A DNA stretch of 64,000 nucleotides from Acetobacter nitrogenifigens DSM 23921 = NBRC 105050 (GTDB lineage Bacteria > Pseudomonadota > Alphaproteobacteria > Acetobacterales > Acetobacteraceae): assembly GCF_000429165.1 (NCBI RefSeq), contig NZ_AUBI01000004.1, positions 248,001-312,000 on the forward strand. The letters run 5' to 3'. The translations under genes were made by a program, and so were the position numbers. Each line of letters starts with the position of its first letter. The first letter of the stretch is position 1. The notes beneath the pieces were generated by a model. That model was not told where the DNA came from. It saw only the letters and a program-made list of their open reading frames with translations, and did no database searches. Shown here piece after piece: positions 1-64,000 of this stretch.

Positions 1-2111
1 TCCAGTGCACGGCGCGCCTGCCCCAGACGCTTCGCCGCGACGTCGGCCTCCGCCAGCCGCGCGCCCCACTCTGCACGCAAGGCGTCGTCAGCGGCGAGCG
101 GCAAGGCTTTCTCAAGTGCCGAGGCCGCCTGCCCCGGAAGGCCGATCGTCTGCAGTTGCGTCGCCAGACCAGCCAGAATACGCCCCTTCACAACGGTGTC
201 GGGAATCTGATCGATGTGGCTTTCGACAAGTGCGACCGAATCTATAACGTCATTCGTTCCGGTATTCGCTCCATGATCTGAAGCTCTGGTCAGGTTATCC
301 AGTATCGCCTCGACCTGCGACGAATCCGGCGAACGCTGGTCGGGGAAAACACTCTCCATGTCATCGATCGCGTGCAACGCCTCGCGCCACGAGCCAGCCT
401 GCATGAGTGCGGCGATCTGAGCTTTGCGAACATCGAGCTCCCGTCCGACCAGACGGGCCTGTAGGAGAAGGCCACTATACGCTTTCGCCGCCTCGGCAGG
501 AGAGATACGCTGCAACTGCAGCTTGAGTCCGATCGACTGCTCGCGTCCCAATTCCGCCTGCCTGTCGTCACGACGAGCAGCCAGACGTTCGAACGCCGCA
601 AGCGCTCCCTGCCTGTCTCCGCGCCTCAACAACAGAAATGCGCGAGCCGGATCGAACGCCGGATCCGAAGGCAATTCGCCAAGAGCCCCAAGATCGCCGT
701 CCGAGCCGTTCTGAGCGATGAATGTCGCCGCTTCAGGTTGCAGTTGCTCCCGCAGAGGCTGTGGATACGTCTTAAGGCGCGGGTATCCGACAGCAAGCAG
801 CGCCGCCGCTCTGGCGCGATCTCCACCAGCACGAGCAAGATAGAGGCCACGCCAGAAACTTCCGCTTTCGCGAGGATCAGGCTGCTCCAGTGCGCCCGCC
901 GCCTGCGTATCGCCGCTCAGCAGCGCCGCTGCGGCTGCAAGCAGCATCACGCCAGGACGACCTGCGAGCGCCGGTTCGTCCTTGACTGCGGTGTCCACGA
1001 TGGAACGCGCGGTCTTCGCATCCCCCATGGCGAAGGCCGCCCGCGCTGCTGCAAGCCTCGGTTCGCCACGCCCCTCAGGCGAAGCAAGCGCTGCCTGCGT
1101 CCAACGTCGCCGAAAATCCTCGCGCAAAGCGGCCGGCGTCAGGGGCCGTAGCCCCAGCCATGACCAATCGACGTCGTCATCGGCAAGAGAGGATGAACTC
1201 GCATTGACGACAGGCGCCGAATTTTGCCCCACGGCATCGACAAATGGACCGCCCGCTCCACTGCGCACGTTGATCCTGTCTGACTCGACAGCAAACACCA
1301 CGCCTTGAGCGGCGGGCCAGATTTCGTAACCGACGTGGCGCCGGAATGTCGTCCCGCCAGACACCTCCTCCGCCGATGTCCCGATTTGCAATCGCGCACC
1401 GGAAGACGGGTCTGCGAGCGCGATTACCCGCCCCGCCTTCGGCATTGGATACAGGACGCCACCGTCTTTCTGCTCCGGCGTAATCGATGGCGCCTGACGC
1501 GGGCGTCCGCTCACGTCCTCAGCCGCGAGGACCCACCCGCCGGGCGCTTTGCTTAAACTCAACGAACCCTGCACGCTGGCTGGTACGGTGATAATGGCGC
1601 TATCGCCCAGAAGATGCACGCTGAGAGCCGAAAACGGCCCTGAGTCGCGCAAAGCGGCCGCATCCATCGCTACCGCATGATCCGCGACGATCACGAAGGT
1701 TTTCCGCGACCAAAATCCGGCGACGCCCGTCTTGTCGCCCAAAGGCAGAAATATTTTGGTTACGGCGGGCGACGTTTTTTCGGTCGTCGCGCCAGACGCC
1801 GCCCCTGCATCCGGGTTTGCTGGAGAAGGCGCGCCGGGACGCGAGGCATTATCCGGAAGTGTTGCGGGAGCTTGGACAGTCGCCGGAGCCGCCGCCCCAT
1901 CGGCCGCTGGCGTGACGAGATTTTGTCTCCAGCCGGCCGGCAGCCCTCCCGCTTCCACGTGAGTTGGCGAAGTCGATGCAGGCGCGGCGGCAGGATGAAC
2001 CTTCTTGTGCTCTCCGGCAGACGCGGCGCCGGAGCCGCTTGCGGCGTCCGCCGTCAAGCTCCACCCGCAAGCCGTCGCGATCGAAAGCGCCAAAGATAAT
2101 CTTATCCGCAC
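1..2111 (-). CDS. Secreted helical-repeat (TPR-like) protein of the flagellar cluster, partial at left edge
   Basis: An open frame of at least 703 residues begins at a GTG at 2111 and has no stop before the window edge, so the C-terminus is missing. The start is chosen because AGGAA lies about five bases upstream and an export signal follows directly (RIRLSLALSIATACGW, then Ala-rich). Residues about 25-100 are Ala/Pro-rich low complexity. The middle shows a beta-rich part with alternating hydrophobics. From about residue 400 it becomes Ala/Leu-rich paired helices (for example GDAKTARSIVDTAVK and GDRQGALAAFERL), a TPR-like pattern. It lies downstream of motE on the same strand, the position where alphaproteobacterial flagellar operons carry accessory motor genes. 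A periplasmic role around the motor is inference; I do not recognise a named family. Confidence 0.7.
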   Translation of the reverse strand, partial: MRIRLSLALSIATACGWSLTADAASGSGAASAGEHKKVHPAAAPASTSPTHVEAGGLPAGWRQNLVTPAADGAAAPATVQAPATLPDNASRPGAPSPANPDAGAASGATTEKTSPAVTKIFLPLGDKTGVAGFWSRKTFVIVADHAVAMDAAALRDSGPFSALSVHLLGDSAIITVPASVQGSLSLSKAPGGWVLAAEDVSGRPRQAPSITPEQKDGGVLYPMPKAGRVIALADPSSGARLQIGTSAEEVSGGTTFRRHVGYEIWPAAQGVVFAVESDRINVRSGAGGPFVDAVGQNSAPVVNASSSSLADDDVDWSWLGLRPLTPAALREDFRRRWTQAALASPEGRGEPRLAAARAAFAMGDAKTARSIVDTAVKDEPALAGRPGVMLLAAAAALLSGDTQAAGALEQPDPRESGSFWRGLYLARAGGDRARAAALLAVGYPRLKTYPQPLREQLQPEAATFIAQNGSDGDLGALGELPSDPAFDPARAFLLLRRGDRQGALAAFERLAARRDDRQAELGREQSIGLKLQLQRISPAEAAKAYSGLLLQARLVGRELDVRKAQIAALMQAGSWREALHAIDDMESVFPDQRSPDSSQVEAILDNLTRASDHGANTGTNDVIDSVALVESHIDQIPDTVVKGRILAGLATQLQTIGLPGQAASALEKALPLAADDALRAEWGARLAEADVAAKRLGQARRAL

Positions 2112-2205
2112 ACCAAATTCCTGAATTGCGGCCAAACAGTCGCTCGAACCAGCTCGGCGCAAATGAACCAATAAAATAATTTACAAACCGAATTGAGAAT
2201 TTTCG

Positions 2206-2967
2206 CTAGCCACTCTCTCCGGACCTGACCATCACACGGCGAGGAAACAGCCCCGCAAGGGCCTGCGTCGTCGTCGTGGCGCGCTCTGGAGACATCCCGG
2301 CGAGAATAGCCGACGCTTTCCTGGGATTCATCTTGCCCATCACCGGGACGAGCACCTGCAGGTCAAGAACATTGAAAATCGACGCCGCGTCGCGAGGAGC
2401 CATCGCCTCATATATTTTAACCAACCTATCGATATCGCCGTCGCTCAGGCGTTTTTCATCTTGCCCCTTCTTCTGCAGCGTCGATTGTTCCTGATCATAT
2501 CGCTTAAGCCTTGACTCGAGCGCCTCCCGCGAAGTTTCAAGCGCCTGCTTCATTTCATCAAGACTTCTGGCTTCTTCCTTAAGCTCCTGATCACGTTGCG
2601 CGACGTCCGCAATGAGCGTCTGCCTGCGATCCTCGGCCCTGTGGTCAATGTCCAGAGAAGGATCGCTCGTCTGCCCGACGCAGGGAGTGTCTTTAGAACA
2701 GACATCGTTCGCTGCGGCGCTCGCCGCCCCCTGCTCCGGAACTGCGTTAGCGGGCGGCGCCGAACCGGATTGCGCGTTCTTTGGCGTCGCCGACGCCGGA
2801 AGCGCCAGAGCATCGCTGACAAGGCTGACGCTGGCGTCCTCGACGCCCGGCGTCAGGAGCGACGAAGCCAACACATACAGCTTCATCGCCAGCAACCCAC
2901 CCATGAGCCCGGACGACAGTTGAAACAGACGTTGAAAGGATAGCCTTGGCGGCATAGAGCGGCTCAT
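2206..2967 (-). CDS. motE: MotE-type flagellar motor accessory protein (MgtE intracellular N-domain fold)
   Basis: This 253-residue protein has one N-terminal membrane segment (about residues 13-33), an acidic/Ala-rich linker, a coiled coil (about 125-185, with EARSLDEMKQALETSREALE) and a C-terminal helical domain (about 185-245) with KIYEAMAPRDAASIFNVLD and KMNPRKASAILAGM. That last pattern is typical of the MgtE_N-like domain found in MotE, the periplasmic chaperone of MotC in rhizobial motors. The ATG at 2967 overlaps the stop of the upstream gene (ATGA), so the two are translationally coupled. An ATG four codons in is an alternative start. The family assignment is good; the exact motor role in acetic acid bacteria is inferred from context. 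Confidence 0.75.
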   Translation of the reverse strand: MSRSMPPRLSFQRLFQLSSGLMGGLLAMKLYVLASSLLTPGVEDASVSLVSDALALPASATPKNAQSGSAPPANAVPEQGAASAAANDVCSKDTPCVGQTSDPSLDIDHRAEDRRQTLIADVAQRDQELKEEARSLDEMKQALETSREALESRLKRYDQEQSTLQKKGQDEKRLSDGDIDRLVKIYEAMAPRDAASIFNVLDLQVLVPVMGKMNPRKASAILAGMSPERATTTTQALAGLFPRRVMVRSGESG

Positions 2968-3470
2968 CCCATTCGCAGCACACGAAGCAAATCCTGCTCC
3001 GCTGCAGTCCGAACACGTGACCTCTGCTCATAGGGACGCGGCGGGGCCGCCCTTGGCTCAACGCTTACGGAATATCCATCGACGTCCGCTTTCCCGGCCG
3101 CCGGAAGCTGCCGGGTTTCACCTGAGGTCGGACGCGCCTCCGAGCGCTCTCCTTGCCGGATCAGACCATCGAGACGCCCCGCTATGGCGTCGCCTTTCTC
3201 CGCCAACGCCTCAAGCTCAGCCTGCAACAGCTTGGATTGATCAATCATACGGCTGAGGGCGCGACCACTGACGTCGCTCGCACGCTTCAACTTCTCGACC
3301 CCGTCTTCAGCCCGATGACCGCTTGCATCCAGGCGGGCGACGAGATCAACCAGTTCCTGCCGGTCGCGTCTCAAAACCGCAAGCGCTCGACCGAGATGGA
3401 TACTGTAAAATATTCCCAGCGCCAGCAGGATCGAGAGAAAAATTTCGATAGCGTATTGGATCGCCGTCAT
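2964..3470 (-). CDS. DUF6468-like single-pass membrane coiled-coil protein, flagellar operon
   Basis: The protein has 168 residues. The ATG at 3470 is preceded by GGAGAATGAG, which fixes the start although the frame stays open further upstream into fliM. A membrane helix occupies about residues 5-25 (IEIFLSILLALGIFYSIHLG). A long predicted coiled coil follows (about 30-115), then a Pro/Arg-rich tail. There is no enzymatic motif. Genes of this shape (DUF6468) sit between fliM and motE in many alphaproteobacterial flagellar operons, and both neighbours fit here. It begins 13 bases after the fliM stop and overlaps motE by four bases. Function is unknown; a structural role at the flagellar base is inference. 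Confidence 0.7.
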   Translation of the reverse strand: MTAIQYAIEIFLSILLALGIFYSIHLGRALAVLRRDRQELVDLVARLDASGHRAEDGVEKLKRASDVSGRALSRMIDQSKLLQAELEALAEKGDAIAGRLDGLIRQGERSEARPTSGETRQLPAAGKADVDGYSVSVEPRAAPPRPYEQRSRVRTAAEQDLLRVLRMG

Positions 3471-3483
3471 CTCATTCTCCCCC

Positions 3484-4605
3484 TCAGGAATACAAATTAT
3501 CGGAGTTTTCGATAAGCGTACGCGCGCCGAGAAGATCTTCCTCGATCTTGACCGCGATGCTCTCTTTCTTCCTGCCCAGACGGCCGGTGAACATGGGTAT
3601 CTCGCCGCACCGCAGTTTGACCGGTTGGCCGGGTCGCTGATCAAGAACGATGAGCGCCCCCTCCCGCAAGGCTATGACTTCGGACAATTTCATCGTCTGT
3701 TCTGACAGAACCGCCTCCAATTCGACATCGGTGCCTCGCAGTTCCGCGCCCAGATGGGTCTCCCATATGGAGTCCCGACCGAATTTCTCACCCATGAACT
3801 GCTGCAACAGAAGATCGCGGACTGGCTCCAGAGTCGCATACGGCAATAAAACGTCGATATTGCCGCCCCTGTCGTCCATTTCGACGCGCATGCGCGCTAC
3901 GAACACGGCGTTCGACGACCGGGAAATAGCCGCGAAACGCGAATTGACCTCAAGTCTTTCAAATTTGAAATTTATCGCGCATATCGGGTTAAAACCAGAC
4001 GAAAGGTCGGACAGAATAAGCCTGACCATCTTCTCGATGAGCGCACGCTCGATCGTAGTATGCACGCGCCCTTCCACGTTGAGGGGACGCGCATTGCCGC
4101 CCCCGCCGAGAAGCACGTCGACCATCGAATAGGTCAGAGACGAATCGACGACCATCAATCCGTAATTTTCCCATTCCTCCGCCTTGAAAACCGCGAAGAC
4201 GCAAGACGCCGGTATGCCATTGAGATAATCGCCGAACCGCATCGAGTTGATGCCGTCTATGGAAACCTCGACATTGTCATTTGTAAAATTTCTCAAACTC
4301 GTCGACACGATGCGCATCAGACGATCAAATACGACCTCAAGCATGGGCAGGCGTTCGTAGGTCACCAAACCAGAGCCTATGACGCGCTCCAACCCGCCAA
4401 CACTACCGCTATCCTCAGAACCGAAAGCATTTCCCAGAATGCTGTCGATTTCCGACTGATCGAGAATATGATCGTCATCGGAAGCGCTTGCGTCTTCAAA
4501 CGCCGCCCCTCCATAAGCAGCGCCACCGGCGGTCAGATCTCGCAGGGACGCGGTCGGACCGGGGCGCGGGATTCCGCCGCCAGGTTCTTCGCCAGAGTCG
4601 GTCAT
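3484..4605 (-). CDS. fliM: Flagellar motor switch protein FliM
   Basis: FliM forms the C-ring of the flagellar basal body with FliG and FliN, and binds phospho-CheY to switch rotation. This copy has 373 residues, with a longer Gly/Ala-rich leader than usual. The CheY-binding peptide is visible as ILDQSEIDSILG (about residues 47-58), matching the usual LSQ-EID-LL pattern. The middle CheC-like domain follows (about 80-270, with SLRNFTNDNVEVSID). The C-terminal SpoA/FliN-like domain is about 290-370, with VKLRCGEIPMFTGRLGRK near its end. The start at 4605 is chosen because its ATG overlaps the fliL stop (ATGA), implying translational coupling. It sits in a minus-strand operon headed by fliL. Confidence 0.95.
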   Translation of the reverse strand: MTDSGEEPGGGIPRPGPTASLRDLTAGGAAYGGAAFEDASASDDDHILDQSEIDSILGNAFGSEDSGSVGGLERVIGSGLVTYERLPMLEVVFDRLMRIVSTSLRNFTNDNVEVSIDGINSMRFGDYLNGIPASCVFAVFKAEEWENYGLMVVDSSLTYSMVDVLLGGGGNARPLNVEGRVHTTIERALIEKMVRLILSDLSSGFNPICAINFKFERLEVNSRFAAISRSSNAVFVARMRVEMDDRGGNIDVLLPYATLEPVRDLLLQQFMGEKFGRDSIWETHLGAELRGTDVELEAVLSEQTMKLSEVIALREGALIVLDQRPGQPVKLRCGEIPMFTGRLGRKKESIAVKIEEDLLGARTLIENSDNLYS

Positions 4606-5078
4606 TGCACGAGAAATTCCGTGAAGAGCAGGTCTCTGACTTCGATGGGCGCAAGTTGAACTGCGATACGCCCGAGCAGCGCCTCCCGCAGGCGATAAAC
4701 ACCGTTTCCGCTCAACTCCGCCTGGGTGCACTCATGCAGGTAGGACTGAAAAATGTTTTGTATCTGCGGCATCTGGGCGTCGACTGCCTCGTACGTTCCG
4801 CCCCGCACTTGCAACTTGGCCGAAATTTTTACGAACACCGGACGCCCGCCGCCCGTATCGAGATTGGACATCATCGTGGGAATATCGACAATAAATGGCT
4901 CGTCCTGAACCTTTTGGGCCGCCTGTCTGGGATGAGCGGCGCCGCGCGATTTGTAATAGTAGAATCCGCCCCCGAGTGCGGCCAGCAGAACCGCCGCGCC
5001 TGCCAAAAGCAGAATTTTTTTGCTCTTTTTCTCGGGCGCAGGCGCGTCCACGCCGTCCGTTTCAGCTTTGTCCGCCAT
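4602..5078 (-). CDS. fliL: Flagellar basal body-associated protein FliL
   Basis: FliL is an inner-membrane stator-associated protein that supports torque and the stability of the MotAB/rod connection. This one has 158 residues: a short charged cytoplasmic tail, one membrane helix (about residues 21-41, ILLLAGAAVLLAALGGGFYYY), then a periplasmic stomatin-like domain (about 65-158) ending in VRDLLFTEFLVQ, a typical FliL C-terminus. The ATG at 5078 has GGGGATCGA just upstream. A TTG 13 codons earlier lacks a good ribosome site and would add a basic leader not expected for FliL. It is the first visible gene of the operon and overlaps fliM by four bases. Confidence 0.93.
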   Translation of the reverse strand: MADKAETDGVDAPAPEKKSKKILLLAGAAVLLAALGGGFYYYKSRGAAHPRQAAQKVQDEPFIVDIPTMMSNLDTGGGRPVFVKISAKLQVRGGTYEAVDAQMPQIQNIFQSYLHECTQAELSGNGVYRLREALLGRIAVQLAPIEVRDLLFTEFLVQ

Positions 5079-5990
5079 TCGATCCCCGAACCACGCCGAG
5101 CGCGTTCCTCTCGACAAGAGATTTCACGCCACGGCACACTATGACCCCTACCCGACGAGACGCGCTACGAGAGACGCATCGACTACAGTCCCCCGGAATA
5201 TCTGCATCAGATGGTAATCGGTATCCTGTTAAGGCATCCCTAATTTCGGAGACAAACCGTCTGCCGGAAGGGTTCCATCAGTAAGACGCATCGACCGCGA
5301 AAGCCGTAACGCCCACGCGGAGAGAGGCATCGTCTCTCTTCAACAGGCGATCAAACGACCGCCTTACCCATGCTCTGATCTTGAGCAGCAGGAAGAAGCG
5401 GCGTCGCAAAACTGAAAACAAAAGCACGAACAACATATAGCCGGGCTTCAGGACGAATGTTCAAATGTTGTCCTGACTTGGGCCCGGCGCATCTCACGGG
5501 TCCACCCATCCTCTACGGCAGCATACGGGGATCACCGTTTTCCTGCCTTCAATAGTTAACACACACCGTCGAAATCAGATTATCGCTTATTGAAGAGCAT
5601 CGACACCCTTGCAGGTAAACTCTATTCGTTACTGACAAAAAAGTATTTTCCAAATAAATTAACCATCAATGGACTTTAAAATCGGCCTTTATGCCGCGCC
5701 AACACGAAAAGCGCGGTCGCATATCCGTCACGCTGAACAGACATCCCGAATGTCGTCAGACTGCGCCACGAGCACGCTGTGACATAAATTGTCGGAGGCA
5801 ATCACCTCAACCCATTCGATCGCAAGGCGGAACGCACACGCACAAACACAACTCGCGCAGCCAAATCTTGACTGCGCCTGTCGCTCGCAAACTCGACGCT
5901 TTGCCCGCCGGCCAGCGGGAAGCCCCCCTACAAAATCTCATCGTCGATTTCTTGAGGCTTCCGCCCCCCCCCCACGCTCTCGCCGAGGCG
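5079..5990. other. Long intergenic region upstream of fliL
   Basis: No convincing gene is seen in about 900 bases. The open frames here (for example on the plus strand from 5691) have the composition of antisense shadows and overlap the following gene. The region should hold the fliL operon promoter; I could not pick a sigma-28 or sigma-54 site with confidence. It contains a strong hairpin at 5440-5488, an AT-rich patch at about 5575-5690, and a run of ten C at 5964-5973 just past the stop of the next gene. Confidence 0.5.
5440..5488. repeat. Interrupted inverted repeat (hairpin)
   Basis: The arms are GCCGGGC-TT-CAGGAC (5440-5454) and GTCCTG-ACTTGG-GCCCGGC (5470-5488), giving 7 + 6 paired bases with an asymmetric internal bulge and a 15-base loop. 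No T-run follows on either strand, so a simple intrinsic terminator is unlikely. It could be part of an RNA leader, a small RNA or a REP-like element. Confidence 0.6.
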
Positions 5991-6566
5991 TCACTGCGGC
6001 TGGCTGTTCATCTCCTGCATCAACGCCTGCGTCCCCTCCGGATTGGCGCGAATCATCGCAACGTTCGCGGGATTGAGCTTTGGCGCCTGCCCGGACGCCT
6101 GCGCCTCCTGATTCGACATGATCGCGACAGTCATGCCGAACGCCGTCAATCCGAGTACAAAATCGCGCGGCGTGAACCCGTGCGCACTCAACACCGGTTG
6201 GATCCCCGGAACGGCGGAGACACGAGCGATCGTCGCGTCCAGGGAGAGCCGATCCGGCGGCGGTGGTTGCAAGCCGTTGGCGCGCAGGGACTGCACAGTG
6301 GCGTACATCCGGGGAATAAAATCCTTTGGCAGCGGATACCGCGCCGCTGTCTCGACATCGCGACGCATCGCCGCCATCTCGGCGGCGGAAGGCTGAGCCG
6401 GAGGCGTGGCCGCCTGAGACTGCGTCTCCTGCGCCAGCGCTGGTGTAGTGCGTAGAGCAAGCGCCCCAGCGCATAAACCCACTGCAACCAGCAACGATCC
6501 CGTCAGCCGCAGCCTCGTTCCGGTTCGCTTGCTCGAAGACGCACGAAGATAAGTCCAGTCACTCAT
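5991..6566 (-). CDS. Secreted protein of unknown function, coupled to M29 aminopeptidase
   Basis: The protein has 191 residues. The ATG at 6566 overlaps the stop of the aminopeptidase gene (ATGA). The N-terminus is basic (about residues 1-20), followed by a hydrophobic stretch (LTGSLLVAVGLCAGALAL) and an Ala cleavage site (PALA-QE, about 46), so it is probably exported. The mature part is helical with AAMRRDVETAARYPLPKDFI and repeated Pro-rich turns (LQPPPPDRLSL). It has no cysteines in a redox arrangement and no catalytic motif I recognise. The gene pairing suggests co-translation with the peptidase, but a functional link is not shown. Confidence 0.6.
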   Translation of the reverse strand: MSDWTYLRASSSKRTGTRLRLTGSLLVAVGLCAGALALRTTPALAQETQSQAATPPAQPSAAEMAAMRRDVETAARYPLPKDFIPRMYATVQSLRANGLQPPPPDRLSLDATIARVSAVPGIQPVLSAHGFTPRDFVLGLTAFGMTVAIMSNQEAQASGQAPKLNPANVAMIRANPEGTQALMQEMNSQPQ

Positions 6567-7822
6567 GCTGCAGCCACCCACTCTCCATGTCGCATCAACG
6601 GCGCCGCGCCGCCTGCATCGTCCAGTCCATCCACGTCGATTTCGCCAGAGCCGATCATCCAGTCGATGTGGATCAGGCTGCCGTTCGCCCCACGCTCGGC
6701 AAGTTGCTCCGGGCTTTGCCCGTGTCCGTCGACAAGACATTCGGTATAGGCCTGCCCCAGCGCGATATGGCTGGACGCATTTTCGTCGAACAGCGTGTTC
6801 TGGAACAGCAAACCGCTCTGGGAAATCGGTGAGGAGTGCGGCACCAGAGCGACTTCGCCCAGACGTCGTGCGCCCTCGTCCGTATCAAGGACCCGACTCA
6901 GCACGCTCTCGCCCTTCGACGCTCGCGCCGAGACGATACGCCCCGCCTCGAACGTCACTTCGATACCCTCGATCAGCGAGCCCTGATACGATAGCGGCTT
7001 GGTGCTGCGCACATATCCGTCGACGCGCATGCGGTGCGGCGTCGTGAACACCTCCTCGGTCGGAATGTTCGGATTGCAGACCACGCCATTTTTGGCGGCG
7101 TTCGAGCCCCCGGCCCACAGATGGCCGTCTGCGAGACCCACAGTGAGGTCCGTACCCGGCCCCGTAAAACGGAGCGCGGAGAAACGACGATCATTAAGAG
7201 CGGCGGCGCGCCGGTGAAGCTGCGCGTTATGCGCTGCCCAATCCGCGACCGGGTCGGCGCCGTTGACGCGAGACGCCGCGAAAATGGCGCGCCATAACTT
7301 CAGAACTGCCTCATCCTCCGGCTCTCCGGGGAAGACGAGCGCCGCCCAGGCGGGCGTCGCCGCCGCCACGATGTTCCAGTTCACGGCAAAGCTTGTGATG
7401 ATCTCCAGTGCCGGACGATTGGCCACCGACGCCGCACGGCTCGCGCGCGCTATCCGGTCCGGCTCCTGCCCGCTCAACAGACTCGGGTTGCCTCCCGTAA
7501 TCGCAAGCCGCGCGGCGCCGGAACGAAAGCCGTTGGCCATCCCCTCCGCGAGCCAGGTCGCGGCGACGTCAAACGTGTCGTCAGCCGCGTTGGCGTAACG
7601 CGCGAGCGTCGCCTCGTCGTCCGAATACATTGTGGTCACCAGCGACGCCCCGGCCTTGTAGGCATGCTCGGTGATGCGCCTGACCAAAGGAACCGCCTCA
7701 AGCGGCGCTGTGACGATCACCTGTTGTCCATGCGCGATGTTGAGCCCGACACTGACAGCGGCGCGGGCCAGACGGTCGACGCCCGCCGCGATTTCGGCGT
7801 CGGTGGATTGAGATGTGGCCAT
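6563..7822 (-). CDS. Aminopeptidase, M29 (AmpS / thermophilic) family
   Basis: This 419-residue protein has the usual length for M29 metallo-aminopeptidases, which release N-terminal residues using two Zn or Co ions in the cytoplasm. Family landmarks are visible: IPTEEVFTTPHR (about 250-261, metal-binding Glu), GEVALVP (about 320), the ASSHIALG segment with its His (about 350) and the IHIDWMIGS segment near the end (about 388-396) with His and Asp. There is no signal peptide. It starts at the ATG at 7822 and overlaps the downstream secreted protein by four bases. The biological substrate is unknown. Confidence 0.88.
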   Translation of the reverse strand: MATSQSTDAEIAAGVDRLARAAVSVGLNIAHGQQVIVTAPLEAVPLVRRITEHAYKAGASLVTTMYSDDEATLARYANAADDTFDVAATWLAEGMANGFRSGAARLAITGGNPSLLSGQEPDRIARASRAASVANRPALEIITSFAVNWNIVAAATPAWAALVFPGEPEDEAVLKLWRAIFAASRVNGADPVADWAAHNAQLHRRAAALNDRRFSALRFTGPGTDLTVGLADGHLWAGGSNAAKNGVVCNPNIPTEEVFTTPHRMRVDGYVRSTKPLSYQGSLIEGIEVTFEAGRIVSARASKGESVLSRVLDTDEGARRLGEVALVPHSSPISQSGLLFQNTLFDENASSHIALGQAYTECLVDGHGQSPEQLAERGANGSLIHIDWMIGSGEIDVDGLDDAGGAAPLMRHGEWVAAA

Positions 7823-8171
7823 ATAGTCAAGGCTCCGTATGCAGGCGAGAACACGCGATCGGCCGTGAAAGGCCGCCCGAGCGACACCTTCGAAGGGTAG
7901 GCCCCGCGAGCGGAAAAGGGCAAGTCCGCCCCAGATTCAGGATAGACCATTGAAACATCTTCAGCGCCACGTGGAGACGATTGCGCCCGGAGCGCAGTCG
8001 CACCCCGGACGTTGGCGCACGCCGAATAAGGCCATTGCCCGACACGTTGGACTGCACGCTAAAACGCCCAGCCAAAGGCTCTAGCGAGAAATTTGGCGAC
8101 AGTCATTGATAATGGTTCTTAATATCATGTAGACTTGCCACGCCCCCCAATATTTACGGTTCCCCCCTCGA
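7823..8171. other. Divergent intergenic region between aminopeptidase and TonB receptor
   Basis: No gene is seen in this roughly 350-base region. It separates two divergently transcribed genes and must hold both promoters. The only clear signal is the Fur-like AT-rich dyad at 8107-8127. Confidence 0.5.
8107..8127 (+). promoter_or_regulatory. Fur-like iron box
   Basis: The 21-base sequence TGATAATGGTTCTTAATATCA resembles the classical Fur consensus of GATAAT repeats and is an imperfect palindrome (outer TGAT...ATCA). It lies 45 bases before the ATG of the siderophore receptor, a normal place for iron repression. Alphaproteobacteria may use Irr or RirA instead, so the exact regulator is uncertain. 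Confidence 0.55.
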
Positions 8172-10325
8172 ATGCGTCGCCAATCCCCCCTGCTGCCTGC
8201 CCTTCTCTGCGCAGCAGCGCCCATGCTTGCGCCCTCTCACGCAGACGCCGCACAATCCACAAAACAGACGACGCCCCCGGATTCCGGACCGTTTCTTTCC
8301 TCCGAAGCCGAAACCGTCACCGTACGCGCCACAAGAAAAAAGCTGCTCGTCGATACGGTCGCCGCCGCGACCAAGACCGCAACGCCCATCGAGCAGACGC
8401 CGCAGAATGTCACTGTCATCACTCAGGACCGAATGCAGCTTCTGAATTCACGCAGCGTTTCTGAAGCGGTGCGCTACTCCGCAGGCGTTTCAGACTACGG
8501 CTCCAAAGACGATCCACGCGGCTACTTCGGCACCATCCGGGGCTTCACGCCGGACATCTACCTCGACGGCACGCGGACGCCGGACGCCGCAAGCTCGCAA
8601 TCCTTCAGCATCGAACCATGGGGGCTGGAGGAGATCGACGTCCTTCGCGGCGCGTCTTCCTCGCTTTACGGTTCGGGGCAACTGGGCGGCATCATCAACG
8701 CTGTCAGCAAGCGCCCGCGGCCCGATCAGAAAAACGAAATCTCGTTCCAGACAGGATCGTACAGCCGCGTTCAGGGCGCAGCAGACGTAGGCGGAGCGCT
8801 GAACAAGCAGCACACCCTCCTGTGGCGCTTCAACGGTCTGATCAGAAAATCTGATACGTACGCAAAAAATATCCTCAACAACGAGATTTACGTAGCGCCC
8901 TCCCTGCGGTGGATTCCCGATCAGAAAACAGACTTTACGTTCCTCAGCAGCTTCGAGCAGCTCGACGCCGGATCGACGGCGCAGTTTCTGCCAGCGCAAG
9001 GCACCGTGCTGTACAATCCGAACGGTCAGCTCCCACGTAATATCCTGATGAGCGATCTCAATTATGACGTCTATTCAAAACGGCAGGTCGCCGTCGGCTA
9101 TGCCTTCAAGCGCGAAATCACGCCGAACTGGACGATTTCACAGAACATGCGTTACGCGCATCTCGATCTTCTTTATCGCTTCGTCACCGCCGTCGCCCTG
9201 AAATCCGACGAACGCACCCTGACGCGCCAGGCGTTGCTCCAGTCCGCCAATTACAACAACGTCACGCTCGATACACGCTCCGAACTGAAACTCAATACGG
9301 CGGGCGTGCATCACGACCTGCTGTTCGGCACTGACTTCAGAAGCGATTTCATCGCCACGCGGCGCGGACAAAAGACTGCTTCATCACTAGACTTATACAA
9401 CCCTGTCTACACGACGATTTCGTGGCCGACCTATGGAAGCAAAACCAACACCAACGAGACCGAGACGCAACTTGGCGTCTATGCGCAGGAGCAGGCCGAC
9501 TGGCGCGGCTTTCATCTGACGCTGTCCGGACGCGGCGATTTCACGCAGAGCCTGACAGTCGACAACCTGACCTCCGCGCGCACGCCTCAACGCAACAACG
9601 CCTTCACCGGGCGCGTCGGGCTGCTCTATCAGTCCTCGTTCGGCCTTTCTCCCTATGTCGCGTATTCAACATCCTTCCAGCCGCAGGTCGGCGTCACCCG
9701 CCTCAATACCCCTTATGTGCCGACCAAAGGGAGACAGATCGAGGCAGGCGTGAAATATCGCCCGCCGGAAAAGAGTTTTTTAGGCAATTTCATGTTGACG
9801 GCGGATGTTTTCAGCCTCGTCGAGACAAACGTTCTGACGACCGATCCCGTGGACTCCACATACGATATCCAGACCGGACGGCAACGCACGCGTGGGTTCG
9901 AAGTCGAAGGACTGGGTCGCCTGCCCTGGAATATCGACTTTCTCGCGTCCTTCACCTGGCAGGACCCCCGCATCACCAAATCAACCGACGCAAGCGAGGT
10001 CGGACAGCGGCCGACGACAGTTCCATCCCATATGGCGTCCCTGTTTCTCAAACGGGACGTGCGGCTGACGCCGGACTGGCGCGGAGGAATCGGTGGCGGG
10101 GTGCGATACACGGGGAACACCGCCGGCGCGCTGCCTGCGACGTTTCTTGTGCCGAGTCAGCTCGTCTGGGATCTGGAGGCCCATATCGACTACCGACAGT
10201 TCAAGATTCAATTTAACGGAACGAATATCACAAACCGTAAATACGTCTCTATCTGCACGCGCTCCGTCGCCTGCTCCTGGGCTCCGGGGCGAGCGGCCTT
10301 CGTAACCCTGTCGTACGATTTCTGA
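8172..10325 (+). CDS. TonB-dependent siderophore receptor
   Basis: This 717-residue outer-membrane receptor imports ferric siderophores using TonB energy. It has a signal peptide (about residues 1-26), a TonB box ETVTVRA (47-53), a plug domain (about 75-175; TPQNVTVITQDRM and VLRGASSSLYGSGQLGG), then a 22-strand barrel ending in the expected aromatic residue (VTLSYDF). The pair of Cys before the final strand (ICTRSVACSW) is typical of the FhuA/FpvA siderophore branch. There are no biosynthesis or periplasmic transport genes beside it, so it probably takes up xenosiderophores. A Fur-like box precedes it. The ligand cannot be told from sequence. Confidence 0.92.
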   Translation: MRRQSPLLPALLCAAAPMLAPSHADAAQSTKQTTPPDSGPFLSSEAETVTVRATRKKLLVDTVAAATKTATPIEQTPQNVTVITQDRMQLLNSRSVSEAVRYSAGVSDYGSKDDPRGYFGTIRGFTPDIYLDGTRTPDAASSQSFSIEPWGLEEIDVLRGASSSLYGSGQLGGIINAVSKRPRPDQKNEISFQTGSYSRVQGAADVGGALNKQHTLLWRFNGLIRKSDTYAKNILNNEIYVAPSLRWIPDQKTDFTFLSSFEQLDAGSTAQFLPAQGTVLYNPNGQLPRNILMSDLNYDVYSKRQVAVGYAFKREITPNWTISQNMRYAHLDLLYRFVTAVALKSDERTLTRQALLQSANYNNVTLDTRSELKLNTAGVHHDLLFGTDFRSDFIATRRGQKTASSLDLYNPVYTTISWPTYGSKTNTNETETQLGVYAQEQADWRGFHLTLSGRGDFTQSLTVDNLTSARTPQRNNAFTGRVGLLYQSSFGLSPYVAYSTSFQPQVGVTRLNTPYVPTKGRQIEAGVKYRPPEKSFLGNFMLTADVFSLVETNVLTTDPVDSTYDIQTGRQRTRGFEVEGLGRLPWNIDFLASFTWQDPRITKSTDASEVGQRPTTVPSHMASLFLKRDVRLTPDWRGGIGGGVRYTGNTAGALPATFLVPSQLVWDLEAHIDYRQFKIQFNGTNITNRKYVSICTRSVACSWAPGRAAFVTLSYDF

Positions 10326-10687
10326 CGTCGCGCCTGTCTACGTAGCGGAAACGGGCGATACACATCTCTGTGAGAGGCCTCGATATTTCTTGCCTGGACA
10401 GCACACCTCAGCATAACATACATTCACATAAAGAATAAGAAGGCGCAGCATTTGCATGCGCCCCCTATCCCCCTAGGCGACTGTAACAACGCCGCCCCTC
10501 GAAAATAGCATCCATTTGGCGCCATGCGATCTATAGGCAAAAAAACCCTAGAAATATCTGACGATAAACGTCTTTTTCATTCTCTATGCTGACGCCGCTA
10601 CGGCGCGCGGCGGCGTGAACGTCCGTCAACGATCTTCCCTTTCGCTCTGACATCTTCGCGCGCTCGGCTCTGGCGAAAATGCGCAAA
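10326..10687. other. Convergent intergenic region
   Basis: About 360 bases lie between the receptor and the convergently transcribed aminotransferase. I see no supported gene and no clean GC hairpin with a T-run. Short frames here have unnatural Arg-rich composition. Confidence 0.4.
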
Positions 10688-11845
10688 TTACTGTCCGATG
10701 GGGCGCGTCTCCGCCTCACGCGCCGCAAACCATGGGGTCATCCGGGCGATGGCCTCTTCGATGCAATCGGTCGACACCGCGAAGCTGAAGCGGATGAAAC
10801 GCTTGCCCTCGACTGGATCGAAGTCGACGCCCGGCGCTATGGCGACTCCGGTGTCCCGCAAGAGTTGTTCGCAAAAGGCCAGACTATCCTGTGTGAGATG
10901 CCCGACGTCGGCGTAGATGTAGAATGCGCCGTCCGGCGGCGCGATCCGCTGCAACCCCCAGGCCGGCAACGCGGCCAGAAGAAGGTCGCGATTGCGACGA
11001 TACGTCCTGACATGGCGGTCAAGTTCGTCACGGCAATCAAACGCGGCCAACCCCGCATGCTGACTCAACGATGACGGCGTCAGGAATAGATTCCCCATGC
11101 GCGCCCGCGCGGCGGCGATCTTGTCCTCCGGAACCACAAGCCAGCCAAGCCGCCACGGCGCCATACTGAAATATTTTGAGAAGCTGTTCACGATCAGGGC
11201 GTCCGGCTCATACTCCAGAGCGCTGTGCGCCGGATCTCCGAAACTCAAGCCGTGATAAATCTCGTCCGAAACGATCCGAATTCCCTGCTTCCGACACACC
11301 GCCGCAATGGCCTCAAGCTCCGACCCCGAGAGAATGGCGCCCGTAGGGTTCGCTGGACTTGCGACGATCACGCCCTCCGGCGGGGGCTCGACGGCGGCAA
11401 GAAGCTCCGCAGTCAGCTGAAATCTCTCTTTCTCACCGCACGGAATTTCCACTGGTTCTATATGCAGCGCACGCAACGTGTTCCGATAGGCCACATACCC
11501 CGGCCGCGCCAGCGCCACCCGCGCGCCCGGCGCGAAACAGCTGGTCAGGGCAAGAACAAGAGCAGGAGACGCGCCGGACGTCAGAAGGATTCGGTCGGGC
11601 GAGACTTCAACGCCGTAACTCTCCGCGTAGTGGCGTGCGATCCGCACCCGCAGAGGCTCGCTCTCCCAATATCCCATCGGGTCAGTGTCCAGCACATGGT
11701 GCGCGCGCTCTATCGCTCCGCGCGGCGCGCTCGTCGACGGCTGCCCAAACTCCATGTGAATGATGCTGCGTCCCTCCGCCGCAAGCCTGTGCGCGAGCGC
11801 GCTGAGCGTTATGGCGTGAAACGGGTCAATCGAAGGCACAGTCAT
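10688..11845 (-). CDS. PLP-dependent class I/II aminotransferase
   Basis: This 385-residue fold-type I enzyme transfers amino groups using PLP. The Schiff-base Lys is about residue 224 in NSFSKYFSMAPWRLGW. The substrate-site ASPANPTG lies at about 162-169, DEIYHGL (194-200) carries the Asp/Tyr pair, and FIRFSFA near the C-terminus holds the carboxylate-binding Arg. The sequence is of the aspartate/aromatic or alanine aminotransferase group. It stands alone between convergent and same-strand neighbours with its own upstream gap, so context does not reveal the substrate. Confidence 0.88.
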   Translation of the reverse strand: MTVPSIDPFHAITLSALAHRLAAEGRSIIHMEFGQPSTSAPRGAIERAHHVLDTDPMGYWESEPLRVRIARHYAESYGVEVSPDRILLTSGASPALVLALTSCFAPGARVALARPGYVAYRNTLRALHIEPVEIPCGEKERFQLTAELLAAVEPPPEGVIVASPANPTGAILSGSELEAIAAVCRKQGIRIVSDEIYHGLSFGDPAHSALEYEPDALIVNSFSKYFSMAPWRLGWLVVPEDKIAAARARMGNLFLTPSSLSQHAGLAAFDCRDELDRHVRTYRRNRDLLLAALPAWGLQRIAPPDGAFYIYADVGHLTQDSLAFCEQLLRDTGVAIAPGVDFDPVEGKRFIRFSFAVSTDCIEEAIARMTPWFAAREAETRPIGQ

Positions 11846-11931
11846 CGGCGGTCCAGACTATCGGAGAAGTCGCGTATCCTGCCAGAAACAGCCGGAGGCC
11901 GCCACGGCGCCAACGCCTCCCGAGGCGGGGT

Positions 11932-13407
11932 TCACTCTATAAGCGTCGCCAGCGTCTTCATCACGCCCATTTCGCGCAGGGCGTGTACGTATTGCGCAAC
12001 CCTGATCGCGAGCGGATCATTCTCGTTCAGGGCAAGTTCTGAAAACATCGGCAAACTGGTCAACGCCTTGATCGGGTCCGCCGCCACCGCGCGCTCAGTC
12101 GCCGACAAATGTGGCTCAAACGGCTCGAAACTGTCTCCGCCATCGGTCTTCCCCGCCAGGTACCCCAGAAAACAGGCGAGCACGAACGCGATGCGATCGG
12201 TCGGCGCGCCACGTTCGCGCAGCGCCGCCAGCGTCGGAAGCAGGAAGGTCGGCAGCTTGCTACGCCCGTCCCCCGTGATGCGCGCCAGGCGGTCTCCCAC
12301 ATGCGGATTACCAAAGCGGGCGAGAATCTTGTCCCTGTATTGCTCCAGATCCATTCCTTCCGGCGCAGTCAGAAGCGGCATGACGTCCTGCGTCATGAAG
12401 TCGAGCACCAAGTGGTGAATCAACGGGTTATCCACAGCGTCCTTGACCGACTCCAACCCCGCCAGTTGACCGGGATAAGCGAGCATCGAGTGCGACGCGT
12501 TGAGCATCCGCACCTTCGCCAGTTCATACGGATGCACATCATCCGTCATCCGCACGCCAAACTGCTCAAACGGCGGGCGGGCGTTACAGAAATTATCCTC
12601 TATCACCCACTGCACATAATCTTCTGAAATGATCGGCAGGCGATCATGGACGCCGCATTCCGCGTTTACCCGGTCAGCGTCCTCTTTCAGCACCGCAGGG
12701 GTAATTCTATCGACCATGGAATTCGGAAACATCACGTTTTTCTCTACCCATTCTCCCAACGAGGAATCCAGGGCCGTAGCGTGCGCGATCACAGCCCGAC
12801 GCGTAATCGCGCCGTTGTTCCGAAGGTTGTCGCAGGACAAGACCGTGAACGGTTGCGTTCCTGCCTCCCGCCGCCGACGCAGCGCCTCCACTATGTATCC
12901 AAACGCAGACGACGGCGTAGCCGGGGCGGCGAGTTCCGCCTGCGTCGCCCGTGCTCCGAGATGATACGTCCCGCTTTCCGGGTCCTGATTGTAACCACCT
13001 TCCGTGATCGTCATGGTGACAATGCGAATTTCAGGCGAAGCCATCCGCCGCAACACAGCTTCCGGGTCGCCCGGAGCAAAGATATATTCAATTATACTGC
13101 CGATAATCTGGTGCCTGACGGATCCGTCCGCCGCATACCGGGTCAACGTGTAGAGATCGTCCTGAGCGGGAAACGCCTCCAGTTTCAGGCGTTCCGTCGC
13201 GTCGTCGATCAACCCGACGCCAACGATTCCCCAATCCTGCAAGCCCGCAGCCTCCAGAACCTGATCCATATACCAGGCCTGATGCGCCCGGTGAAAATTC
13301 CCGACGCTGAGGTGAACGATCCCCGGTGTTACGACCGAACGGTCATAGGAAAAACAGGACGTACGTTCGGGAATTTCTTTAAGCGTGTCGAGACGAAGGT
13401 CGATCAT
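11932..13407 (-). CDS. mtlK: Mannitol 2-dehydrogenase (polyol-specific long-chain dehydrogenase)
   Basis: This enzyme oxidises D-mannitol to D-fructose (and often D-arabitol or D-sorbitol to the ketose) with NAD(P)+ in the cytoplasm. It has 491 residues, the usual length. The N-terminal VGNFHRAHQAWYMD segment (about 39-52) and the catalytic family pattern K-x4-N-x2-H in AKVRMLNASH (about 296-305) are both present. The ATG at 13407 is preferred because the protein then begins as relatives do; an in-frame ATG 14 codons upstream is possible. It is the last gene of the polyol ABC operon. Substrate choice within the family is broad, so arabitol or sorbitol activity is possible. Confidence 0.88.
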   Translation of the reverse strand: MIDLRLDTLKEIPERTSCFSYDRSVVTPGIVHLSVGNFHRAHQAWYMDQVLEAAGLQDWGIVGVGLIDDATERLKLEAFPAQDDLYTLTRYAADGSVRHQIIGSIIEYIFAPGDPEAVLRRMASPEIRIVTMTITEGGYNQDPESGTYHLGARATQAELAAPATPSSAFGYIVEALRRRREAGTQPFTVLSCDNLRNNGAITRRAVIAHATALDSSLGEWVEKNVMFPNSMVDRITPAVLKEDADRVNAECGVHDRLPIISEDYVQWVIEDNFCNARPPFEQFGVRMTDDVHPYELAKVRMLNASHSMLAYPGQLAGLESVKDAVDNPLIHHLVLDFMTQDVMPLLTAPEGMDLEQYRDKILARFGNPHVGDRLARITGDGRSKLPTFLLPTLAALRERGAPTDRIAFVLACFLGYLAGKTDGGDSFEPFEPHLSATERAVAADPIKALTSLPMFSELALNENDPLAIRVAQYVHALREMGVMKTLATLIE

Positions 13408-13632
13408 GGTTGATCCTGTAGCATGGCGACGAGCGCTCACGCCCTGCATGTGTCGGAAGGCGAGCTTCGACAGCCGTCAATCGTCTCACCACGCCCGACA
13501 ATAGCGCAGTTCACCGCTCCCGTCATCGTGACGATCGCGTGCCCGCCCTTGTCAAACACGCATGACTGGAACGCTGCATCCGGACGCCAGACCGGGGCGC
13601 CCTGCCTCGCGAAAGACGCCGCTGAGCGGCCT

Positions 13633-14406
13633 TCACCAGACGGTAAACCCGGCATCGACATTGACGATCGCCCCCGTCATGAGGCTCGAGGCGTCAGAGG
13701 CCAGAAACTGCACCACGGACGCCACTTCGTCTGGCTGACCCACCCGCCCCATTGGCGTTCCGTCAATCCACCGTTCATACAACTCAGGCTTTTCCATGCC
13801 GAAGCGCGTCAGGGTGGTTTCGACATATGTCGGCGCCACCGCGTTTACGCGAATGTTATTGGGAGCCCATTCCGCCGCAAGGGACCGGATATACTGGTGC
13901 ACGCCCGCCTTCGAGGCGTTATAGGCCGCCTGCTGCTGGGGGCGGTTCACGATCAGGCCCGACATGGACCCGATCGCGACGATGCTCCCGCGATTCTGCC
14001 GCAGCATCACCCGCCCCACAGCCTGACAGCAGCGGAACATGCCGTTCAGGTTGATGTCGATCTGCCGCAGCCATTGAGCCTCCGACATGTCCTCGGCCTT
14101 GACCTCGGAGATGCAGAGTCCCGCACTGGCGACAAGGATATCGATCTGGCCGAACTCGTCTTCAACGGCTTTGATCGCCGCATCGACACTTTCCATCGAG
14201 GTCACGTCCATGCGCACGTGACTCGCCTTGCGCCCCTTCGCACGCAATTCGTCAGCGGAAAGAGACGCACGCGCCTCATCCAGATCCGCCAGCACGACAT
14301 GCGCGCCAAATTCCGCCAGCGCCCCCGCGCAACACAGACCTATGTTCTGGGCGCCTCCAGTCACGATCGCCACGCGTTGATCAAGATTGAATTTTTCGGC
14401 GTACAT
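13633..14406 (-). CDS. Polyol SDR dehydrogenase (short-chain dehydrogenase/reductase)
   Basis: The protein has 257 residues with all classical SDR marks: a nucleotide-binding TGGAQNIG (about 18-25; the second Gly is replaced by Asn), an NNAG-equivalent VASAG (about 95), a catalytic Ser in IGSMSG, YNASKAG (about 160-166) with Tyr and Lys, and a PG-like region VAPTYVET. It sits 14 bases after the ATPase gene of a polyol transporter and before mannitol dehydrogenase. By position and fold it is probably a sorbitol, xylitol, ribitol or arabitol dehydrogenase making a ketose. The start at 14406 is chosen because it begins just after the ATPase stop; the longer frame would overlap that gene by over 100 bases. 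Confidence 0.8.
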   Translation of the reverse strand: MYAEKFNLDQRVAIVTGGAQNIGLCCAGALAEFGAHVVLADLDEARASLSADELRAKGRKASHVRMDVTSMESVDAAIKAVEDEFGQIDILVASAGLCISEVKAEDMSEAQWLRQIDINLNGMFRCCQAVGRVMLRQNRGSIVAIGSMSGLIVNRPQQQAAYNASKAGVHQYIRSLAAEWAPNNIRVNAVAPTYVETTLTRFGMEKPELYERWIDGTPMGRVGQPDEVASVVQFLASDASSLMTGAIVNVDAGFTVW

Positions 14407-14419
14407 TGATTTTGTGATC

Positions 14420-15529
14420 CTATGCGGCCATGCGACCTGATGAACGACGATGGAGCGCCACGCCTTCCGAATTGAAGAGATGGCATCGCTCTGCGGGGAA
14501 AGAGAATGTGACTGCATCGTCCGCATGAACGCCGACGCCGCCTTCCGTCTGGATCACGAGAAGAGCGCCATCCTGCATACGAACATGAAGATGTGCGGCG
14601 GAACCGAGATATTCCACAAGCTCCACCTGACCGCTTCCGCGGTTCTCCACGGAATCCCCCAGCCGGATATGTTCGGGCCTGACGCCCAAAGTCACCCCTG
14701 CGCCAACCAAGTCCTGAGCGCTCCCGGCCGCAACGGCGATCTCCTGCCCCGACGCAAGGCGAACCCTGACCTGCTCTTCGGATGCCGCGATCACTGTGCC
14801 CGGAAGAAAATTCATGGGTGGAGAGCCGATGAATTTCGCGACGAACAGATTGCGAGGATGGTCGTAAAGCTCAAGAGGCGACCCCACCTGCTCGACGATC
14901 CCTTTTTGCAGGACCACGATCTTGTCCGCCATGGTCATGGCTTCGATCTGATCATGCGTCACATAAATTGTCGTAGCCCCAAGCCTCCGATGCAGGGTCG
15001 CCAGTTCCACGCGCATCTGACCACGCAGGGATGCGTCGAGATTGGACAATGGCTCGTCGAAGAGAAACACTTTCGGATTCCGCACGATCGCGCGGCCGAT
15101 AGCGACGCGTTGCCGCTGCCCGCCGGACAATTGCCCCGGTTTGTGCTTCAGGTAGTTCTCAAGCTGCAACGTTTGTGCGACAGCCAGGATCTTCTCGCGG
15201 CGCTCCGCTTCCGGCGTCTTCGCCAGCTTCAGACCGAACTCCATGTTCTGATAGACATTCATGTGCGGATATAACGCATATGACTGAAACACCATGGCGA
15301 GGCCACGTTCGGCCGGAGCCAGATCGTTCACCCGTCGCCCGTCAATCAGGAGATCCCCGCTGCTTATGTCCTCCAAACCCGCGATCATTCGCAGCAATGT
15401 CGACTTTCCACAGCCCGAAGGCCCTACAAAAACGACAAACTCCTTACTCTCGATCGACAGATCAACGCCTTTTATGATTTCTTCGGACGTATACGTCTTG
15501 CGAATATTTTTCAATTCGACAGTAGCCAT
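14420..15529 (-). CDS. Polyol/sugar ABC transporter ATP-binding protein (MalK/SmoK type)
   Basis: The 369-residue ATPase energises import through the two neighbouring permeases. Walker A is GPSGCGKST (36-44), the signature [10 protein letters not shown] (about 134-143), Walker [13 protein letters not shown] (about 154-165), and the H-loop lies in [10 protein letters not shown]. The C-terminal third is a TOBE/MalK-type regulatory domain ([14 protein letters not shown]). Length and domains match the CUT1 family used for mannitol, sorbitol and arabitol (SmoK/MtlK of other genera). It starts 31 bases after the second permease stop. Confidence 0.9.
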
Positions 15530-15560
15530 CAGATGTTTCCTTCACCGCTGCTCATGCTGG

Positions 15561-16388
15561 TCATTTGACGGCGCCGAATGTAAGGCCACGCACCAGTTGC
15601 TTCTGGCTGATCCAGCCAAAGACAAGGATCGGCGCCACAGCAAGCGTGGACGCCGCCGACAGCTTGCCAAAGAACAGCCCCTCAGGCGACGAGAACGACG
15701 CAATAAACGCAGCAAGGGGAGCAGCGTTCGACGACGTGAGATTCAACGACCAGAACGCCTCGTTCCAGCATAAAATCATCGACAGCAGCGCCGTTGACGC
15801 AATGCCGGGCGTCGCAAGCGGCAGCAGGACGCGCGTGATTTCCTGCCAGCGGCTGGCCCCGTCCATCCGTCCGGCCTCCAGAATGGGAACCGGGATTTCA
15901 CGAAAGAACGTGTAAAGCATCCACACCGTGATCGGCAGGTTCGTGAACATGTCCACAAGAGCGAGACCCGTGACCGTATCCAGCAGATGCGTGTTCCTCG
16001 CGATCAGGTAAATCGGCACCAGCACCCCGACCGGCGGCAACATACGCGTTGAAAGCATCCACAGAAGAGTTCCACGTGTGCGCTTTCCGGGAAGAAACGC
16101 CATCGCATAGGCTGCTGGAATGGAAAACAGAAGCGCCACAACCGTCGCGCCGATGGAGACGCCCAGCGTATTGAAAGTGACGCGCCAATAATTCCCCCGC
16201 TGAAACACCTCGTGATAACTCTCCAGGGTGGGGACGAAGAACAGCCGCGGCGGCGTAGCGATCGCCCCCGCTTCTCCCTTAAAGCTTGTCAGGAACATCC
16301 AGAATATCGGGAAGAAAATCCAGATAGCGACGACCCAACCGACCGCCGCGATCACGAGACTTTTCCCTCGTGCACGTTGCCCCGCCAT
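15561..16388 (-). CDS. Polyol/sugar ABC transporter permease (SmoG/MalG type)
   Basis: The 275-residue membrane protein has six predicted helices. It carries the EAA loop that contacts the ATPase (EAGRMDGASRWQEITRVLLP, about 188-207), the hallmark of binding-protein-dependent permeases. The first helix follows a short basic leader (GKSLVIAAVGWVVAIWIFFP). Length and topology match the MalG half of CUT1 transporters. The ATG at 16388 is four bases after the stop of the MalF-type partner. Confidence 0.9.
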   Translation of the reverse strand: MAGQRARGKSLVIAAVGWVVAIWIFFPIFWMFLTSFKGEAGAIATPPRLFFVPTLESYHEVFQRGNYWRVTFNTLGVSIGATVVALLFSIPAAYAMAFLPGKRTRGTLLWMLSTRMLPPVGVLVPIYLIARNTHLLDTVTGLALVDMFTNLPITVWMLYTFFREIPVPILEAGRMDGASRWQEITRVLLPLATPGIASTALLSMILCWNEAFWSLNLTSSNAAPLAAFIASFSSPEGLFFGKLSAASTLAVAPILVFGWISQKQLVRGLTFGAVK

Positions 16389-16392
16389 ATCC

Positions 16393-17301
16393 TCAGACCT
16401 CCAGATGGCGGGCGACCGCCCGAACGAGAAACGCCGCTGCGATGTTGGCGATCACAATGGCGATCACCCCGCCCGCTGACGCGCCTCCGACATCGAACTG
16501 CAACAGGGCGCGGGAATAGATAAGGTAAGCGAGATTCGTCGATGCGACCCCCGGCCCACCCGCCGTCGTGACCATGATTTCGGCAAAAATTGTGAGAAGG
16601 TAGATGGTCTCTATCATGACGACGACCGCGATCGCCCGACTGAGATGCGGCAGGACGATGTGGAAGAACCGTGCGACAGGACCCGCTCCATCCAGAAGCG
16701 CCGCCTCCTTTTGCTCCGCATCGAGCGACTGCACGGCGGTCAGAAGGATCAGCACGGCGAAAGGAAGCCACTCCCACGCCACAATCATCATCACCGTCAG
16801 CATCGGAAATCGCTGCAGCCAGTCTATCGGCGTCAGACCTACGGCGCGCATCATCCATGAATACACACCGTAAATCGGGTGCAGCATGAGATTTTTCCAC
16901 AACAGGGCGGACACCGTCGGCATGACGAAAAACGGAGAAATCACAAGGACACGCGCTACGCCGCGCCCAACAAACTCCTGGTCGTACAGGACCGCGAGCA
17001 GCGTTCCTCCGCCGACGGAAATCACCAAAACGCCAATGACGAGAATAGCTGTATTGAGCAGCGACTGCAGAAAATCCGGGTCGGAGAGCAGGTACCAGTA
17101 GTTATTGACGCCGGCAAACCCATGAAGAGTCGGATCGACCAGATTATAATTCTGGAACGAGTACCAAAGCGTCAACACAAGCGGAACGACGGACCAGACC
17201 AGAAGGACAAAGACCGCAGGCGCAAGCATCAGAGCCCCGCTTGCTCCCGCCCCTATCGCTGCCTTTCGGTGATGTTGCGATGCAGTCGTTACGGCGCTCA
17301 T
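16393..17301 (-). CDS. Polyol/sugar ABC transporter permease (SmoF/MalF type)
   Basis: This 302-residue inner-membrane protein has six to seven predicted helices and the EAA loop EAALLDGAGPVARFFHIVLP (about 219-238). It is the MalF-type partner and lies directly after the binding-protein gene with a 10-base gap. An N-terminal basic segment and a long first helix (LMLAPAVFVLLVWSVVPLVLT) fit CUT1 permeases. Together with the next gene it forms the channel for polyol uptake. Confidence 0.9.
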   Translation of the reverse strand: MSAVTTASQHHRKAAIGAGASGALMLAPAVFVLLVWSVVPLVLTLWYSFQNYNLVDPTLHGFAGVNNYWYLLSDPDFLQSLLNTAILVIGVLVISVGGGTLLAVLYDQEFVGRGVARVLVISPFFVMPTVSALLWKNLMLHPIYGVYSWMMRAVGLTPIDWLQRFPMLTVMMIVAWEWLPFAVLILLTAVQSLDAEQKEAALLDGAGPVARFFHIVLPHLSRAIAVVVMIETIYLLTIFAEIMVTTAGGPGVASTNLAYLIYSRALLQFDVGGASAGGVIAIVIANIAAAFLVRAVARHLEV

Positions 17302-17311
17302 GCTGATGTCC

Positions 17312-18649
17312 TCAATGCAGATAGCCGGTTTGGCGCATCGTACGCGTTGTAGACGCTTGAGACGCGGCCAGAGCCTGATCCACCGTCATCTGACCTGACA
17401 GCGCGGCCGCGATCGTCTGCCCGACCTGCGTGCCGATCGCCTGAAACTGCGGAATGATGACAAACTGCGCGCCAGTATACGGGCGCGGCTCCGCCGTCGG
17501 CGCATCCGGTCCGGCTTCGTTGATGGCGTTCTCCACGAATTTCGCAAACGGCGCCGCTTTCTGATACTCGGCGTTTTCATAGGTCGACTTGCGCGTTCCG
17601 GCGGGCGCTGCCACCCATCCCTTCTTCTGTGCGACAAGATTCACATAATCTTTCGATGTCGCCCATGTGACGAAGGCCTCCGCGTCCTGAATATGCTTCG
17701 AGCTCGCAGGAACAGCGAGGTTCCAGGTCCAAAGCCAGGTCGGCCCCTTGCCGTAAGGCCCCTTCGGGGATGCGGTGAACCCGACCTTGTCCGCGACCTG
17801 CGACTGCTTCGGATCAAAAAGCAAACCGCCCGCCACGGTCGAATCGATCCACATCGCGCAGTGGCCGGTGGAGAAAAGCGCCAGATTTTCGTTGAAACCG
17901 TTCGATGTCGCGCCCGGTGGCCCGTCGGCGTTCAGAGCCGAAACGTACCAGTTTATCGCGCCTTTCCAGGCAGGCGTGTCCAGCATCGGCTTCCATCCCA
18001 TGCCGAACCATTGTCCACCGTATGTGTTGGCCAGCGAGGTCACGAACGCCATGTTCTCTCCCCAGCCCGGCTTGCCACGAAGGCACACGCCGTAAATCTG
18101 GTTGGACTTATCCGTTAATTTATCAGCATATTGCCTGATCTGGTCGTATGTCGGAGCCTCCGGCATCGTCAGACCTGCTTTCTGGAACAGGTCCTTCCGA
18201 TAATAGGTCATGACGCTCTCGGCGTAGAACGGCATGGCGTAGAGTTTGCCGTCCACAGTCAGGCCGCTGCGCACCGTGGGGATCAGGTCGTCGAGATCAT
18301 AATTCGCGTCTGGCTTTAATTCGACCAGCCATTTTTGTTTCGCCCATATAGGAACTTCATAATTTCCTATGGTCATGACGTCGAACTGTCCGGCGCCGGT
18401 CGCAATGTCAGTGGTGACGCGCTGGCGCAGGATGTTCTCCTCCAGTGTGACCCAGTTCAGATGCACGCCGGGATGCGCTTTTTCGAATTCGCTGGACAAT
18501 TCACGCATGACGATCATGTCACCATTGTTCACTGTCGCGATCGTCAAAGTGCTGTCTGCGTGAGCAATTTCAGCCCCACCGCCGAGGATCGTGCCCGCGA
18601 TTAAGAAGGCCGCCGCTGTTTTGCTGAATACCGCCCTGATTGTATTCAT
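17312..18649 (-). CDS. Extracellular solute-binding protein of polyol ABC transporter (family 1)
   Basis: The 445-residue protein captures substrate in the periplasm for the adjacent permeases. A Sec signal peptide is clear (FSKTAAAFLIAGTILGGGA, cleavage near AHA-DS at about 31). The mature part follows the family-1 binding protein pattern: TIATVNNGDMIVMRELSSEF, then FDVMTIGNYEVPIWAKQKW, with many aromatic residues expected for carbohydrate binding. The ATG at 18649 is chosen because the longer frame adds a basic leader that would bury the signal peptide. It shows no lipobox. Ligand is unproven; sorbitol, mannitol or arabitol fit the operon. Confidence 0.88.
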   Translation of the reverse strand: MNTIRAVFSKTAAAFLIAGTILGGGAEIAHADSTLTIATVNNGDMIVMRELSSEFEKAHPGVHLNWVTLEENILRQRVTTDIATGAGQFDVMTIGNYEVPIWAKQKWLVELKPDANYDLDDLIPTVRSGLTVDGKLYAMPFYAESVMTYYRKDLFQKAGLTMPEAPTYDQIRQYADKLTDKSNQIYGVCLRGKPGWGENMAFVTSLANTYGGQWFGMGWKPMLDTPAWKGAINWYVSALNADGPPGATSNGFNENLALFSTGHCAMWIDSTVAGGLLFDPKQSQVADKVGFTASPKGPYGKGPTWLWTWNLAVPASSKHIQDAEAFVTWATSKDYVNLVAQKKGWVAAPAGTRKSTYENAEYQKAAPFAKFVENAINEAGPDAPTAEPRPYTGAQFVIIPQFQAIGTQVGQTIAAALSGQMTVDQALAASQASTTRTMRQTGYLH

Positions 18650-18728
18650 TTTCTCTGAACTCCCCAAAAGCCTTTTGTTGATTTTATTATCTCTTAGCTT
18701 CAAGATTCCGGACGAAGGCGTCGTTCAA

Positions 18729-20348
18729 TCACGCCCGCGCCCACGTCTCCATCCTCGCGCGATATTGCAGTTGGCGGCGCCGCATATCCTGAGAAATCTC
18801 ATGCTTTGCCTTATGGAATTCGTAAGTTCTTGAATCCGGCAATATCTCGTCGCCAGAGCGACTCATCGCCGTCATCGCCGCAGCGAGGTCTGGAAATACG
18901 CCGGAGGCCATCGCTCCCAGAATCGCAGCGCCCAGAAGAACCGAATCCGGCTCCTTCGGCAGAAGTATCCTGCATCCTGTCGCGTTCGCATGTTCCCTCA
19001 GAAAAACAGGATTTTTCGTCCACCCTCCGGTCGCAAGCAAAGTGTCGATCCGATACCCTTCCGCATTGAGGGCGTCGATAATGTCGCGTGTTCCGTAGGC
19101 GAGCCCCTGCAGGGACGCGAGGTACAGGCGGACCAGATCGTCCTGCGCAGCCGACAGCGTCAGGCCGTCGATTCCACCACGCAAAGCCGGATCCGCGTAA
19201 GGAGACCTGTTTCCGTGAAAATCGGCGAGAACATGCAAGGAGGACGCAATTTCTCCCGACGCTCTGCCATTTTCCAGCGCCGCAAGACGCTCGTTGAGCA
19301 GAGCAAACACGCTACGTTTCTCAAGCCCTGCCTGCTCAATGAGCGCTGGCCCGGCCGCATGGGTTTCGACAATAAAATCGACCAGCGAGCCAACGGCGGA
19401 TTGACCGGCCTCATTCAGCCACATGCCCGGCAACATGGCGTCCGCGTAAGGTCCCCATACGCCCGCCACAAAGCGCGCTCTGGAAGAGACCGCCATATGG
19501 CAGCTCGACGTGCCGCAGATCAGCGCCAGCACGGCATCGAACTGCGAAGCCTCCGCCGCACCCAGAACTCCAATCCCTCCCGCGTGGGCGTCTATTGCTG
19601 ACACCCCGACCGGCGTTCCGGGCTCCAACCCGAGTTCGCGCGCTGCGGCCTCGGTCAGCCCTTGGCCAACTACGCCTCCCAGAGGCCGGATATCTCGACC
19701 GATACGCGCAAACCCGTCATCCACAAGATCATCCAGGCCGATCCCGCGAAAGTAATCGACGTCCCATTGCCCTTCATGCGCGAGGTAAGTCCATTTGCAG
19801 GCCGTCGAACAGGCGGAACGGGATTCCGATCCGGTCGCACGCCAGGTCAGAAAATCGGGGAGATCGAAAAACAGCGTCGCGCGCGTATAGGTCTCCGGCA
19901 GTCTTCTCTTCAGCCATAACAGCTTCGGCGTCTCCATCTCCGGGGAGATGGTTCCGCCTACATATCGAAGCACATCGTAACGACCGACGTTTATTTCATC
20001 CGCCTCCGAGAGCGCTCGATGATCGGACCACAAAATAACGTCCTGACCGGGCGCGCCCTCGGGGTCGACAGACAGACCCTGCCCATCCGCGCCGATAACG
20101 ACCAGCGAACACGTGGCGTCGAAACCGACGCCTACGACCTGAACGTCCGACAGCCGGGACAGGGCCTGACGGACGCAAGTGCAAACCGCAGCCCATATTT
20201 CAGAGGAGGATTGCTGCGCGAAATCCGACCGTGGACGCCATGTCGTGATCGACTGGGTCGCGGAAGCCAGTTTTTCGCCATCAAGCGAGAAAACACCAGC
20301 GCGGGCGCTGCCTGTGCCCACGTCGACGCCAATCAGAACATCCACCAA
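18729..20348 (-). CDS. FGGY-family carbohydrate kinase, probably a pentulose (D-ribulose/xylulose) kinase
   Basis: The 539-residue kinase phosphorylates a ketose with ATP. Family motifs are DVGTGSARAG (8-17), the aspartate-containing SAIDAHAGGIGVLG (about 245-258) and the C-terminal GGWTKNPVFLREHANATG (about 440-457) that forms the nucleotide pocket. Overall the sequence looks closer to the ribulokinase-like FGGY branch (DVILWSDHRAL, CKWTYL) than to classical xylulokinase, but I cannot separate these by eye. No ATG is available: TTG at 20348 has GGGAGGG nine bases upstream, and GTG at 20345 is the next option. It heads the polyol operon, implying that imported pentitols become phosphorylated pentuloses for the pentose phosphate pathway. 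Confidence 0.82.
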   Translation of the reverse strand: MVDVLIGVDVGTGSARAGVFSLDGEKLASATQSITTWRPRSDFAQQSSSEIWAAVCTCVRQALSRLSDVQVVGVGFDATCSLVVIGADGQGLSVDPEGAPGQDVILWSDHRALSEADEINVGRYDVLRYVGGTISPEMETPKLLWLKRRLPETYTRATLFFDLPDFLTWRATGSESRSACSTACKWTYLAHEGQWDVDYFRGIGLDDLVDDGFARIGRDIRPLGGVVGQGLTEAAARELGLEPGTPVGVSAIDAHAGGIGVLGAAEASQFDAVLALICGTSSCHMAVSSRARFVAGVWGPYADAMLPGMWLNEAGQSAVGSLVDFIVETHAAGPALIEQAGLEKRSVFALLNERLAALENGRASGEIASSLHVLADFHGNRSPYADPALRGGIDGLTLSAAQDDLVRLYLASLQGLAYGTRDIIDALNAEGYRIDTLLATGGWTKNPVFLREHANATGCRILLPKEPDSVLLGAAILGAMASGVFPDLAAAMTAMSRSGDEILPDSRTYEFHKAKHEISQDMRRRQLQYRARMETWARA

Positions 20349-20616
20349 TGATATTATCCCTCCCTTGTTATTTTAGATATTTTTGGGAGACGCGCGAAAG
20401 CATGTGTTGTTGGTTATTAGAACAAAAACAACGGAGATTGGTTTTTATACTCAAAAAAAAATTACGAGAATCACATTTACGCGCTTTGCTCTTTCGCCTC
20501 GCCCCGACGCGCCTCGAAACCGGTTCAAATCAGCGGCAAGTGCGTTGCCGAAACAAAAAAGCCCCCGGCCGAAACGACCGGGGGCTTTTGACGCGCCAGA
20601 CCTTGTTATCTGGTGA
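20349..20616. other. Promoter region of polyol operon and 3' end of sldA
   Basis: The left part must carry the minus-strand promoter of the seven-gene polyol operon. It is AT-rich at about 20349-20470. The right part holds the sldA terminator. I did not find a clear operator dyad. Confidence 0.45.
20556..20589 (-). terminator. Intrinsic terminator of sldA
   Basis: A perfect stem AAAAGCCCCCGG / CCGGGGGCTTTT with a GA-rich loop is followed, on the minus strand, by a run of T. It lies 28 bases past the sldA stop, the normal place for a Rho-independent terminator. Confidence 0.9.
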
Positions 20617-22812
20617 TCAATGCGCGTCAGGGAGTGCGTAAACCACCAGCGCGTCACTGACCGGCGTCTGCATGAAGTGATGTCCGCCAGCCATGATGGC
20701 GACGTACTGCTTGCCCTTGTACTCGTAGGTCATGGGCGTCGCCTGACCGCCGCCCGGCAGCACGTCGCTCCACAACTCCTTGCCCGTCTTCGCGTCGAAG
20801 GCGTGAATCAGGTTGTCCGTGGTCGCCCCCACGAACACGACGCCGCCCGCAGTAATGACCGGACCGCCGTTGTTGGGCGTGCCGATGGTCAACGGCAGAT
20901 AGGTGGGAAGACCCCACGGACCGTTCGCGCGAGCGCTGCCGAACGGATGCTGCCACAGCACTTTCTGCGTCTTCATATCGATCGCAGTGATGGCGCCATA
21001 GGGCGGCTTGTTGCACATCATGCTGGTGTACTGATCCCAGAACGGCGTCACGACGATGCCATATGGCGTGTCGGCCATCGCGCCGTTGCCTTCTGCGCCG
21101 CCGCCCTTCGGGTCGAAATGCGGATCGTCGATCGGCATCAGGCCCAGTTTGTCTGCGACCGGACGAGTCACAAGCTGGTCATACATCGGCGTGTTGTTCC
21201 AGTTCGCGATCAGGATGCCTGACTTGGCGTCATACGCCATGCTGCCCCAGTCGCTGCCGCCGTTGTAACCGGGATATTCAATCCAGGGCTTGTCGATCTG
21301 CGGCGCAGTGAATTCGCCGTCATACTTTGCCCGACGATACTTCAAACGGCAGTAAAGCTGATCGATCGGAGACATGCCCCACATGTCAGATTCTTTGAGA
21401 TCAGGGAAACCAAGGCGCGGCATCGCGACCGACCAGGGCTGCGTGGGCGAGCGAGGATCGCCGGGCACATCGGTGTTCGTCGGCGCAGGGCGCTCTTCCA
21501 CCGGAAGAATCGGCTTGCCGTCACGACGATCGAGAACGAACGTCTGCCCACGTTTCGTCGGAACGATCAGAGCGGGAACAGCCCCGTTCGGGCCGGGGAA
21601 GTCGATCATCGTCGGCTGAGAGCCGATGTCGTAGTCCCAGACGTCCTTGTGCGCGGTCTGGAACACCCAACGCGGGGAACCGGTCTTCACGTCGATCGCG
21701 ACGATTGACGACGATACCGCGTTCTCTTTGTCCGTCCGCATCGCGCTGTAGTAATCGGCGGCGGAGTTGCCGGTCGGAACGTAGACAAGACCCTGCTCAT
21801 TGTCGCCCGTCATGGTCGCCCAGGAATTCGGCGTGCCGCGACTGTAGTGCTCGCCTTCTTTCGGTTCGCCATGCTCGTCAGGACGATTGACGTCCCACGC
21901 CCACAGGAAACGCCCTGTCTCGGCGTCGTAGCCACGGATCACGCCAGATGGCGCCCAGCGGCGCTGACCATCGAGAACTTCCTGGTTGGTGATGATGGCG
22001 CCGTTCACGACCGGAGGCGGTGAGGTCATCGACACGAACCCGGGAACGGACTCGCCCATGCCTTTCATGAGGTTGACCTGACCGTGATACCCAAAGCCCT
22101 CACAAAGCTTGCCGTCCGCCGCGTCAACCTCGATCAGACGCATATCGAGCGTACTTTCCAGGATGCGGTTATGGCACGGCTCGCCTTCAGGAACGGTCGA
22201 AGACGTGTAGTAAACGACGCCCTTACATGCCGCCGTATATGGAATACTCGCGTATTTGACCCCCGCGTCATGCCGCCACACTTCCTTGCCGGTCGCCGGG
22301 TCGAGCTTGATAATGTCGTCGAGGGCCGAACACGTGTACAGGCCGTCGCCGACCTTGATCGGCGTCGTCTCAGCCGCCCATTTATTGGCTTGGCCCGGTC
22401 CCGGCTTGCTGCCTGTGTGATAGACGAACGCACGCTGAAGCTTGCCGACATTCTCCGGCGTGATCTGGTCCAGCGGCGACGAACGGGTCGCGTCATTGTC
22501 GCGTCCGTATGCAGGCCAGTCGTCGTGCGCCGGAGCGGAGCCCTGTTGCGCCACGGCCTCGGTCGCTTCACTGGGTTCCGCTGGCGGACCATCCGGAATA
22601 TTCGCCGCGTTCACGCCCGGCGCCTGGGGCGCGCTTGGCGACGGTCCTGCGAAATAGGAGGGCGGACGCCCACCAGCGCCGTCACTACCGGCGCCTGGAC
22701 CCGGAGGCGCATCATGTTCAGGCACCTGCGCCAGCGCGCCCGGTCCTGTAGAGTAAACGAGAGACAGTCCACCAATTACAGTGGCCGTCAGAAGTAGCGC
22801 ACGGTTCTTCAT
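20617..22812 (-). CDS. sldA: PQQ-dependent polyol (glycerol/sorbitol/arabitol) dehydrogenase, large subunit SldA
   Basis: SldA oxidises polyols such as glycerol, D-sorbitol and D-arabitol on the periplasmic face and passes electrons to ubiquinone. The 731 residues start with a signal peptide (ALLLTATVIGGLSLVYSTGPGALA). A Gly/Pro/Ala-rich linker follows (about 30-95), then an eight-bladed PQQ propeller opening with DWPAYGRDNDATRSSPLDQI. Tryptophan-docking repeats are seen, for example LDPATGKEVWRHD and FDAKTGKELWSDVLPGGGQA. No CxxCH is present, so it lacks the cytochrome domain of alcohol dehydrogenases. The length matches Gluconobacter SldA. The ATG at 22812 overlaps the sldB stop, supporting coupling. 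PQQ biosynthesis genes are not in this window. Confidence 0.93.
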   Translation of the reverse strand: MKNRALLLTATVIGGLSLVYSTGPGALAQVPEHDAPPGPGAGSDGAGGRPPSYFAGPSPSAPQAPGVNAANIPDGPPAEPSEATEAVAQQGSAPAHDDWPAYGRDNDATRSSPLDQITPENVGKLQRAFVYHTGSKPGPGQANKWAAETTPIKVGDGLYTCSALDDIIKLDPATGKEVWRHDAGVKYASIPYTAACKGVVYYTSSTVPEGEPCHNRILESTLDMRLIEVDAADGKLCEGFGYHGQVNLMKGMGESVPGFVSMTSPPPVVNGAIITNQEVLDGQRRWAPSGVIRGYDAETGRFLWAWDVNRPDEHGEPKEGEHYSRGTPNSWATMTGDNEQGLVYVPTGNSAADYYSAMRTDKENAVSSSIVAIDVKTGSPRWVFQTAHKDVWDYDIGSQPTMIDFPGPNGAVPALIVPTKRGQTFVLDRRDGKPILPVEERPAPTNTDVPGDPRSPTQPWSVAMPRLGFPDLKESDMWGMSPIDQLYCRLKYRRAKYDGEFTAPQIDKPWIEYPGYNGGSDWGSMAYDAKSGILIANWNNTPMYDQLVTRPVADKLGLMPIDDPHFDPKGGGAEGNGAMADTPYGIVVTPFWDQYTSMMCNKPPYGAITAIDMKTQKVLWQHPFGSARANGPWGLPTYLPLTIGTPNNGGPVITAGGVVFVGATTDNLIHAFDAKTGKELWSDVLPGGGQATPMTYEYKGKQYVAIMAGGHHFMQTPVSDALVVYALPDAH

Positions 22813-23192
22813 GCGACGCCTCCCCGCGTTACGGTCGAGCGTTCGATGCGCTGCAACACCGGAATTGTCAGAGCGACCGCGATGGCGACCAGTGTCGGTC
22901 CGAAAAGTCGTGGCAGAAGAGCCCATCCATCCAGTCCGGCTTCCCAGAAGGCCCAGGGCCAGGTCACAAGCCATGCCGCAAGATATACAAAAGCGCCGAG
23001 CGTCCGCCCCAGCAACATCAGCACTCCGCCGGCGATAATCGCCGCGCCGAACAGCACATAGTACCAAGAGCCGCCGAGAGCGACGAGTTCCGCTCCCATG
23101 ATCAGAAGAGGGAGGCCGAGCAGAACGACGACGACAGCGAGCACGAGCGTCGCCCACTCCGTCCCGCTTGTCGGCTTGTGAAACGTAGCCAT
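22809..23192 (-). CDS. sldB: Membrane-anchor small subunit SldB of polyol dehydrogenase
   Basis: SldB is the hydrophobic subunit that anchors SldA and is needed for its activity and quinone reduction. This 127-residue protein has about four to five membrane helices (TLVLAVVVVLLGLPLLIMGAE, VLFGAAIIAGGVLMLLG, VYLAAWLVTWPWAFWEAGLD), and resembles the N-terminal membrane domain of glucose dehydrogenase, as known SldB does. The ATG at 23192 follows GGAGATTGTTG; an upstream in-frame ATG at 23228 is less likely because this site fits better. The order sldB-sldA and the ATGA overlap match Gluconobacter. No AraC-type sldR lies upstream here. Confidence 0.92.
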   Translation of the reverse strand: MATFHKPTSGTEWATLVLAVVVVLLGLPLLIMGAELVALGGSWYYVLFGAAIIAGGVLMLLGRTLGAFVYLAAWLVTWPWAFWEAGLDGWALLPRLFGPTLVAIAVALTIPVLQRIERSTVTRGGVA

Positions 23193-23699
23193 CAACAATC
23201 TCCAGGAGGTTCGGCTCCTGTAACGCATGACACGACCAAAGGTGCCAACGCCTGCGATGTATTAAAAATTCACCAATCCCTCACGCAATGTGCAGACATG
23301 GTGATTTTTCTCGGCATTCCGCCGCGAACTCTCGCTTAGGTAAAGAAAAATTTACCTGAAAAACGAATAGATGCCATGCGGAATGCAATCGATCAGGCCG
23401 ACCGCGGCAGGGAGAATCCGGCAACGTCGCGGGAACTTTTCGCGCCTTCGAAGCGTCAGATCGAGTTGATAAAAATTTATGGCTCACCCCCCGGACCGCG
23501 CGTAGGGTGGGAAGTCCACGTCAATCGGAAACCGACCACTTTAGAGCCGAACCACCTTCCCCATATCCGCCGCCAGTTCTATCGTGCCTGACAAAGTCGC
23601 CGTCACGCCCCCTGTTGGCGCCGGGCGCACAGTGCATCCACGCCGCTTCCGGCCCACCACCGGGCGGAAGACGGCTCTCGCAAGCGAGGACCTGATCTC
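23193..23699. other. Divergent regulatory region between sldB and glycosidase gene
   Basis: About 500 bases without a supported gene. It contains a dyad at 23264-23309 close to where the sldB promoter should be. Short frames on both strands have no natural composition. Confidence 0.45.
23264..23309. repeat. Inverted repeat upstream of sldB, possible operator
   Basis: The arms AAAAATTCACCA (23264-23275) and TGGTGATTTTT (23299-23309) are inverted copies with one base missing, separated by 23 bases. The repeat lies 70-120 bases before the sldB ATG. It could bind a regulator or form a hairpin in the leader; it has no known matching regulator. Confidence 0.5.
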
Positions 23700-25928
23700 A
23701 TGGACATGCAGCCAGAAGCGACGGTCGGCGACGTCAAGAAGCAACCCGCCGTCGGGGAGCGGCCCGCCCCCCCCAAGTCGGACGAATTCAGCCTGTCAGG
23801 CACGGCACTTCTGTCTGGCCGCAAGCTGCATACCCTGAAACAGGGTGATATGTTTGGCGTTTTCGACCAGACAGGCGACATCCTCTGGGGCAAGGACATC
23901 GCGGACGGGCTATATTACCACGACACGCGCTACCTTTCCGGATTGACGTTCCGGCTCGGCGGCCAGAGACCGGTGCTTCTGTCGTCGGTTGTCCGCGAAA
24001 ACAATGTGATGCTGTCGGTCAACATGACCAACGAATCACTCCCCCTGAGTGACGGCGAACGACTGGCTCATGACCTTCTGCATGTCCGCCGGTCCCGCTT
24101 TCTCTGGAAGGGCCGCTGCTTCGAACGCATCGAAATCCGCAATTTCGACGTTTTACCGCATAACGTCTCATGCGACATGCGTTTCTTCGCGGACTACGCC
24201 GACCTGTTCGAAGCTCGTGGCGCACGGCGCGCCAAGCGTGGCCAGTTCCTGGACCCGGCGATCGGAGAGAATGAAGTCACGCTCTCCTATATGGGGCTCG
24301 ATAAGAAGAAACGCTCCACGCGTCTTCTATTTTCTCCAACTCCGCAGAAGCTGTCAGCGGATTACGCGGCGTTCGAGTTCTCCATCGCTCCCGGCGAACG
24401 CGCGCTGATCCATGTGGAAATCCAGTGCGACCCGTCGGAGCGCAGCACCGTTCCTCCCAATCGCGCGTTTCTGAACGGCGCCGTCGCGGCGCGGCGCGCG
24501 CTGCGGCGGACCTCGTCTCAAGCCACCGCCATCGCGACCTCGAATGAGATATTCAACGAAGCGATCCGCCGCTGCATCTGCGACATCTACATGTTGCTGA
24601 CCGAGAAGAAGACCGGCCACTACCCCTACGCTGGCGTGCCATGGTACAGCACGGTCTTCGGACGCGACGGACTGATCACGGCGCTTCAGACGCTCTGGAT
24701 CGATCCGTCCATCGCCAAAGGCGTCCTCCTTTACCTCGCCGCCAATCAGGCCGATGAGGAAGACCCCATAGCTGACGCGGAGCCGGGAAAAATCCTGCAT
24801 GAAGTCCGGCTCGGCGAGATGGCCGAGCTCGGCGAGGTGCCATTCCGCCGTTACTATGGTTCGATCGACTCAACCCCGCTCTTCGTGATGCTCGCTGGCG
24901 AATATCTCGATCGCACGGGGGACGTCGGAACGCTGAGCCATCTTTGGCCGCACGTCACGCGCGCGGTCGACTGGATCGAGCGGTTCGGCGACCGTGACGG
25001 CGACGGCTTTGTCGAATACGGCCGACGTAACAAGGACGGGTTAGTCAATCAGGGCTGGAAAGACAGCTTTGACAGCATTTTCCACGCCGACGGTGCATTG
25101 GCGGAAGGCCCGATCGCCCTGTGCGAAGTGCAGGCCTACGTATATGCCGCGCGCCGCGCCGCTGCGCGGATTGGTCGCCGACTGGGCCAGACAGCCTACG
25201 CAGCTCATCAGGACGAGCGCGCCGAGACCCTGCGCGTTACCTTCAACCTGAAATTCTGGAACGAAGACATAGGCACCTATGTCATCGCTCTGGACGGCAA
25301 GAAGGAGCAATGCGCCGTCCGATCGTCGAACGCCGGGCACGTCTTGCTGACAGACATCGCCCCCGCCGAACGGCGGGAACAGGTGGTCCGCACGCTGATG
25401 CACCGCAATTCATTCTGTGGCTGGGGCATACGCACCATTCCGGAGGGCGAGGCGCGTTATAATCCCATGTCCTACCACAACGGCACCGTCTGGCCTCACG
25501 ACAACTCGCTGATCGCCATGGGGTTCGCCCGCCACGGTTATCGCGACGAAGCTGTCCAGATATTCGAGGCGCTGTTCACAGCTGCATTCTACACCGACCT
25601 GCGGCGCCTTCCGGAGCTGTATTGCGGTTTCACCCGCGACAGGTCGGAAGGGCCGGTGCGCTATCCGGTCGCCTGCTCACCCCAGGCGTGGGCCGCCGCC
25701 GCCCTGCCCGCCGTGCTGCAGGCAATTCTCGGCCTGCGCTACGATCCTGGATCAGTCTCGGTTGAGTTCACGCGGCCCTGCCTGCCTGAATCGATAGAAT
25801 CCCTGACCCTGTTCAATCTCGCCGTCGGCGGCGAGCATCTGACGGCGCGCGTCGTCCGCGTTGGAGACGAAGTCGCCATCAATGTGGTGGAGCGGTCGCC
25901 GTCCATCCGCCTGCATATCGTGAACTGA
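23700..25928 (+). CDS. Amylo-alpha-1,6-glucosidase / glycogen-debranching-like enzyme
   Basis: The 742-residue protein has an N-terminal beta domain typical of bacterial debranching-like proteins (about 30-230; VFDQTGDILWGKDIADGLYY) and a C-terminal (alpha/alpha)6 barrel (about 285-700). Motifs in the barrel include WYSTVFGRDGLITALQTLW (about 318-336), DSFDSIFHADG and YHNGTVWPHDNSL (about 590-602) containing likely catalytic acids. It has no signal peptide. No glycogen synthesis genes are nearby, so it may act on storage or imported oligosaccharides rather than as part of a glg cluster. The ATG at 23700 is nine bases after GAGGA. The family is clear; the substrate is not. Confidence 0.85.
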   Translation: MDMQPEATVGDVKKQPAVGERPAPPKSDEFSLSGTALLSGRKLHTLKQGDMFGVFDQTGDILWGKDIADGLYYHDTRYLSGLTFRLGGQRPVLLSSVVRENNVMLSVNMTNESLPLSDGERLAHDLLHVRRSRFLWKGRCFERIEIRNFDVLPHNVSCDMRFFADYADLFEARGARRAKRGQFLDPAIGENEVTLSYMGLDKKKRSTRLLFSPTPQKLSADYAAFEFSIAPGERALIHVEIQCDPSERSTVPPNRAFLNGAVAARRALRRTSSQATAIATSNEIFNEAIRRCICDIYMLLTEKKTGHYPYAGVPWYSTVFGRDGLITALQTLWIDPSIAKGVLLYLAANQADEEDPIADAEPGKILHEVRLGEMAELGEVPFRRYYGSIDSTPLFVMLAGEYLDRTGDVGTLSHLWPHVTRAVDWIERFGDRDGDGFVEYGRRNKDGLVNQGWKDSFDSIFHADGALAEGPIALCEVQAYVYAARRAAARIGRRLGQTAYAAHQDERAETLRVTFNLKFWNEDIGTYVIALDGKKEQCAVRSSNAGHVLLTDIAPAERREQVVRTLMHRNSFCGWGIRTIPEGEARYNPMSYHNGTVWPHDNSLIAMGFARHGYRDEAVQIFEALFTAAFYTDLRRLPELYCGFTRDRSEGPVRYPVACSPQAWAAAALPAVLQAILGLRYDPGSVSVEFTRPCLPESIESLTLFNLAVGGEHLTARVVRVGDEVAINVVERSPSIRLHIVN

Positions 25929-25934
25929 GTCCGG

Positions 25935-25970
25935 CCGTTCCACGCACCCGTATTGGGGTGCGTGGAACGG
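25935..25970 (+). terminator. Strong hairpin terminator after glycosidase gene
   Basis: A perfect 15-base stem (CCGTTCCACGCACCC / GGGTGCGTGGAACGG) with a six-base loop starts seven bases after the stop codon. No T-run follows, so termination may be Rho-assisted, or the hairpin may mainly protect the 3' end. Confidence 0.7.
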
Positions 25971-25998
25971 CAACGTCACGCATCGCGTAGAGGATCAA

Positions 25999-26484
25999 AT
26001 GTCGAAAAAAGCGTTTCTGACCGTCTCCCTGATTGGAATGACACTCACCCCTTTCTGCGCATCAGCCGAGGATAAGGCGGTCGTCCTTACCCCGAGGCAG
26101 ATCACATGGGCCGCCGCGCCTGTCGACTTCCCCAAAGGCGTGAAGATTTCCTACGTCTTCGGCGATGTGTCGGCCGCCGGCCCGTTTGTAATCCGCGTCG
26201 AAATGCCTCCGCACACCACCATCGCGCCCCATGTTCACAACATGGACGAGATGCTGACTGTCATCTCCGGTCACTTCACGCACTTCGTCGGCAAAACGCT
26301 GGACAGCAGTGAGAAAGAGGAGCTTGCAGCCGGCTCGTTCCTGCACCTGCCGCAAGGCGTTCCTCACGCGCTTCGCACAGGCGCCTCTCCGACGGTTGTG
26401 CAGGTCAGCGGCGTCGGCCCGTTCGGCATGACCTATGTGAACCCCGCCGACAATCCGGCCAACGCGTCGACCCCGGCGAAGTAA
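25999..26484 (+). CDS. Periplasmic cupin-domain protein
   Basis: The 161-residue protein has a clear signal peptide (KAFLTVSLIGMTLTPFCASA, cleavage before EDK at about 25). A single cupin barrel follows. Cupin motif 1 is PHTTIAPHVHNMDEMLTVISG, with the His-x-His-Glu metal set partly changed (H-x-H-x3-E). Motif 2 is LPQGVPHAL with the last His. It is probably a metal-binding periplasmic protein. AGGATCAA precedes the ATG at 25999. Neighbours do not indicate a substrate. Confidence 0.8.
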   Translation: MSKKAFLTVSLIGMTLTPFCASAEDKAVVLTPRQITWAAAPVDFPKGVKISYVFGDVSAAGPFVIRVEMPPHTTIAPHVHNMDEMLTVISGHFTHFVGKTLDSSEKEELAAGSFLHLPQGVPHALRTGASPTVVQVSGVGPFGMTYVNPADNPANASTPAK

Positions 26485-26533
26485 GCACCCTTCTTCCGAC
26501 CATCTGCTTGACCTGACGCTCAGGAGCGGCATT

Positions 26534-27262
26534 TTGCCGTCTATGAACGATCCGTCATCTGACCCGGCCACAGGCGTGAACGATCCGATCGCCGAAGGCC
26601 TGCGCGCCGTCCGCTCCCGGATCGAAGCCGCCGCGCGCGACGCCGGTCGAGACCCCGCCTCGGTCGGCCTTGTCGCCGTCTCCAAATTTCATCCGGCGGC
26701 GAGCGTGGAGGCCGCGCTACGAGCCGGGCAACGCGTCTTCGGCGAAAACCGCGTGCAGGAAGCGGCGGAAAAATTTCCCGCCTTGCGCGCCCGTTACCCG
26801 GATCTGAAACTGCACCTGATCGGCGGCTTGCAGACCAACAAGGCGCGCGACGCCGTGCGCCTCGCCGACATGATCGAAAGCCTCGACCGCCCGGCCCTTG
26901 CCGACGCTCTGGCGCGCGCCGCGGACCGGGAAGGGCGGCTCCCGGAATTGCTGATCGAGGTCAACACCGGCGACGAGCCCCAAAAGTTCGGCGTGCCCAG
27001 AGAAAAAGCGGACGCGTTCATCCGAACCTGCCGGGAGCGCTTCGGCGACCGGGTGCGCGGGTTGATGTGCATCCCGCCAGAAGGAACGAACCCAGCGCCC
27101 CATTTCCGCTTCCTGGGCTCCCTCGCCGACGCACACGGTCTCCCGACGCGGTCCATGGGCATGTCAGCTGACTTCCCGGAAGCCATCGCTGAAGGCGCAA
27201 CACTGGTGCGCGTCGGCACGGCGATTTTCGGCGGACGCCCCGCCATGCTTGCAAGACCGTGA
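26534..27262 (+). CDS. YggS/PLPBP-family PLP homeostasis protein
   Basis: YggS proteins bind PLP without known enzyme activity and balance vitamin B6 and amino-acid pools. The 242-residue frame shows the PLP Lys in LVAVSKFHPA (about 47-56), GENRVQEA (about 73-80), the HLIGGLQTNKAR segment (usually HxIGxLQxNK) and SMGMSADFPEAI. The TTG at 26534 has AGGAG seven bases upstream, whereas the ATG at 26543 would be 16 bases from it, so TTG is preferred; the difference is three residues. It stands between the cupin gene and kup with gaps on both sides. Confidence 0.88.
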   Translation: MPSMNDPSSDPATGVNDPIAEGLRAVRSRIEAAARDAGRDPASVGLVAVSKFHPAASVEAALRAGQRVFGENRVQEAAEKFPALRARYPDLKLHLIGGLQTNKARDAVRLADMIESLDRPALADALARAADREGRLPELLIEVNTGDEPQKFGVPREKADAFIRTCRERFGDRVRGLMCIPPEGTNPAPHFRFLGSLADAHGLPTRSMGMSADFPEAIAEGATLVRVGTAIFGGRPAMLARP

Positions 27263-27380
27263 CGACAGGCCCTAAGTCACCGAAACGCGATCAGGCGAAC
27301 TCTCCATGTTCGACCGCATCCCATTTTCTGCGCATCCCCGACCGGGCGGCTTCAGCCGTCCTTCAGGAGTCTGACTACGC

Positions 27381-29381
27381 ATGACCGACGCTACCAACAC
27401 ACCGGGCCAGCAGGACTCCAGGTCTGCCGCTGGCCCGGAGTCCCAGACGGCGACGGCCAAGGCTGCTCAGACAGCAGCGCGCATCACCGAATTTGGCGCC
27501 GACCAGCCCGAACACACGGCGGCTCCGGTCGGCTTCGCCGCGCTTCTGGGCGTTCTCGGCGTCGTCTACGGCGACATCGGCACGAGTCCTCTTTACGCCC
27601 TGCGGTCGACGATCGAAGCAGTCAACGGCCACCACCCGATCCGCGATTTTGAAGTCCTGGGCGTCGAAAGTCTTATTTTCTGGACACTCCTGATCGTCGT
27701 TACGCTCAAATACGTCCTTCTCGTCATGCGCGCGGACCATAACGGCGAAGGCGGCATTCTGGCCCTCAGCTCGCTGGCTCAGCGCGTCACCACCAGCCCG
27801 AAGCTGCGTCTTGCGCTCGGGATGACAGGCATCGTCGGCGCCTGCCTGTTTTTCGGCGACGGCATCATAACGCCCGCCATATCGGTGCTCTCCGCGATTG
27901 AGGGCGTCGAGGTCAGCCTGCCCGCCGCACAGGAATTCATTCTTCCCGCTTCAGTGATCATCCTGATCGCGCTGTTCAGCGTGCAGTGGCTTGGCACAGG
28001 CAAGGTGGGAACCATCTTCGGGCCGGTGATGCTCCTGTGGTTCGCGACCCTCGGGCTGCTCGGGGTGTCGCAGATCCTGCATCACCCTGGCGTGCTGTTC
28101 GCAATGTCACCTTATTACGCGGTAATGTTCATTATCCATCACGGCGCGCTATCATTCGTGGCGCTCGGCTCGGTCGTGCTGTGTGTGACCGGCGCGGAGG
28201 CGCTCTACGCCGACATGGGGCATTTCGGCCGCGCGCCGATCCAGTACGCCTGGAACTTCTTCGTGCTGCCCATGCTGGCCCTGAACTATCTGGGACAGGG
28301 CGCGCTGATCATGGCCGATCCGGGCTCCCTTTCGAATCCGTTCTTCATGATGGCTCCGAGCGCCCTTCGGCTGCCGCTCGTCATACTCTCCACATTTGCG
28401 ACCGTCATCGCCAGCCAGGCTGGCATCTCCGGCGGCTTTCAGGTCTGCCGCCAGCTTATCCAGCTTGGCTACCTGCCGCGCATGCGCATCACCCACACGA
28501 ACGCCGAGGAGGAAGGGCAGATCTACCTGCCCGACTTCAACCGCTTCCTCGCAATCGGCGCCACGCTGCTGGTGCTCGCCTTCCGCAGTTCGGACCGACT
28601 GGCCGCCGCCTACGGCATCGCGGTGACCGGCACGTTCATCTGCACGACCATGCTGTGCTTCGTGGTCTTTCACCGACAGTTCAAATGGTCGCGGCCTGCG
28701 GTGTACGCCACCTTCGTCCCGCTGCTTGTCATCGACGCCGTGTTTTTCAGCTCGAACGTGCTGAAGGTCCCGGACGGCGGCTGGGTGCCGCTGATGCTGG
28801 GCGGCGTGCTCACGCTGATGATGACCACATGGAAGCGCGGGCGCAGCCTCATCGTCGCGCGCCAGCGACAGGACAGCCTGCCGATGGGCTCCTTCCTCGC
28901 CCGGCTGCCGCAATCCCGCACGATCCGCGTGCCCGGAATGGCGGTGTTTCTGACCGCCACACCGGAGTTCGTCCCCCCCTGCCTGCTGCACAACCTGAAG
29001 CACAACAAGGTGCTGCACGATCACGTCCTGTTCGTGACGGTGCAGAACCTCGAACAGCCGGAAGCCGATCGCGGCCATCGCGTCGCCGTCGAGGAACTGG
29101 CGCACGACATGTACCGCGTGATCCTCCGCTACGGCTTCATGGAGACGCCGAACATCCCGCGCGCCCTTGAAGAACTGAAGGCCAACGGGATCGATTTCGA
29201 CCCCATGCAGTCGTCGTATTTCATCTCGCGCGAGTTGCTGGCCCGTTCGTCCGTCACCAAGATTTCGCGCTGGCGGATGTCGCTGTTCCTGTTCATGGCG
29301 CGCAACGCGACTCCCGCCACGGAATTCTTCCGTATTCCGACCGATCGCGTCGTCGAACTCGGCGTGAAGGTGGCGATCTGA
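27381..29381 (+). CDS. kup: Low-affinity potassium transporter Kup
   Basis: The 666-residue protein has about 12 membrane helices (about 50-470) and a C-terminal cytosolic domain. Kup marks are [19 protein letters not shown] (about 59-77) and [19 protein letters not shown] (about 155-173). It imports K+ with protons in the inner membrane, useful at low pH. The first 45 residues are a hydrophilic Ala/Thr/Gln-rich extension. Its stop codon (29379-29381) overlaps the likely start of hemW, so the two are probably translationally coupled. Confidence 0.94.
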
Positions 29382-30598
29382 GCGCGACCTCTACCCTACC
29401 GACCAACGCGCAGTTCGCCGGAGCGACCGACGCAGCGGACGAGCCGATCGCGCTCTATATCCACTGGCCGTTCTGTCTCGCGAAATGCCCTTATTGCGAC
29501 TTCAACAGCCACGTTCGAGAGCGTATTCCCTCGGAGCGTTTCGTCGCCGCCCTGCGGCGTGAGCTGGCTCGTGAAGCCGCGCTGGCCGGGCGGCGACGGC
29601 TTGGTTCGATCTTTTTCGGCGGCGGCACGCCGTCTCTGATGCCGCCGGATGGCGTCGCGGCCCTGATCGAGGACGCGCTTCGCCTGTTCGACGCGACGCC
29701 GGATATCGAAATTACCCTTGAGGCCAACCCGACCAGCGTCGAAGCCGCGCGTCTGCGCGCGTTTCGCGACGCCGGCGTCAACCGCGTCTCTCTCGGCGTG
29801 CAGGCCCTGTGCGACGACGCTCTGGCGGCGCTCGGGCGCGAACATTCGGCGTCGGACGCAATCAAGGCGCTCGAGCTTGCACGTGCTCTCTTCCCGCGCG
29901 TCAGCTTCGACCTGATTTACGCCCGATCCGGCCAGACCCTGCCGCAATGGCGGGAAGAGCTGGAAACCGCCCTGACGCTGGTCGCGGATCACGTCTCGCT
30001 CTACCAACTCACCATCGAGACCGGGACCCGCTTCGAAGTCCTGCACAGGCAAGGCGCGCTGACGCTGCCGGACGAAGACCTCGCGGCCGCGCTCTATGAG
30101 GAAACCGCCAACGTCGCCGCACGCCATGGCCTCGCCCCTTACGAAGTGTCGAACTACGCGGCGCAGGGCGCGGAAAGCCGCCACAACCTGACGTACTGGC
30201 GCTATGGCGACTATATCGGCATTGGCCCCGGCGCACATGGCCGGATGCCGCGCGCCAAAGGTCTTGCGGCGACACGCCGCCACCGCGCACCGGAACCATG
30301 GGCCGAGCGCGTCGAGCGCGACGGCGATGGACAGACGGAAGAAGTCCTGCTCGCGCGCGAGGACCGGGCGCGCGAGATGCTGCTGATGGGGCTGCGCCTG
30401 ACCGAAGGGGTGAACGCCACACGGTTCGCGCGCCGCACCGGCCTCATCCTTGGCGATTGCATCGACGCGAACACCCTGAAGTTCTGCGAGGAAGAAGGCT
30501 ATCTGCAGATGATCGGCGCGGGCGACGCCCGGCGGTTATGCGCGACGCCAGCCGGACGTTTACGGCTCGAAGCCATCCTGCCGCGCCTAGTGTTATGA
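29378..30598 (+). CDS. hemW: Radical SAM protein HemW (heme chaperone / coproporphyrinogen oxidase-like)
   Basis: The radical SAM core begins at once with [19 protein letters not shown]: the CxxxCxxC cluster-binding triad plus the extra aromatic typical of HemW. It continues with [10 protein letters not shown], and ends with the HemW C-terminal domain. No ATG, GTG or TTG lies in frame between the kup gene and this conserved core; the first ATG (29639) would delete the FeS motif. A CTG at 29378 overlapping the kup stop (CTGA), with AAGGTGG five to eight bases upstream, is therefore the best start, giving 406 residues. A sequencing error cannot be excluded. HemW inserts heme or was formerly annotated as HemN. 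Confidence 0.88.
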
Positions 30599-30749
30599 AG
30601 AAACGATGATGTCTTTGGTGAAAAGGTCGCGTTAACGCATTGCCGCAGTCAAAAATTCGTCTACGAAATGAGACTAACGGCGCTATCGTGAAGATACGGC
30701 ATGAGAGTGTCAGCGTAACTGACGCGTGAGGGAGGATTCGCAAGGCAAG

Positions 30750-31259
30750 ATGACCGACCGGAACCAGAACGCCCCGTCCACAGCACTTTTCGCCGCACCA
30801 GACCTCACTGTCAGATTTCAAGCTATGGCGTGGCTCGTCGAAGCCCCCGGCCCTCGACGCTGGGTCGAGACCGGCGACCCCGAACGCTACAGAATGTTCG
30901 ACTACGACATCCAGCCTCTGGTCACCGAGCGTGAAGCGCGCCTCGCCGCCGAAGCCGCCGTGCTGCGCGAGCACCAGATCTGCGTCGACAAACACGCCGT
31001 CGACCTGCTTTTGCTCGCGCAGATCGTCCATCGGCTGAAGGCGATCGTCACCAACGGCTACGTCTATGACACGTCCAAGATTCGAGATGATCTGGTCAAA
31101 TGGGGCTTCATCGAAGGCGACGAAGCGGAGCCGCCTTCGGATACGCCCGCCGGGCGGCGCCTCGCCCTCGTCGTTGAGCTGGACTGGCTGCGGACCAAGA
31201 CCAACTGGGGACTGCGCCGCAGCGCTGACGCTGATCCATCTGGATCGACGTCAGGCTGA
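30750..31259 (+). CDS. Hypothetical cytosolic protein, 169 aa
   Basis: The ATG at 30750 is preceded by AAGGCAAG; a GTG eight codons upstream has no ribosome site. The protein lacks signal and membrane segments. The middle (LREHQICVDKHAVDLLLLAQIVHRL) is strongly helical. Conserved-looking segments are RVQ/EAPGPRRWVETGD at about 30-45 and DLVKWGFIEGDE at about 118. I do not recognise a family. It follows hemW by 150 bases and is convergent with the peroxiredoxin gene. Confidence 0.6.
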   Translation: MTDRNQNAPSTALFAAPDLTVRFQAMAWLVEAPGPRRWVETGDPERYRMFDYDIQPLVTEREARLAAEAAVLREHQICVDKHAVDLLLLAQIVHRLKAIVTNGYVYDTSKIRDDLVKWGFIEGDEAEPPSDTPAGRRLALVVELDWLRTKTNWGLRRSADADPSGSTSG

Positions 31260-31268
31260 AGCGGGTTC

Positions 31269-31817
31269 CTAGCCGCTTTTACCGTCTTTCAGGGCCCGCA
31301 CCGCCGCGAGGCTGCGCGTCACGTGTTCGTCTGGCGCCTTGTCGCTGTAGCTCATCACGATACGCCCGTCTGGCGCGATAACGTACGACGTGCGCGTCGC
31401 GTGAGCCTTCAGCGCCATCTTCGCGTCATATGCGCTCGCCACCGCGCCGTCCGTATCAGCGGCAACCGCGAAGCGGCTTCGGCACTCGCTGACCGAGAAT
31501 TTGTCGAGCTTGTCGATGGGGTCCATCGAAACGCCTATGACAGTCGCGCCAAGCGCGTGGAAATCGTCCATCGCGTCCGCGAAGTCGTGCGCCTCGATGG
31601 TGCAGCCTGGCGTAAATGCGGCCGGATAGAAATACACGACCACCGGCCCTTTTTTCAGCGCGTCGGCCAGAGAGAAGCTGAATTCCTTCCCCCCCATGCT
31701 GGCTTGCAGGGATATGGGCGGCGCTGCGTGGCCGACGGGCAACGCGGCGTGCGCCGTGGGCGCGAAACCGGCGGCGAGCGCCAGCGGGAGCAGGACGGAA
31801 GCTGCGCGACGGAGCAT
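31269..31817 (-). CDS. Exported peroxiredoxin (PrxQ/BCP-like)
   Basis: The 182-residue protein starts with a signal peptide (RRAASVLLPLALAAGFAPTAHA), so it should act in the periplasm, where most BCP-type peroxiredoxins do not. The thioredoxin fold carries the peroxidatic cysteine in YPAAFTPGCTIEAHDF (about 68-83). A second Cys follows about 45 residues later (SECRSRFAV), a possible resolving cysteine. Peroxiredoxins reduce H2O2 and organic peroxides using thiols. The ATG at 31817 gives a normal signal peptide; upstream in-frame starts at 31922 and 31940 would bury it. Confidence 0.82.
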   Translation of the reverse strand: MLRRAASVLLPLALAAGFAPTAHAALPVGHAAPPISLQASMGGKEFSFSLADALKKGPVVVYFYPAAFTPGCTIEAHDFADAMDDFHALGATVIGVSMDPIDKLDKFSVSECRSRFAVAADTDGAVASAYDAKMALKAHATRTSYVIAPDGRIVMSYSDKAPDEHVTRSLAAVRALKDGKSG

Positions 31818-32294
31818 GGAGACGCTTTCGTTGTTGGAGAGACCGGCTGTGAAGCCCTGACCGATCCGGATCAGTGAAGCTTGCTCCCGCGAGGCGTGAA
31901 CGACAAGCGGCGCCTTGAGCATAGTGAAATACGCCTGCATCGCGCTTCGCTATGGGAGAGATCCCGTCAAGGCGTCAGCGGCGGAGGCGACTCGCTCCGG
32001 TTTTCGGAGTAGAACTCGGGGAGGCGAGAGCGATGGTGCAGATCACGTCTTCCGTGTTCAGCATCAGAGCGAAACAAGAACTGCCCGGAACTCGCGCCCC
32101 GCTTTAACTGGCTCAAGCGCCTGATAACCAATGTTTGGCAAAGGCTGCGTCAGCTTTTCGCCAAACCCATGACGAGTCTCGACCCGTCGTGCTTCCAGAA
32201 GGTTTTCTCTGAGAGCCGCGTATGGAAACGCTTCAAGACGCTGATACGCTGACACCTGCCCTCTTGCGAGCGGTCTTGTTCAACGCGGCTCCAC
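31818..32294. other. Intergenic region with a hairpin
   Basis: About 480 bases lie between the minus-strand transglycosylase gene and the peroxiredoxin gene. No supported gene is seen. A hairpin at 32133-32166 is the only clear structure; the promoter of the peroxiredoxin should be in the left part. Confidence 0.45.
32133..32166. repeat. Hairpin-forming inverted repeat
   Basis: Outer arms GTTTGGC / GCCAAAC and inner GCTG / CAGC with A and T runs between them make a nearly continuous stem around a small CGT loop. It lies about 130 bases past the transglycosylase stop. No T-run follows, so its role is uncertain. Confidence 0.5.
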
Positions 32295-33767
32295 TTACCG
32301 AGCGGAATCTGGGGAAACCACCACGCAATTTCCAGAACTGGCGTCCAATCGACGGCAGGCGGCGAGCGCGTCAGCCCGCGTCAGCCCGACAAGGCGAGCG
32401 CGGTAGAGCTGCCCGCGCGGCGCCTTGACGCTCGCCACCTGTGAGCGAGCGCCGGACAGGGTGCTGGCGTGGCTGCGGGCATGGCTCGCGGCTTGCTCCG
32501 CCATCGCCGAGGTCGTGAACGCCCCGACCTGAACGGCCCAGCTACGATCGGCGTCCACCACGACTCCGGCCCCACGCGACCCCACCGAACGTGCGGAACG
32601 GGACAGCAGGGGGGCGGGCTCGGCCATAGCCGGACTGACAAGCTGGAAACGGCGGCCGGGCCGTTCGACGACCGGGGCCGCCTGCGGTGCAGGTTCAGGC
32701 GTGGCGGGCGTATCACTGGCGGGCGCAGCGGCTGGCGAAGCCGCGTCAGCGGACGCAACCTGCACGCTGGCGGCGGCAGGGGACGCCCCCTGATTTTTCA
32801 ATCGAGCCGCCCACACTGCGTTCACCGCCTGCGGCGAATCCGGGTTTCGCGAAACCGGCGTCCACGCATGAGTGTAAGCTGGCGCAGCCGCTGCGGGTGC
32901 GTTGTCGGCCGGGGCCTCCGCCACCTGCACGGGCTGATCGGCGTTGTCGCCGCCGTCGTTCTGATTCTCTTCGCGATGCGCCCAAGCGGAACGCACGGCC
33001 TGCGCCTCGCCGGACGGCATGGCAGCCGAAGCGTAGGCTACGTTCGCCGACGATTCGTGGCTCGCGACCAGAAGATCGGCCTGCGAGCGGTTATTGGGCG
33101 TTATGCCCGCGATCTGGCGGCCGATCGCCGACACGTAATTACGTGTCTCGCGCGGCAGCGTACGATTGCGTGACAGGAAATCTTCGAGCCGCCCGGGCCC
33201 GGCGTTGTACGCAGCCAGAAACCCCGGCGACCCGTAGATGTCATACATTTCCCGGATATAGGCCGCGCCAGCCTGAATGCTGTCATGCGGATCGTAGGGG
33301 TCGTCCCCGAGATTGTAGGCCTCTTTCATCTCGTCATAGGTCGGCGGCATGAGCTGCATCAGCCCCATGGCGCCCGGAGCGGACGTGACAAGCGATCCGT
33401 TGTGATAGAGTCGCCCGCCTGACTCCCGATCCATCACGGCACGAATCCATTGCTCCGGCACGTCGAAGCGCTTGGCGGCCTCGACGATATACGGCCCCCA
33501 CGGATCTTCCGGCGGTCCGGGAGGCGCGTAGTAGGATTTGGCGTGCGCGCGGTAATGCGCTTCTTCCTGCGCTACGGAGACGGTCATCTCGTTTGACGGC
33601 GCCTGCCCGGCGCAAGCGGAGAGAAGAGCGAGCAGCCCCGTAGCTGCCGCCACGCGCGCCGCTCCGACGAAACCACGTCGATTCAGCGGAGGGGCGTCGG
33701 ATTGAGGCGATGGCGATGAACCAGAAGAGAACGACGCGATCATGGTCGCCTTACGCAAGTCGGTCAT
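32295..33767 (-). CDS. Lipoprotein lytic transglycosylase with SPOR domain
   Basis: The 490-residue protein cleaves peptidoglycan glycan strands. A signal with lipobox LLSACAG ends at Cys about 52. The SLT catalytic domain (about 95-225) contains the catalytic Glu in AVMDRESGGRLY, then GAMGLMQLMPPTYDEM, and the AAYNAGPGRLEDFL motif. A long Ala/Pro-rich linker follows (about 250-410). The C-terminal SPOR domain (about 415-490; WAVQVGAFTTSAMAEQAASH) binds denuded glycan at division sites. It is probably an RlpA-neighbour-like or MltE-like enzyme acting in cell separation. The ATG at 33767 is used; another at 33743 is possible. Confidence 0.88.
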   Translation of the reverse strand: MTDLRKATMIASFSSGSSPSPQSDAPPLNRRGFVGAARVAAATGLLALLSACAGQAPSNEMTVSVAQEEAHYRAHAKSYYAPPGPPEDPWGPYIVEAAKRFDVPEQWIRAVMDRESGGRLYHNGSLVTSAPGAMGLMQLMPPTYDEMKEAYNLGDDPYDPHDSIQAGAAYIREMYDIYGSPGFLAAYNAGPGRLEDFLSRNRTLPRETRNYVSAIGRQIAGITPNNRSQADLLVASHESSANVAYASAAMPSGEAQAVRSAWAHREENQNDGGDNADQPVQVAEAPADNAPAAAAPAYTHAWTPVSRNPDSPQAVNAVWAARLKNQGASPAAASVQVASADAASPAAAPASDTPATPEPAPQAAPVVERPGRRFQLVSPAMAEPAPLLSRSARSVGSRGAGVVVDADRSWAVQVGAFTTSAMAEQAASHARSHASTLSGARSQVASVKAPRGQLYRARLVGLTRADALAACRRLDASSGNCVVVSPDSAR

Positions 33768-33941
33768 GAATATGCTCGTTCCGTCAACAATTCGGTCGTC
33801 GCCTGATTCAGTTCACTTCGAGTCAGAGCAATATCGTCCAAATCTTTCGAATGCACGCATTTTGTCTGCAAAAGTATTTCTGAAGCGGACATTGTGGAGG
33901 TTGGCGAGGCATTGTGTCGCCATGATGGCGACACGGCGAGC

Positions 33942-34952
33942 ATGGCGACGGCACCAGGCCCTCCAGACGCGCTCACGGTTGCCCGGGTCGTGGCTTATGG
34001 GCTACGCGGTCGGATCATGAACGTCCCCAACGGTCACACCGACGTCCTGACGCACGAGCATGACGCGACGCAGGCCCTCGCGGATCGTGCGGATTTCGTC
34101 GTCAGCGATCTCCTCACGGCGGCAGCGGACCATGACGAAGACGCGGAGCCCGTGATCTGGCGCTCCCGCATCCTGATCGCGTTGGAGGACATCGGCCGGG
34201 GCCTGCGCCTTTGGCGTCTGGCCGTCGCACTGGGCTGGCTCGACATCAAGTTACAGTTTCGCGGTTCATCCGTTGGCCCGCTCTGGCTCACGTTGTCTAG
34301 CGCGATCATGGTGGGCGCGATGGGCGGCATATACAGCCGCCTGTTTCATCTCGTCCTGCGCGACTATCTCCCTTACCTGTCGATCTCGATGATCCTCTGG
34401 CAGGTCGGCGTGGCTGGCGTGACGCAGGACGCATGCGGCTGCTTCACCCGCGCGGCTGATTCGATTCGTTCGATGCGCCTGCCGTTCTCGCTTCAGGCGC
34501 TACGCATGCTGGTGCGCAGCGGATTGACGTTCAGCTACAACATCGTCGTGCCGATCGGCGTCTACGCCATTTTCGGCCTGCTCCCCGGCTTCGTCGGCTT
34601 GCTGGCCCTTCCAGCTCTTGTGATCTGGGCGCTCAACGCCTTCGCCTTCGCTTTACTGCTTGGCTCGCTCTGCGCCCGCTTTCGCGATGTGCCGCAAATC
34701 ATCAGCAGCGCCATTCAGATCGCCTTCTACGTCACGCCAATCATCTGGAACGTCCAGCAGCTTGGCGCGCGTGGCCGCTGGCTGATTTTCAACCCGTTCT
34801 ATTCGTTGCTGGAAATCGTGCGCGCGCCGTTGACCGGCTCGGCGCCGTCTCTGACGATCTGGGCTGTGGCTCTGGGCGTCAGCATGACGATGTGGGCCGC
34901 TGGACTGCTGGTGTTTTCCCGTTCGCGCGCACGCCTTGCGTTCTGGATCTGA
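33942..34952 (+). CDS. ABC-2 type polysaccharide export permease (Wzm-like)
   Basis: The 336-residue membrane protein carries an ABC-2 transporter domain with six predicted helices (from about residue 88: LWLTLSSAIMVGAMGGIYSRL) and the family-typical loop DYLPYLSISMILWQ. With the next gene it forms a Wzm/Wzt-type exporter of lipid-linked polysaccharide. An N-terminal hydrophilic segment of about 80 residues is longer than usual. The start is uncertain: ATG 33942 is given, GTG 33894 and ATG 34017 are alternatives, and none has a strong ribosome site. The ATPase gene follows after three bases. Confidence 0.8.
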   Translation: MATAPGPPDALTVARVVAYGLRGRIMNVPNGHTDVLTHEHDATQALADRADFVVSDLLTAAADHDEDAEPVIWRSRILIALEDIGRGLRLWRLAVALGWLDIKLQFRGSSVGPLWLTLSSAIMVGAMGGIYSRLFHLVLRDYLPYLSISMILWQVGVAGVTQDACGCFTRAADSIRSMRLPFSLQALRMLVRSGLTFSYNIVVPIGVYAIFGLLPGFVGLLALPALVIWALNAFAFALLLGSLCARFRDVPQIISSAIQIAFYVTPIIWNVQQLGARGRWLIFNPFYSLLEIVRAPLTGSAPSLTIWAVALGVSMTMWAAGLLVFSRSRARLAFWI

Positions 34953-34955
34953 GCC

Positions 34956-35894
34956 ATGACATCCGATCTCATCAGCCCGAAACCAGCAGGGACGGACGCA
35001 ACGAAGCCAGACGCAACGCGAGCAGACTCTCTGACGCACACACCCGCAGAGGACGGTTCGAAGCCGGGGCGCACCGGGAACGCCGTTAGCCGCAAGGGGG
35101 AAGCCCTGATCCGGGTGAACCACCTGACCCTCGATTTTCCGATCTTTCACGGCGGCGCCCGATCACTGAAGAAAACGCTGTTTCGCCGCGCACGCGCGCC
35201 AATCGCCAAAACCCGCGCGGCCCGTACCGGCGGCGAGGTCGAGATCGACCCCAATGACACGGGCGTCGTGCGCGTGCGTGCGCTGGTGGACGTCTCCTTC
35301 ACCATTCGTCCCGGCGAACGTGTCGGATTGATCGGCCATAATGGCGCGGGCAAGTCCACGCTGCTGCGTGCGTTAGGCGGCATCTACGAAGCCGTGCCGG
35401 GCATGGTGACGGTCAAAGGCTCAGTCGAAACTCTGATCGACACGAATTCCGGCATGAACCGCGAACTGACAGGCCGCGAGAACATTCAGTTGCAGGCCAG
35501 ACACAAGGGCCTTCGCACCGCGCAGTTGCGTCAACTCGAAAAGGACGTCGAGGCGTTCGCCCAGCTTGGCGAGTTCCTCGACCTTCCCGTCAGGCTGTAT
35601 TCCTCCGGCATGGCGATCCGGCTGGGCTTTGCGCTGGCGACGGCGATCGCGCCGAACATCCTGCTGATGGACGAATGGTTCATGGCCGGAGACGCAAAGT
35701 TTCAGGACAAGGCGAAAGACCGTCTCTCCGCCGTGGTGGAGGGCGCTGACATTCTCGTCATCACCTCCCACGCGCTGAACGTGCTGGAGACATGGTGCAC
35801 GCGTATTATCTGGCTGGAGAGCGGGCGCATTCGCATGGACGGCCCCACCACCGCTGTGCTGGACGCCTACCGCGCCGAGATGGAGACGTCATGA
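34956..35894 (+). CDS. Polysaccharide export ABC ATPase (Wzt-like, no glycan-binding tail)
   Basis: The 312-residue ATPase powers the adjacent Wzm-like permease. Walker A is GHNGAGKST (about 127-135), the modified signature is [13 protein letters not shown] (typical of Wzt/TagH rather than LSGGQ) and Walker B is [15 protein letters not shown]. The first about 45 residues are a polar extension. A charged insert (about 70-92) precedes the first strand of the P-loop. It stops about 30 residues after the H-loop, so it lacks the C-terminal carbohydrate-binding domain of E. coli O9a Wzt. Its stop overlaps the trhO ATG (ATGA). Confidence 0.86.
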
Positions 35895-36850
35895 CCGCCC
35901 GGCATCCCCCCACCGACGCATCGTCGCCTCTGCCCGTGCGCGTGGCGGCGCTGTACCGCTTCACGCCATTCGAGAATTGCGAAGCCCTGAAAGCGCCTCT
36001 TGCTACACTCTGTTGCTCGCAGGGCGTAAAAGGCATTTTGCTGTTGGCGCACGAGGGTGTGAATGGCACCATCGCAGGCACGGACGACGGCATTGAGAGG
36101 GTGCTGGCCTATATCCGTTCCCTGCCCGGCTGCGCCGAACTCGACGTAAAAGAGTCGCGCGCCGCCACGATGCCGTTTCTCCGCATGAAAGTGCGGATCA
36201 AGCGTGAAATCGTAACGATGGGCGTGCCGGACCTCGACCCACGGACCGACGCTGGCGATTACATAGAACCTGCAGGCTGGAACGCCCTGATCCGCGATCC
36301 TGACACGATCCTGATCGACACGCGCAACGACTACGAGGTCGCGGTCGGCACGTTCGAAGGCGCGATAGATCCAAATATCCAAACGTTCCGCGATTTTCCT
36401 GCATGGTTTCAGGAAAAGCGTGAATCTTTACTAGCGGAGGGTCGCACCCCTAAAATCGCCATGTTCTGTACCGGCGGGATCAGGTGCGAAAAGGCGACGG
36501 CGTTCGTAAAATCTGAAGGAATTGATGCAGTCTATCACCTCAAGGGCGGCATCCTGAAATATCTGGAAACCGTTCCTGAGGAAGACAGTCTGTGGCGCGG
36601 CGAATGTTTCGTCTTCGATCAGCGCGTGACCGTCACTCACGGCCTGGCTCCCGGCCGCTATGACGTCTGCCACGCCTGCCGCGCGCCAATCAGCGTAGCC
36701 GACAGGGAGTCGCCACTGTTTCAGGACGGCGTCAGTTGCCCATCCTGCCATAACGAACGCAGCGAGGCCCAACGTCGACGCTATGCCGAACGCGAGCGCC
36801 AGACCCGTCTGGCGGCGGCGCGCGGCGTGGTCCATCTGGGATCCGAGTAA
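35891..36850 (+). CDS. trhO: tRNA uridine-5-oxyacetic acid hydroxylase TrhO (rhodanese-like)
   Basis: TrhO hydroxylates U34 of certain tRNAs with oxygen. The 319-residue protein has the N-terminal acylphosphatase-like domain ([20 protein letters not shown]), a rhodanese domain (about 125-230) with its catalytic loop [14 protein letters not shown] (Cys about 197), and a C-terminal Cys-rich part (CHACRAPIS and CPSCHNE, likely a zinc site) typical of the family. The ATG at 35891 overlaps the Wzt-like gene stop, so it is coupled to the exporter, an odd but common kind of accidental operon. Confidence 0.9.
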
Positions 36851-37290
36851 AATCATGGAACTCTCAAGGGCCGGTCACGCCCCGCCAAGGGTTTTGATTT
36901 CAAGGAAAGCGTCGGTTTTTTGCGCGAAGATACGAATCTCCTCATGATTTTTTAAAAATAGAACAAGCGCTTCTCTTTTCCAGACATAAGTATAAAAATA
37001 TCATTTACTTGAGCATGTCCCATTCCAAAATTAACGCTTCTCCCTCCTACAGCCGCTCAACAGAACCGCCTCAGCAATACAAGATACGTATCCTACCGTC
37101 CGATCGAACTCTTCAACGCCCTGGACTGCCAAGGATCAGACGTTTCCAAGAGCGCGTTCAACGAACGGTATTGATAGACCGCTCAGTCGCCTTGAATTCC
37201 TTCGAATGAACTCTTCGCGCAAAAATTGAATTATGCATCGGCCTCACACGCCAGGGAACGAGACACCGAATACGACGTTGAGGCGAGACG
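36851..37290. other. AT-rich intergenic region before FNT gene
   Basis: About 440 bases, markedly AT-rich at 36920-37010. A 66-codon frame at 37009-37209 has no ribosome site and no recognisable features, so I do not call it a gene. The FNT promoter is expected near 37100-37280. Confidence 0.45.
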
Positions 37291-38157
37291 ATGGGCAACA
37301 ACGAAGCACCTGCACACGGTCAGAAAGGCGGGGGGTACGATTCCCCTCACCTCGACGAGCGAGAGAAAAAGCAAGCCGAACAGCGTGCGCCAATTGGCCC
37401 TCTGGTCATACATGAGATTATCCATGCCCAGGGCATGGAAGAACTCGAACGCACATTACCAGGACTCGTATGGTCCGGCCTTGCTGCGGGGCTTTCCGTC
37501 GGCTTTTCGTTCCTCACCGAGGCGACAATATCAAGCCATCTCCCGCAGGCTTCCTGGTCGCCCCTTCTCGCAAGCTTTGGTTATAGTATCGGATTTTTGA
37601 TCGTCATTTTAGGCCAGCAGCAACTTTTTACGGAAACCACTCTGACTGCGTTGATCCCGTTGCTTGGCCAGCGCAGCCTAGCCCTGGCGCAGCAGACTTT
37701 GCGTGTGTGGGCAGCAGTGCTCGTAGCCAATCTTGTGCCTACACTGCTGTGGGGCTGGGTGTCCGCCCGCACAAATCTGTTTCCTGACGCGACGCGCGCC
37801 GCCATGTTAGAACTCTCACAATCAACCATGGCGCACAGTTTCGGTCACACCTTCGGACTAGCCTTGATCGCAGGGTGGATTATCGGGCTTATGGTCTGGC
37901 TGTTGCCCGCAGCGGGCGTAACCAAGCCTTTTATTATTGTCTTGTTGACGACGCTGGTGGCTCTCCTTGGGACGCCACACATCATCGCTGGCTCCGCCGA
38001 AGCATTCTTCGGCGTCGCGTCTGGCCACGCGAGTATTACTGATTATTTCTTCCGTTTTATGATTCCGACATTACTCGGCAACACTGCCGGCGGCACGGTC
38101 CTGGCGGCATTGCTCAATCACGCTCCCATTCGTGATGAACTCAAGGCCTCCGATTGA
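37291..38157 (+). CDS. Formate/nitrite transporter (FNT) family protein, YfdC-like
   Basis: The 288-residue protein has a hydrophilic N-terminus (about 1-50) and six predicted helices (from about residue 54: LVWSGLAAGLSVGFSFLTEA). FNT landmarks are the first-helix LxxGxSVGF pattern and the GQQQLFTETTLTALIPLL loop (about 110-127). These pentameric channels move small monocarboxylates or anions across the inner membrane. The YfdC subgroup, which this resembles by its leader and loops, has no established substrate. The gene is alone, with rho convergent on the other side. Confidence 0.85.
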   Translation: MGNNEAPAHGQKGGGYDSPHLDEREKKQAEQRAPIGPLVIHEIIHAQGMEELERTLPGLVWSGLAAGLSVGFSFLTEATISSHLPQASWSPLLASFGYSIGFLIVILGQQQLFTETTLTALIPLLGQRSLALAQQTLRVWAAVLVANLVPTLLWGWVSARTNLFPDATRAAMLELSQSTMAHSFGHTFGLALIAGWIIGLMVWLLPAAGVTKPFIIVLLTTLVALLGTPHIIAGSAEAFFGVASGHASITDYFFRFMIPTLLGNTAGGTVLAALLNHAPIRDELKASD

Positions 38158-38286
38158 TCTTTTTTATCAATCTCTGCACCTTGAGTTGAGCAACTCCTTT
38201 GGCGTCAGCATCTCGCCATCGAAGATAAAAAGCAGAGCTTCGACTGGCATGTAACCAGTTCCACGCACGCCGACGCTATCAAGCAT

Positions 38287-38313
38287 AAAAAAAGCCGGGC
38301 GAAGCCCGGCTTT
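38287..38313 (-). terminator. Intrinsic terminator of rho
   Basis: The stem AAAGCCGGGC / GCCCGGCTTT has a GAA loop. On the minus strand it is followed by seven T. It lies 23 bases beyond the rho stop. Because the stem is flanked by A and T on both sides, it may also stop transcripts of the FNT gene coming from the left. Confidence 0.9.
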
Positions 38314-38335
38314 AGAAAACAACCGATCATACCGA

Positions 38336-39634
38336 TCAGTTGTTCATCGCCTCGAAGAAATCATTGTTCGACTTGCTGTATTTGAGCTTGTCGAGCAGGA
38401 AGTCCATCGCGTCCATCGTGCCCATCGGAGCGAGGATACGGCGCAGGACCCACATCTTCGACAAGGTGGCGCGATCAACAAGGAGCTCCTCCTTACGCGT
38501 GCCACTCTTGGTGATGTCGATCGCCGGGAAGGTGCGTTTGTCGGCGAGCTTGCGATCGAGAATGAGCTCCGAGTTGCCGGTGCCTTTGAACTCTTCGAAA
38601 ATCACCTCGTCCATGCGCGAACCCGTGTCGATCAGCGCAGTGGCGATGATTGTCAGCGATCCGCCTTCTTCGATGTTGCGCGCGGCGCCGAAGAAGCGCT
38701 TCGGGCGCTGCAGCGCGTTGGCGTCCACACCGCCGGTCAGCACCTTGCCCGATGAAGGAACGACGGTGTTGTAGGCGCGGGCGAGGCGCGTAATCGAGTC
38801 GAGAAGGATCACAACATCGCGCTTGTGCTCGACGAGACGCTTGGCCTTCTCAAGAACCATCTCCGTGACCTGCACGTGGCGCGTCGCGGGCTCATCGAAG
38901 GTGGAGGCGACGACTTCGCCACGAACCGAGCGGGCCATATCGGTGACTTCTTCCGGACGCTCGTCGATCAGAAGAACGATCAGGAAGACTTCAGGATGAT
39001 TGGCCGAGATCGACGCTGCGATGCTTTGGAGCATCACCGTCTTGCCTGTGCGCGGCGGCGCCACGATGAGCGCACGCTGCCCCATGCCGATCGGGGAGAC
39101 GAGGTCGATCACGCGCGGCGTGAAGTCGCGCGTCTGGCCTTTCTTGCCCTTTCCGCCGGTTTCAGGCTCGGGAGGTGTCTGCCCCTCGATCTCCATCTGC
39201 AGGCGACGCTCAGGATAGAGCGGCGTCAGGTTGTCGAAATTGATGCGATGGCGAATCGCATCGGGGGCCTCAAAATTGATCGTGTTGACCTTGAGCAACG
39301 AGAAATAGCGCTCTCCGTCACGCGGGGCGCGGATCTGCCCCTCAACCGTGTCGCCGGTTCGCAGGCCGAAGCGCCGCACCTGTACAGGGGATATGTAGAT
39401 ATCATCAGGCCCTGGCAGGTAGTTCGCCTCGGGCGAACGCAGGTAGCCGAAACCGTCGGGGAGGATTTCGAGCGTGCCTTCGCCGTAGATCGCTTGATCG
39501 TTGTCGGCCAGAGCCTTGAGAATCGCGAACATCAACTCCTGCTTACGCAGCGAGGACGCGTTCTCGATGTTCTGGCTCTCGGCATAAGAGAGCAGGTCAG
39601 CCGGTGTCTTGGCCTTGAGTTCAGAAAGATGCAT
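38336..39634 (-). CDS. rho: Transcription termination factor Rho
   Basis: The 432-residue hexameric RNA helicase releases transcripts. It has an N-terminal Rho helix domain ([20 protein letters not shown]), an RNA-binding cold-shock-like domain (about 60-125; [21 protein letters not shown]), the Walker [12 protein letters not shown] (about 192-202), Walker [18 protein letters not shown] (about 278-294), and the R-loop [10 protein letters not shown]. The start at 39634 matches the universal Rho N-terminus. A frame extension upstream adds an unrelated leader. Confidence 0.97.
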
Positions 39635-39931
39635 TTGCGCCGCGCCTTGATGTGGCAAGCAGAAACTTGGGAGGATCAAGGCGCCCATTGCCCAATATCA
39701 ATGCGATACAGGCTGGACGGCGCGCATTCGGCGCGCCCCCTTGGAAGCGGGGTCTTGATGGAGGAACGCGCTTGACGGAGGCCCCGTCAGCGGTGGCGCT
39801 GTCGGTAGTCGCGCATCGCCATCATGTCAAGAAAAAATTGTCGCTCGAAATTCGAATTTGTCAGGCTCGAATTTGCAGCGAGAGCGACGAAATCCTCACG
39901 TCGGCGACGATAACGAGTATCTTATAGAAAA
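39635..39931. other. Leader and promoter region of rho
   Basis: About 300 bases separate rho from the upstream same-strand gene. No gene is supported. A long leader is expected because rho in other bacteria limits its own expression by termination in the leader; I see no specific hairpin. Confidence 0.4.
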
Positions 39932-40474
39932 TTAAAGGCCTCGTGACAAAGAAAACGCCTCCTGAAACCCACGAGCGGTTAACCAGTACTGCGCCACCGA
40001 CATATCAGGAGAGACAAAATTTTGCACCTGCTGCGTAAGAAGTTTTGGCGTTCGCCTCACTTCGATTGACCCGGAAAGACTCCGTGGAGCGCAGGTTCCC
40101 GAAAGCGTCAGCACACGATCAGGCAACGTCACAACCATGCGGCAACTGACGGACAGTCCCGCAGCTGACGGCATCTCAAACGATCCCGTAACGCTTCCAT
40201 AGGCTAGAGGACGCAGCCTGCGATCCAGCACCGCGTACTCGCCCACGACGCCGTCCTCCCCGTCACGCCGCAATCCCACGACGACCCGCGCCCGTCCATC
40301 CGGCGAGGCGCCGCCATAACGCCAGGGCTCAGCTCCCATCCGGTCAACGACGCGCTGCGCGTCCGAGGCGCTCTCCGCCGCACTCGCAGCCGGGGCAAGA
40401 GCGCCAAACGCGCATGCGGAAAAAATTAAAGCCGTTACCTGGCGCCATCTTCCCGCAAGACGACCAAACGCCAT
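39932..40474 (-). CDS. Secreted protein of unknown function, coupled to corA
   Basis: The 180-residue protein begins with a signal peptide (WRQVTALIFSACAFGALAPAASA, cleavage before ESA). The mature part is beta-rich with VVVGLRRDGEDGVVGEYAVLD and a Cys pair (VSCRMV and GTCAPRSL) that could form a disulfide. No family is recognised. Its ATG at 40474 overlaps the corA stop by one base (TGATG), so it is the second gene of a corA operon. A role at the envelope is inferred only from the signal peptide. Confidence 0.65.
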   Translation of the reverse strand: MAFGRLAGRWRQVTALIFSACAFGALAPAASAAESASDAQRVVDRMGAEPWRYGGASPDGRARVVVGLRRDGEDGVVGEYAVLDRRLRPLAYGSVTGSFEMPSAAGLSVSCRMVVTLPDRVLTLSGTCAPRSLSGSIEVRRTPKLLTQQVQNFVSPDMSVAQYWLTARGFQEAFSLSRGL

Positions 40475-41445
40475 CACCTGACTCCTCCCAGCCATCCACG
40501 TCGCCAGAACCACAACAAGGGAACAACGATCGACGCCGCCATCAGCCCCAACGCGTACCAATACCCGAAGCTCCACTGAAGCTCTGGGATATCCTTGAAA
40601 TTCATACCGTACACGCCAGCGACAAGCGTCGGAGCGACGCCGATAAAGCTTACGACTGTAAGAATTTTCATGCCATCATTCTGTTCGATGCTGATGAATC
40701 CCAAAGCCGCATCGAGAAGAAACTGCACCTTGTTCGCCAACTGGGCGACGAAGTCATTCAACGAGCTGATATCACGATTCACCGTGGCCATCCGCGTTTT
40801 CAGCGGGTCGGACAACACATCCTTGGCGCTTTCACTGATAAAGATCGCTATACGATCCAGGCCCATTAAACTGTCACGGATAAGTGATGACAGATCCTCG
40901 GAATGACCGACGCGCCGCAGAATTTCCCGCTGCCATGCCGCCATCCGCCCGGCTCGCGGACGTTTTCCGGTAAAAACGTCGCGTGATAAGCGGCTGAGCG
41001 ACTGCGTCACATGCTCCAGAGCGTCAGCGAGTCGATCAACGATCGCCTCCATGAGCATCACCATCAATTCGTCCCCGGCAGGCTTTCTGGACGAGCCCGA
41101 CACCTGGCGGGCGACGACGTCGAACGAGGCGTAATCTAGAAATCTTATTGTAACCAGTATATTTTTAAGAAGAACAAATCCTATGGGCGACGAATAGAAT
41201 TCGGTGTCGGTTCGCCGCACAAGTGGCGTCGACATGTAAACCGCTTCATCGCGGGTGAATAACCGCGATGAGCTCTCGATTTCTTCCAGATTGCTTCTCT
41301 CCGGGATGGCGACGCCGGCGATGCGGGACGCCAGAGCGTGTTCGGCTGGGGTAGGGTCCACGAGATCGAGCCAATCGGCGTCCCGCGCATCTTCCTCGTT
41401 CGCGACTGTTCGCGCGGGCTGTCCCGCCTTGTGAGCCAAAAACAT
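40474..41445 (-). CDS. corA: CorA-family magnesium/cobalt transporter
   Basis: The 323-residue protein has a large cytosolic domain and two C-terminal helices. The first ends in the signature YGMNF (about 284) with GMN required for ion selectivity, then the loop KDIPELQWSFGYWYAL and a second helix ending in a basic tail (FWRRGWLGG). It imports Mg2+, possibly Co2+ or Ni2+. The ATG at 41445 has GGAGATTGAGC upstream; the TTG two codons before is too close to that site. Confidence 0.92.
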   Translation of the reverse strand: MFLAHKAGQPARTVANEEDARDADWLDLVDPTPAEHALASRIAGVAIPERSNLEEIESSSRLFTRDEAVYMSTPLVRRTDTEFYSSPIGFVLLKNILVTIRFLDYASFDVVARQVSGSSRKPAGDELMVMLMEAIVDRLADALEHVTQSLSRLSRDVFTGKRPRAGRMAAWQREILRRVGHSEDLSSLIRDSLMGLDRIAIFISESAKDVLSDPLKTRMATVNRDISSLNDFVAQLANKVQFLLDAALGFISIEQNDGMKILTVVSFIGVAPTLVAGVYGMNFKDIPELQWSFGYWYALGLMAASIVVPLLWFWRRGWLGGVR

Positions 41446-41753
41446 GCTCAATCTCCAGTGATGACGCGCGATCGTCAGTCACGCGTCAAAAAAATGGCGG
41501 CACCGCGCTGGTGAGAGCGTACCCCCTTCAGACGGGATTGTTTGAACGAATGACGATGCCCAAAAAATTAACCAGCCAGAGCTTTTTCATTGAGTCGACG
41601 CGCGGTGACAAAGCTCCAAATCGAGATAAACGCAGAAGGAACCGCGCGGCGCTCCTCTTCCTTTCCAAACCAACCTCGCCAGCGTACAAAGCATCATAGC
41701 CGCACGCGTTCGCAACCCTTGCCGCCATACAAAACCGAATGTTCCAGCCTCGA
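41446..41753. other. Intergenic region upstream of corA
   Basis: About 300 bases lie between the glycosyltransferase stop and the corA start, both on the minus strand. No gene and no clear hairpin are supported. It should hold the corA promoter, possibly with an Mg-sensing leader, but no M-box pattern was recognised. Confidence 0.4.
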
Positions 41754-42752
41754 CTACCCTATGACGAACCAGAGGCGAAACAACACCCGCTCGCTGAGCG
41801 ACGCCCTTGTGAGATGCGGAAACCGACGGAGTAAACGCCAGCGCGTCAGTTTCCCGCTGCCCAGCCCGTTCTGCACGGCAGCCAGAATCGCCACAACATG
41901 GGGGTCCAGAAACTTCCGATGCTCCAGCAGATACGAAAGGTTGGAGCGAAAGATGTCCATGAACGCCCCGGGACCCCGCCGGATAGCCGCACAAGCGCGG
42001 CGGCGCCAGGAGGACGGCGCGCCTACGGCATTCTGACCGTGCTGGCGGTATAAAATGACCGGACTCTGATCAATCTCGACCGTGCCGCCTGCGGCTGTGA
42101 CCACCAGATACGCCCACCAGTCATGCATAATGAACGGCGGCGCAGGCTGCATTTCCGTAAGCAACCGACGAGCCCGATCATTCATCATCACCGTGCATCC
42201 GGTTGCGATGTTCTGCGCCAGCGCAGTCAACACGCCGAACGGCTGTGGAATGACGGGGGACAATGCGATCTCTTTCAAAGCCCGATCCGTGAGTATCTGA
42301 CGCGCGCAATAAAGCCTTGGGGCATCGTCCGACGCTCGCGAGAGCCCGTCCACCCCGCGCGCCACCTTTTCCGGCAACCAGACGTCGTCCTGATCTGCAA
42401 ACGCAATGACGCCTCCAGCGGGAGCCGCCTCGAGCAGACGCACGTATGAGTCCATAACGCCCACCCGCTCGCCTGAGCCGACATCGATCTCCACGCAACG
42501 ACCCGCGCCGCGGTTCGCTTGAAAAGACAGCATGATCGCGCGCGATGAATCGGTAGACCCATCGTCGCGCCAGTACAGCGTCCAGTCGCCGTGCGTCTGC
42601 TCGATGAACGAATCCAGTTGCCGGTTCAGAAAAGCTTCGCCGTTATAGAGCGACAGGAGGATGGCGACATGTACGCTCCGGGGATCACGTGTCGCCTGGA
42701 TTACCCTGGGTTTCCACGCCGCTTTATTAACGGACGATACGGCCTCTCCCAT
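41754..42752 (-). CDS. Glycosyltransferase family 2 (rhamnosyltransferase-like)
   Basis: The 332-residue GT-A enzyme has ILLSLYNGEAFLNRQLDSF at the start of the nucleotide-binding fold (about 31-49), the DDGSTDSS motif (about 64-71), the metal-binding IAFADQDDVWLPEKV (about 109-123) and a later HDWW (about 208), the pattern of enzymes that extend glycans with rhamnose or similar sugars. It is the last gene after rmlBACD, so dTDP-L-rhamnose is the likely donor. The ATG at 42752 is preferred over one 26 codons upstream, which would overlap the rmlD coding end. Confidence 0.85.
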   Translation of the reverse strand: MGEAVSSVNKAAWKPRVIQATRDPRSVHVAILLSLYNGEAFLNRQLDSFIEQTHGDWTLYWRDDGSTDSSRAIMLSFQANRGAGRCVEIDVGSGERVGVMDSYVRLLEAAPAGGVIAFADQDDVWLPEKVARGVDGLSRASDDAPRLYCARQILTDRALKEIALSPVIPQPFGVLTALAQNIATGCTVMMNDRARRLLTEMQPAPPFIMHDWWAYLVVTAAGGTVEIDQSPVILYRQHGQNAVGAPSSWRRRACAAIRRGPGAFMDIFRSNLSYLLEHRKFLDPHVVAILAAVQNGLGSGKLTRWRLLRRFPHLTRASLSERVLFRLWFVIG

Positions 42753-42772
42753 ATCGTCCCCCACGTCGGCCT

Positions 42773-43681
42773 TCAGCCTGTGGGCCGGGCGAAAAGCGTT
42801 GCGACGACCGCGGATACGCTCGCGCGCCATTCCGGCATCGAAACGCCGAAAACGCTGGCCAGCTTGCCGTTATCCATACGCGAATCGGCTGGGCGTTTTG
42901 CCGGGGTGGGCCAGTCGCTTGTCGAGATCGCGGCCACCTCCGGCATGGCCTGCCCGTGCGAGGACGCTTCCTGAAGCGCGAACACAGCCAACTGGTGCCA
43001 TGTCGCCTCGCCCGTGCCGCAGGCGTGGTACACGCCCGCATAGTCGTCTTTCCATCCATCACGCTCGATCAGCGCCAGAATGGTCAGAATCGCCGCAGCG
43101 AGATCATCTGAACTCGTGGGATTGCCACGCTGGTCACCCACCACTTTCAGAGCGGGGTTTTTTGCTCCGGCGTTGATCATAGTGCGAACGAAGTTCTTGC
43201 CGTGCGCGGAGTAAACCCATGAAGTCCGCAGGATGATGGCCTGCGGATCCGCCTGCATCACCAGCTCCTCGCCTTCGGCCTTCGTCCGGCCGTAAACGGT
43301 AGCAGGGCTGACAGGATCCGTTTCCAGATAGGGCGAGCCCTTATCTCCCGAAAACACGTAGTCCGTGGAAACGTGAATGAAAGGCAGGCCACGCGCGGCG
43401 CAGGCCGCAGCCAGCAGGGCCGGGCCGTCACGATTGGCGGCTTCCGCCCCCGAGACCTCCGTCTCCGCAAGATCCACCGCCGTCCAGGCCGCCGCATTCA
43501 CCACCGCGGCAGGCTTGACCGCATCGAGGAGGCCCTCGATCGTCTCCGGGCGCTCAAAATCAAAATCGGGGCGCCCGACCCTGTGGACGCGCTGGCCACC
43601 GAGATTCGAGAGCGAGGTCGCGAGCTGACCGCCGCCGCCTGTGACGAGAATGGGACGCGAAGGATCCATGACGATACTCAT
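42773..43681 (-). CDS. rmlD: dTDP-4-dehydrorhamnose reductase RmlD
   Basis: RmlD makes dTDP-L-rhamnose with NAD(P)H. The 302-residue SDR has a Rossmann start ILVTGGGGQLATSL (about 11-24), the HVSTDYVFSGDKG motif (about 103-115), the catalytic Tyr/Lys in YGRTKAEGE (about 128-136), and SWVYSAHGKNFVRTM. The ATG at 43681 overlaps the rmlC stop (ATGA). Another ATG four codons in is possible. It is the final step of the pathway encoded by the four genes. Confidence 0.94.
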   Translation of the reverse strand: MSIVMDPSRPILVTGGGGQLATSLSNLGGQRVHRVGRPDFDFERPETIEGLLDAVKPAAVVNAAAWTAVDLAETEVSGAEAANRDGPALLAAACAARGLPFIHVSTDYVFSGDKGSPYLETDPVSPATVYGRTKAEGEELVMQADPQAIILRTSWVYSAHGKNFVRTMINAGAKNPALKVVGDQRGNPTSSDDLAAAILTILALIERDGWKDDYAGVYHACGTGEATWHQLAVFALQEASSHGQAMPEVAAISTSDWPTPAKRPADSRMDNGKLASVFGVSMPEWRASVSAVVATLFARPTG

Positions 43682-44238
43682 GAGTAGTGGAACCATCCCT
43701 TCGCCGCTGAGAATTCAGGCGCGACGACATCCTTGTCAGACAGCACGGCGTCTTCGGCCCTGATCGGCCACTCTATGCCCAGCTCCGCACTGTTCCAGAT
43801 CACGGCCCGCTCGCAATCCTTGGCGTAGAGCGCCGTGCATTTGTACTGAACCTCGCTATCCTCGACGAGCGTGCAGAAGCCATGCAGAAAACCCGGCGGA
43901 ATCCAGAGCTGGGACCAGTTCTCTGCCGACAACTCCGCCGCCACCCACTTGCCGTAAGTCGGCGATCCGGTGCGCGCATCGACCGCGACATCCCATATCG
44001 CGCCCTTCGTGCAGCGAACGAGCTTTCCTTGCGCATGCGGGGCGAGCTGACAATGAAGCCCGCGCACGACGCCTTTCTGGCGGGACAGGCTCTGGTTGTC
44101 CTGCACAAACGGCAGGTCGATTCCAGCATCGCCCATGCGTTGAGCGTTGTAGGTTTCCGAGAAAAAGCCGCGGCTGTCCGAAAACCGGGGCGGGGTCACC
44201 AGAATGACTTCCGGAATCGCCAGACGTTCGACTTTCAT
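43678..44238 (-). CDS. rmlC: dTDP-4-dehydrorhamnose 3,5-epimerase RmlC
   Basis: RmlC epimerises the 4-keto sugar before reduction by RmlD. The 186-residue cupin has the family start DSRGFFSETYN (about 21-31), FVQDNQSLSRQKGVVRGLHCQ with the catalytic His (about 64), the basic KLVRCTKGAIWDVAVD (about 73-88), and the Tyr-bearing C-terminal region YKCTALYAKD. It is dimer-forming and cytosolic. It lies 80 bases after rmlA and overlaps rmlD by four bases. Confidence 0.94.
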   Translation of the reverse strand: MKVERLAIPEVILVTPPRFSDSRGFFSETYNAQRMGDAGIDLPFVQDNQSLSRQKGVVRGLHCQLAPHAQGKLVRCTKGAIWDVAVDARTGSPTYGKWVAAELSAENWSQLWIPPGFLHGFCTLVEDSEVQYKCTALYAKDCERAVIWNSAELGIEWPIRAEDAVLSDKDVVAPEFSAAKGWFHYS

Positions 44239-44319
44239 GACCTCACTCCAATAAAAGGCGCCCTGAGCGGCGCCTCATTTTGCACTGACGACCGCAATAT
44301 TCGTTACGACATCAACCGG

Positions 44320-45225
44320 TCAGGCGTGATTCGCCAACTCAAGCAGAAGGCGTCCGAGTTCCGTTTTTCCCATGCGCCCCGCCTGCGTTCGCAGTTGATC
44401 CACCGAGATATATCCCATCCGGAACGCGACTTCTTCCGGCGATCCGACCAGCATGCCCTGACGCGCCTGAATGGTGTGCACAAACTGACCTGCCTGCATA
44501 AGGCTTTCCGGCAATCCGGCGTCCAGCCACGCACACCCACGCCCCAGACGATCTACGCGCAGCGACCCCTCTTCCAGATAGAAACGATTCAGGTCCGTGA
44601 TTTCCAGTTCGCCGCGCGCAGAAGGCTTCACCGCCTTTGCGAAATCGAGCACTCGGTGGTCGTAGAAATAAAGACCAGTGATGGCCCAGTTCGACTGCGG
44701 ATTGGCCGGCTTCTCTTCGACCGACAGCGCGCGCCCTGTCTCGTCGAACGATACGACTCCGTAACGCTCCGGATCGCGCACCTGATACGCGAACACCGTC
44801 GCGCCTTCAGGTCGGGTGGCGGCGGCGCGCAATGAAACCGACAGGTGATCGGCGAAAATAAGATTATCGCCAAGCGCAAGGCCGCACGGGCAGCCGTCCA
44901 GCCAGTCTCCCGCGATCAGAAACGCCTGCGCGATTCCGTCGGGGCTGGGCTGTTCGCGATACTCGAAGGTGACGCCAAACTGCGAACCATCGCCAAGAAG
45001 ACGCCTGAACTGCGGCAGGTCCGCGGGCGTCGAAATGATCATGATATCGCGAATGCCCGCGAGCATGAGCGTGGTCAGAGGGTAGTAAACCATTGGCTTG
45101 TCATAAACCGGGAGGAGCTGTTTGCTCGCAGCCAGCGTCATCGGATACAGGCGCGTTCCGGAGCCACCCGCCAACAGGATGCCCTTCATGTTAGTCTTTA
45201 CAGTGGGTTGCTGGTGAATGGTCAT
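44320..45225 (-). CDS. rmlA: Glucose-1-phosphate thymidylyltransferase RmlA
   Basis: RmlA starts dTDP-rhamnose synthesis by joining dTTP and glucose-1-phosphate. The 301-residue enzyme has [16 protein letters not shown] (about 14-29), the KPMVYYPL substrate segment, [10 protein letters not shown] (about 117-126) with the Mg-binding Asp, [17 protein letters not shown] (about 155-171), and [13 protein letters not shown] near the C-terminus. Twelve residues before the usual start (ATG at 45189) make this N-terminus long; the ATG at 45189 may be the true start. Confidence 0.94.
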
Positions 45226-45255
45226 GCCTGATTTACCTTGTGAGGAGTTGGTTCG

Positions 45256-46308
45256 TTAACCCTGGCCCAGGCGTTGGCCAGTGTAGCGCCGGGCGCGAAT
45301 AGCCTCCCACCACCCACGATTATCCAGATACCACTGGACCGTGCGGCGAATGCCAGACTCGAAATCGTGCTTCGCTTTCCAGCCCAGAGCCGTTTCCGCG
45401 TGCGTAGGATCGATTTCGTATTTGAAATCGTGACCTGGGCGATCCGCAACGTAACGGATCAGGCGCTCGCGGGGTCCCGCCGCATCCGGCGCAAGCTCGT
45501 CAAGGACTGAGCAGATCGTCTTGACCACGTCCAGATTGGTGCGCGGTTGCCGTGCGCCGATCGCGTAGGTTTCGCCCGGTTCGCCGCGCTCCACAGCCTT
45601 GACCAGCGCTTCTGCGTGGTCCTCGACGAACAGCCAGTCGCGGATGTTGTCGCCCTTGCCGTAGACCGGCAGTTCCTTCCCCTCGATGGCGTTAATGGTC
45701 ACCAGCGGAATGAGCTTCTCGGGAAAATGCCAGACGCCGTAGTTATTCGTCGTGTTGGTCACGAAAGTCGGCAGCCCGTAAGTGTGGAACCAGGCGCGCA
45801 CCAGATGATCGGACGCCGCCTTCGATGCGGAGTACGGACTGCGCGGATCGTAAGGAGTGGTTTCCGTAAATGGCGGATCTCCGTGTTCCAGAGCGCCAAA
45901 CACTTCGTCCGTGGAGATATGATGGAAGCGGAACGTCTTCCGCGCCTCGCCGGAAAGCTTCATCCAGTATTTCCGAGCAGATTCAAGCAGCGTGTATGTG
46001 CCAACGACATTGGTCTGGATGAACACGCCGGGACCGTCGATCGACCTGTCCACATGGCTCTCCGCGGCCAAATGCATCACCGCGTCCGGCTCGAACGACG
46101 TGAACAGACCATCAAGCGCGGCGCCGTCGGCAATATCGACATGGGCGAAGCGGTACCGGTCCGATCCGGAAACAGCTTCGACCGTCTCTGACGACGCCGC
46201 ATAGGTCATGGCGTCGACGTTAAGAACCTGATGCGCTGTAGCGCCAATCAGGTGGCGCACGACGGCCGATCCGATGAATCCGCAGCCGCCAGTCAACAGA
46301 ATACGCAT
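45256..46308 (-). CDS. rmlB: dTDP-glucose 4,6-dehydratase RmlB
   Basis: RmlB converts dTDP-glucose to the 4-keto-6-deoxy sugar. The 350-residue extended SDR has [15 protein letters not shown] (about 7-21), [13 protein letters not shown] (about 82-94), [11 protein letters not shown] with catalytic Thr/Asp/Glu (about 130-140), the active Tyr/Lys in [11 protein letters not shown] (about 163-173), and [13 protein letters not shown] (about 190-205). It heads the minus-strand rmlBACD-GT operon. The order is a common one for O-antigen or exopolysaccharide loci. Confidence 0.95.
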
Positions 46309-46457
46309 TCAGTCTCCGCAGTCATACCCGGCGTCTGAAAAGCCGCCTTGTTGCATCATCAAAGTTACGGCCATTCCAGCCATGCAGCAAGTGCGACGGA
46401 CACGCTCCTGTTTCATTAACCAAATATATGTCAGGGTTGAACGTCGCTTAATGGTAG

Positions 46458-48662
46458 ATGAACTCCACTATGCTTGCGGACCATCAAACCAGCGCGCTGC
46501 TGGCAGCGCTTGAACGCCCCGATCTCGCGGTTATCGCCCGAAACCGGCAGGTCAGCCTCGAGCCCGCGCTCGACCTCCCTTTTCGGCTCGACAGCGCGCT
46601 GAACATCGCGATCGGCGGAGCCGTCGGCGCCGCGAGCGCTCGCCGTCAAGCATTCACACTCCGCCATGCCCTCGAACTCGCGGCGCTGCTGTCGGATGCA
46701 GACGAGCGGTTGACACAGCGCACCATGATTCGCGCCAGCTTCGCCGCCGCGCGCGTCGCAGCGCTTTTTCTCCGCCTTGACGCTTCTGAAGCAGGAGAGC
46801 GCCCCCGATCGCACGCAAGCGACGCCTGGTCAGGCTGGCTCGCGCCCCTTGTCGAGGACACCCCCCCGGACGAGCCGGTTCTGGCGTCCATCTGGCGCAG
46901 CCTGCGCAGCTTTCTCTCGCACGATTTGACAACCACTTCGCAGGCGCCGGGCCACCTGACTGCGGCCGCCGTGACCGACCTGCATTTGTGGCTGCAACGG
47001 TCGTGGCCATTGATCGGTCCCGCTGAAACCCTGATGGCCGCCGGCGGCGACGCACGCCTTCAACTCGACCCGCAGACCGGCCTCAACCATTACGGGTGTT
47101 CGCATCGCCCCCGCCCCTGGGCTGTCACCTTCGCGTCATCCACAGCCTCCTCGGTCTCGGAGCGCGGCTTCGCTGGCGCCGAGACTGCGCGTCTGAACCT
47201 GCAACGGGCGCTCCTCCACGACCGCGCGGACGCGGCCCTATCGGATCTCGCCATTTGGACGCGCGCTTATCTGGCGTCATATTACGACCTGCCCGACGGC
47301 GCCGACGTCATCCTGTCGCCTTCGGGCACAGACTGCGAACTGGCCGCGCTGGCGATCGCAATGCGCGCGAGCGACCACAAGCCGGTGACCAACATCCTGA
47401 TCGCCCCGGAGGAGACCGGAAGCGGCGTGCCGCTCGCCGCCGCAGGACGTCATTTCGCTCTCGACACGGCGCAGGGCGTCGCCGTCGAAAAAGGCGAGCC
47501 TGTCCCCGGCTTCGCCTCCACGATCACGCCCCCCGAAGAACCCGCCGTCGAAGTCCTTACGATCGCCCTACGCGACGCGGACGGCGCGTGCATCCCCACG
47601 GAACAGGTCGCCGAACGCTGCGAACGACTGACCCGCGAAGCAGTCGCCAGAGGGCGCAGGGTTCTGCTGCACCAGCTCGACCTGTCAAAGACCGGCTTGA
47701 AAGCGCCCGACGAGGCGACGCTGGACCGACTGTCACGGACGTTCGGTGATCTGTTCGACGTCGTCGTCGACGCCTGTCAGGCCCGCCTGATGCCAGAACG
47801 CATCGGAAGCTGGGTCGCGGCAGGTCGGGCAGTCATGATCACCGGGTCGAAATTCATGACCGGACCGCCTTTCTGCGGCGCTCTGCTACTGCCGAAGCAA
47901 TGGCGGGCGCGGCTCGAAGGACTGCCGCTGCCAGAAGGACTGGGGTCCTACGCCAGTCATATCGAATGGCCAGATTGCGCCGCAGCTTCATCCTTGTCGA
48001 AGCATGCGAATCACGGCCTGCTTCTACGCTGGAGCGCGGCCATAGCCGAGATGGCCGCTTTCAAAGCGGTCCCGGCCGCCGAAGCGCGCCGTCGTCTGGC
48101 GCTGTTCCTCGACGCCGCGCACGCCGCCATCGAGGAATCCGAGGACGTGCGCCTCGTTCCTCCCCCTGCGCTTGAGCGTCCGCGCATTCCTGACCAGTGG
48201 GACGATCTGGCGACCATCCTGTGTTTTCAGGTCAAGGCGCCGGATCAACCAGACGCCGGGGACGCGAGCACGTCGTTTAGACCGCTCGACGTCGCGGACG
48301 CCCGGCGCGTGTACCACTGGCTGAACGCCGATCTCAGCCCGGCGTTCGCCCCGGACGAGGCCGAACGCCGGTCCGGCCTCGCCGCACGGCAATGCCACAT
48401 CGGACAACCCGTCGCCACGCCGGACGCAGCCCTCGGAGGCGCGCCCGCAGGGGCGCTCAGGCTTTCAGCGGGCGCAAGACTCGTATCGGGCGAACCGTCC
48501 CACGAAGGACTCGGGGTTGATCGACGCATGGCGCGGGAGATCGCGGACGCCCGGACCGTCATCGCCAAAATCGGGCTTATCCGTCGACACTGGTCACGTA
48601 TCGCCGCCGCGAACCCCTCCCCCGGCTATGCTCCGGCGCAACGCGCCGTTACCTTCCCCTGA
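46458..48662 (+). CDS. Large PLP-fold (class V aminotransferase-like) protein of unknown function
   Basis: The 734-residue protein shows a fold-type I PLP core with an about 200-residue N-terminal helical extension. Visible marks are LNHYGCSHRPRP (209-220), VILSPSGTDCELAALAIA (285-302, cofactor phosphate loop), the Asp in VVVDACQARL (about 435-444, normally pairs with the pyridine nitrogen), and the Schiff-base Lys at about 465 in ITGSKFMTGPPFCGA. A C-terminal domain (about 530-734) has no match I know. The ATG at 46458 has a weak ribosome site; ATG 46470 is possible. The substrate is unknown. A phosphatase gene follows after 28 bases, suggesting joint function. Confidence 0.7.
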   Translation: MNSTMLADHQTSALLAALERPDLAVIARNRQVSLEPALDLPFRLDSALNIAIGGAVGAASARRQAFTLRHALELAALLSDADERLTQRTMIRASFAAARVAALFLRLDASEAGERPRSHASDAWSGWLAPLVEDTPPDEPVLASIWRSLRSFLSHDLTTTSQAPGHLTAAAVTDLHLWLQRSWPLIGPAETLMAAGGDARLQLDPQTGLNHYGCSHRPRPWAVTFASSTASSVSERGFAGAETARLNLQRALLHDRADAALSDLAIWTRAYLASYYDLPDGADVILSPSGTDCELAALAIAMRASDHKPVTNILIAPEETGSGVPLAAAGRHFALDTAQGVAVEKGEPVPGFASTITPPEEPAVEVLTIALRDADGACIPTEQVAERCERLTREAVARGRRVLLHQLDLSKTGLKAPDEATLDRLSRTFGDLFDVVVDACQARLMPERIGSWVAAGRAVMITGSKFMTGPPFCGALLLPKQWRARLEGLPLPEGLGSYASHIEWPDCAAASSLSKHANHGLLLRWSAAIAEMAAFKAVPAAEARRRLALFLDAAHAAIEESEDVRLVPPPALERPRIPDQWDDLATILCFQVKAPDQPDAGDASTSFRPLDVADARRVYHWLNADLSPAFAPDEAERRSGLAARQCHIGQPVATPDAALGGAPAGALRLSAGARLVSGEPSHEGLGVDRRMAREIADARTVIAKIGLIRRHWSRIAAANPSPGYAPAQRAVTFP

Positions 48663-48690
48663 TACGCTGAGGATTACGGAGAGAGACCTG

Positions 48691-49389
48691 ATGACCGGAC
48701 AGACGGGCGCTTCCCTGCCGGAGGGACAGAAAAACCACGGCCATTTTCTGGACGCGCCAAAGCTGGAGCCGGGCGTCACCCGCTTCTGGCTGATCCGCCA
48801 CGCGCTGGTGGAGCAAAACGCCCGAGCGCTGCTCTACGGCGCGATGGACGTGCCACTCTGCCCGGACAGCCTGGTGGCGCAGCAACCGATGTACGAGGCT
48901 CTCGCACGGCGACTGCCGCAGGACGCGCTGTGGTATTCTTCTCCACTGTCGAGAGCGCTCCAGACCGCTGAAACCGTGCAGACCGCGGGTTACGGCGAAC
49001 GCGCCATCACGATCGAACCCGGCATTCTGGAACAGGAACTGGGCGAATGGCAGGGCCTGCCGCACCAGGACCTGCCGGAGCGACTGACGCTGCCCGCGCA
49101 CAGGTTCTGGTCCACGTCGGCCGTCGAACGACCGCCGGGCGGCGAAAGCATGGTTGATGTCTGCGCGCGCGTCGGCGCGACGCTGGACAGACTCGCCGAC
49201 CGCAACGCCAGACGCGACATGGTGCTGGTCAGTCACGGCGGCGCGATCCGAGCGGCGCTCTCGCACGCGCTGCGCGTCCACGCCGACACAGCCCTCCACT
49301 TCTCCATCCAGAATCTGTCCCTCACGATTCTTGAGCGACACGACGCGACATGGCGCGTCGTCACCGCAAATGAACTGCCGGGAATCTAG
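48691..49389 (+). CDS. Histidine phosphatase family protein with RHA instead of RHG
   Basis: The 232-residue protein belongs to the phosphoglycerate mutase-like superfamily. The catalytic His is in FWLIRHALVEQN (about 33-44), where the usual RHG is RHA. The other conserved parts are LWYSSPLSRALQTAETV (about 82-98), GILEQELGEWQG (about 112-123), GGESMVDVCARV (about 150-161), and the second catalytic His in LVSHGGAIRAAL (about 179-190). The N-terminal 25 residues are polar. The ATG at 48691 follows GGAGAGAGACCTG. It lies just after the PLP-fold gene and just before tRNA-Gly. Its substrate is unknown. Confidence 0.85.
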   Translation: MTGQTGASLPEGQKNHGHFLDAPKLEPGVTRFWLIRHALVEQNARALLYGAMDVPLCPDSLVAQQPMYEALARRLPQDALWYSSPLSRALQTAETVQTAGYGERAITIEPGILEQELGEWQGLPHQDLPERLTLPAHRFWSTSAVERPPGGESMVDVCARVGATLDRLADRNARRDMVLVSHGGAIRAALSHALRVHADTALHFSIQNLSLTILERHDATWRVVTANELPGI

Positions 49390-49495
49390 GAAAAGCCTCA
49401 AAAAAATCGGGGGCGGCGATATTTTTGAAAGAAACTGCGCCGCCGCCTCTTGCGTCCCTCTCGAGACTATTCTAAACGACCGCTCACCCAAGGAT

Positions 49496-49570
49496 GCGGG
49501 CGTAGCTCAGGGGTAGAGCACAACCTTGCCAAGGTTGGGGTCGTGGGTTCGAATCCCATCGCCCGCTCCA
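49496..49570 (+). tRNA. tRNA-Gly (anticodon GCC), CCA encoded
   Basis: A complete cloverleaf is seen. The acceptor pairs GCGGGCG with CGCCCGC; the D arm is GCTC-AGGGGTA-GAGC. The anticodon stem CAACC/GGTTG holds the loop TTGCCAA with anticodon GCC. The T arm is GTGGG-TTCGAAT-CCCAT. The discriminator T is followed by an encoded CCA. The region to its right differs in gene density and decay, so its 3' end may have served as an integration site. Confidence 0.96.
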
Positions 49571-49588
49571 GATTTTCCAAGGAAAATC
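49571..49588. repeat. Perfect palindrome adjoining tRNA-Gly
   Basis: GATTTTCC-AA-GGAAAATC follows the CCA directly. The two 8-base arms are exact inverted copies. It could take part in tRNA 3' processing or mark a recombination site. Confidence 0.6.
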
Positions 49589-49602
49589 AGTCGGATACGA
49601 GG

Positions 49603-49635
49603 AAGCCGCCGCAAGGCGGCTTTCGTCGTTTTTGG
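49603..49635 (+). terminator. Intrinsic terminator of tRNA-Gly
   Basis: The stem AAGCCGCC / GGCGGCTT with a GCAA loop is followed by TCGTCGTTTTT. It ends the tRNA transcript about 33 bases after the CCA. Confidence 0.8.
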
Positions 49636-49663
49636 CTGTGGCTACCACCGGGCAACCACCGAT

Positions 49664-49843
49664 TCAGGGCGCTGGACCTCGGATTGAGCATCCTAGTTCT
49701 GCGCGAACGGCGATTCGCGGCGGCGCACCTGGACAAGCTAGTTCAGTTCTTTCGACCACCGCGTGATATGCGACGAAGGGGTGGCCCAGTTTGGCCAGCT
49801 CGGTAAGAATATTGGCCACGCCGCTCTGCACGTCCAACTTCAT
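49664..49843 (-). CDS. Small open frame of 59 codons, unrecognised
   Basis: The frame runs ATG (49843) to TGA and begins KLDVQSGVANILTELAKLGH, which reads like natural protein (amphipathic helix), then HPFVAYHAVVE. The second half is Pro/Arg-rich and less convincing. It may be the truncated start of a larger gene, five bases after the GST remnant stop. I do not recognise a family. Confidence 0.35.
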   Translation of the reverse strand: MKLDVQSGVANILTELAKLGHPFVAYHAVVERTELACPGAPPRIAVRAELGCSIRGPAP

Positions 49844-49848
49844 TGATG

Positions 49849-50161
49849 TTAGCCCTCTGGCATGGTTTCGGCTTGTGAGCTCGTCGCATCGAGATTGTCA
49901 AAGGCACCATCGAGCGATCGATTGCGCCGCAGCAGTGCCACCAGATAACGGGAGATGACAGATACCTCGCTGATCGTGGTGCCGTCGTCCAGTTTCCAGA
50001 ACGGGAATAGCGCAGAAGAGATTGAGAACGCGGAACGTGGGCGCGAACCGCCCGGGCTTGGCCAGATCGACCATAACGCTCGGGATCGTCAGCCCTTTCT
50101 CGGTGATGAAGAAGCTTACACGCCATGGATCCTGCGCGGCGGGGTAATGATAAAGCTTCAT
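49849..50161 (-). pseudogene. Glutathione S-transferase remnant, frameshifted and truncated
   Basis: The start KLYHYPAAQDPWRVSFFITE followed by KPGRFAPTFRVLN and IPVLE is a GST N-terminal thioredoxin-like domain. After VLET the reading shifts to a second frame (KLDDGTTISEVSVISRYL), continuing the GST pattern (DDGTxISES-I-RYL), until a TAA at 49849. The all-helical C-terminal domain is missing. So it has at least one frameshift plus truncation. Its ATG overlaps the stop of the upstream remnant by four bases, showing they were once an operon. Confidence 0.75.
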
Positions 50162-50576
50162 GGCAGTGCTGAGCGCGGGTGACGCGAGGGCGGAGACTCT
50201 GGCTGCTCCCGGATGGCCGTGAACATGCGACGGCGAATTAGGCCGCTGACCGGACACATCAGAAACCAATAGGGCGTGAAGCGGCGCTTGACCCGGTTCG
50301 TGACGCAGAACACACGCGTTTCCGTCACCAGCCGCCGGGTGCCGTGTGGGCCCCCCTGGATGGAGAATCCCAGAGCGAGCTGGCAGACGTCTTCATGGCG
50401 AGGGATGAGAAAAGCGTCCGTCGTGGGAATGTCGCACAATCCGTAATCCGCCCGCCAGAACGCACAGATGAGGCCATAGACCAGGGCTGCATCGCCCCGC
50501 CGTTCCAGCAGCGTGAAATCGGTGAGGTCCAGATTCCATTGCCGCGCGTGCTCTTATGGCCAAGCGAGACGCTCAT
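50158..50576 (-). pseudogene. Remnant of SRPBCC-like hypothetical protein
   Basis: An open stretch reads QWNLDLTDFTLLERRG, then VYGLICAFWRADYGLCDI, then GTRRLVTETRVFCVTNRVKR and FTPYWFLMCPVSGLIRRRM. I recall the RxVTETRV...R-FxxYW--I-P-SGLIRR pattern from uncharacterised SRPBCC-like proteins. The frame is interrupted upstream by TAA (50554-50556) with a different frame before it, and the N-terminal half is missing. It therefore looks decayed. Confidence 0.5.
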
Positions 50577-51170
50577 GTTGCTCTCGAGCCTTGTCTGGCT
50601 GGTTCTTGCGGTCCGCTATGTCAGCAAATAGATCGTCGCTCGTGAGGCGGCGCGGGCGGAGATCATGCATCCCGTCCAATGTTGCTTCACCGGCCTTATC
50701 GGTGTTGCGAGCATGCTGGTGACGGGTAGGGTAGCAACTTACTCGCACGTCGCCTGGCTGCTGCTCTACTTGCCGACCGTGGCGGGAAGACCCCCGTCGT
50801 CGGGGTTCTCGCCCTGATCGCGGTCGCACCAGCAGCTTCGCCGCTCTTCGCTCATGCGATGATCGGCTACGGCATCCTGCAGGTGCTGGTGCTATTGCGA
50901 TTACTTCCGTGGATTCTTGACGAGCCGCTTGCGCCAGTCCTACTGGGCGTTCACCTTCGGCGCTGCGGCACCGGCACCGGCACCGGCACCGGCACCGGCA
51001 CCGGCACCGCTCCGCCTCATCGCGCTCGGCGACAACGGAAGCGTCGTCTAGGTGGCGCCGATCCTATTTTGACTCGCCAACGTCGTTGTGGTCCCAGTGT
51101 GCCATATCACGGTGAGTCGGGCATTGCAGGGCCGGCTCCTGCCGCCCATCGTCGTTCCGTTATCAAAATA
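50538..51170 (+). pseudogene. TehA/SLAC1-family transporter remnant
   Basis: Segments typical of the tellurite-resistance/dicarboxylate transporter family appear in order but in different frames: SLVWLVLAVRYVSK, TAG stop at 50628, then EAARAEIMHPVQCCFTGLIG, a shift near 50780, HAMIGYGILQVLVLLRLLPW, SYWAFTFGAAA, a hexamer repeat, and finally ALQGRLLPPIVVPL. Multiple stops and shifts mark it as dead. The N-terminal part is lost into the opposite-strand remnant. Confidence 0.65.
50967..51008. repeat. Hexanucleotide tandem repeat (GGCACC) x 7
   Basis: Seven exact copies of GGCACC lie head-to-tail inside the TehA remnant, in frame for Ala-Pro or Gly-Thr repeats. Such tracts expand by slippage. 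Confidence 0.95.
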
Positions 51171-51171
51171 G

Positions 51172-54100
51172 CTAAGGAGACACTCCCGCGAGAGCCGTTG
51201 CGCTCCACGAGGCCACCATGTTCGTTCCATCGCATTGTTCATAACGACGCGCCACTACTTCCCGCTCGCCGCTCTGGTCGAGTTTTTCACCAGCATAAAT
51301 TCGAACCGTATGGCAAAGCCGCCGGCGTCCGTGGACGCCATCGGCGTCCGAGTCGACGAGCGACTTCGCAGCAAGCTGTGCCACGATGTCGCTCACCTCG
51401 ATCATCCTGACCTCGCCGAAGCCAGCGACCTGACGTGCCGCGTCGAAGGTAAAAGGCCCGTTGAACACAGCTAAGCGCCGTAGCACGATTCGCTCCTTGA
51501 GGCTAAGCGCCTTAAAGCTCCAATCTAAAGTCGCTGCCAACGAGACATGCCTCGACGAAGCGCCATTACATTTCTGCATTTGGAGCAGGAACGGACTATC
51601 CACGAGTTGTGCAAGCGCGGGCAGTTCGAACACGTCCATACGGGCCGCCGCCAACTCGATCGCCAGCGGACAACCGTCGAGGCGCCGACAAATAAATGCG
51701 ACGTAGGGTGCAGAGCCGTTCGTGAACTGGAAGTTGGGATTGCTGATCTTGGCACGTTCGACAAAGAGTTCCACTGCGGCGAACTCTATTGCGCGGATAG
51801 CGGTCAGACCGTCCATTTCCGATGCGACGGGAAGGCCCTTCAGGCGCCACCGATGCTCATCCGCGGCGCGCAGCGGCTCCCGGCTCGTGCAGAGGAGACG
51901 GATGTTGGAACTGATCAACAGGATATTTTCGACGATGGGCGCGACACGTTCGATTACATGATCGCAGCCATCCACTACGACCAGCATCCGCCGAGAGTCG
52001 AGGAAGCGCTCCAAATTCATCCATGGGTCGTCCCCCGACGCGCTGACACCCAGGTCCCGGAGGACTGCGCCCAGAAGGTCATCGCGCGTCCTGACGGGAG
52101 CTAGGTCCACGAAGGCGACGTAGTCAACATATCCGCGCTCTAATGTTTTACGGGCGACGCATTGCGCTACTGTCGTCTTGCCCATTCCGCCGGCGCCAAC
52201 CACGCTGATGAGACGGTTGGTCCGGAGATCCTCGACCAGATCTGCGACCAAATCTGTCCGGCCGACGACATCCGGGGTTGGAGCCGGCGTCCATCGCCGG
52301 ACCGCCGTAGGAGGACTGGGCGAAACGGGTTCACAAAAACGATACCCACGACGCGGTACAGTTGTCACGTACGTCCGTTCACAGCCTGCCTTGGCCAGCG
52401 CCCGCCGAAGCGCCGCAACTGCATGTCGGAGATTTGAGTCGTCGACGTTAAGCGAGCCCCATACGCTTTCGATCAGCGTTAAATTGTCGATTGTCTCGCC
52501 GGGGCGGTCGACCAAGATTTCGAGGACCTTATAGGACGGATCACCAAGCCGGACCGGCTTGTCAGAGCAATAGAGTTGTCGGTGCGAGCGGTTCAAGCGG
52601 AATGGGCCGAAGGTGACGTCCGTCATTCGTTGACCATCAAGCTGCCCGGCAGTACCCGCAGCCTGCGCCTGACTCTCGTGCGGAATCATGGAAACTGCTC
52701 TACGATGAGTGGAGAATTCGCGCCGGATTGCCGCTGAGGTTCCCAGATCCTGCAGCGTCGTTGTAAAGCGATTAGTATTCCGCAGACGATTTATCGCCTC
52801 TGTATAATGCCCGAGACGGGTCCACACCGGAAGCGACGCCAATGTCAGCTCCAGGGTGAGTTTCGACAGGTGCGCTCGACTCGCTAACCAATCGAGCGCG
52901 CAGCCAATCTCGTCGATCATTTGCACACAGAAATTCAGCCACTTCGACCCTTTTTGCTCCGGCGAAGCAGCCATCTTCCGGAGAGTGTCCGCGACATACC
53001 GGGCGTGGCGGAGAGCGAAGGTGTTAGTTTCGCCAGCCTCTTCCAGCTTCTCCAGCGCGTAGGCCCTTGTAGTCCCAAGAAAAATATACTGACCGCGGGC
53101 TTCATCAGGGCCGGCACTCAGCAGTGACTTCGCGCCGAGGCTCTCCACGAGAGTGCTCACTTCCGATTCCGGAAGTTGGCCGTCGGAAACGACATCTCGC
53201 ACCTTTTCAGCGGTAATGATTCCACAAAAAATCGAGAGACGGCGAAGGAGTATCCGCTGGCGCGAAGAGAGCGCGTCATGGCTCCAATCAAGCGTCGCCC
53301 GAAGCGTGCGATGCCGAAGCGGCGCAGCGCTACGTCCAGGCATATGCAAGCGAAAATAGTCGGTCAGTTCGGATGCGAACTCCGTCACATCGAATCCATC
53401 AAGGCGCCCCGCCGCTAGCTCTATCGCCAGCGGAAGGCCGTCGAGCCGACGGCAGATACTCGCCACCTGGACGACGTTCGTATCGGTCAATTCGAAGCGG
53501 CTGGACGCTCTTCGCGCTCGGTCTACAAACAGCTCCACCGCTGAATAGTGGAGTGCCTCGTCGACGGTGAGTGGAGCATAGGGCGCTGGCGTCGAAAGGG
53601 GAGCGAGTCGCCATACCCGCTCGCCTGGAGCGCTGAGTGGTTCTCTGCTGGTCGCCAAGACCGCGAGCCCCGGTGCGCTGTCGAGAAGGCGCGGCAATTC
53701 AGCCCTGATTACCGGAAGCACTGTCTCGCAACCGTCGAGCAGCAGCAATCGACTTTGATGCGCGACTGCCGCCCGAAGAGCGTCCCAGCCGTCGTCACAT
53801 TTACCGGTATGATCAAGAGCCGAACGTATAACGTGAGGTACCAACATCGGATCATGCAGCATCGAAAAGTCGACGAATGTCACCGCATCGAATCGCTGTG
53901 CATTGGCGATTTGACTCGCTGTCAACAGAGCGACAGTCGTTTTGCCGATACCTCCTGGGCCAACAATGGTGACCAGCCTTCGCTGCAGATATTCGGCTAC
54001 CAAGGCAGCAACAACGGCGTCTCGCCCGATAACTCGTGCAGGGGGGCGTGGTAAGCCCCTCAGCGGTGACGTTCCAGTGTCGAGCGCGACGTCGACCGCT

Positions 54101-54432
54101 AGACGGTAACCTCGACCGGGATCCGTCTCAATGTAGTTCCGACCGGAGCCGTCCTCACGCAGTACCTTGCGCACGGCGGTCATTGCCGTGCGGAGACTCG
54201 TCTCTTCGATGGCGAAGTTTGGCCAGGCTCGGTCGAACAGAGCCTGCTTGTCAACGAACTCTCCGGCGTTCTCAACCAGAAGCTGTAGGAGGTCGTAGGC
54301 GCGACCGCCCAACTGGACCACGCGTTCGCCGAGCAGGAGTTGCTTGCGGGCGGGTACGATCCGAAACGGACCGAATGTCGCCTGCCAGCCAGGCAGCAGG
54401 GCACGGCGCGGATGCTCTGCCTTGTCGGTCAT
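51172..54432 (-). CDS. Tandem winged-helix / STAND-ATPase regulator (duplicated architecture)
   Basis: The 1086-residue protein contains two copies of an OmpR-type winged helix followed by a STAND/AP-ATPase. Copy 1: wHTH about 18-112 (ATFGPFRIVPARKQLLLGE), Walker A GPGGIGKTT (158-166), Walker B LLLLDGCE (229-236), GLPLAIELAA (332-341). Copy 2 begins at about 603 with VTFGPFRLNRSHRQLYCSD: Walker A GAGGMGKTT (746-754), Walker B LVVVDGCD (about 817-824), CPLAIELAAARMD. Neither copy keeps the long TPR tail usual for such regulators (normally 900 or more residues per copy). Its ATG overlaps the stop of the DMT exporter gene, so it is coupled to it. The signal it senses is unknown. Confidence 0.82.
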   Translation of the reverse strand: MTDKAEHPRRALLPGWQATFGPFRIVPARKQLLLGERVVQLGGRAYDLLQLLVENAGEFVDKQALFDRAWPNFAIEETSLRTAMTAVRKVLREDGSGRNYIETDPGRGYRLAVDVALDTGTSPLRGLPRPPARVIGRDAVVAALVAEYLQRRLVTIVGPGGIGKTTVALLTASQIANAQRFDAVTFVDFSMLHDPMLVPHVIRSALDHTGKCDDGWDALRAAVAHQSRLLLLDGCETVLPVIRAELPRLLDSAPGLAVLATSREPLSAPGERVWRLAPLSTPAPYAPLTVDEALHYSAVELFVDRARRASSRFELTDTNVVQVASICRRLDGLPLAIELAAGRLDGFDVTEFASELTDYFRLHMPGRSAAPLRHRTLRATLDWSHDALSSRQRILLRRLSIFCGIITAEKVRDVVSDGQLPESEVSTLVESLGAKSLLSAGPDEARGQYIFLGTTRAYALEKLEEAGETNTFALRHARYVADTLRKMAASPEQKGSKWLNFCVQMIDEIGCALDWLASRAHLSKLTLELTLASLPVWTRLGHYTEAINRLRNTNRFTTTLQDLGTSAAIRREFSTHRRAVSMIPHESQAQAAGTAGQLDGQRMTDVTFGPFRLNRSHRQLYCSDKPVRLGDPSYKVLEILVDRPGETIDNLTLIESVWGSLNVDDSNLRHAVAALRRALAKAGCERTYVTTVPRRGYRFCEPVSPSPPTAVRRWTPAPTPDVVGRTDLVADLVEDLRTNRLISVVGAGGMGKTTVAQCVARKTLERGYVDYVAFVDLAPVRTRDDLLGAVLRDLGVSASGDDPWMNLERFLDSRRMLVVVDGCDHVIERVAPIVENILLISSNIRLLCTSREPLRAADEHRWRLKGLPVASEMDGLTAIRAIEFAAVELFVERAKISNPNFQFTNGSAPYVAFICRRLDGCPLAIELAAARMDVFELPALAQLVDSPFLLQMQKCNGASSRHVSLAATLDWSFKALSLKERIVLRRLAVFNGPFTFDAARQVAGFGEVRMIEVSDIVAQLAAKSLVDSDADGVHGRRRLCHTVRIYAGEKLDQSGEREVVARRYEQCDGTNMVASWSATALAGVSP

Positions 54433-55475
54433 GATTCGGCCGCCTCCCGCCGTAACGAGCTAGCGGAGGCGGGCGCTAGCGCGACCGCATCCAGTACCTG
54501 ATTGCTCCCTTCGGAGAGTCGATCGCCCCTACTTCTTGTTGGGATTGCGCTTACGGCGATACCCGCTGCAATGGCCAACGTACCGCCTAGCAAGGATGGC
54601 GTCAGCGCTTCGCCGAGCATAGCGACCGACAGCGCCGCGCCCGTCAGCGGCACTCCCAGCATTGCCATCGACATCGTCGTCGCCGGTAGCCAGGTGCTGG
54701 CCGCGTTCACGGCACAGAAGCAGAATGCCGTAGCCAGGGGGCCAACGAACAAGGCCGATGCCCAGAAGGTAACCGAGCCGTCTCCGGTGAACCGGCCCTC
54801 TGAGAAGCTGGCCCCTGAAACGAGAACGGCCGCGGCCAGCGTCATCTGCCAGGGCGCCAAATCAAATGCAGACGAACTCGCCTTGAAGTGGCGCAAGTGC
54901 AGGATGCAGAACGCCCAGCATCCCGCCGCGATGAGCAACATTGCGTTGGCGCCCAGGATCGCCTTGTTCGTCCAATCGATTGTGAACGGGTTGATGAGCG
55001 CAAGCACGCCGATCAGGCCCAAGCAGATCCCCAAGATGCGCCACCGCGTTGCGCGCTCGGCGAAGAAGGCGATCGCGGCCGGAGCGACCCAGATCGGTGT
55101 GGTGTAACTCAAAATGGCGGATCGGCCCGCCGGCAGATGAGTCATCGCGATCGCGCCGAGCGCTGTGAAGCTCATCATTTGCAGCAAGCCGATCGAAGCG
55201 ATGAAGGGCCAATCGCCACGGCGCGGAATTCGCAAGCGCCCTTGAACGGCTTGAACGGAAAATAGGCAGAGAGCGCCGGTAGAAAAGCGAAGGGCTGAGA
55301 ACCAGAGTGGGGAGACGTGGTTGAGACCGGCCTTCATGACCGGCCAGTTGGCGCCCCAGATCAGGATAGCGGCAATGAGTGCCAGAATGGCTTTTAAGCG
55401 AGGTCCCGACGAGGCACGGCCGCCTTCAATTATCAGCGGGGCTGTGGCTGGACTGGGGAATATAGAAGCGCGCAT
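54429..55475 (-). CDS. DMT superfamily (EamA) exporter
   Basis: The 348-residue membrane protein has ten predicted helices in two EamA repeats (from about residue 28: AILALIAAILIWGANWPVMKAGL, and about 165-300). These export amino acids, metabolites or drugs. The ATG at 55475 follows GAGGTTTCATC; longer frames have no ribosome site. The C-terminal 45 residues are polar. It is divergent from a LysR gene and shares its stop with the start of the winged-helix/STAND regulator, so a regulated exporter module is likely. The substrate cannot be told. Confidence 0.85.
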   Translation of the reverse strand: MRASIFPSPATAPLIIEGGRASSGPRLKAILALIAAILIWGANWPVMKAGLNHVSPLWFSALRFSTGALCLFSVQAVQGRLRIPRRGDWPFIASIGLLQMMSFTALGAIAMTHLPAGRSAILSYTTPIWVAPAAIAFFAERATRWRILGICLGLIGVLALINPFTIDWTNKAILGANAMLLIAAGCWAFCILHLRHFKASSSAFDLAPWQMTLAAAVLVSGASFSEGRFTGDGSVTFWASALFVGPLATAFCFCAVNAASTWLPATTMSMAMLGVPLTGAALSVAMLGEALTPSLLGGTLAIAAGIAVSAIPTRSRGDRLSEGSNQVLDAVALAPASASSLRREAAES

Positions 55476-55779
55476 GATGAAACCTCGGCGCTCGCTGATC
55501 GCGTTGGCGCATATGACTGTTGGGAATTTTCCGGGTGGATGCGTCGACCGCCCTGCGGTAGCGCCGGTAAAGTGCCGCTCGTACGGCAACGGTGCCTACG
55601 AGGGCGAGGTTCCCCCGAAGGAAATGGTCGCGTCCCCCTTGGACGCGCACGATATTCATATTTTGCACGATGGCCTCCTTGCCTACTTGCTTCGGACCGA
55701 GCTCTGTGACTGTTTCACGTTGCTTTTAAGAAGGGAAACGCATACTATTTATCGAAGCTAGTAGAAAAGCGACTTGATC
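55476..55779. other. Divergent promoter region between EamA exporter and LysR gene
   Basis: About 300 bases with no supported gene. It carries a good sigma-70-like promoter for the LysR gene (55720-55748) and should carry the exporter promoter and the LysR binding site. Confidence 0.5.
55720..55748 (+). promoter_or_regulatory. Sigma-70-like promoter of LysR gene
   Basis: TTGCTT (-35) and TACTAT (-10) are separated by 17 bases, about 30 bases before the likely ATG at 55780. It is a by-eye match. Confidence 0.4.
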
Positions 55780-56661
55780 ATGTCCTATCCGGATTTGGAG
55801 ATCGATCTGCTGCGCGCGTTTGTCGCCGTGGCTGAGACAGGAAGCTACACAGCGGCTGCCGATGTTGTCGGCCGATCACAGTCGGCCGTAAGCCAGAAAG
55901 TCCTGCGCCTTGAGCAACTCGTTGATCGAAAGGTCTTCAATCGAACGAGCCGGTCGTTGAGCCTCACGCCCGCTGGCGAGCGGTTGCTCGTGGTGGCCCG
56001 GCAGATGTTGGAGTCCAACGACCGCGCAATGCGCGAATTCCGTGAACCGACCGCTATCGGGACGCTGAGGCTCGGCATCTCAGAGGACTTCATCCCCGGG
56101 CAACTCCCGAGACTTTTGGCGCGGTTCTCGCGCCTTTACCCCGGCGTCGTGATCGATCTGGCCACGGCCCTGAGCCGCGATCTCCTCGATGCTTATGACG
56201 CGGGAAAACTCGACGCGGTCATTGCGAAGCGTGACGGCCCTGCGCAGCGTGGTCGGATCATCTGGCGAGAGCCGCTCGTCTGGATGGCTGCGGCCGACTA
56301 CGAACTAGACTTCTCAAAGCCCGCGCGACTCGTGATGTTGCCTCGGCCCTGCAGCTATCGCGAACTCATGGTGTCCTCCCTCGACGCGGTTCGTCGCGAG
56401 TGGATGATCGTGGCCACTGCGAGTAGCCTGATGGGAGTACAGGCTGCTGTCTCAGGCGGATTGGGGGTCACCTTGCTGGGCCGATCTTTTGTTCAGCCCG
56501 GCATGCAAATCCTTCAGGCACCCGAACACTGGCCTGCTTTACCAATGACGGAGATCGTCGTGCTTGGCGAAGACGGTGCCGCGGTCAATCTCATTCAGCC
56601 CCTCGTAACCTTTTTGACGGAGAGCCTATCCGGTAGCGACGCATTCACACGCGCAGCGTAG
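55780..56661 (+). CDS. LysR-family transcriptional regulator
   Basis: The 293-residue protein has an N-terminal winged HTH (about 5-62; LLRAFVAVAETGSYTAAADV and SAVSQKVLRLEQLV), then the effector-binding domain (about 90-285). It is transcribed away from the EamA exporter, the classic arrangement for a LysR controlling its neighbour. ATG 55780 is preferred; a TTG two codons earlier would only add MI. Ligand unknown. Confidence 0.9.
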   Translation: MSYPDLEIDLLRAFVAVAETGSYTAAADVVGRSQSAVSQKVLRLEQLVDRKVFNRTSRSLSLTPAGERLLVVARQMLESNDRAMREFREPTAIGTLRLGISEDFIPGQLPRLLARFSRLYPGVVIDLATALSRDLLDAYDAGKLDAVIAKRDGPAQRGRIIWREPLVWMAAADYELDFSKPARLVMLPRPCSYRELMVSSLDAVRREWMIVATASSLMGVQAAVSGGLGVTLLGRSFVQPGMQILQAPEHWPALPMTEIVVLGEDGAAVNLIQPLVTFLTESLSGSDAFTRAA

Positions 56662-56850
56662 GCACCGGGCACGGATGCGATGTTCATCGCGTTGCGCACC
56701 GTGTCGCCGAGCGCCGCGCCTGGTCGGAGAATTGTCCGGTACTGCTCGCCTGCATTCGAACAGCGTCGCAACTCGTCCTCTCTGCTCGCATAAAAGTAGG
56801 GGCCGATCGGGCGCCGATTATCGTCCTCATAAACGGACGTCGGGACCGGC
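56640..56850 (-). other. Coding-like fragment downstream of LysR gene
   Basis: The minus strand reads open from after a TAG: RPVPTSVYEDDNRRPIGPYF, then YASREDELRRC, then RTILRPGAALGDTVRNAMNI. It looks like natural protein and not like a shadow, but there is no convincing start and it runs into the 3' end of the LysR gene. It may be the remnant of a lost gene. No family recognised. Confidence 0.3.
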
Positions 56851-56906
56851 CTGAGGGGAGTGCCCTAGATCATGGCGCCCTGGAAACAGTATCATGTAGA
56901 TCCTAC

Positions 56907-57926
56907 TTACTCACCGAAACCTGTGAGAACGATTTTTCCCTTCGCCCGCCCGCTTTCGATCAGGGCGTGCGCGCAGCGCAAATTGTCCGCGTTGATCGGA
57001 CCGAAGTTCTCGCCCAGCGTCGTGCGGATGCGCCCACTGTCCACGAGTGCCGCGATCTCGTTCAGCAATTTGCCTTGTTCGGCCATGTCGGACGTTTCGA
57101 ACATGGGGCGTGTGAACATCACTTCCCAATGCAGCGATAGGCTCTTGTGCTTGAGCGGCAGCGCGTCGAGCTCCTGCGGGTCGTCGATCAGTCCCAAGCG
57201 GCCCTGGGGCGCGAGCAACTCCACGGTGTCGGCGAAGTGCTGGTCCGTATGCGTAGTGCAGAAGACGAAGCCGGGAGCTTCGGTCGGAAGGCGCGCCACC
57301 TGTCCGGCCAGGGAACTCCGATGGTCGATCACGTGATGCGCGCCCAGGATGCGGACCCATTCCTGTGTCTCAGGGCGCGATGCGGTGGCGATGATTGTGA
57401 GGTCGGTCAACGCACGGACCAACTGGATCGCGATTGAGCCGACGCCTCCTGCACCTCCGACGATCAGCACGGATGCGGCGTTGCCGGGAACAGGTCGCCG
57501 GATATCAAGCCGGTCGAACAGCATCTCCCATGCCGTGATCGCGGTCAGCGGGAGCGCAGCAGCCTGCGCCCAGTCTAGCGATTTCGGCATGTGGCCAACG
57601 ATCCGTTCATCGACCAAATGGAACTGTGAGTTCGTTCCTGGGCGATGGAGAGAGCCGGCATAGAAAACTTTATCGCCAACCGCGAAATTACGGACCTCCG
57701 GCCCCGTCGCCGTCACGATGCCCGCGGCGTCCCAGCCGAGAACACGCCATTGGCCGGGGGCAAGTGTGGCGCTCGCCCGGACTTTCGTATCGACAGGATT
57801 GACCGAAACAGCCCGGACTTCGACCAGCAGGTCTTTTGCGGTCGGTACGGGTTTCGTGAGTTCGATATCTTGCAATGAGTTAGGGTTGTTGATCGGCAGG
57901 GGAGCTTGATAGCCAACAGCGCGCAT
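56907..57926 (-). CDS. Zinc-independent MDR oxidoreductase (quinone reductase-like)
   Basis: The 339-residue protein belongs to the medium-chain dehydrogenase family, quinone-reductase branch. It has a GroES-like N-domain (VRAVSVNPVDTKVR, about 37-50), then a Rossmann motif LIVGGAGGVGSIAIQLV (about 153-169). It lacks the structural-zinc Cys cluster, so it is probably NADPH-dependent quinone or enone reductase. It is divergent from an HxlR regulator, a frequent pairing in which electrophiles or quinones derepress the reductase. The ATG at 57926 is used. Confidence 0.86.
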   Translation of the reverse strand: MRAVGYQAPLPINNPNSLQDIELTKPVPTAKDLLVEVRAVSVNPVDTKVRASATLAPGQWRVLGWDAAGIVTATGPEVRNFAVGDKVFYAGSLHRPGTNSQFHLVDERIVGHMPKSLDWAQAAALPLTAITAWEMLFDRLDIRRPVPGNAASVLIVGGAGGVGSIAIQLVRALTDLTIIATASRPETQEWVRILGAHHVIDHRSSLAGQVARLPTEAPGFVFCTTHTDQHFADTVELLAPQGRLGLIDDPQELDALPLKHKSLSLHWEVMFTRPMFETSDMAEQGKLLNEIAALVDSGRIRTTLGENFGPINADNLRCAHALIESGRAKGKIVLTGFGE

Positions 57927-58004
57927 GATGTCCGCTCCATCGTTGAATGGAGCAAGGGTGAAGCGCTATGCTAAGTATTCGCAAGAACGCACATATAACG
58001 CCCA

Positions 58005-58029
58005 TAGTATCGGAAATGATACCGCTATG
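58005..58029. promoter_or_regulatory. Dyad overlapping the hxlR-type start, possible HxlR operator
   Basis: ATAGTATC-GGAAAT-GATACCGCTAT contains the inverted arms GTATC/GATAC with ATAG and CTAT outside. It lies between the two divergent genes and includes the regulator's ATG region, so binding could repress both. HxlR proteins bind such dyads in promoter spacers. Confidence 0.5.
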
Positions 58030-58446
58030 CCCCGCATTCGTCACAAGCAACTTGATTGCAGCCCCGGCTGCGCCGTGGAAGCGACGCTCGAACTCATCGA
58101 TGGGAAGTGGAAAGGGGTGATTCTCTTCCATCTTCTGCAAGGAACGATGCGCTTCAACGCGCTCCGAAAGCGTTTTCCAAACGTCACACAGCGCATGTTG
58201 ACGGCGCAGTTGCGTGAACTGGAGCACGATGGGTTCGTTCTGCGCACGGTCTATGCCGAAGTGCCGCCGAAGGTGGAATATAGTCTGACCGAGCGTGGCC
58301 GGAGTCTGGAGCCGGTCATCATGGCGCTGAAGCACTGGGGAGACGCGCACACCGGTTTCGGAAGGGGTCAGGGTCCTATGTCGAAACCGGATGTCTCATG
58401 TCACGGTGAGCAACGGCCGATCTCCGTCGTTATGGACGGTCGTTGA
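58027..58446 (+). CDS. HxlR-family transcriptional regulator
   Basis: The 139-residue winged-helix protein carries the family core: CAVEATLELIDGKWKGVILF (about 12-31), with the Cys near the N-terminus common in redox-sensing members, then MRFNALRKRFPNVTQRMLT and LRELEHDGFVLR, and YSLTERGRSLEPVI. A second Cys (CSPGC) sits five residues earlier. The 30-residue C-terminal tail (from about 107) is unusual. It is divergent from the MDR reductase. The ATG at 58027 is in the dyad; the longer frame from 57925 overlaps the reductase start. Confidence 0.88.
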   Translation: MPRIRHKQLDCSPGCAVEATLELIDGKWKGVILFHLLQGTMRFNALRKRFPNVTQRMLTAQLRELEHDGFVLRTVYAEVPPKVEYSLTERGRSLEPVIMALKHWGDAHTGFGRGQGPMSKPDVSCHGEQRPISVVMDGR

Positions 58447-58489
58447 CGACGATGTGAAGGTCCCGGTGGAGAAGGCCACTTCATTTAAA

Positions 58490-58502
58490 AGACGATCGGT
58501 CT
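58490..58502. promoter_or_regulatory. AcuR-like operator, copy 1 (before TetR gene)
   Basis: AGAC-GATCG-GTCT is a 13-base palindrome with arms AGAC/GTCT, 12 bases before the TetR ATG. An almost identical copy precedes the reductase gene at 59171-59183, so the regulator probably represses both. Confidence 0.65.
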
Positions 58503-58514
58503 ATAAAATGCGCC

Positions 58515-59129
58515 ATGACCTCAATGGTTCAGCAACGGCGCCGTGGCCGCCCTCCGAAATCGAACGACGGCTATTCTCTGACCCGGCAGAGACTGATCCG
58601 GGAGGGCGTCGCGGCCCTGACCGAAAAGGGCTTTGTGGCCTCCGGTCTTGAGGAGCTGTTGACACGGGCGCAGGTGCCGAAGGGGTCATTCTACTACTAT
58701 TTTTCTAGCAAGGAGGCGTTCGGTCTGGTTCTGATCGACGCTTATGCCGCCTACTTCAATGCGAAACTCGATCGCTGGTTGAAGGAGGAGAAGACCGAAC
58801 CGGTCGAACGGCTTCAGAACTTTATCGGGGATGCGTGCCAGGGCATGGAGCGACATGGGTTCCGACGTGGGTGCCTTGTCGGCAATCTCGGGCAGGAACT
58901 GGTGGCCTTGCCGGATGAGTATCGGACGGCGCTCCGTGACGTAATGAGAGGATGGGAAGAGCGGCTGACGGCGTGCCTGCTGCTGGTCGATCCCATCCGC
59001 GCGTGCGACTGGGCACGGTTCTTCTGGACTGGATGGGAAGGAGCCGTCCTGCGCGCACGACTGGAACGCAGTGCCGCGCCGCTTCGGGACTTTGAGGACG
59101 GATTCATCAGGCTGATCTTGGCCCCGTAG
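58515..59129 (+). CDS. acuR: TetR-family repressor, AcuR-like
   Basis: The 204-residue regulator has the TetR HTH (about 22-68; GVAALTEKGFVASGLEELLT and VPKGSFYYYFSSKEAFG), then a ligand domain with RRGCLVGNLGQELV (about 115-128), a pattern seen in AcuR-type repressors of acrylate response. It lies 70 bases upstream of an AcuI-like reductase, and matching palindromes precede both genes. AcuR responds to acrylate or acryloyl-CoA in Rhodobacter; the inducer here is inferred. The ATG at 58515 is clear. Confidence 0.82.
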   Translation: MTSMVQQRRRGRPPKSNDGYSLTRQRLIREGVAALTEKGFVASGLEELLTRAQVPKGSFYYYFSSKEAFGLVLIDAYAAYFNAKLDRWLKEEKTEPVERLQNFIGDACQGMERHGFRRGCLVGNLGQELVALPDEYRTALRDVMRGWEERLTACLLLVDPIRACDWARFFWTGWEGAVLRARLERSAAPLRDFEDGFIRLILAP

Positions 59130-59170
59130 GCATCGTCGTTACCGGCGCCGGAAGATGAACGTCATTTTAT

Positions 59171-59183
59171 AGACAATCGGTCT
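59171..59183. promoter_or_regulatory. AcuR-like operator, copy 2 (before acuI)
   Basis: AGAC-AATCG-GTCT matches copy 1 in 12 of 13 positions. It lies 17 bases before the chosen ATG and just before the ribosome site, so it would overlap the promoter. Confidence 0.65.
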
Positions 59184-59199
59184 AATGGGGAGAATGTTT

Positions 59200-60201
59200 A
59201 TGACATCACAATTTCAGACTCTGCTGATCGAAAAGGACGAGGCAGGAAAACAGCGGGTCGATATTCGCCGGCTGGACGAGGACGCATTGCCGGATGGTGA
59301 TGTGACGGTGCAAATCGAATGGTCCACCTTGAACTACAAAGACGCGCTGGCGATCACAGGTCGAGGACCGATCGTCCGGAAGTTCCCGATGGTTCCAGGG
59401 ATCGATTTTGCTGGGACCGTCGTGCGGTCCACCGATCCCGCCCTATCGCCGGGTGACCAGGTGGTGCTGAACGGTTGGGGCGTAGGCGAGAAGCATTGGG
59501 GGGGGCTGGCCGGTCGCGCACGTGTGCGCGCGGACTGGCTTGTCCCTCTGCCGGACGGTCTTTCGACCCGGCAGGCGATGGCAATTGGGACGGCGGGTTA
59601 CACCGCCATGCTCTCTGTCATGGCGTTGGAACGTGGGGGCATCCGGCCAAACAGGGGACCGATCGCAGTTTCGGGTGCTTCCGGCGGTGTGGGCAGCATT
59701 GCAGTGATGTTGCTCTCCCGGCTCGGCTACACCGTCGAGGCAATCACCGGTCGGTCCGAAGAAGGCGCTTATCTCACCGCGCTGGGGGCGGCTGCGATCC
59801 TGCCGCGCGACGAATTCACGCAACCGGGCAAGCCTCTGGCGCAGGCGCGCTGGGCGGGGGCGGTTGATGTCGCGGGCGGACGAGTGCTGGCCAATATATG
59901 CGCAGGCATGGCAACAGGGGGCGTGGTAACGGCGTGCGGTCTCGCCGCTGGTATGGATTTCCCGGTGACGGTGGCGCCCTTTATCCTGCGCGGAGTGTCG
60001 CTGATAGGGATCGACAGCGTCTACTGTCAGCGCGAACGCCGAATAACAGCGTGGAATCGACTGGCTGAACTGCTCGACCCGCATCTTCTGGACACAATGA
60101 CAACTGAAATCGCGCTCGCCGATGTTCCCGACGCAGCTTGCGACCTAATGGACGGAAGAATTCGCGGGCGTGTCATTGTCAATACGGGAAGTGCAATCTG
60201 A
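59200..60201 (+). CDS. acuI: Acryloyl-CoA reductase AcuI / YhdH-type MDR oxidoreductase
   Basis: AcuI reduces toxic acryloyl-CoA to propionyl-CoA with NADPH. The 333-residue protein shows family marks: LNYKDALAITGRGPIVRKFP (about 44-63), GIDFAGTV, the YhdH-specific GWGVGEKHWGGLAGRARV (about 97-114), GTAGYTAMLSVMALE and the Rossmann VSGASGGVGSIAVML (about 154-168). The ATG at 59200 is chosen because GGGGAGA lies eight bases upstream; two ATGs before it (59185, 59194) overlap that site. Paired with the TetR gene and shared operator. Confidence 0.88.
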   Translation: MTSQFQTLLIEKDEAGKQRVDIRRLDEDALPDGDVTVQIEWSTLNYKDALAITGRGPIVRKFPMVPGIDFAGTVVRSTDPALSPGDQVVLNGWGVGEKHWGGLAGRARVRADWLVPLPDGLSTRQAMAIGTAGYTAMLSVMALERGGIRPNRGPIAVSGASGGVGSIAVMLLSRLGYTVEAITGRSEEGAYLTALGAAAILPRDEFTQPGKPLAQARWAGAVDVAGGRVLANICAGMATGGVVTACGLAAGMDFPVTVAPFILRGVSLIGIDSVYCQRERRITAWNRLAELLDPHLLDTMTTEIALADVPDAACDLMDGRIRGRVIVNTGSAI

Positions 60202-60456
60202 ATGGCTCGACAGTTATACACAGGTATTCGGCCCCAGCGTACCGAACCGTCATGCTGCTGATCCGCTGCGGCCCGAACTGGAGCCTTCAGCTCAGCGTGT
60301 TATGCTTTATTCAACCGGCAGGCACGCGGGCGCCGTCACCGATCGCTCCCAGAACAAGAAGTCGGGGGGCGACATGCGCGCGTGCGGGCAATGCTGCATC
60401 GGCTGAGATATCGAATAGTCAAATTGCAGTTTCGCGGCCCTGGTCATCATTGCGCT

Positions 60457-61359
60457 TTAAATTTCTAAAGCGCCTTGCGCTAGACGAAGTCGTCCCGTGA
60501 CTGCGTCCAGAAAGACACGTAGGCGCAGTGATACATGACGTCCGGCCGGATAAAGCGCGCAGACAGGAGCTGCGTCGCTTTTCCAGTCAGGCAAAACATG
60601 AACCAGTCGCCCGGAGAAGAGGTCGCCGGCGACGTCGATTTCAGATTTCAGTGTAATGCCCAGCCCATCGCGCGCCCATTCATGTGCGACGTCACCGCTA
60701 TTCGTGTGAAGACGGGATGTTACTGAGATATCCGCCAGTTCTTGCCGGGGGCCATGTAACGCCCACCGTGCGGTGCGTCCATAGAGAAGCAGATCATGCC
60801 CCGAAAGCTCATACGGCGTCTTAGGCATCCCTCGACGCGAGATATAATCAGGCGACGCCACGATGATCCTATGGCTATCAACGAGTTTGCGCGCGATCAT
60901 TGAAGAATCCGTGACGGACCCAATGCGAATAACCACATCAAGCGACTCGTCGATCAGACTGCTGACCCGATCACTCAAAGACAGGTCGATGGCCAAATTT
61001 GGCCATTGGCGGGTCAATTCGCCGCAAAGCGGACGGACAATCCTGCGCCCCAGCGCAGCAGGAGCACCGATACGCAGCAAGCCATGCGGCTCCGCTCTTC
61101 CCTCCGCCAAAAGTGTCTCCGCCTCGTCGACTTCGACGAGAATGCGTTGTACGCGCTCAAGAAGCGCCTTCCCCTCCATGGTAAGATGGGACTTGCGGGT
61201 ACTGCGGACAATCAAAACTGTACTTGTCCGTTGTTCAAGTGCTGCAAGTCGCTTGCTAACCACGTTTAACGCGAGTCCCAAGTCCCGTGCGGCCGCCGTC
61301 AGGCTGCCATGCAGCGCCACGCGCGCGAAAATCCGTAGATCGACGAGATCGTTCAGCAT
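60457..61359 (-). CDS. LysR-family transcriptional regulator
   Basis: The 300-residue protein has a LysR HTH (about 4-62; LRIFARVALHGSLTAAARDL, NVVSKRLAALEQRT) of the CrgA/group AaeR type, then a substrate domain (about 85-290) with GLLRIGAPAALGRRIV and LSDRVSSLIDESLDVVIRIG. The ATG at 61359 is preferred (AAGG and AGGAG nearby); GTG at 61395 would add 12 residues. It is divergent from the SDR gene at 61750, its likely target. Confidence 0.88.
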   Translation of the reverse strand: MLNDLVDLRIFARVALHGSLTAAARDLGLALNVVSKRLAALEQRTSTVLIVRSTRKSHLTMEGKALLERVQRILVEVDEAETLLAEGRAEPHGLLRIGAPAALGRRIVRPLCGELTRQWPNLAIDLSLSDRVSSLIDESLDVVIRIGSVTDSSMIARKLVDSHRIIVASPDYISRRGMPKTPYELSGHDLLLYGRTARWALHGPRQELADISVTSRLHTNSGDVAHEWARDGLGITLKSEIDVAGDLFSGRLVHVLPDWKSDAAPVCALYPAGRHVSLRLRVFLDAVTGRLRLAQGALEI

Positions 61360-61749
61360 GGCCTTATTATCTCCTGAGCGGAGAGAGTCATTCACGTTTT
61401 TGCATCCTAGTCCACGGAATGGAGAACAGTATAGGGTTCAGCGTGGTTTACTTGAGAGGGTTGACGGACATGGTTCCAGGCCTTTCCGCGCTATACACAG
61501 CGACGCAGGAACGTGATCAGGCACAATGATCGCATCGAATGGTTGGGCGGGGGCGTCCGAGCACTGAGTCGCTTCCTGATCTTTGTAAGAAGCAGGGATG
61601 ACGTGTGGCTTGCCCGAACGGGATAGATCGCCCGCCATGTGCTCGAAAAGCGCGCGCATCGGCCCTTGATCATTTGAGTTTGATGTTGGGTTCCCTGCCG
61701 GTTCGGCCTGATGGCGGAAGTGCCGATAACACGACTGAGGAGTTACAGA
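61360..61749. other. Divergent region between LysR and SDR genes, with an unidentified fragment
   Basis: About 390 bases. On the minus strand, frame 61438-61659 opens with RALFEHMAGDLSRSGKPHVI and continues PFDAIIVPDHVPASL, which reads like real protein, but the rest is not. It is probably a gene remnant. The promoter of the SDR gene should lie near its right end. Confidence 0.4.
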
Positions 61750-62466
61750 TTGTCCGATATTCTGAAGAACAAGCGCGTTCTGGTTGTGGGCGGCAGCTCC
61801 GGTATTGGCCTGGCGACCGCCAAAGTGGTTTCCGCTGTCGGCGGACGGGTCACGATCGCCTCCAGATCAGCGGAAAAGCTTGCTGCCGCAGCGGCACAGA
61901 TCGGCGTCGGCGTTGGAACTGCTGTGTTGGATACACAGAACCAGATCGACGTTGAAGCCTTCTTTCAAGGACCGGAACCTTGGGATCATGTAGTGATCTC
62001 CGCAGCGAAGACGCCGAGTGGCCCGGTTCGAGGGCTTTCGCTCAATGATGCCCGTGCGGCCATGGAGAGCAAGTTCTGGGGTGCGTATCAGGTGGCACGA
62101 GCGGCGCAGATCGTCCCCGCTGGTAGCCTGACTTTCGTATCCGGCTTCCTCAGCGTGCGGCCGTCGGCCACGTCGGTGCTTCAGGGCGCGATCAACGCCG
62201 CTCTTGAGGGGCTCGCTCGCGGCCTTGCGCTGGAACTGTCACCAGTTCGGGTCAATGCCGTGTCACCTGGGCTGATCGAGACGCCTCTTTGGTCGGGTAT
62301 GGATGCCGAAAAGAGACGTGCAATGTTCGAAGGCGCCGCCGGGCGCTTACCGGCCAAGCGCGTAGGCCAGCCGGAGGATATCGCCAATGCGGTCATGTTC
62401 CTTTTGACAACCCCGTTTGCGACAGGCTCCACGGTGCGCGTCGACGGGGGCGGCGCAATCGGCTGA
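61750..62466 (+). CDS. SDR-family oxidoreductase
   Basis: The 238-residue enzyme has LVVGGSSGIGLATA (about 12-25), a reduced catalytic region (FVSGFLSVRPS in place of the usual S...Y-x3-K; Tyr is absent at its usual position, then SVLQGAINAALEGLARGLAL), and VNAVSPGLIETPLW. The missing YxxxK suggests atypical catalysis or a binding role. TTG at 61750 is chosen as start because GAGGAG lies seven bases upstream. The ATG at 61711 has no ribosome site. Divergent from a LysR gene. Substrate unknown. Confidence 0.8.
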   Translation: MSDILKNKRVLVVGGSSGIGLATAKVVSAVGGRVTIASRSAEKLAAAAAQIGVGVGTAVLDTQNQIDVEAFFQGPEPWDHVVISAAKTPSGPVRGLSLNDARAAMESKFWGAYQVARAAQIVPAGSLTFVSGFLSVRPSATSVLQGAINAALEGLARGLALELSPVRVNAVSPGLIETPLWSGMDAEKRRAMFEGAAGRLPAKRVGQPEDIANAVMFLLTTPFATGSTVRVDGGGAIG

Positions 62467-62469
62467 GCC

Positions 62470-62805
62470 ATGCGTATGCCTTTTCTACTCACCATGGCGA
62501 TCGCGCTTGCCACCACGCCGGTAATCCGTCACGTTTCGAGCAGGCCATCGTGCGTATCCAGCCATTGCAATCGCCACGGGCTGGGATGATCGACGCGGCT
62601 AAGAGGTTCGATGATTTCTGGAGCACCGGAGACCAGGAAACCCTCGACCGTACCATCGCACCAGGTTTCATCGATCACACTCTGCCGCTTGATCGGCCAA
62701 CCAAGCCCTCGCGGTCCGTTTCTTGCCTCGCAGGTCGTTCTCAGGACGGTCCGGGACCCGTGGGTGACGGTGGACGATCATCCTGGCCGGCCCGCAAAAT
62801 TTAGG
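62470..62805 (+). pseudogene. SnoaL-like (NTF2-fold) protein remnant
   Basis: Begins four bases after the SDR stop with MRMPFLLTMAIALATT, resembling a signal peptide. In another frame it then reads AAKRFDDFWSTGDQETLDRT and APGFIDHTLPLDRPTK, the start of a SnoaL-like domain, and in a third frame ASQVVLRTVRDPWVTVDDH. So at least two frameshifts exist and the C-terminal half is absent. Confidence 0.6.
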
Positions 62806-62827
62806 GGTGATCGGCTCTCAGCATACT

Positions 62828-63041
62828 TATTCGCATTGGAAGTCTTGCGGGCCTGAATGTTGTGGGCGGTGAACGTCCCAAAGGACGGCAAATTGAACCC
62901 GCCCTCCTGCTCCAGTCCGGCGACAATGGCTCCAACCAGATCCTCGGCGGCTTAGGTCGCGGCAACGCCGGTGCAGTCGAGAGAATCCTGGAGAACCGCG
63001 GCGACGAAGGCTTTGCTCATGCCGGCGCGGGTCAGTGTCAT
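62828..63041 (-). pseudogene. HU-family DNA-binding protein remnant
   Basis: The minus strand from ATG 63041 reads MTLTRAGMSKAFVAAVLQDS, then an in-frame TAA about residue 28, and resumes AEDLVGAIVAGLEQEGGFNL, PSFGTFTAHNIQARKTSN. The GFxxPxFGTFxxxxxxAR pattern is typical of HU/IHF. The C-terminal arm is replaced by unrelated sequence. The stop codon and truncation make it a pseudogene. HU-like genes often neighbour partition genes on plasmids. Confidence 0.75.
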
Positions 63042-63371
63042 GGCCGATTCCGAAAAGGGTAGTAGCGCACTTTCGTCCCGTCACAGCCGCAACAGAAAAG
63101 CGAGGCTAATCACTAGGTAGGATCCATTGCGGACCTGTGTTTCGCCGCCGCCCGTGGAGGTATCAGAAACGATGCTTCCCGTATCGTATTGCCCTATCGC
63201 CCAGCCTAACGACTCTGATTGACCCACACAGGATAGGGCAGATGGACCTGTTCCTCGACGCGTGTGATGGGATGTGACCCCGGGGCAGAGGAAGAGGGCA
63301 GGAGAAGGTTTCGCGACGGATTTCGAGGCTGGGAGAGGGTCTTCCGGCCGGCCGTCGCGGAGTTTCGCGCC
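63042..63371. other. Upstream region of parB-type gene
   Basis: About 330 bases. A minus-strand stretch near 63110-63230 reads WAIGQYDTGSIVSDTSTGGG and SYLVISLAFLLRL, which seems natural but has no start and is not recognised. A purine-rich run GGCAGGAGAAGG near 63298 and GGAG nine bases before the ATG precede the parB-type gene. Confidence 0.4.
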
Positions 63372-64000
63372 ATGGCAAGCGCCATCCAGAAAATCACCCT
63401 CAGTCCGTCCCGTGACATTCCCTTCAACAGGTTGGTGCTGTCGCAGTCCAATGTCCGCCGGGTGAAGGCCGGGCAGTCGATCGACGAACTGGCCGCCGAC
63501 ATCGCGCGGCGCGGGCTGTTGCAGAGCCTCAATGTGCGGCCGGTTCTCGACGCGGACGGCGCGGAAACCGGCACGTTCGAGGTGCCGGCAGGCGGGCGTC
63601 GTTTCCGCGCCCTGGAACTGCTGGTCAAGCAGAAGAGGCTGAACAAGACGGCGCCGATCCCCTGTGTCGTGCGCGAGGCCGGATCGCCTATCCTGGCCGA
63701 GGACGATTCCCTGGCCGAGAACGTCCAGCGGGTCTCCCTGCATCCGCTTGACCAGTTCCGCGCCTTCCGGACCCTGTTGGAAAAGGGCCTATCGGAGGAG
63801 GAAATCGCCGCCGCGTTCTTGGTCCCGGTCACCGTCGTCAGGCAGCGCCTGCGCCTGATGACCGTCTCGGAAAAGTTGCTCGCCGTCTACGGGGAAGACG
63901 GCATGCGGCTCGACCAGGTGATCGCGTTTTCGATCAGCGACGACCCTGCGCGTCAGGAGCAAATCTGGGAGATTCTGTCGGGTAGCCACAACCGCGAGCC
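63372..64000 (+). CDS. ParB/RepB/Spo0J-family partition protein, plasmid/ICE type, partial at right edge
   Basis: At least 209 residues are visible. The ParB/Srx N-domain (about 12-120) has LSQSNVRRVKAGQSIDELAA, the GGRRFRALELL box (about 75-85), AEDDSLAENVQR (about 110-121) with the conserved ENxQR, then a HTH part (about 130-165; LSEEEIAAAFLVPVTVVRQR). The spacing and the extended insert (about 55-70) match the large ParB-like proteins found on plasmids and ICEs rather than chromosomal ParB beside ParA. No parA is visible here. The C-terminus lies outside the window. Confidence 0.85.
   Translation, partial: MASAIQKITLSPSRDIPFNRLVLSQSNVRRVKAGQSIDELAADIARRGLLQSLNVRPVLDADGAETGTFEVPAGGRRFRALELLVKQKRLNKTAPIPCVVREAGSPILAEDDSLAENVQRVSLHPLDQFRAFRTLLEKGLSEEEIAAAFLVPVTVVRQRLRLMTVSEKLLAVYGEDGMRLDQVIAFSISDDPARQEQIWEILSGSHNRE

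Follow-up and report, generated by a model that had tools for sequence, protein, structure and literature searches.

A class-V-like PLP enzyme family that co-occurs in Acetobacteraceae with a group-II decarboxylase

By comparing a PLP enzyme gene (c0) of the window, a 64,000-nucleotide stretch of Acetobacter nitrogenifigens DNA, with its homologues in other bacteria, we found that its presence in Acetobacteraceae goes along with that of a gene for a group-II (PF00282-type) PLP decarboxylase (DC). On balance, we favour the view that c0 is an uncharacterised class-V-like PLP enzyme acting in the same pathway as DC. The likely partner of c0 would thus be a gene on another contig, since both the co-occurrence and the gene cassettes of distant genomes point there.

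The c0 family and its fold

The 92% identity of c0 to its A. sacchari counterpart, a dN of 0.041 against a dS of 0.258 and homologues in other genomes indicate that c0 is a real coding gene. Homologues were found in 35 of the 61 genomes searched, our own counted, and a wider survey of c0 status found the gene in 127 of 299 genomes. Translation probably starts at the ATG of Met5 (Table 1), from which many homologues align. In line with the sequence-only reading, which had called the protein unfamiliar, no characterised enzyme with the same domains turned up: searches of the 734-aa protein against Pfam, NCBIfam and PHROGs came back empty at E ≤ 1, as did one against PDB sequences at E ≤ 10. A PDB profile search returned four rows, every one with an E above 1, and a scan of viral contigs gave no relative. 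Also, c0 missed the curated cut-off of Aminotran_5 (PF00266) and is not among the nine PF00266 places of its own genome. Among the matches listed, 20 were rhizobial plasmid records, of which 13 are labelled "hypothetical protein", 6 are unannotated and 1 has nothing under the match. c0 belongs to a new family, of which we found no description, with an already known fold.

Table 1. Features of the c0 region, in window positions
Feature	Position	Strand	Remark
c0, PLP enzyme gene, 734 codons	46458..48662	+	likely start ATG 46470 (Met5)
N-terminal ~190-residue extension, main Acetobacteraceae branch	46458..47027	+	not covered by outside-family matches
PLP fold-type I, class-V-like core, residues about 205-715	47070..48602	+	structural alignment of model
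SGTD loop, residues 289-292	47322..47333	+	alignment
Lys411	47688..47690	+	kept in 77/78 aligned sequences
D438-x-x-Q441, expected PLP N1 / O3' contacts	47769..47780	+	78/78; roles by class-V analogy
Lys465, expected Schiff-base lysine	47850..47852	+	77/78; role by analogy
Arg668, expected alpha-carboxylate ligand	48459..48461	+	78/78; role by analogy
c1, histidine phosphatase, 232 aa from ATG 48691	48691..49389	+	PF00300, 1.7e-44; RHA at 48796-48804
Context feature	45256..46308	-	
rmlA/polB, glucose-1-phosphate thymidylyltransferase	44320..45225	-	context
rmlC/polC, dTDP-4-dehydrorhamnose 3,5-epimerase	43678..44238	-	context
rmlD/polD, dTDP-4-dehydrorhamnose reductase	42773..43696	-	context
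Family 2 glycosyltransferase, polE place in pol cluster	41754..42830	-	polE equation by position only

The structural model of c0, built from four sequences (pLDDT 65.3, under 50 at residues 464-471; pTM 0.73), indicates that its core is a PLP fold-type I enzyme closest to class V. In the VIA comparison the best rows were class V enzymes aligned over residues 220-717, with NifS (Z 18.9, 352 residues, 4.5 Å) and 2-aminoethylphosphonate:pyruvate aminotransferase (Z 18.7) among them, and Z was at least 8 for all the 1000 chains that Foldseek ranked highest. Foldseek itself placed a group-II decarboxylase, DfoJ, in the top row (3.8e-8) with other fold-type I classes mixed in, and therefore the assignment to fold type I is more secure than that to class V, which we take as the nearest class from the VIA ranking and weak sequence alignments. 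When c0 was aligned with hhalign to single class-V proteins of its own genome, the probability was 85% for a NifS-like one, whereas the remaining four and DC all stayed below 7%. The SPSGTDCE loop and the lysine near residue 465 pointed out from the letters were confirmed as SGTD at residues 289-292 and Lys465. Both ends of about 200 residues had been described as matching nothing. This stands for the ~190-residue N-terminus, as the first 200 residues folded alone (3 sequences, pLDDT 58.5) had no PDB match under E 0.001. It does not stand for the C-terminal ~200 residues, which are part of the PLP fold rather than a separate domain, since they hold the invariant R668 and align with the core to solved PLP enzymes.

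Approximately residues 205-715 fold like the NifS/IscS/SufS desulfurases and the cystine/sulfoxide C-S lyases (VIA Z about 17-19), and the D-x-x-Q and S-K segments of SufS align, weakly, with c0. These enzymes differ from c0 by their low identity to it (9-16%), by the long inserts of c0, by its lack of an Aminotran_5 match at E ≤ 1 and, for SufS, by the Thr320 that c0 has at what is in SufS the second His-bearing position. Moreover, unlike desulfurases, c0 lacks a conserved cysteine before the carboxylate-binding arginine: no such column reaches 90% in the alignment of 78 sequences, and C646 is Val in L033, a locus outside Acetobacteraceae. Sulfur transfer is therefore unlikely. The 2-aminoethylphosphonate and serine-glyoxylate aminotransferases share the fold as well (Z about 17-18.7), while Lys411 is an additional conserved residue of c0. 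Its SKTG segment aligns with TSTT of a homologue from its own genome, at a probability of 0.3% that makes it only a lead. These aminotransferases carry a transaminase-type motif where c0 has D-x-x-Q, and the latter favours a putative lyase/desulfurase-like active site rather than that of a plain transaminase.

Decarboxylase and ligase genes accompanying c0

Outside Acetobacteraceae, we compared 25 c0 loci, several of them close kin: 20 genome loci drawn from 25 c0-positive genomes (five near relatives omitted), L033 and 4 of 33 plasmid records. DC lies in the c0 locus in 18 of them, in several families, and by raw neighbour count 16 hold both DC and a gene that we read, from motifs in the alignment, as a putative ATP-grasp-like ligase (AG), mostly contiguously. 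In L144, DC and AG are fused in one 884-aa ORF. Eight further loci have another amide-bond-forming gene near c0, be it a dual ATP-grasp gene (L153, L154), a D-Ala-ligase-like gene (L147, L155, L156), a RimK-like gene (L152) or NRPS genes that abut c0 (L034, L036), and L037 has none of these partner genes at the c0 locus. L033 encodes a 2OG-Fe dioxygenase (PF10014) in addition. For the AG of L163, neither Pfam (E ≤ 0.001) nor NCBIfam (E ≤ 0.01) gave a match. By searching the literature for the gene combination we found no description of a DC, c0 and AG cassette among the papers listed, and the available text of PMC8939145 contains no PLP or decarboxylase term. Flagellar genes adjoin the g328 cassettes.

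Within Acetobacteraceae, L168 (genome G308) is the only locus where DC was seen next to c0; the DC match there starts immediately after the stop codon of c0, at the edge of a contig. DC usually lies elsewhere in the genome, and in our own genome it is found on another contig (G000:C1:45532-46974). We compared 40 c0-positive genomes, picked by hand from the 127 with the aim of genus spread, and 40 c0-negative genomes taken roughly in handle order. Two of the former (G132, G317) carry a stop inside c0; 16 of the latter are explicitly listed as negative and 24 were assumed so, being absent among the matches listed. In these hand-picked sets, where ancestry is common, DC was present in 39 of the c0-positive against 5 of the c0-negative genomes (2 of the 16 listed negatives), and by genus in 23 of 24 against 1 of 14. 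DC occurs without c0 in three g32 genomes, one g1 and one g48 genome, and c0 without DC in G278; within genus g45, both c0-positive and none of the four c0-negative genomes have DC. The comparison genes did not give the same pattern: in c0-positive against c0-negative genomes we counted 39 against 36 for the neighbouring histidine phosphatase gene (c1), 29 against 19 for CobT and 16 against 4 for AG. CobT was chosen as comparison gene afterwards, having first been run to test a CobC reading of c1, and is not a designed control.

These patterns make it unlikely that c0 is an ordinary class-V aminotransferase/lyase with a generic amino-acid role that drifted past profile detection, associated with DC through lineage and genome size only. 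The fold and motifs of c0 are indeed class-V-like, phylogeny could inflate the association, and c0 and DC can be lost jointly as genomes shrink, with no functional link between them, but such a history accounts poorly for DC genes inside c0 loci of several families and for the behaviour of the comparison genes. We consider it improbable that c0 is a tailoring enzyme editing an amide after its formation on a carrier- or peptide-tethered, NRPS- or ATP-grasp-made substrate: NRPS genes abut c0 in two loci and ATP-grasp-like genes occur elsewhere, but no carrier protein was seen in annotated cassettes and most Acetobacteraceae copies of c0 have no adjoining ligase.

AG was rejected as a constant Acetobacteraceae partner. 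It is missing from 24 of the 40 c0-positive genomes, solitary in the 15 regions compared and, by coordinates, side by side with DC in G111, which has no c0; the DC-AG pair can therefore do without c0. The cassette DC stays below the cut-off of TIGR03812, the profile of the MfnA tyrosine decarboxylase (90.7 and 83.4 bits, cut-off 299.4). Of the 21 DC regions compared, most have DC convergent to genes that we take to be CobS/CobT-like; this arrangement is uninformative on DC function.

The neighbouring phosphatase and the rhamnose genes

The gene behind c0 had been read as a phosphatase with RHA in place of RHG, and its PF00300 match and motif bear this out (Table 1). RHA is invariant among 11 aligned c1 sequences and common in the histidine phosphatase superfamily. 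The c1 start at ATG 48691, 28 bp past the c0 stop, is more plausible than TTG 48517. In 34 same-genus loci, our own window included, and 20 loci of other Acetobacteraceae genera, c1 adjoins c0 in 32 and 10 cases, respectively, and the short gaps suggest that both genes are probably co-transcribed. Conservation of the pair thus holds for adjacency but not for dependence, as c1 is matched in 36 of the 40 genomes without c0 (with an internal stop in G067 and G080; the match of G199 is split), which argues against c1 as a dedicated partner. In addition, none of the 25 loci outside the family gave a phosphatase-profile match. The pairing is mostly one of neighbourhood, and c1 is not a dependent partner. 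Two other roles for c1 were rejected. First, as an alpha-ribazole phosphatase CobC it scored 107.7 bits with TIGR03162 against a cut-off of 162.9, and c1 is present in 75 of the 80 genomes and CobT in 48, CobT being kept in 4 of the 5 c1-negative genomes. Second, the serine pathway has no need of c1 in place of SerB, since our own genome has a SerB match over cut-off.

The tie to dTDP-rhamnose genes is not supported: rmlB adjoins c0, divergently, in 22 of 34 same-genus and 7 of 20 other loci, and was not seen beside it in 12 and 13, some of them at contig edges. As to an amino-sugar role, the top structural rows were NifS and 2-aminoethylphosphonate transaminase, sugar aminotransferases are absent among the best 50 rows of Foldseek and of VIA, and no sugar-aminotransferase profile of Pfam or NCBIfam matched c0 at E ≤ 1. 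Hence, despite the frequent c0-c1 adjacency and the link of the pol operon to capsule and pellicle given in the available text of PMC5553594, a two-step pathway in which c0 and c1 act on a phosphorylated amino sugar or lipid in connection with the pol operon is very doubtful.

A proposed pathway and its meaning

In our reading, c0 would perform one PLP-dependent step in an amine/amide biosynthesis not yet described, whose chemistry we infer. The earlier idea of a candidate new pathway is supported, as is that of an uncharacterised PLP family. K465 would carry PLP, R668 would bind an amino-acid substrate by its alpha-carboxylate, and R200, R372, K411, R443 and R524, which are conserved basic residues too, may bind a second acidic group. 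The c0 enzyme would make or remodel an amino acid, DC would produce an amine from one of the pathway's amino acids, and a ligase (ATP-grasp, or NRPS in some rhizobia) would join the parts via an amide bond. Acetic acid bacteria mostly lack the cassette ligase, so that the c0-DC pair may end there at the free amine or use another ligase.

The cassettes have a logic in common with the methanofuran pathway, that is a PLP decarboxylase, a ligase and a PLP transaminase, represented there by the tyrosine decarboxylase MfnA, the tyramine-glutamate ligase MfnD and MfnC, according to the available part of PMC8141765; the cassette DC differs from MfnA by its TIGR03812 match below cut-off. Fungal E-64 clusters, in the available text of PMC12568646, combine a 2OG oxygenase, an ATP-grasp enzyme, a PLP decarboxylase that is dispensable in a heterologous host and an amide bond synthetase. 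They resemble the c0 cassettes in uniting a decarboxylase with an ATP-grasp amide ligase, to which L033 adds its dioxygenase, and differ in being fungal and in that none of their four described genes is of the class-V PLP kind. More tentatively, DC, a class-V-like PLP enzyme and an ATP-grasp amide ligase may form an undescribed pathway, widespread in Proteobacteria, that leads to an amine-capped amide metabolite or cofactor, of which acetic acid bacteria would keep both PLP enzymes as an unlinked, near-constant pair, one of them with a new N-terminal domain.

A family without a Pfam or NCBIfam profile thereby gains a testable partner and a pathway logic, and the obvious neighbour c1, although probably co-transcribed, need not be the functional partner of c0. 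Should the pathway be confirmed, its metabolite could be sought in acetic acid bacteria as a simple host, with food and cellulose strains among them and with tools for knock-outs at hand.

Fold and conserved residues of the PLP protein c0

The protein encoded by the PLP gene c0 matched no family in Pfam, NCBIfam or PHROGs at E≤1, and a search of PDB sequences up to E≤10 was likewise empty. By using an AlphaFold model built from four input sequences (pTM 0.73, mean pLDDT 65.3), we found that the best 50 Foldseek rows were all PLP fold-type I enzymes, the group-II lysine decarboxylase DfoJ (3.8e-8) coming first, followed by a mixture of class I, III and V enzymes; TM-scores were 0.27-0.35 by query length and at most 0.58 by target length. 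A second structural aligner, run on the chains ranked by Foldseek, placed class V first (NifS, Z 18.9, 352 residues, 4.5 A) and gave Z 18.7 for 2-aminoethylphosphonate aminotransferase. The PLP core proposed in a sequence-only reading was borne out by both aligners, and K465 is conserved. That reading had also left about 200 residues at each end unmatched, which holds for the N-terminal part but not for the C-terminal one, since the top class V alignments span residues 220-717 and so include it in the PLP fold. Modelled alone, the N-terminal stretch reached a pLDDT of 58.5 with no structural match under E 0.001. Because rhizobial homologues (479-514 aa) lack these ~190 residues, and matches outside the family in class- and phylum-wide searches start at profile position 154-169, sequence comparison assigns the stretch to the main Acetobacteraceae branch, plus Acidisoma (L032).

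A codon check located SGTD at 289-292, DACQ at 438-441, K465 and R668. In an alignment of 78 sequences, the window's copy included, D198, R200, T229, S289, G321, D438, Q441, R443, G463, S464, F466, R524 and R668 were invariant, while K465 and K411 were each kept in 77. The sole exception for both is the second c0 copy of genome G157 (L169), which is probably catalytically dead because Arg replaces Lys465 and Glu replaces Lys411. The Acetobacter sacchari copy (L031) is 92% identical to c0 (dN 0.041, dS 0.258). Since many homologues align from residue 5, translation of c0 probably starts at ATG 46470.

Coordinates of the features (DC, PF00282-type group-II PLP decarboxylase; AG, ATP-grasp-like ligase; L and G, fetched loci and genomes)
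Feature	Locus	Position	Strand	Remarks
rmlB, rmlA, rmlC, rmlD, glycosyltransferase	window	41754-46308		gene content of pol (capsule/pellicle) cluster
c0, PLP enzyme ORF	window	46458-48662	+	734 residues
c1, histidine phosphatase (PF00300)	window	48691-49389	+	Pfam; contains RHA; most likely start ATG 48691, 28 bp past c0 stop
Two overlapping short ORFs	window	49743-50269	-	presumably remnants of a broken glutathione-S-transferase-like gene
Tandem ORF	window	51172-54432	-	1086 aa
Own-genome DC		G000:C1:45532-46974		
DC and AG matches		G111:C4:332650-335312		side by side, same strand
Second c0 copy	L169	9041-11218	-	genome G157
Permuted ATP-grasp, alpha-E	L184	13304-15915	+	
DC-AG fusion	L144	10623-13277	-	single 884-aa ORF
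Double ATP-grasp protein	L154	4938-7772	-	944 aa
Extended AG	L035	10395-12107	+	
2OG-Fe dioxygenase (PF10014)	L033	5544-6296	-	Thiobacillus MAG

Genomic neighbours and a probable partner of c0 in Acetobacteraceae

The sequence-only reading had paired c0 with the phosphatase c1, next to dTDP-rhamnose genes, as a candidate new pathway. The RHA that it had noticed in c1 was invariant in 11/11 aligned sequences. Adjacency is also real, as a phosphatase directly follows c0 in 32/34 same-genus loci (own window counted) and in 10/20 other Acetobacteraceae loci. As a functional pairing, however, it was probably wrong: the phosphatase matched in 39/40 Acetobacteraceae genomes with c0 and in 36/40 without it (p 0.36). 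In the small genome G011, c0 is gone, yet the phosphatase still precedes its usual downstream genes, read from sequence as TldD and TyrS. An assignment of c1 as CobC was ruled out by score and by co-occurrence with CobT. A divergent rmlB adjoins c0 in 22/34 and 7/20 of the same loci; polABCDE is described in PMC5553594 and PMC5050591.

In these 80 genomes, hand-picked and compared with p-values that ignore ancestry and therefore give direction rather than exact strength, a DC was present in 39/40 with c0 versus 5/40 without (Fisher 7e-16), compared with 29/40 versus 19/40 for CobT (p 0.04) and 16/40 versus 4/40 for AG (p 0.004). Per genus, DC occurred in 23/24 with c0 and 1/14 without (3e-8), and within the three genera holding both states in 12/12 and 2/8 genomes. 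Counter-cases are G278, with c0 and no DC, and five genomes with DC and no c0, including G111, where DC and AG matches lie together. DC is mostly unlinked to c0 in this family; in L168 (genome G308), a DC match starts directly after the c0 stop, at the contig edge. DC is the probable partner of c0.

Near the own-genome DC (L184) lie genes that we take to encode an ATP-grasp protein with circular permutation and an alpha-E protein, and an alpha-E-like gene presumably also lies near c0 in L174. Elsewhere in the window, the halves of a 1086-aa ORF are 38% identical over ~458 residues, both with response-regulator-type DNA-binding matches; from its domains, we take it to be a winged-helix and NTPase-like regulator, twice in tandem in one frame.

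Cassettes outside the family

Among 25 out-of-family loci (L033-L037, L144-L163; several close kin), DC and AG were both present in 16, where they mostly adjoin c0 directly and the gene order differs between loci; they lie ~2.5 kb from c0 in L145 and are fused in L144. AG matched no Pfam or NCBIfam family, and we read it as ATP-grasp-like because of its motifs. In L153 and L154, DC is accompanied by a protein that combines two ATP-grasp domains with one acylphosphatase domain, as annotated in L154 and extended to L153 by cluster membership. L147, L155 and L156 each carry a divergent D-Ala-ligase-like gene, which was annotated in L155 and recognised in the other two by cluster membership. In L152, the gene after c0 has a RimK-related ligase match (55 bits versus a cut-off of 314), and in L034 and L036 NRPS genes lie upstream of c0. 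The fetched stretch of L037 held no DC, AG, other ligase or NRPS gene. An amide-bond-forming gene thus occurred within the fetched stretch of 24/25 loci, a raw count without random-gene baseline in which several loci are close kin.

In L154, the double ATP-grasp protein adjoins DC and c0; its acylphosphatase domain is C-terminal and its second ATP-grasp domain falls near cyanophycin and N-acetylglutaminylglutamine synthetases, below cut-off. The AG of L035 has ~150 additional C-terminal residues, presumably a candidate C39-type peptidase-like domain. A dioxygenase adjoins the cassette in L033. In three genomes of genus g328 (L146, L151, L163), the cassette adjoins flagellar genes; Pfam matches mark those of L163 as FlgE- and FlgK-like, and those of the other two were assigned through the same clusters.

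Distribution and proposed pathway

We found c0 in 35/61 genomes of a first search (own genome counted; all one genus), 127/299 across the order, 6/385 of a class sample and 25/398 of a phylum sample, two of the positives in each of these last samples lying inside the family. Plasmid-borne c0 accounted for 33 records, which come exclusively from Rhizobium, Sinorhizobium or Neorhizobium. In the c0 tree, which was built by a quick method, rooted at the midpoint and has L033 on a long branch, a group of 53 rows (SH-aLRT 84) unites 52 Acetobacteraceae rows with Acidisoma, and cassette-type rows spread over several deep branches (4 changes), which is in line with an old cassette association.

Beside the fold, residues, linkage and co-occurrence observed for c0, a mechanism can be proposed in which K465 would form the internal aldimine, D438 and Q441 would contact the PLP ring and R668 would bind the alpha-carboxylate. 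The excess of conserved basic residues suggests a substrate that is acidic or phosphorylated. The D-x-x-Q motif resembles desulfurases and lyases in a weak alignment, but the desulfurase cysteine is not conserved among the 78 sequences. DC scored highest with diaminobutyrate and aspartate decarboxylases, far below cut-off. The likely pathway logic would lead from amino acid to amine to amide.

The nearest known logics are methanofuran MfnA/MfnD/MfnC, where MfnC is a transaminase (PMC8141765), and fungal E-64 clusters, whose genes as described in passages of PMC12568646 include no class-V PLP gene. Our literature search, with most subscription papers beyond its reach, found no account of the cassette. 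We conclude that c0 represents a genuine PLP family, as yet uncharacterised and with a known fold, and is best read as acting in an undescribed amide-forming pathway.
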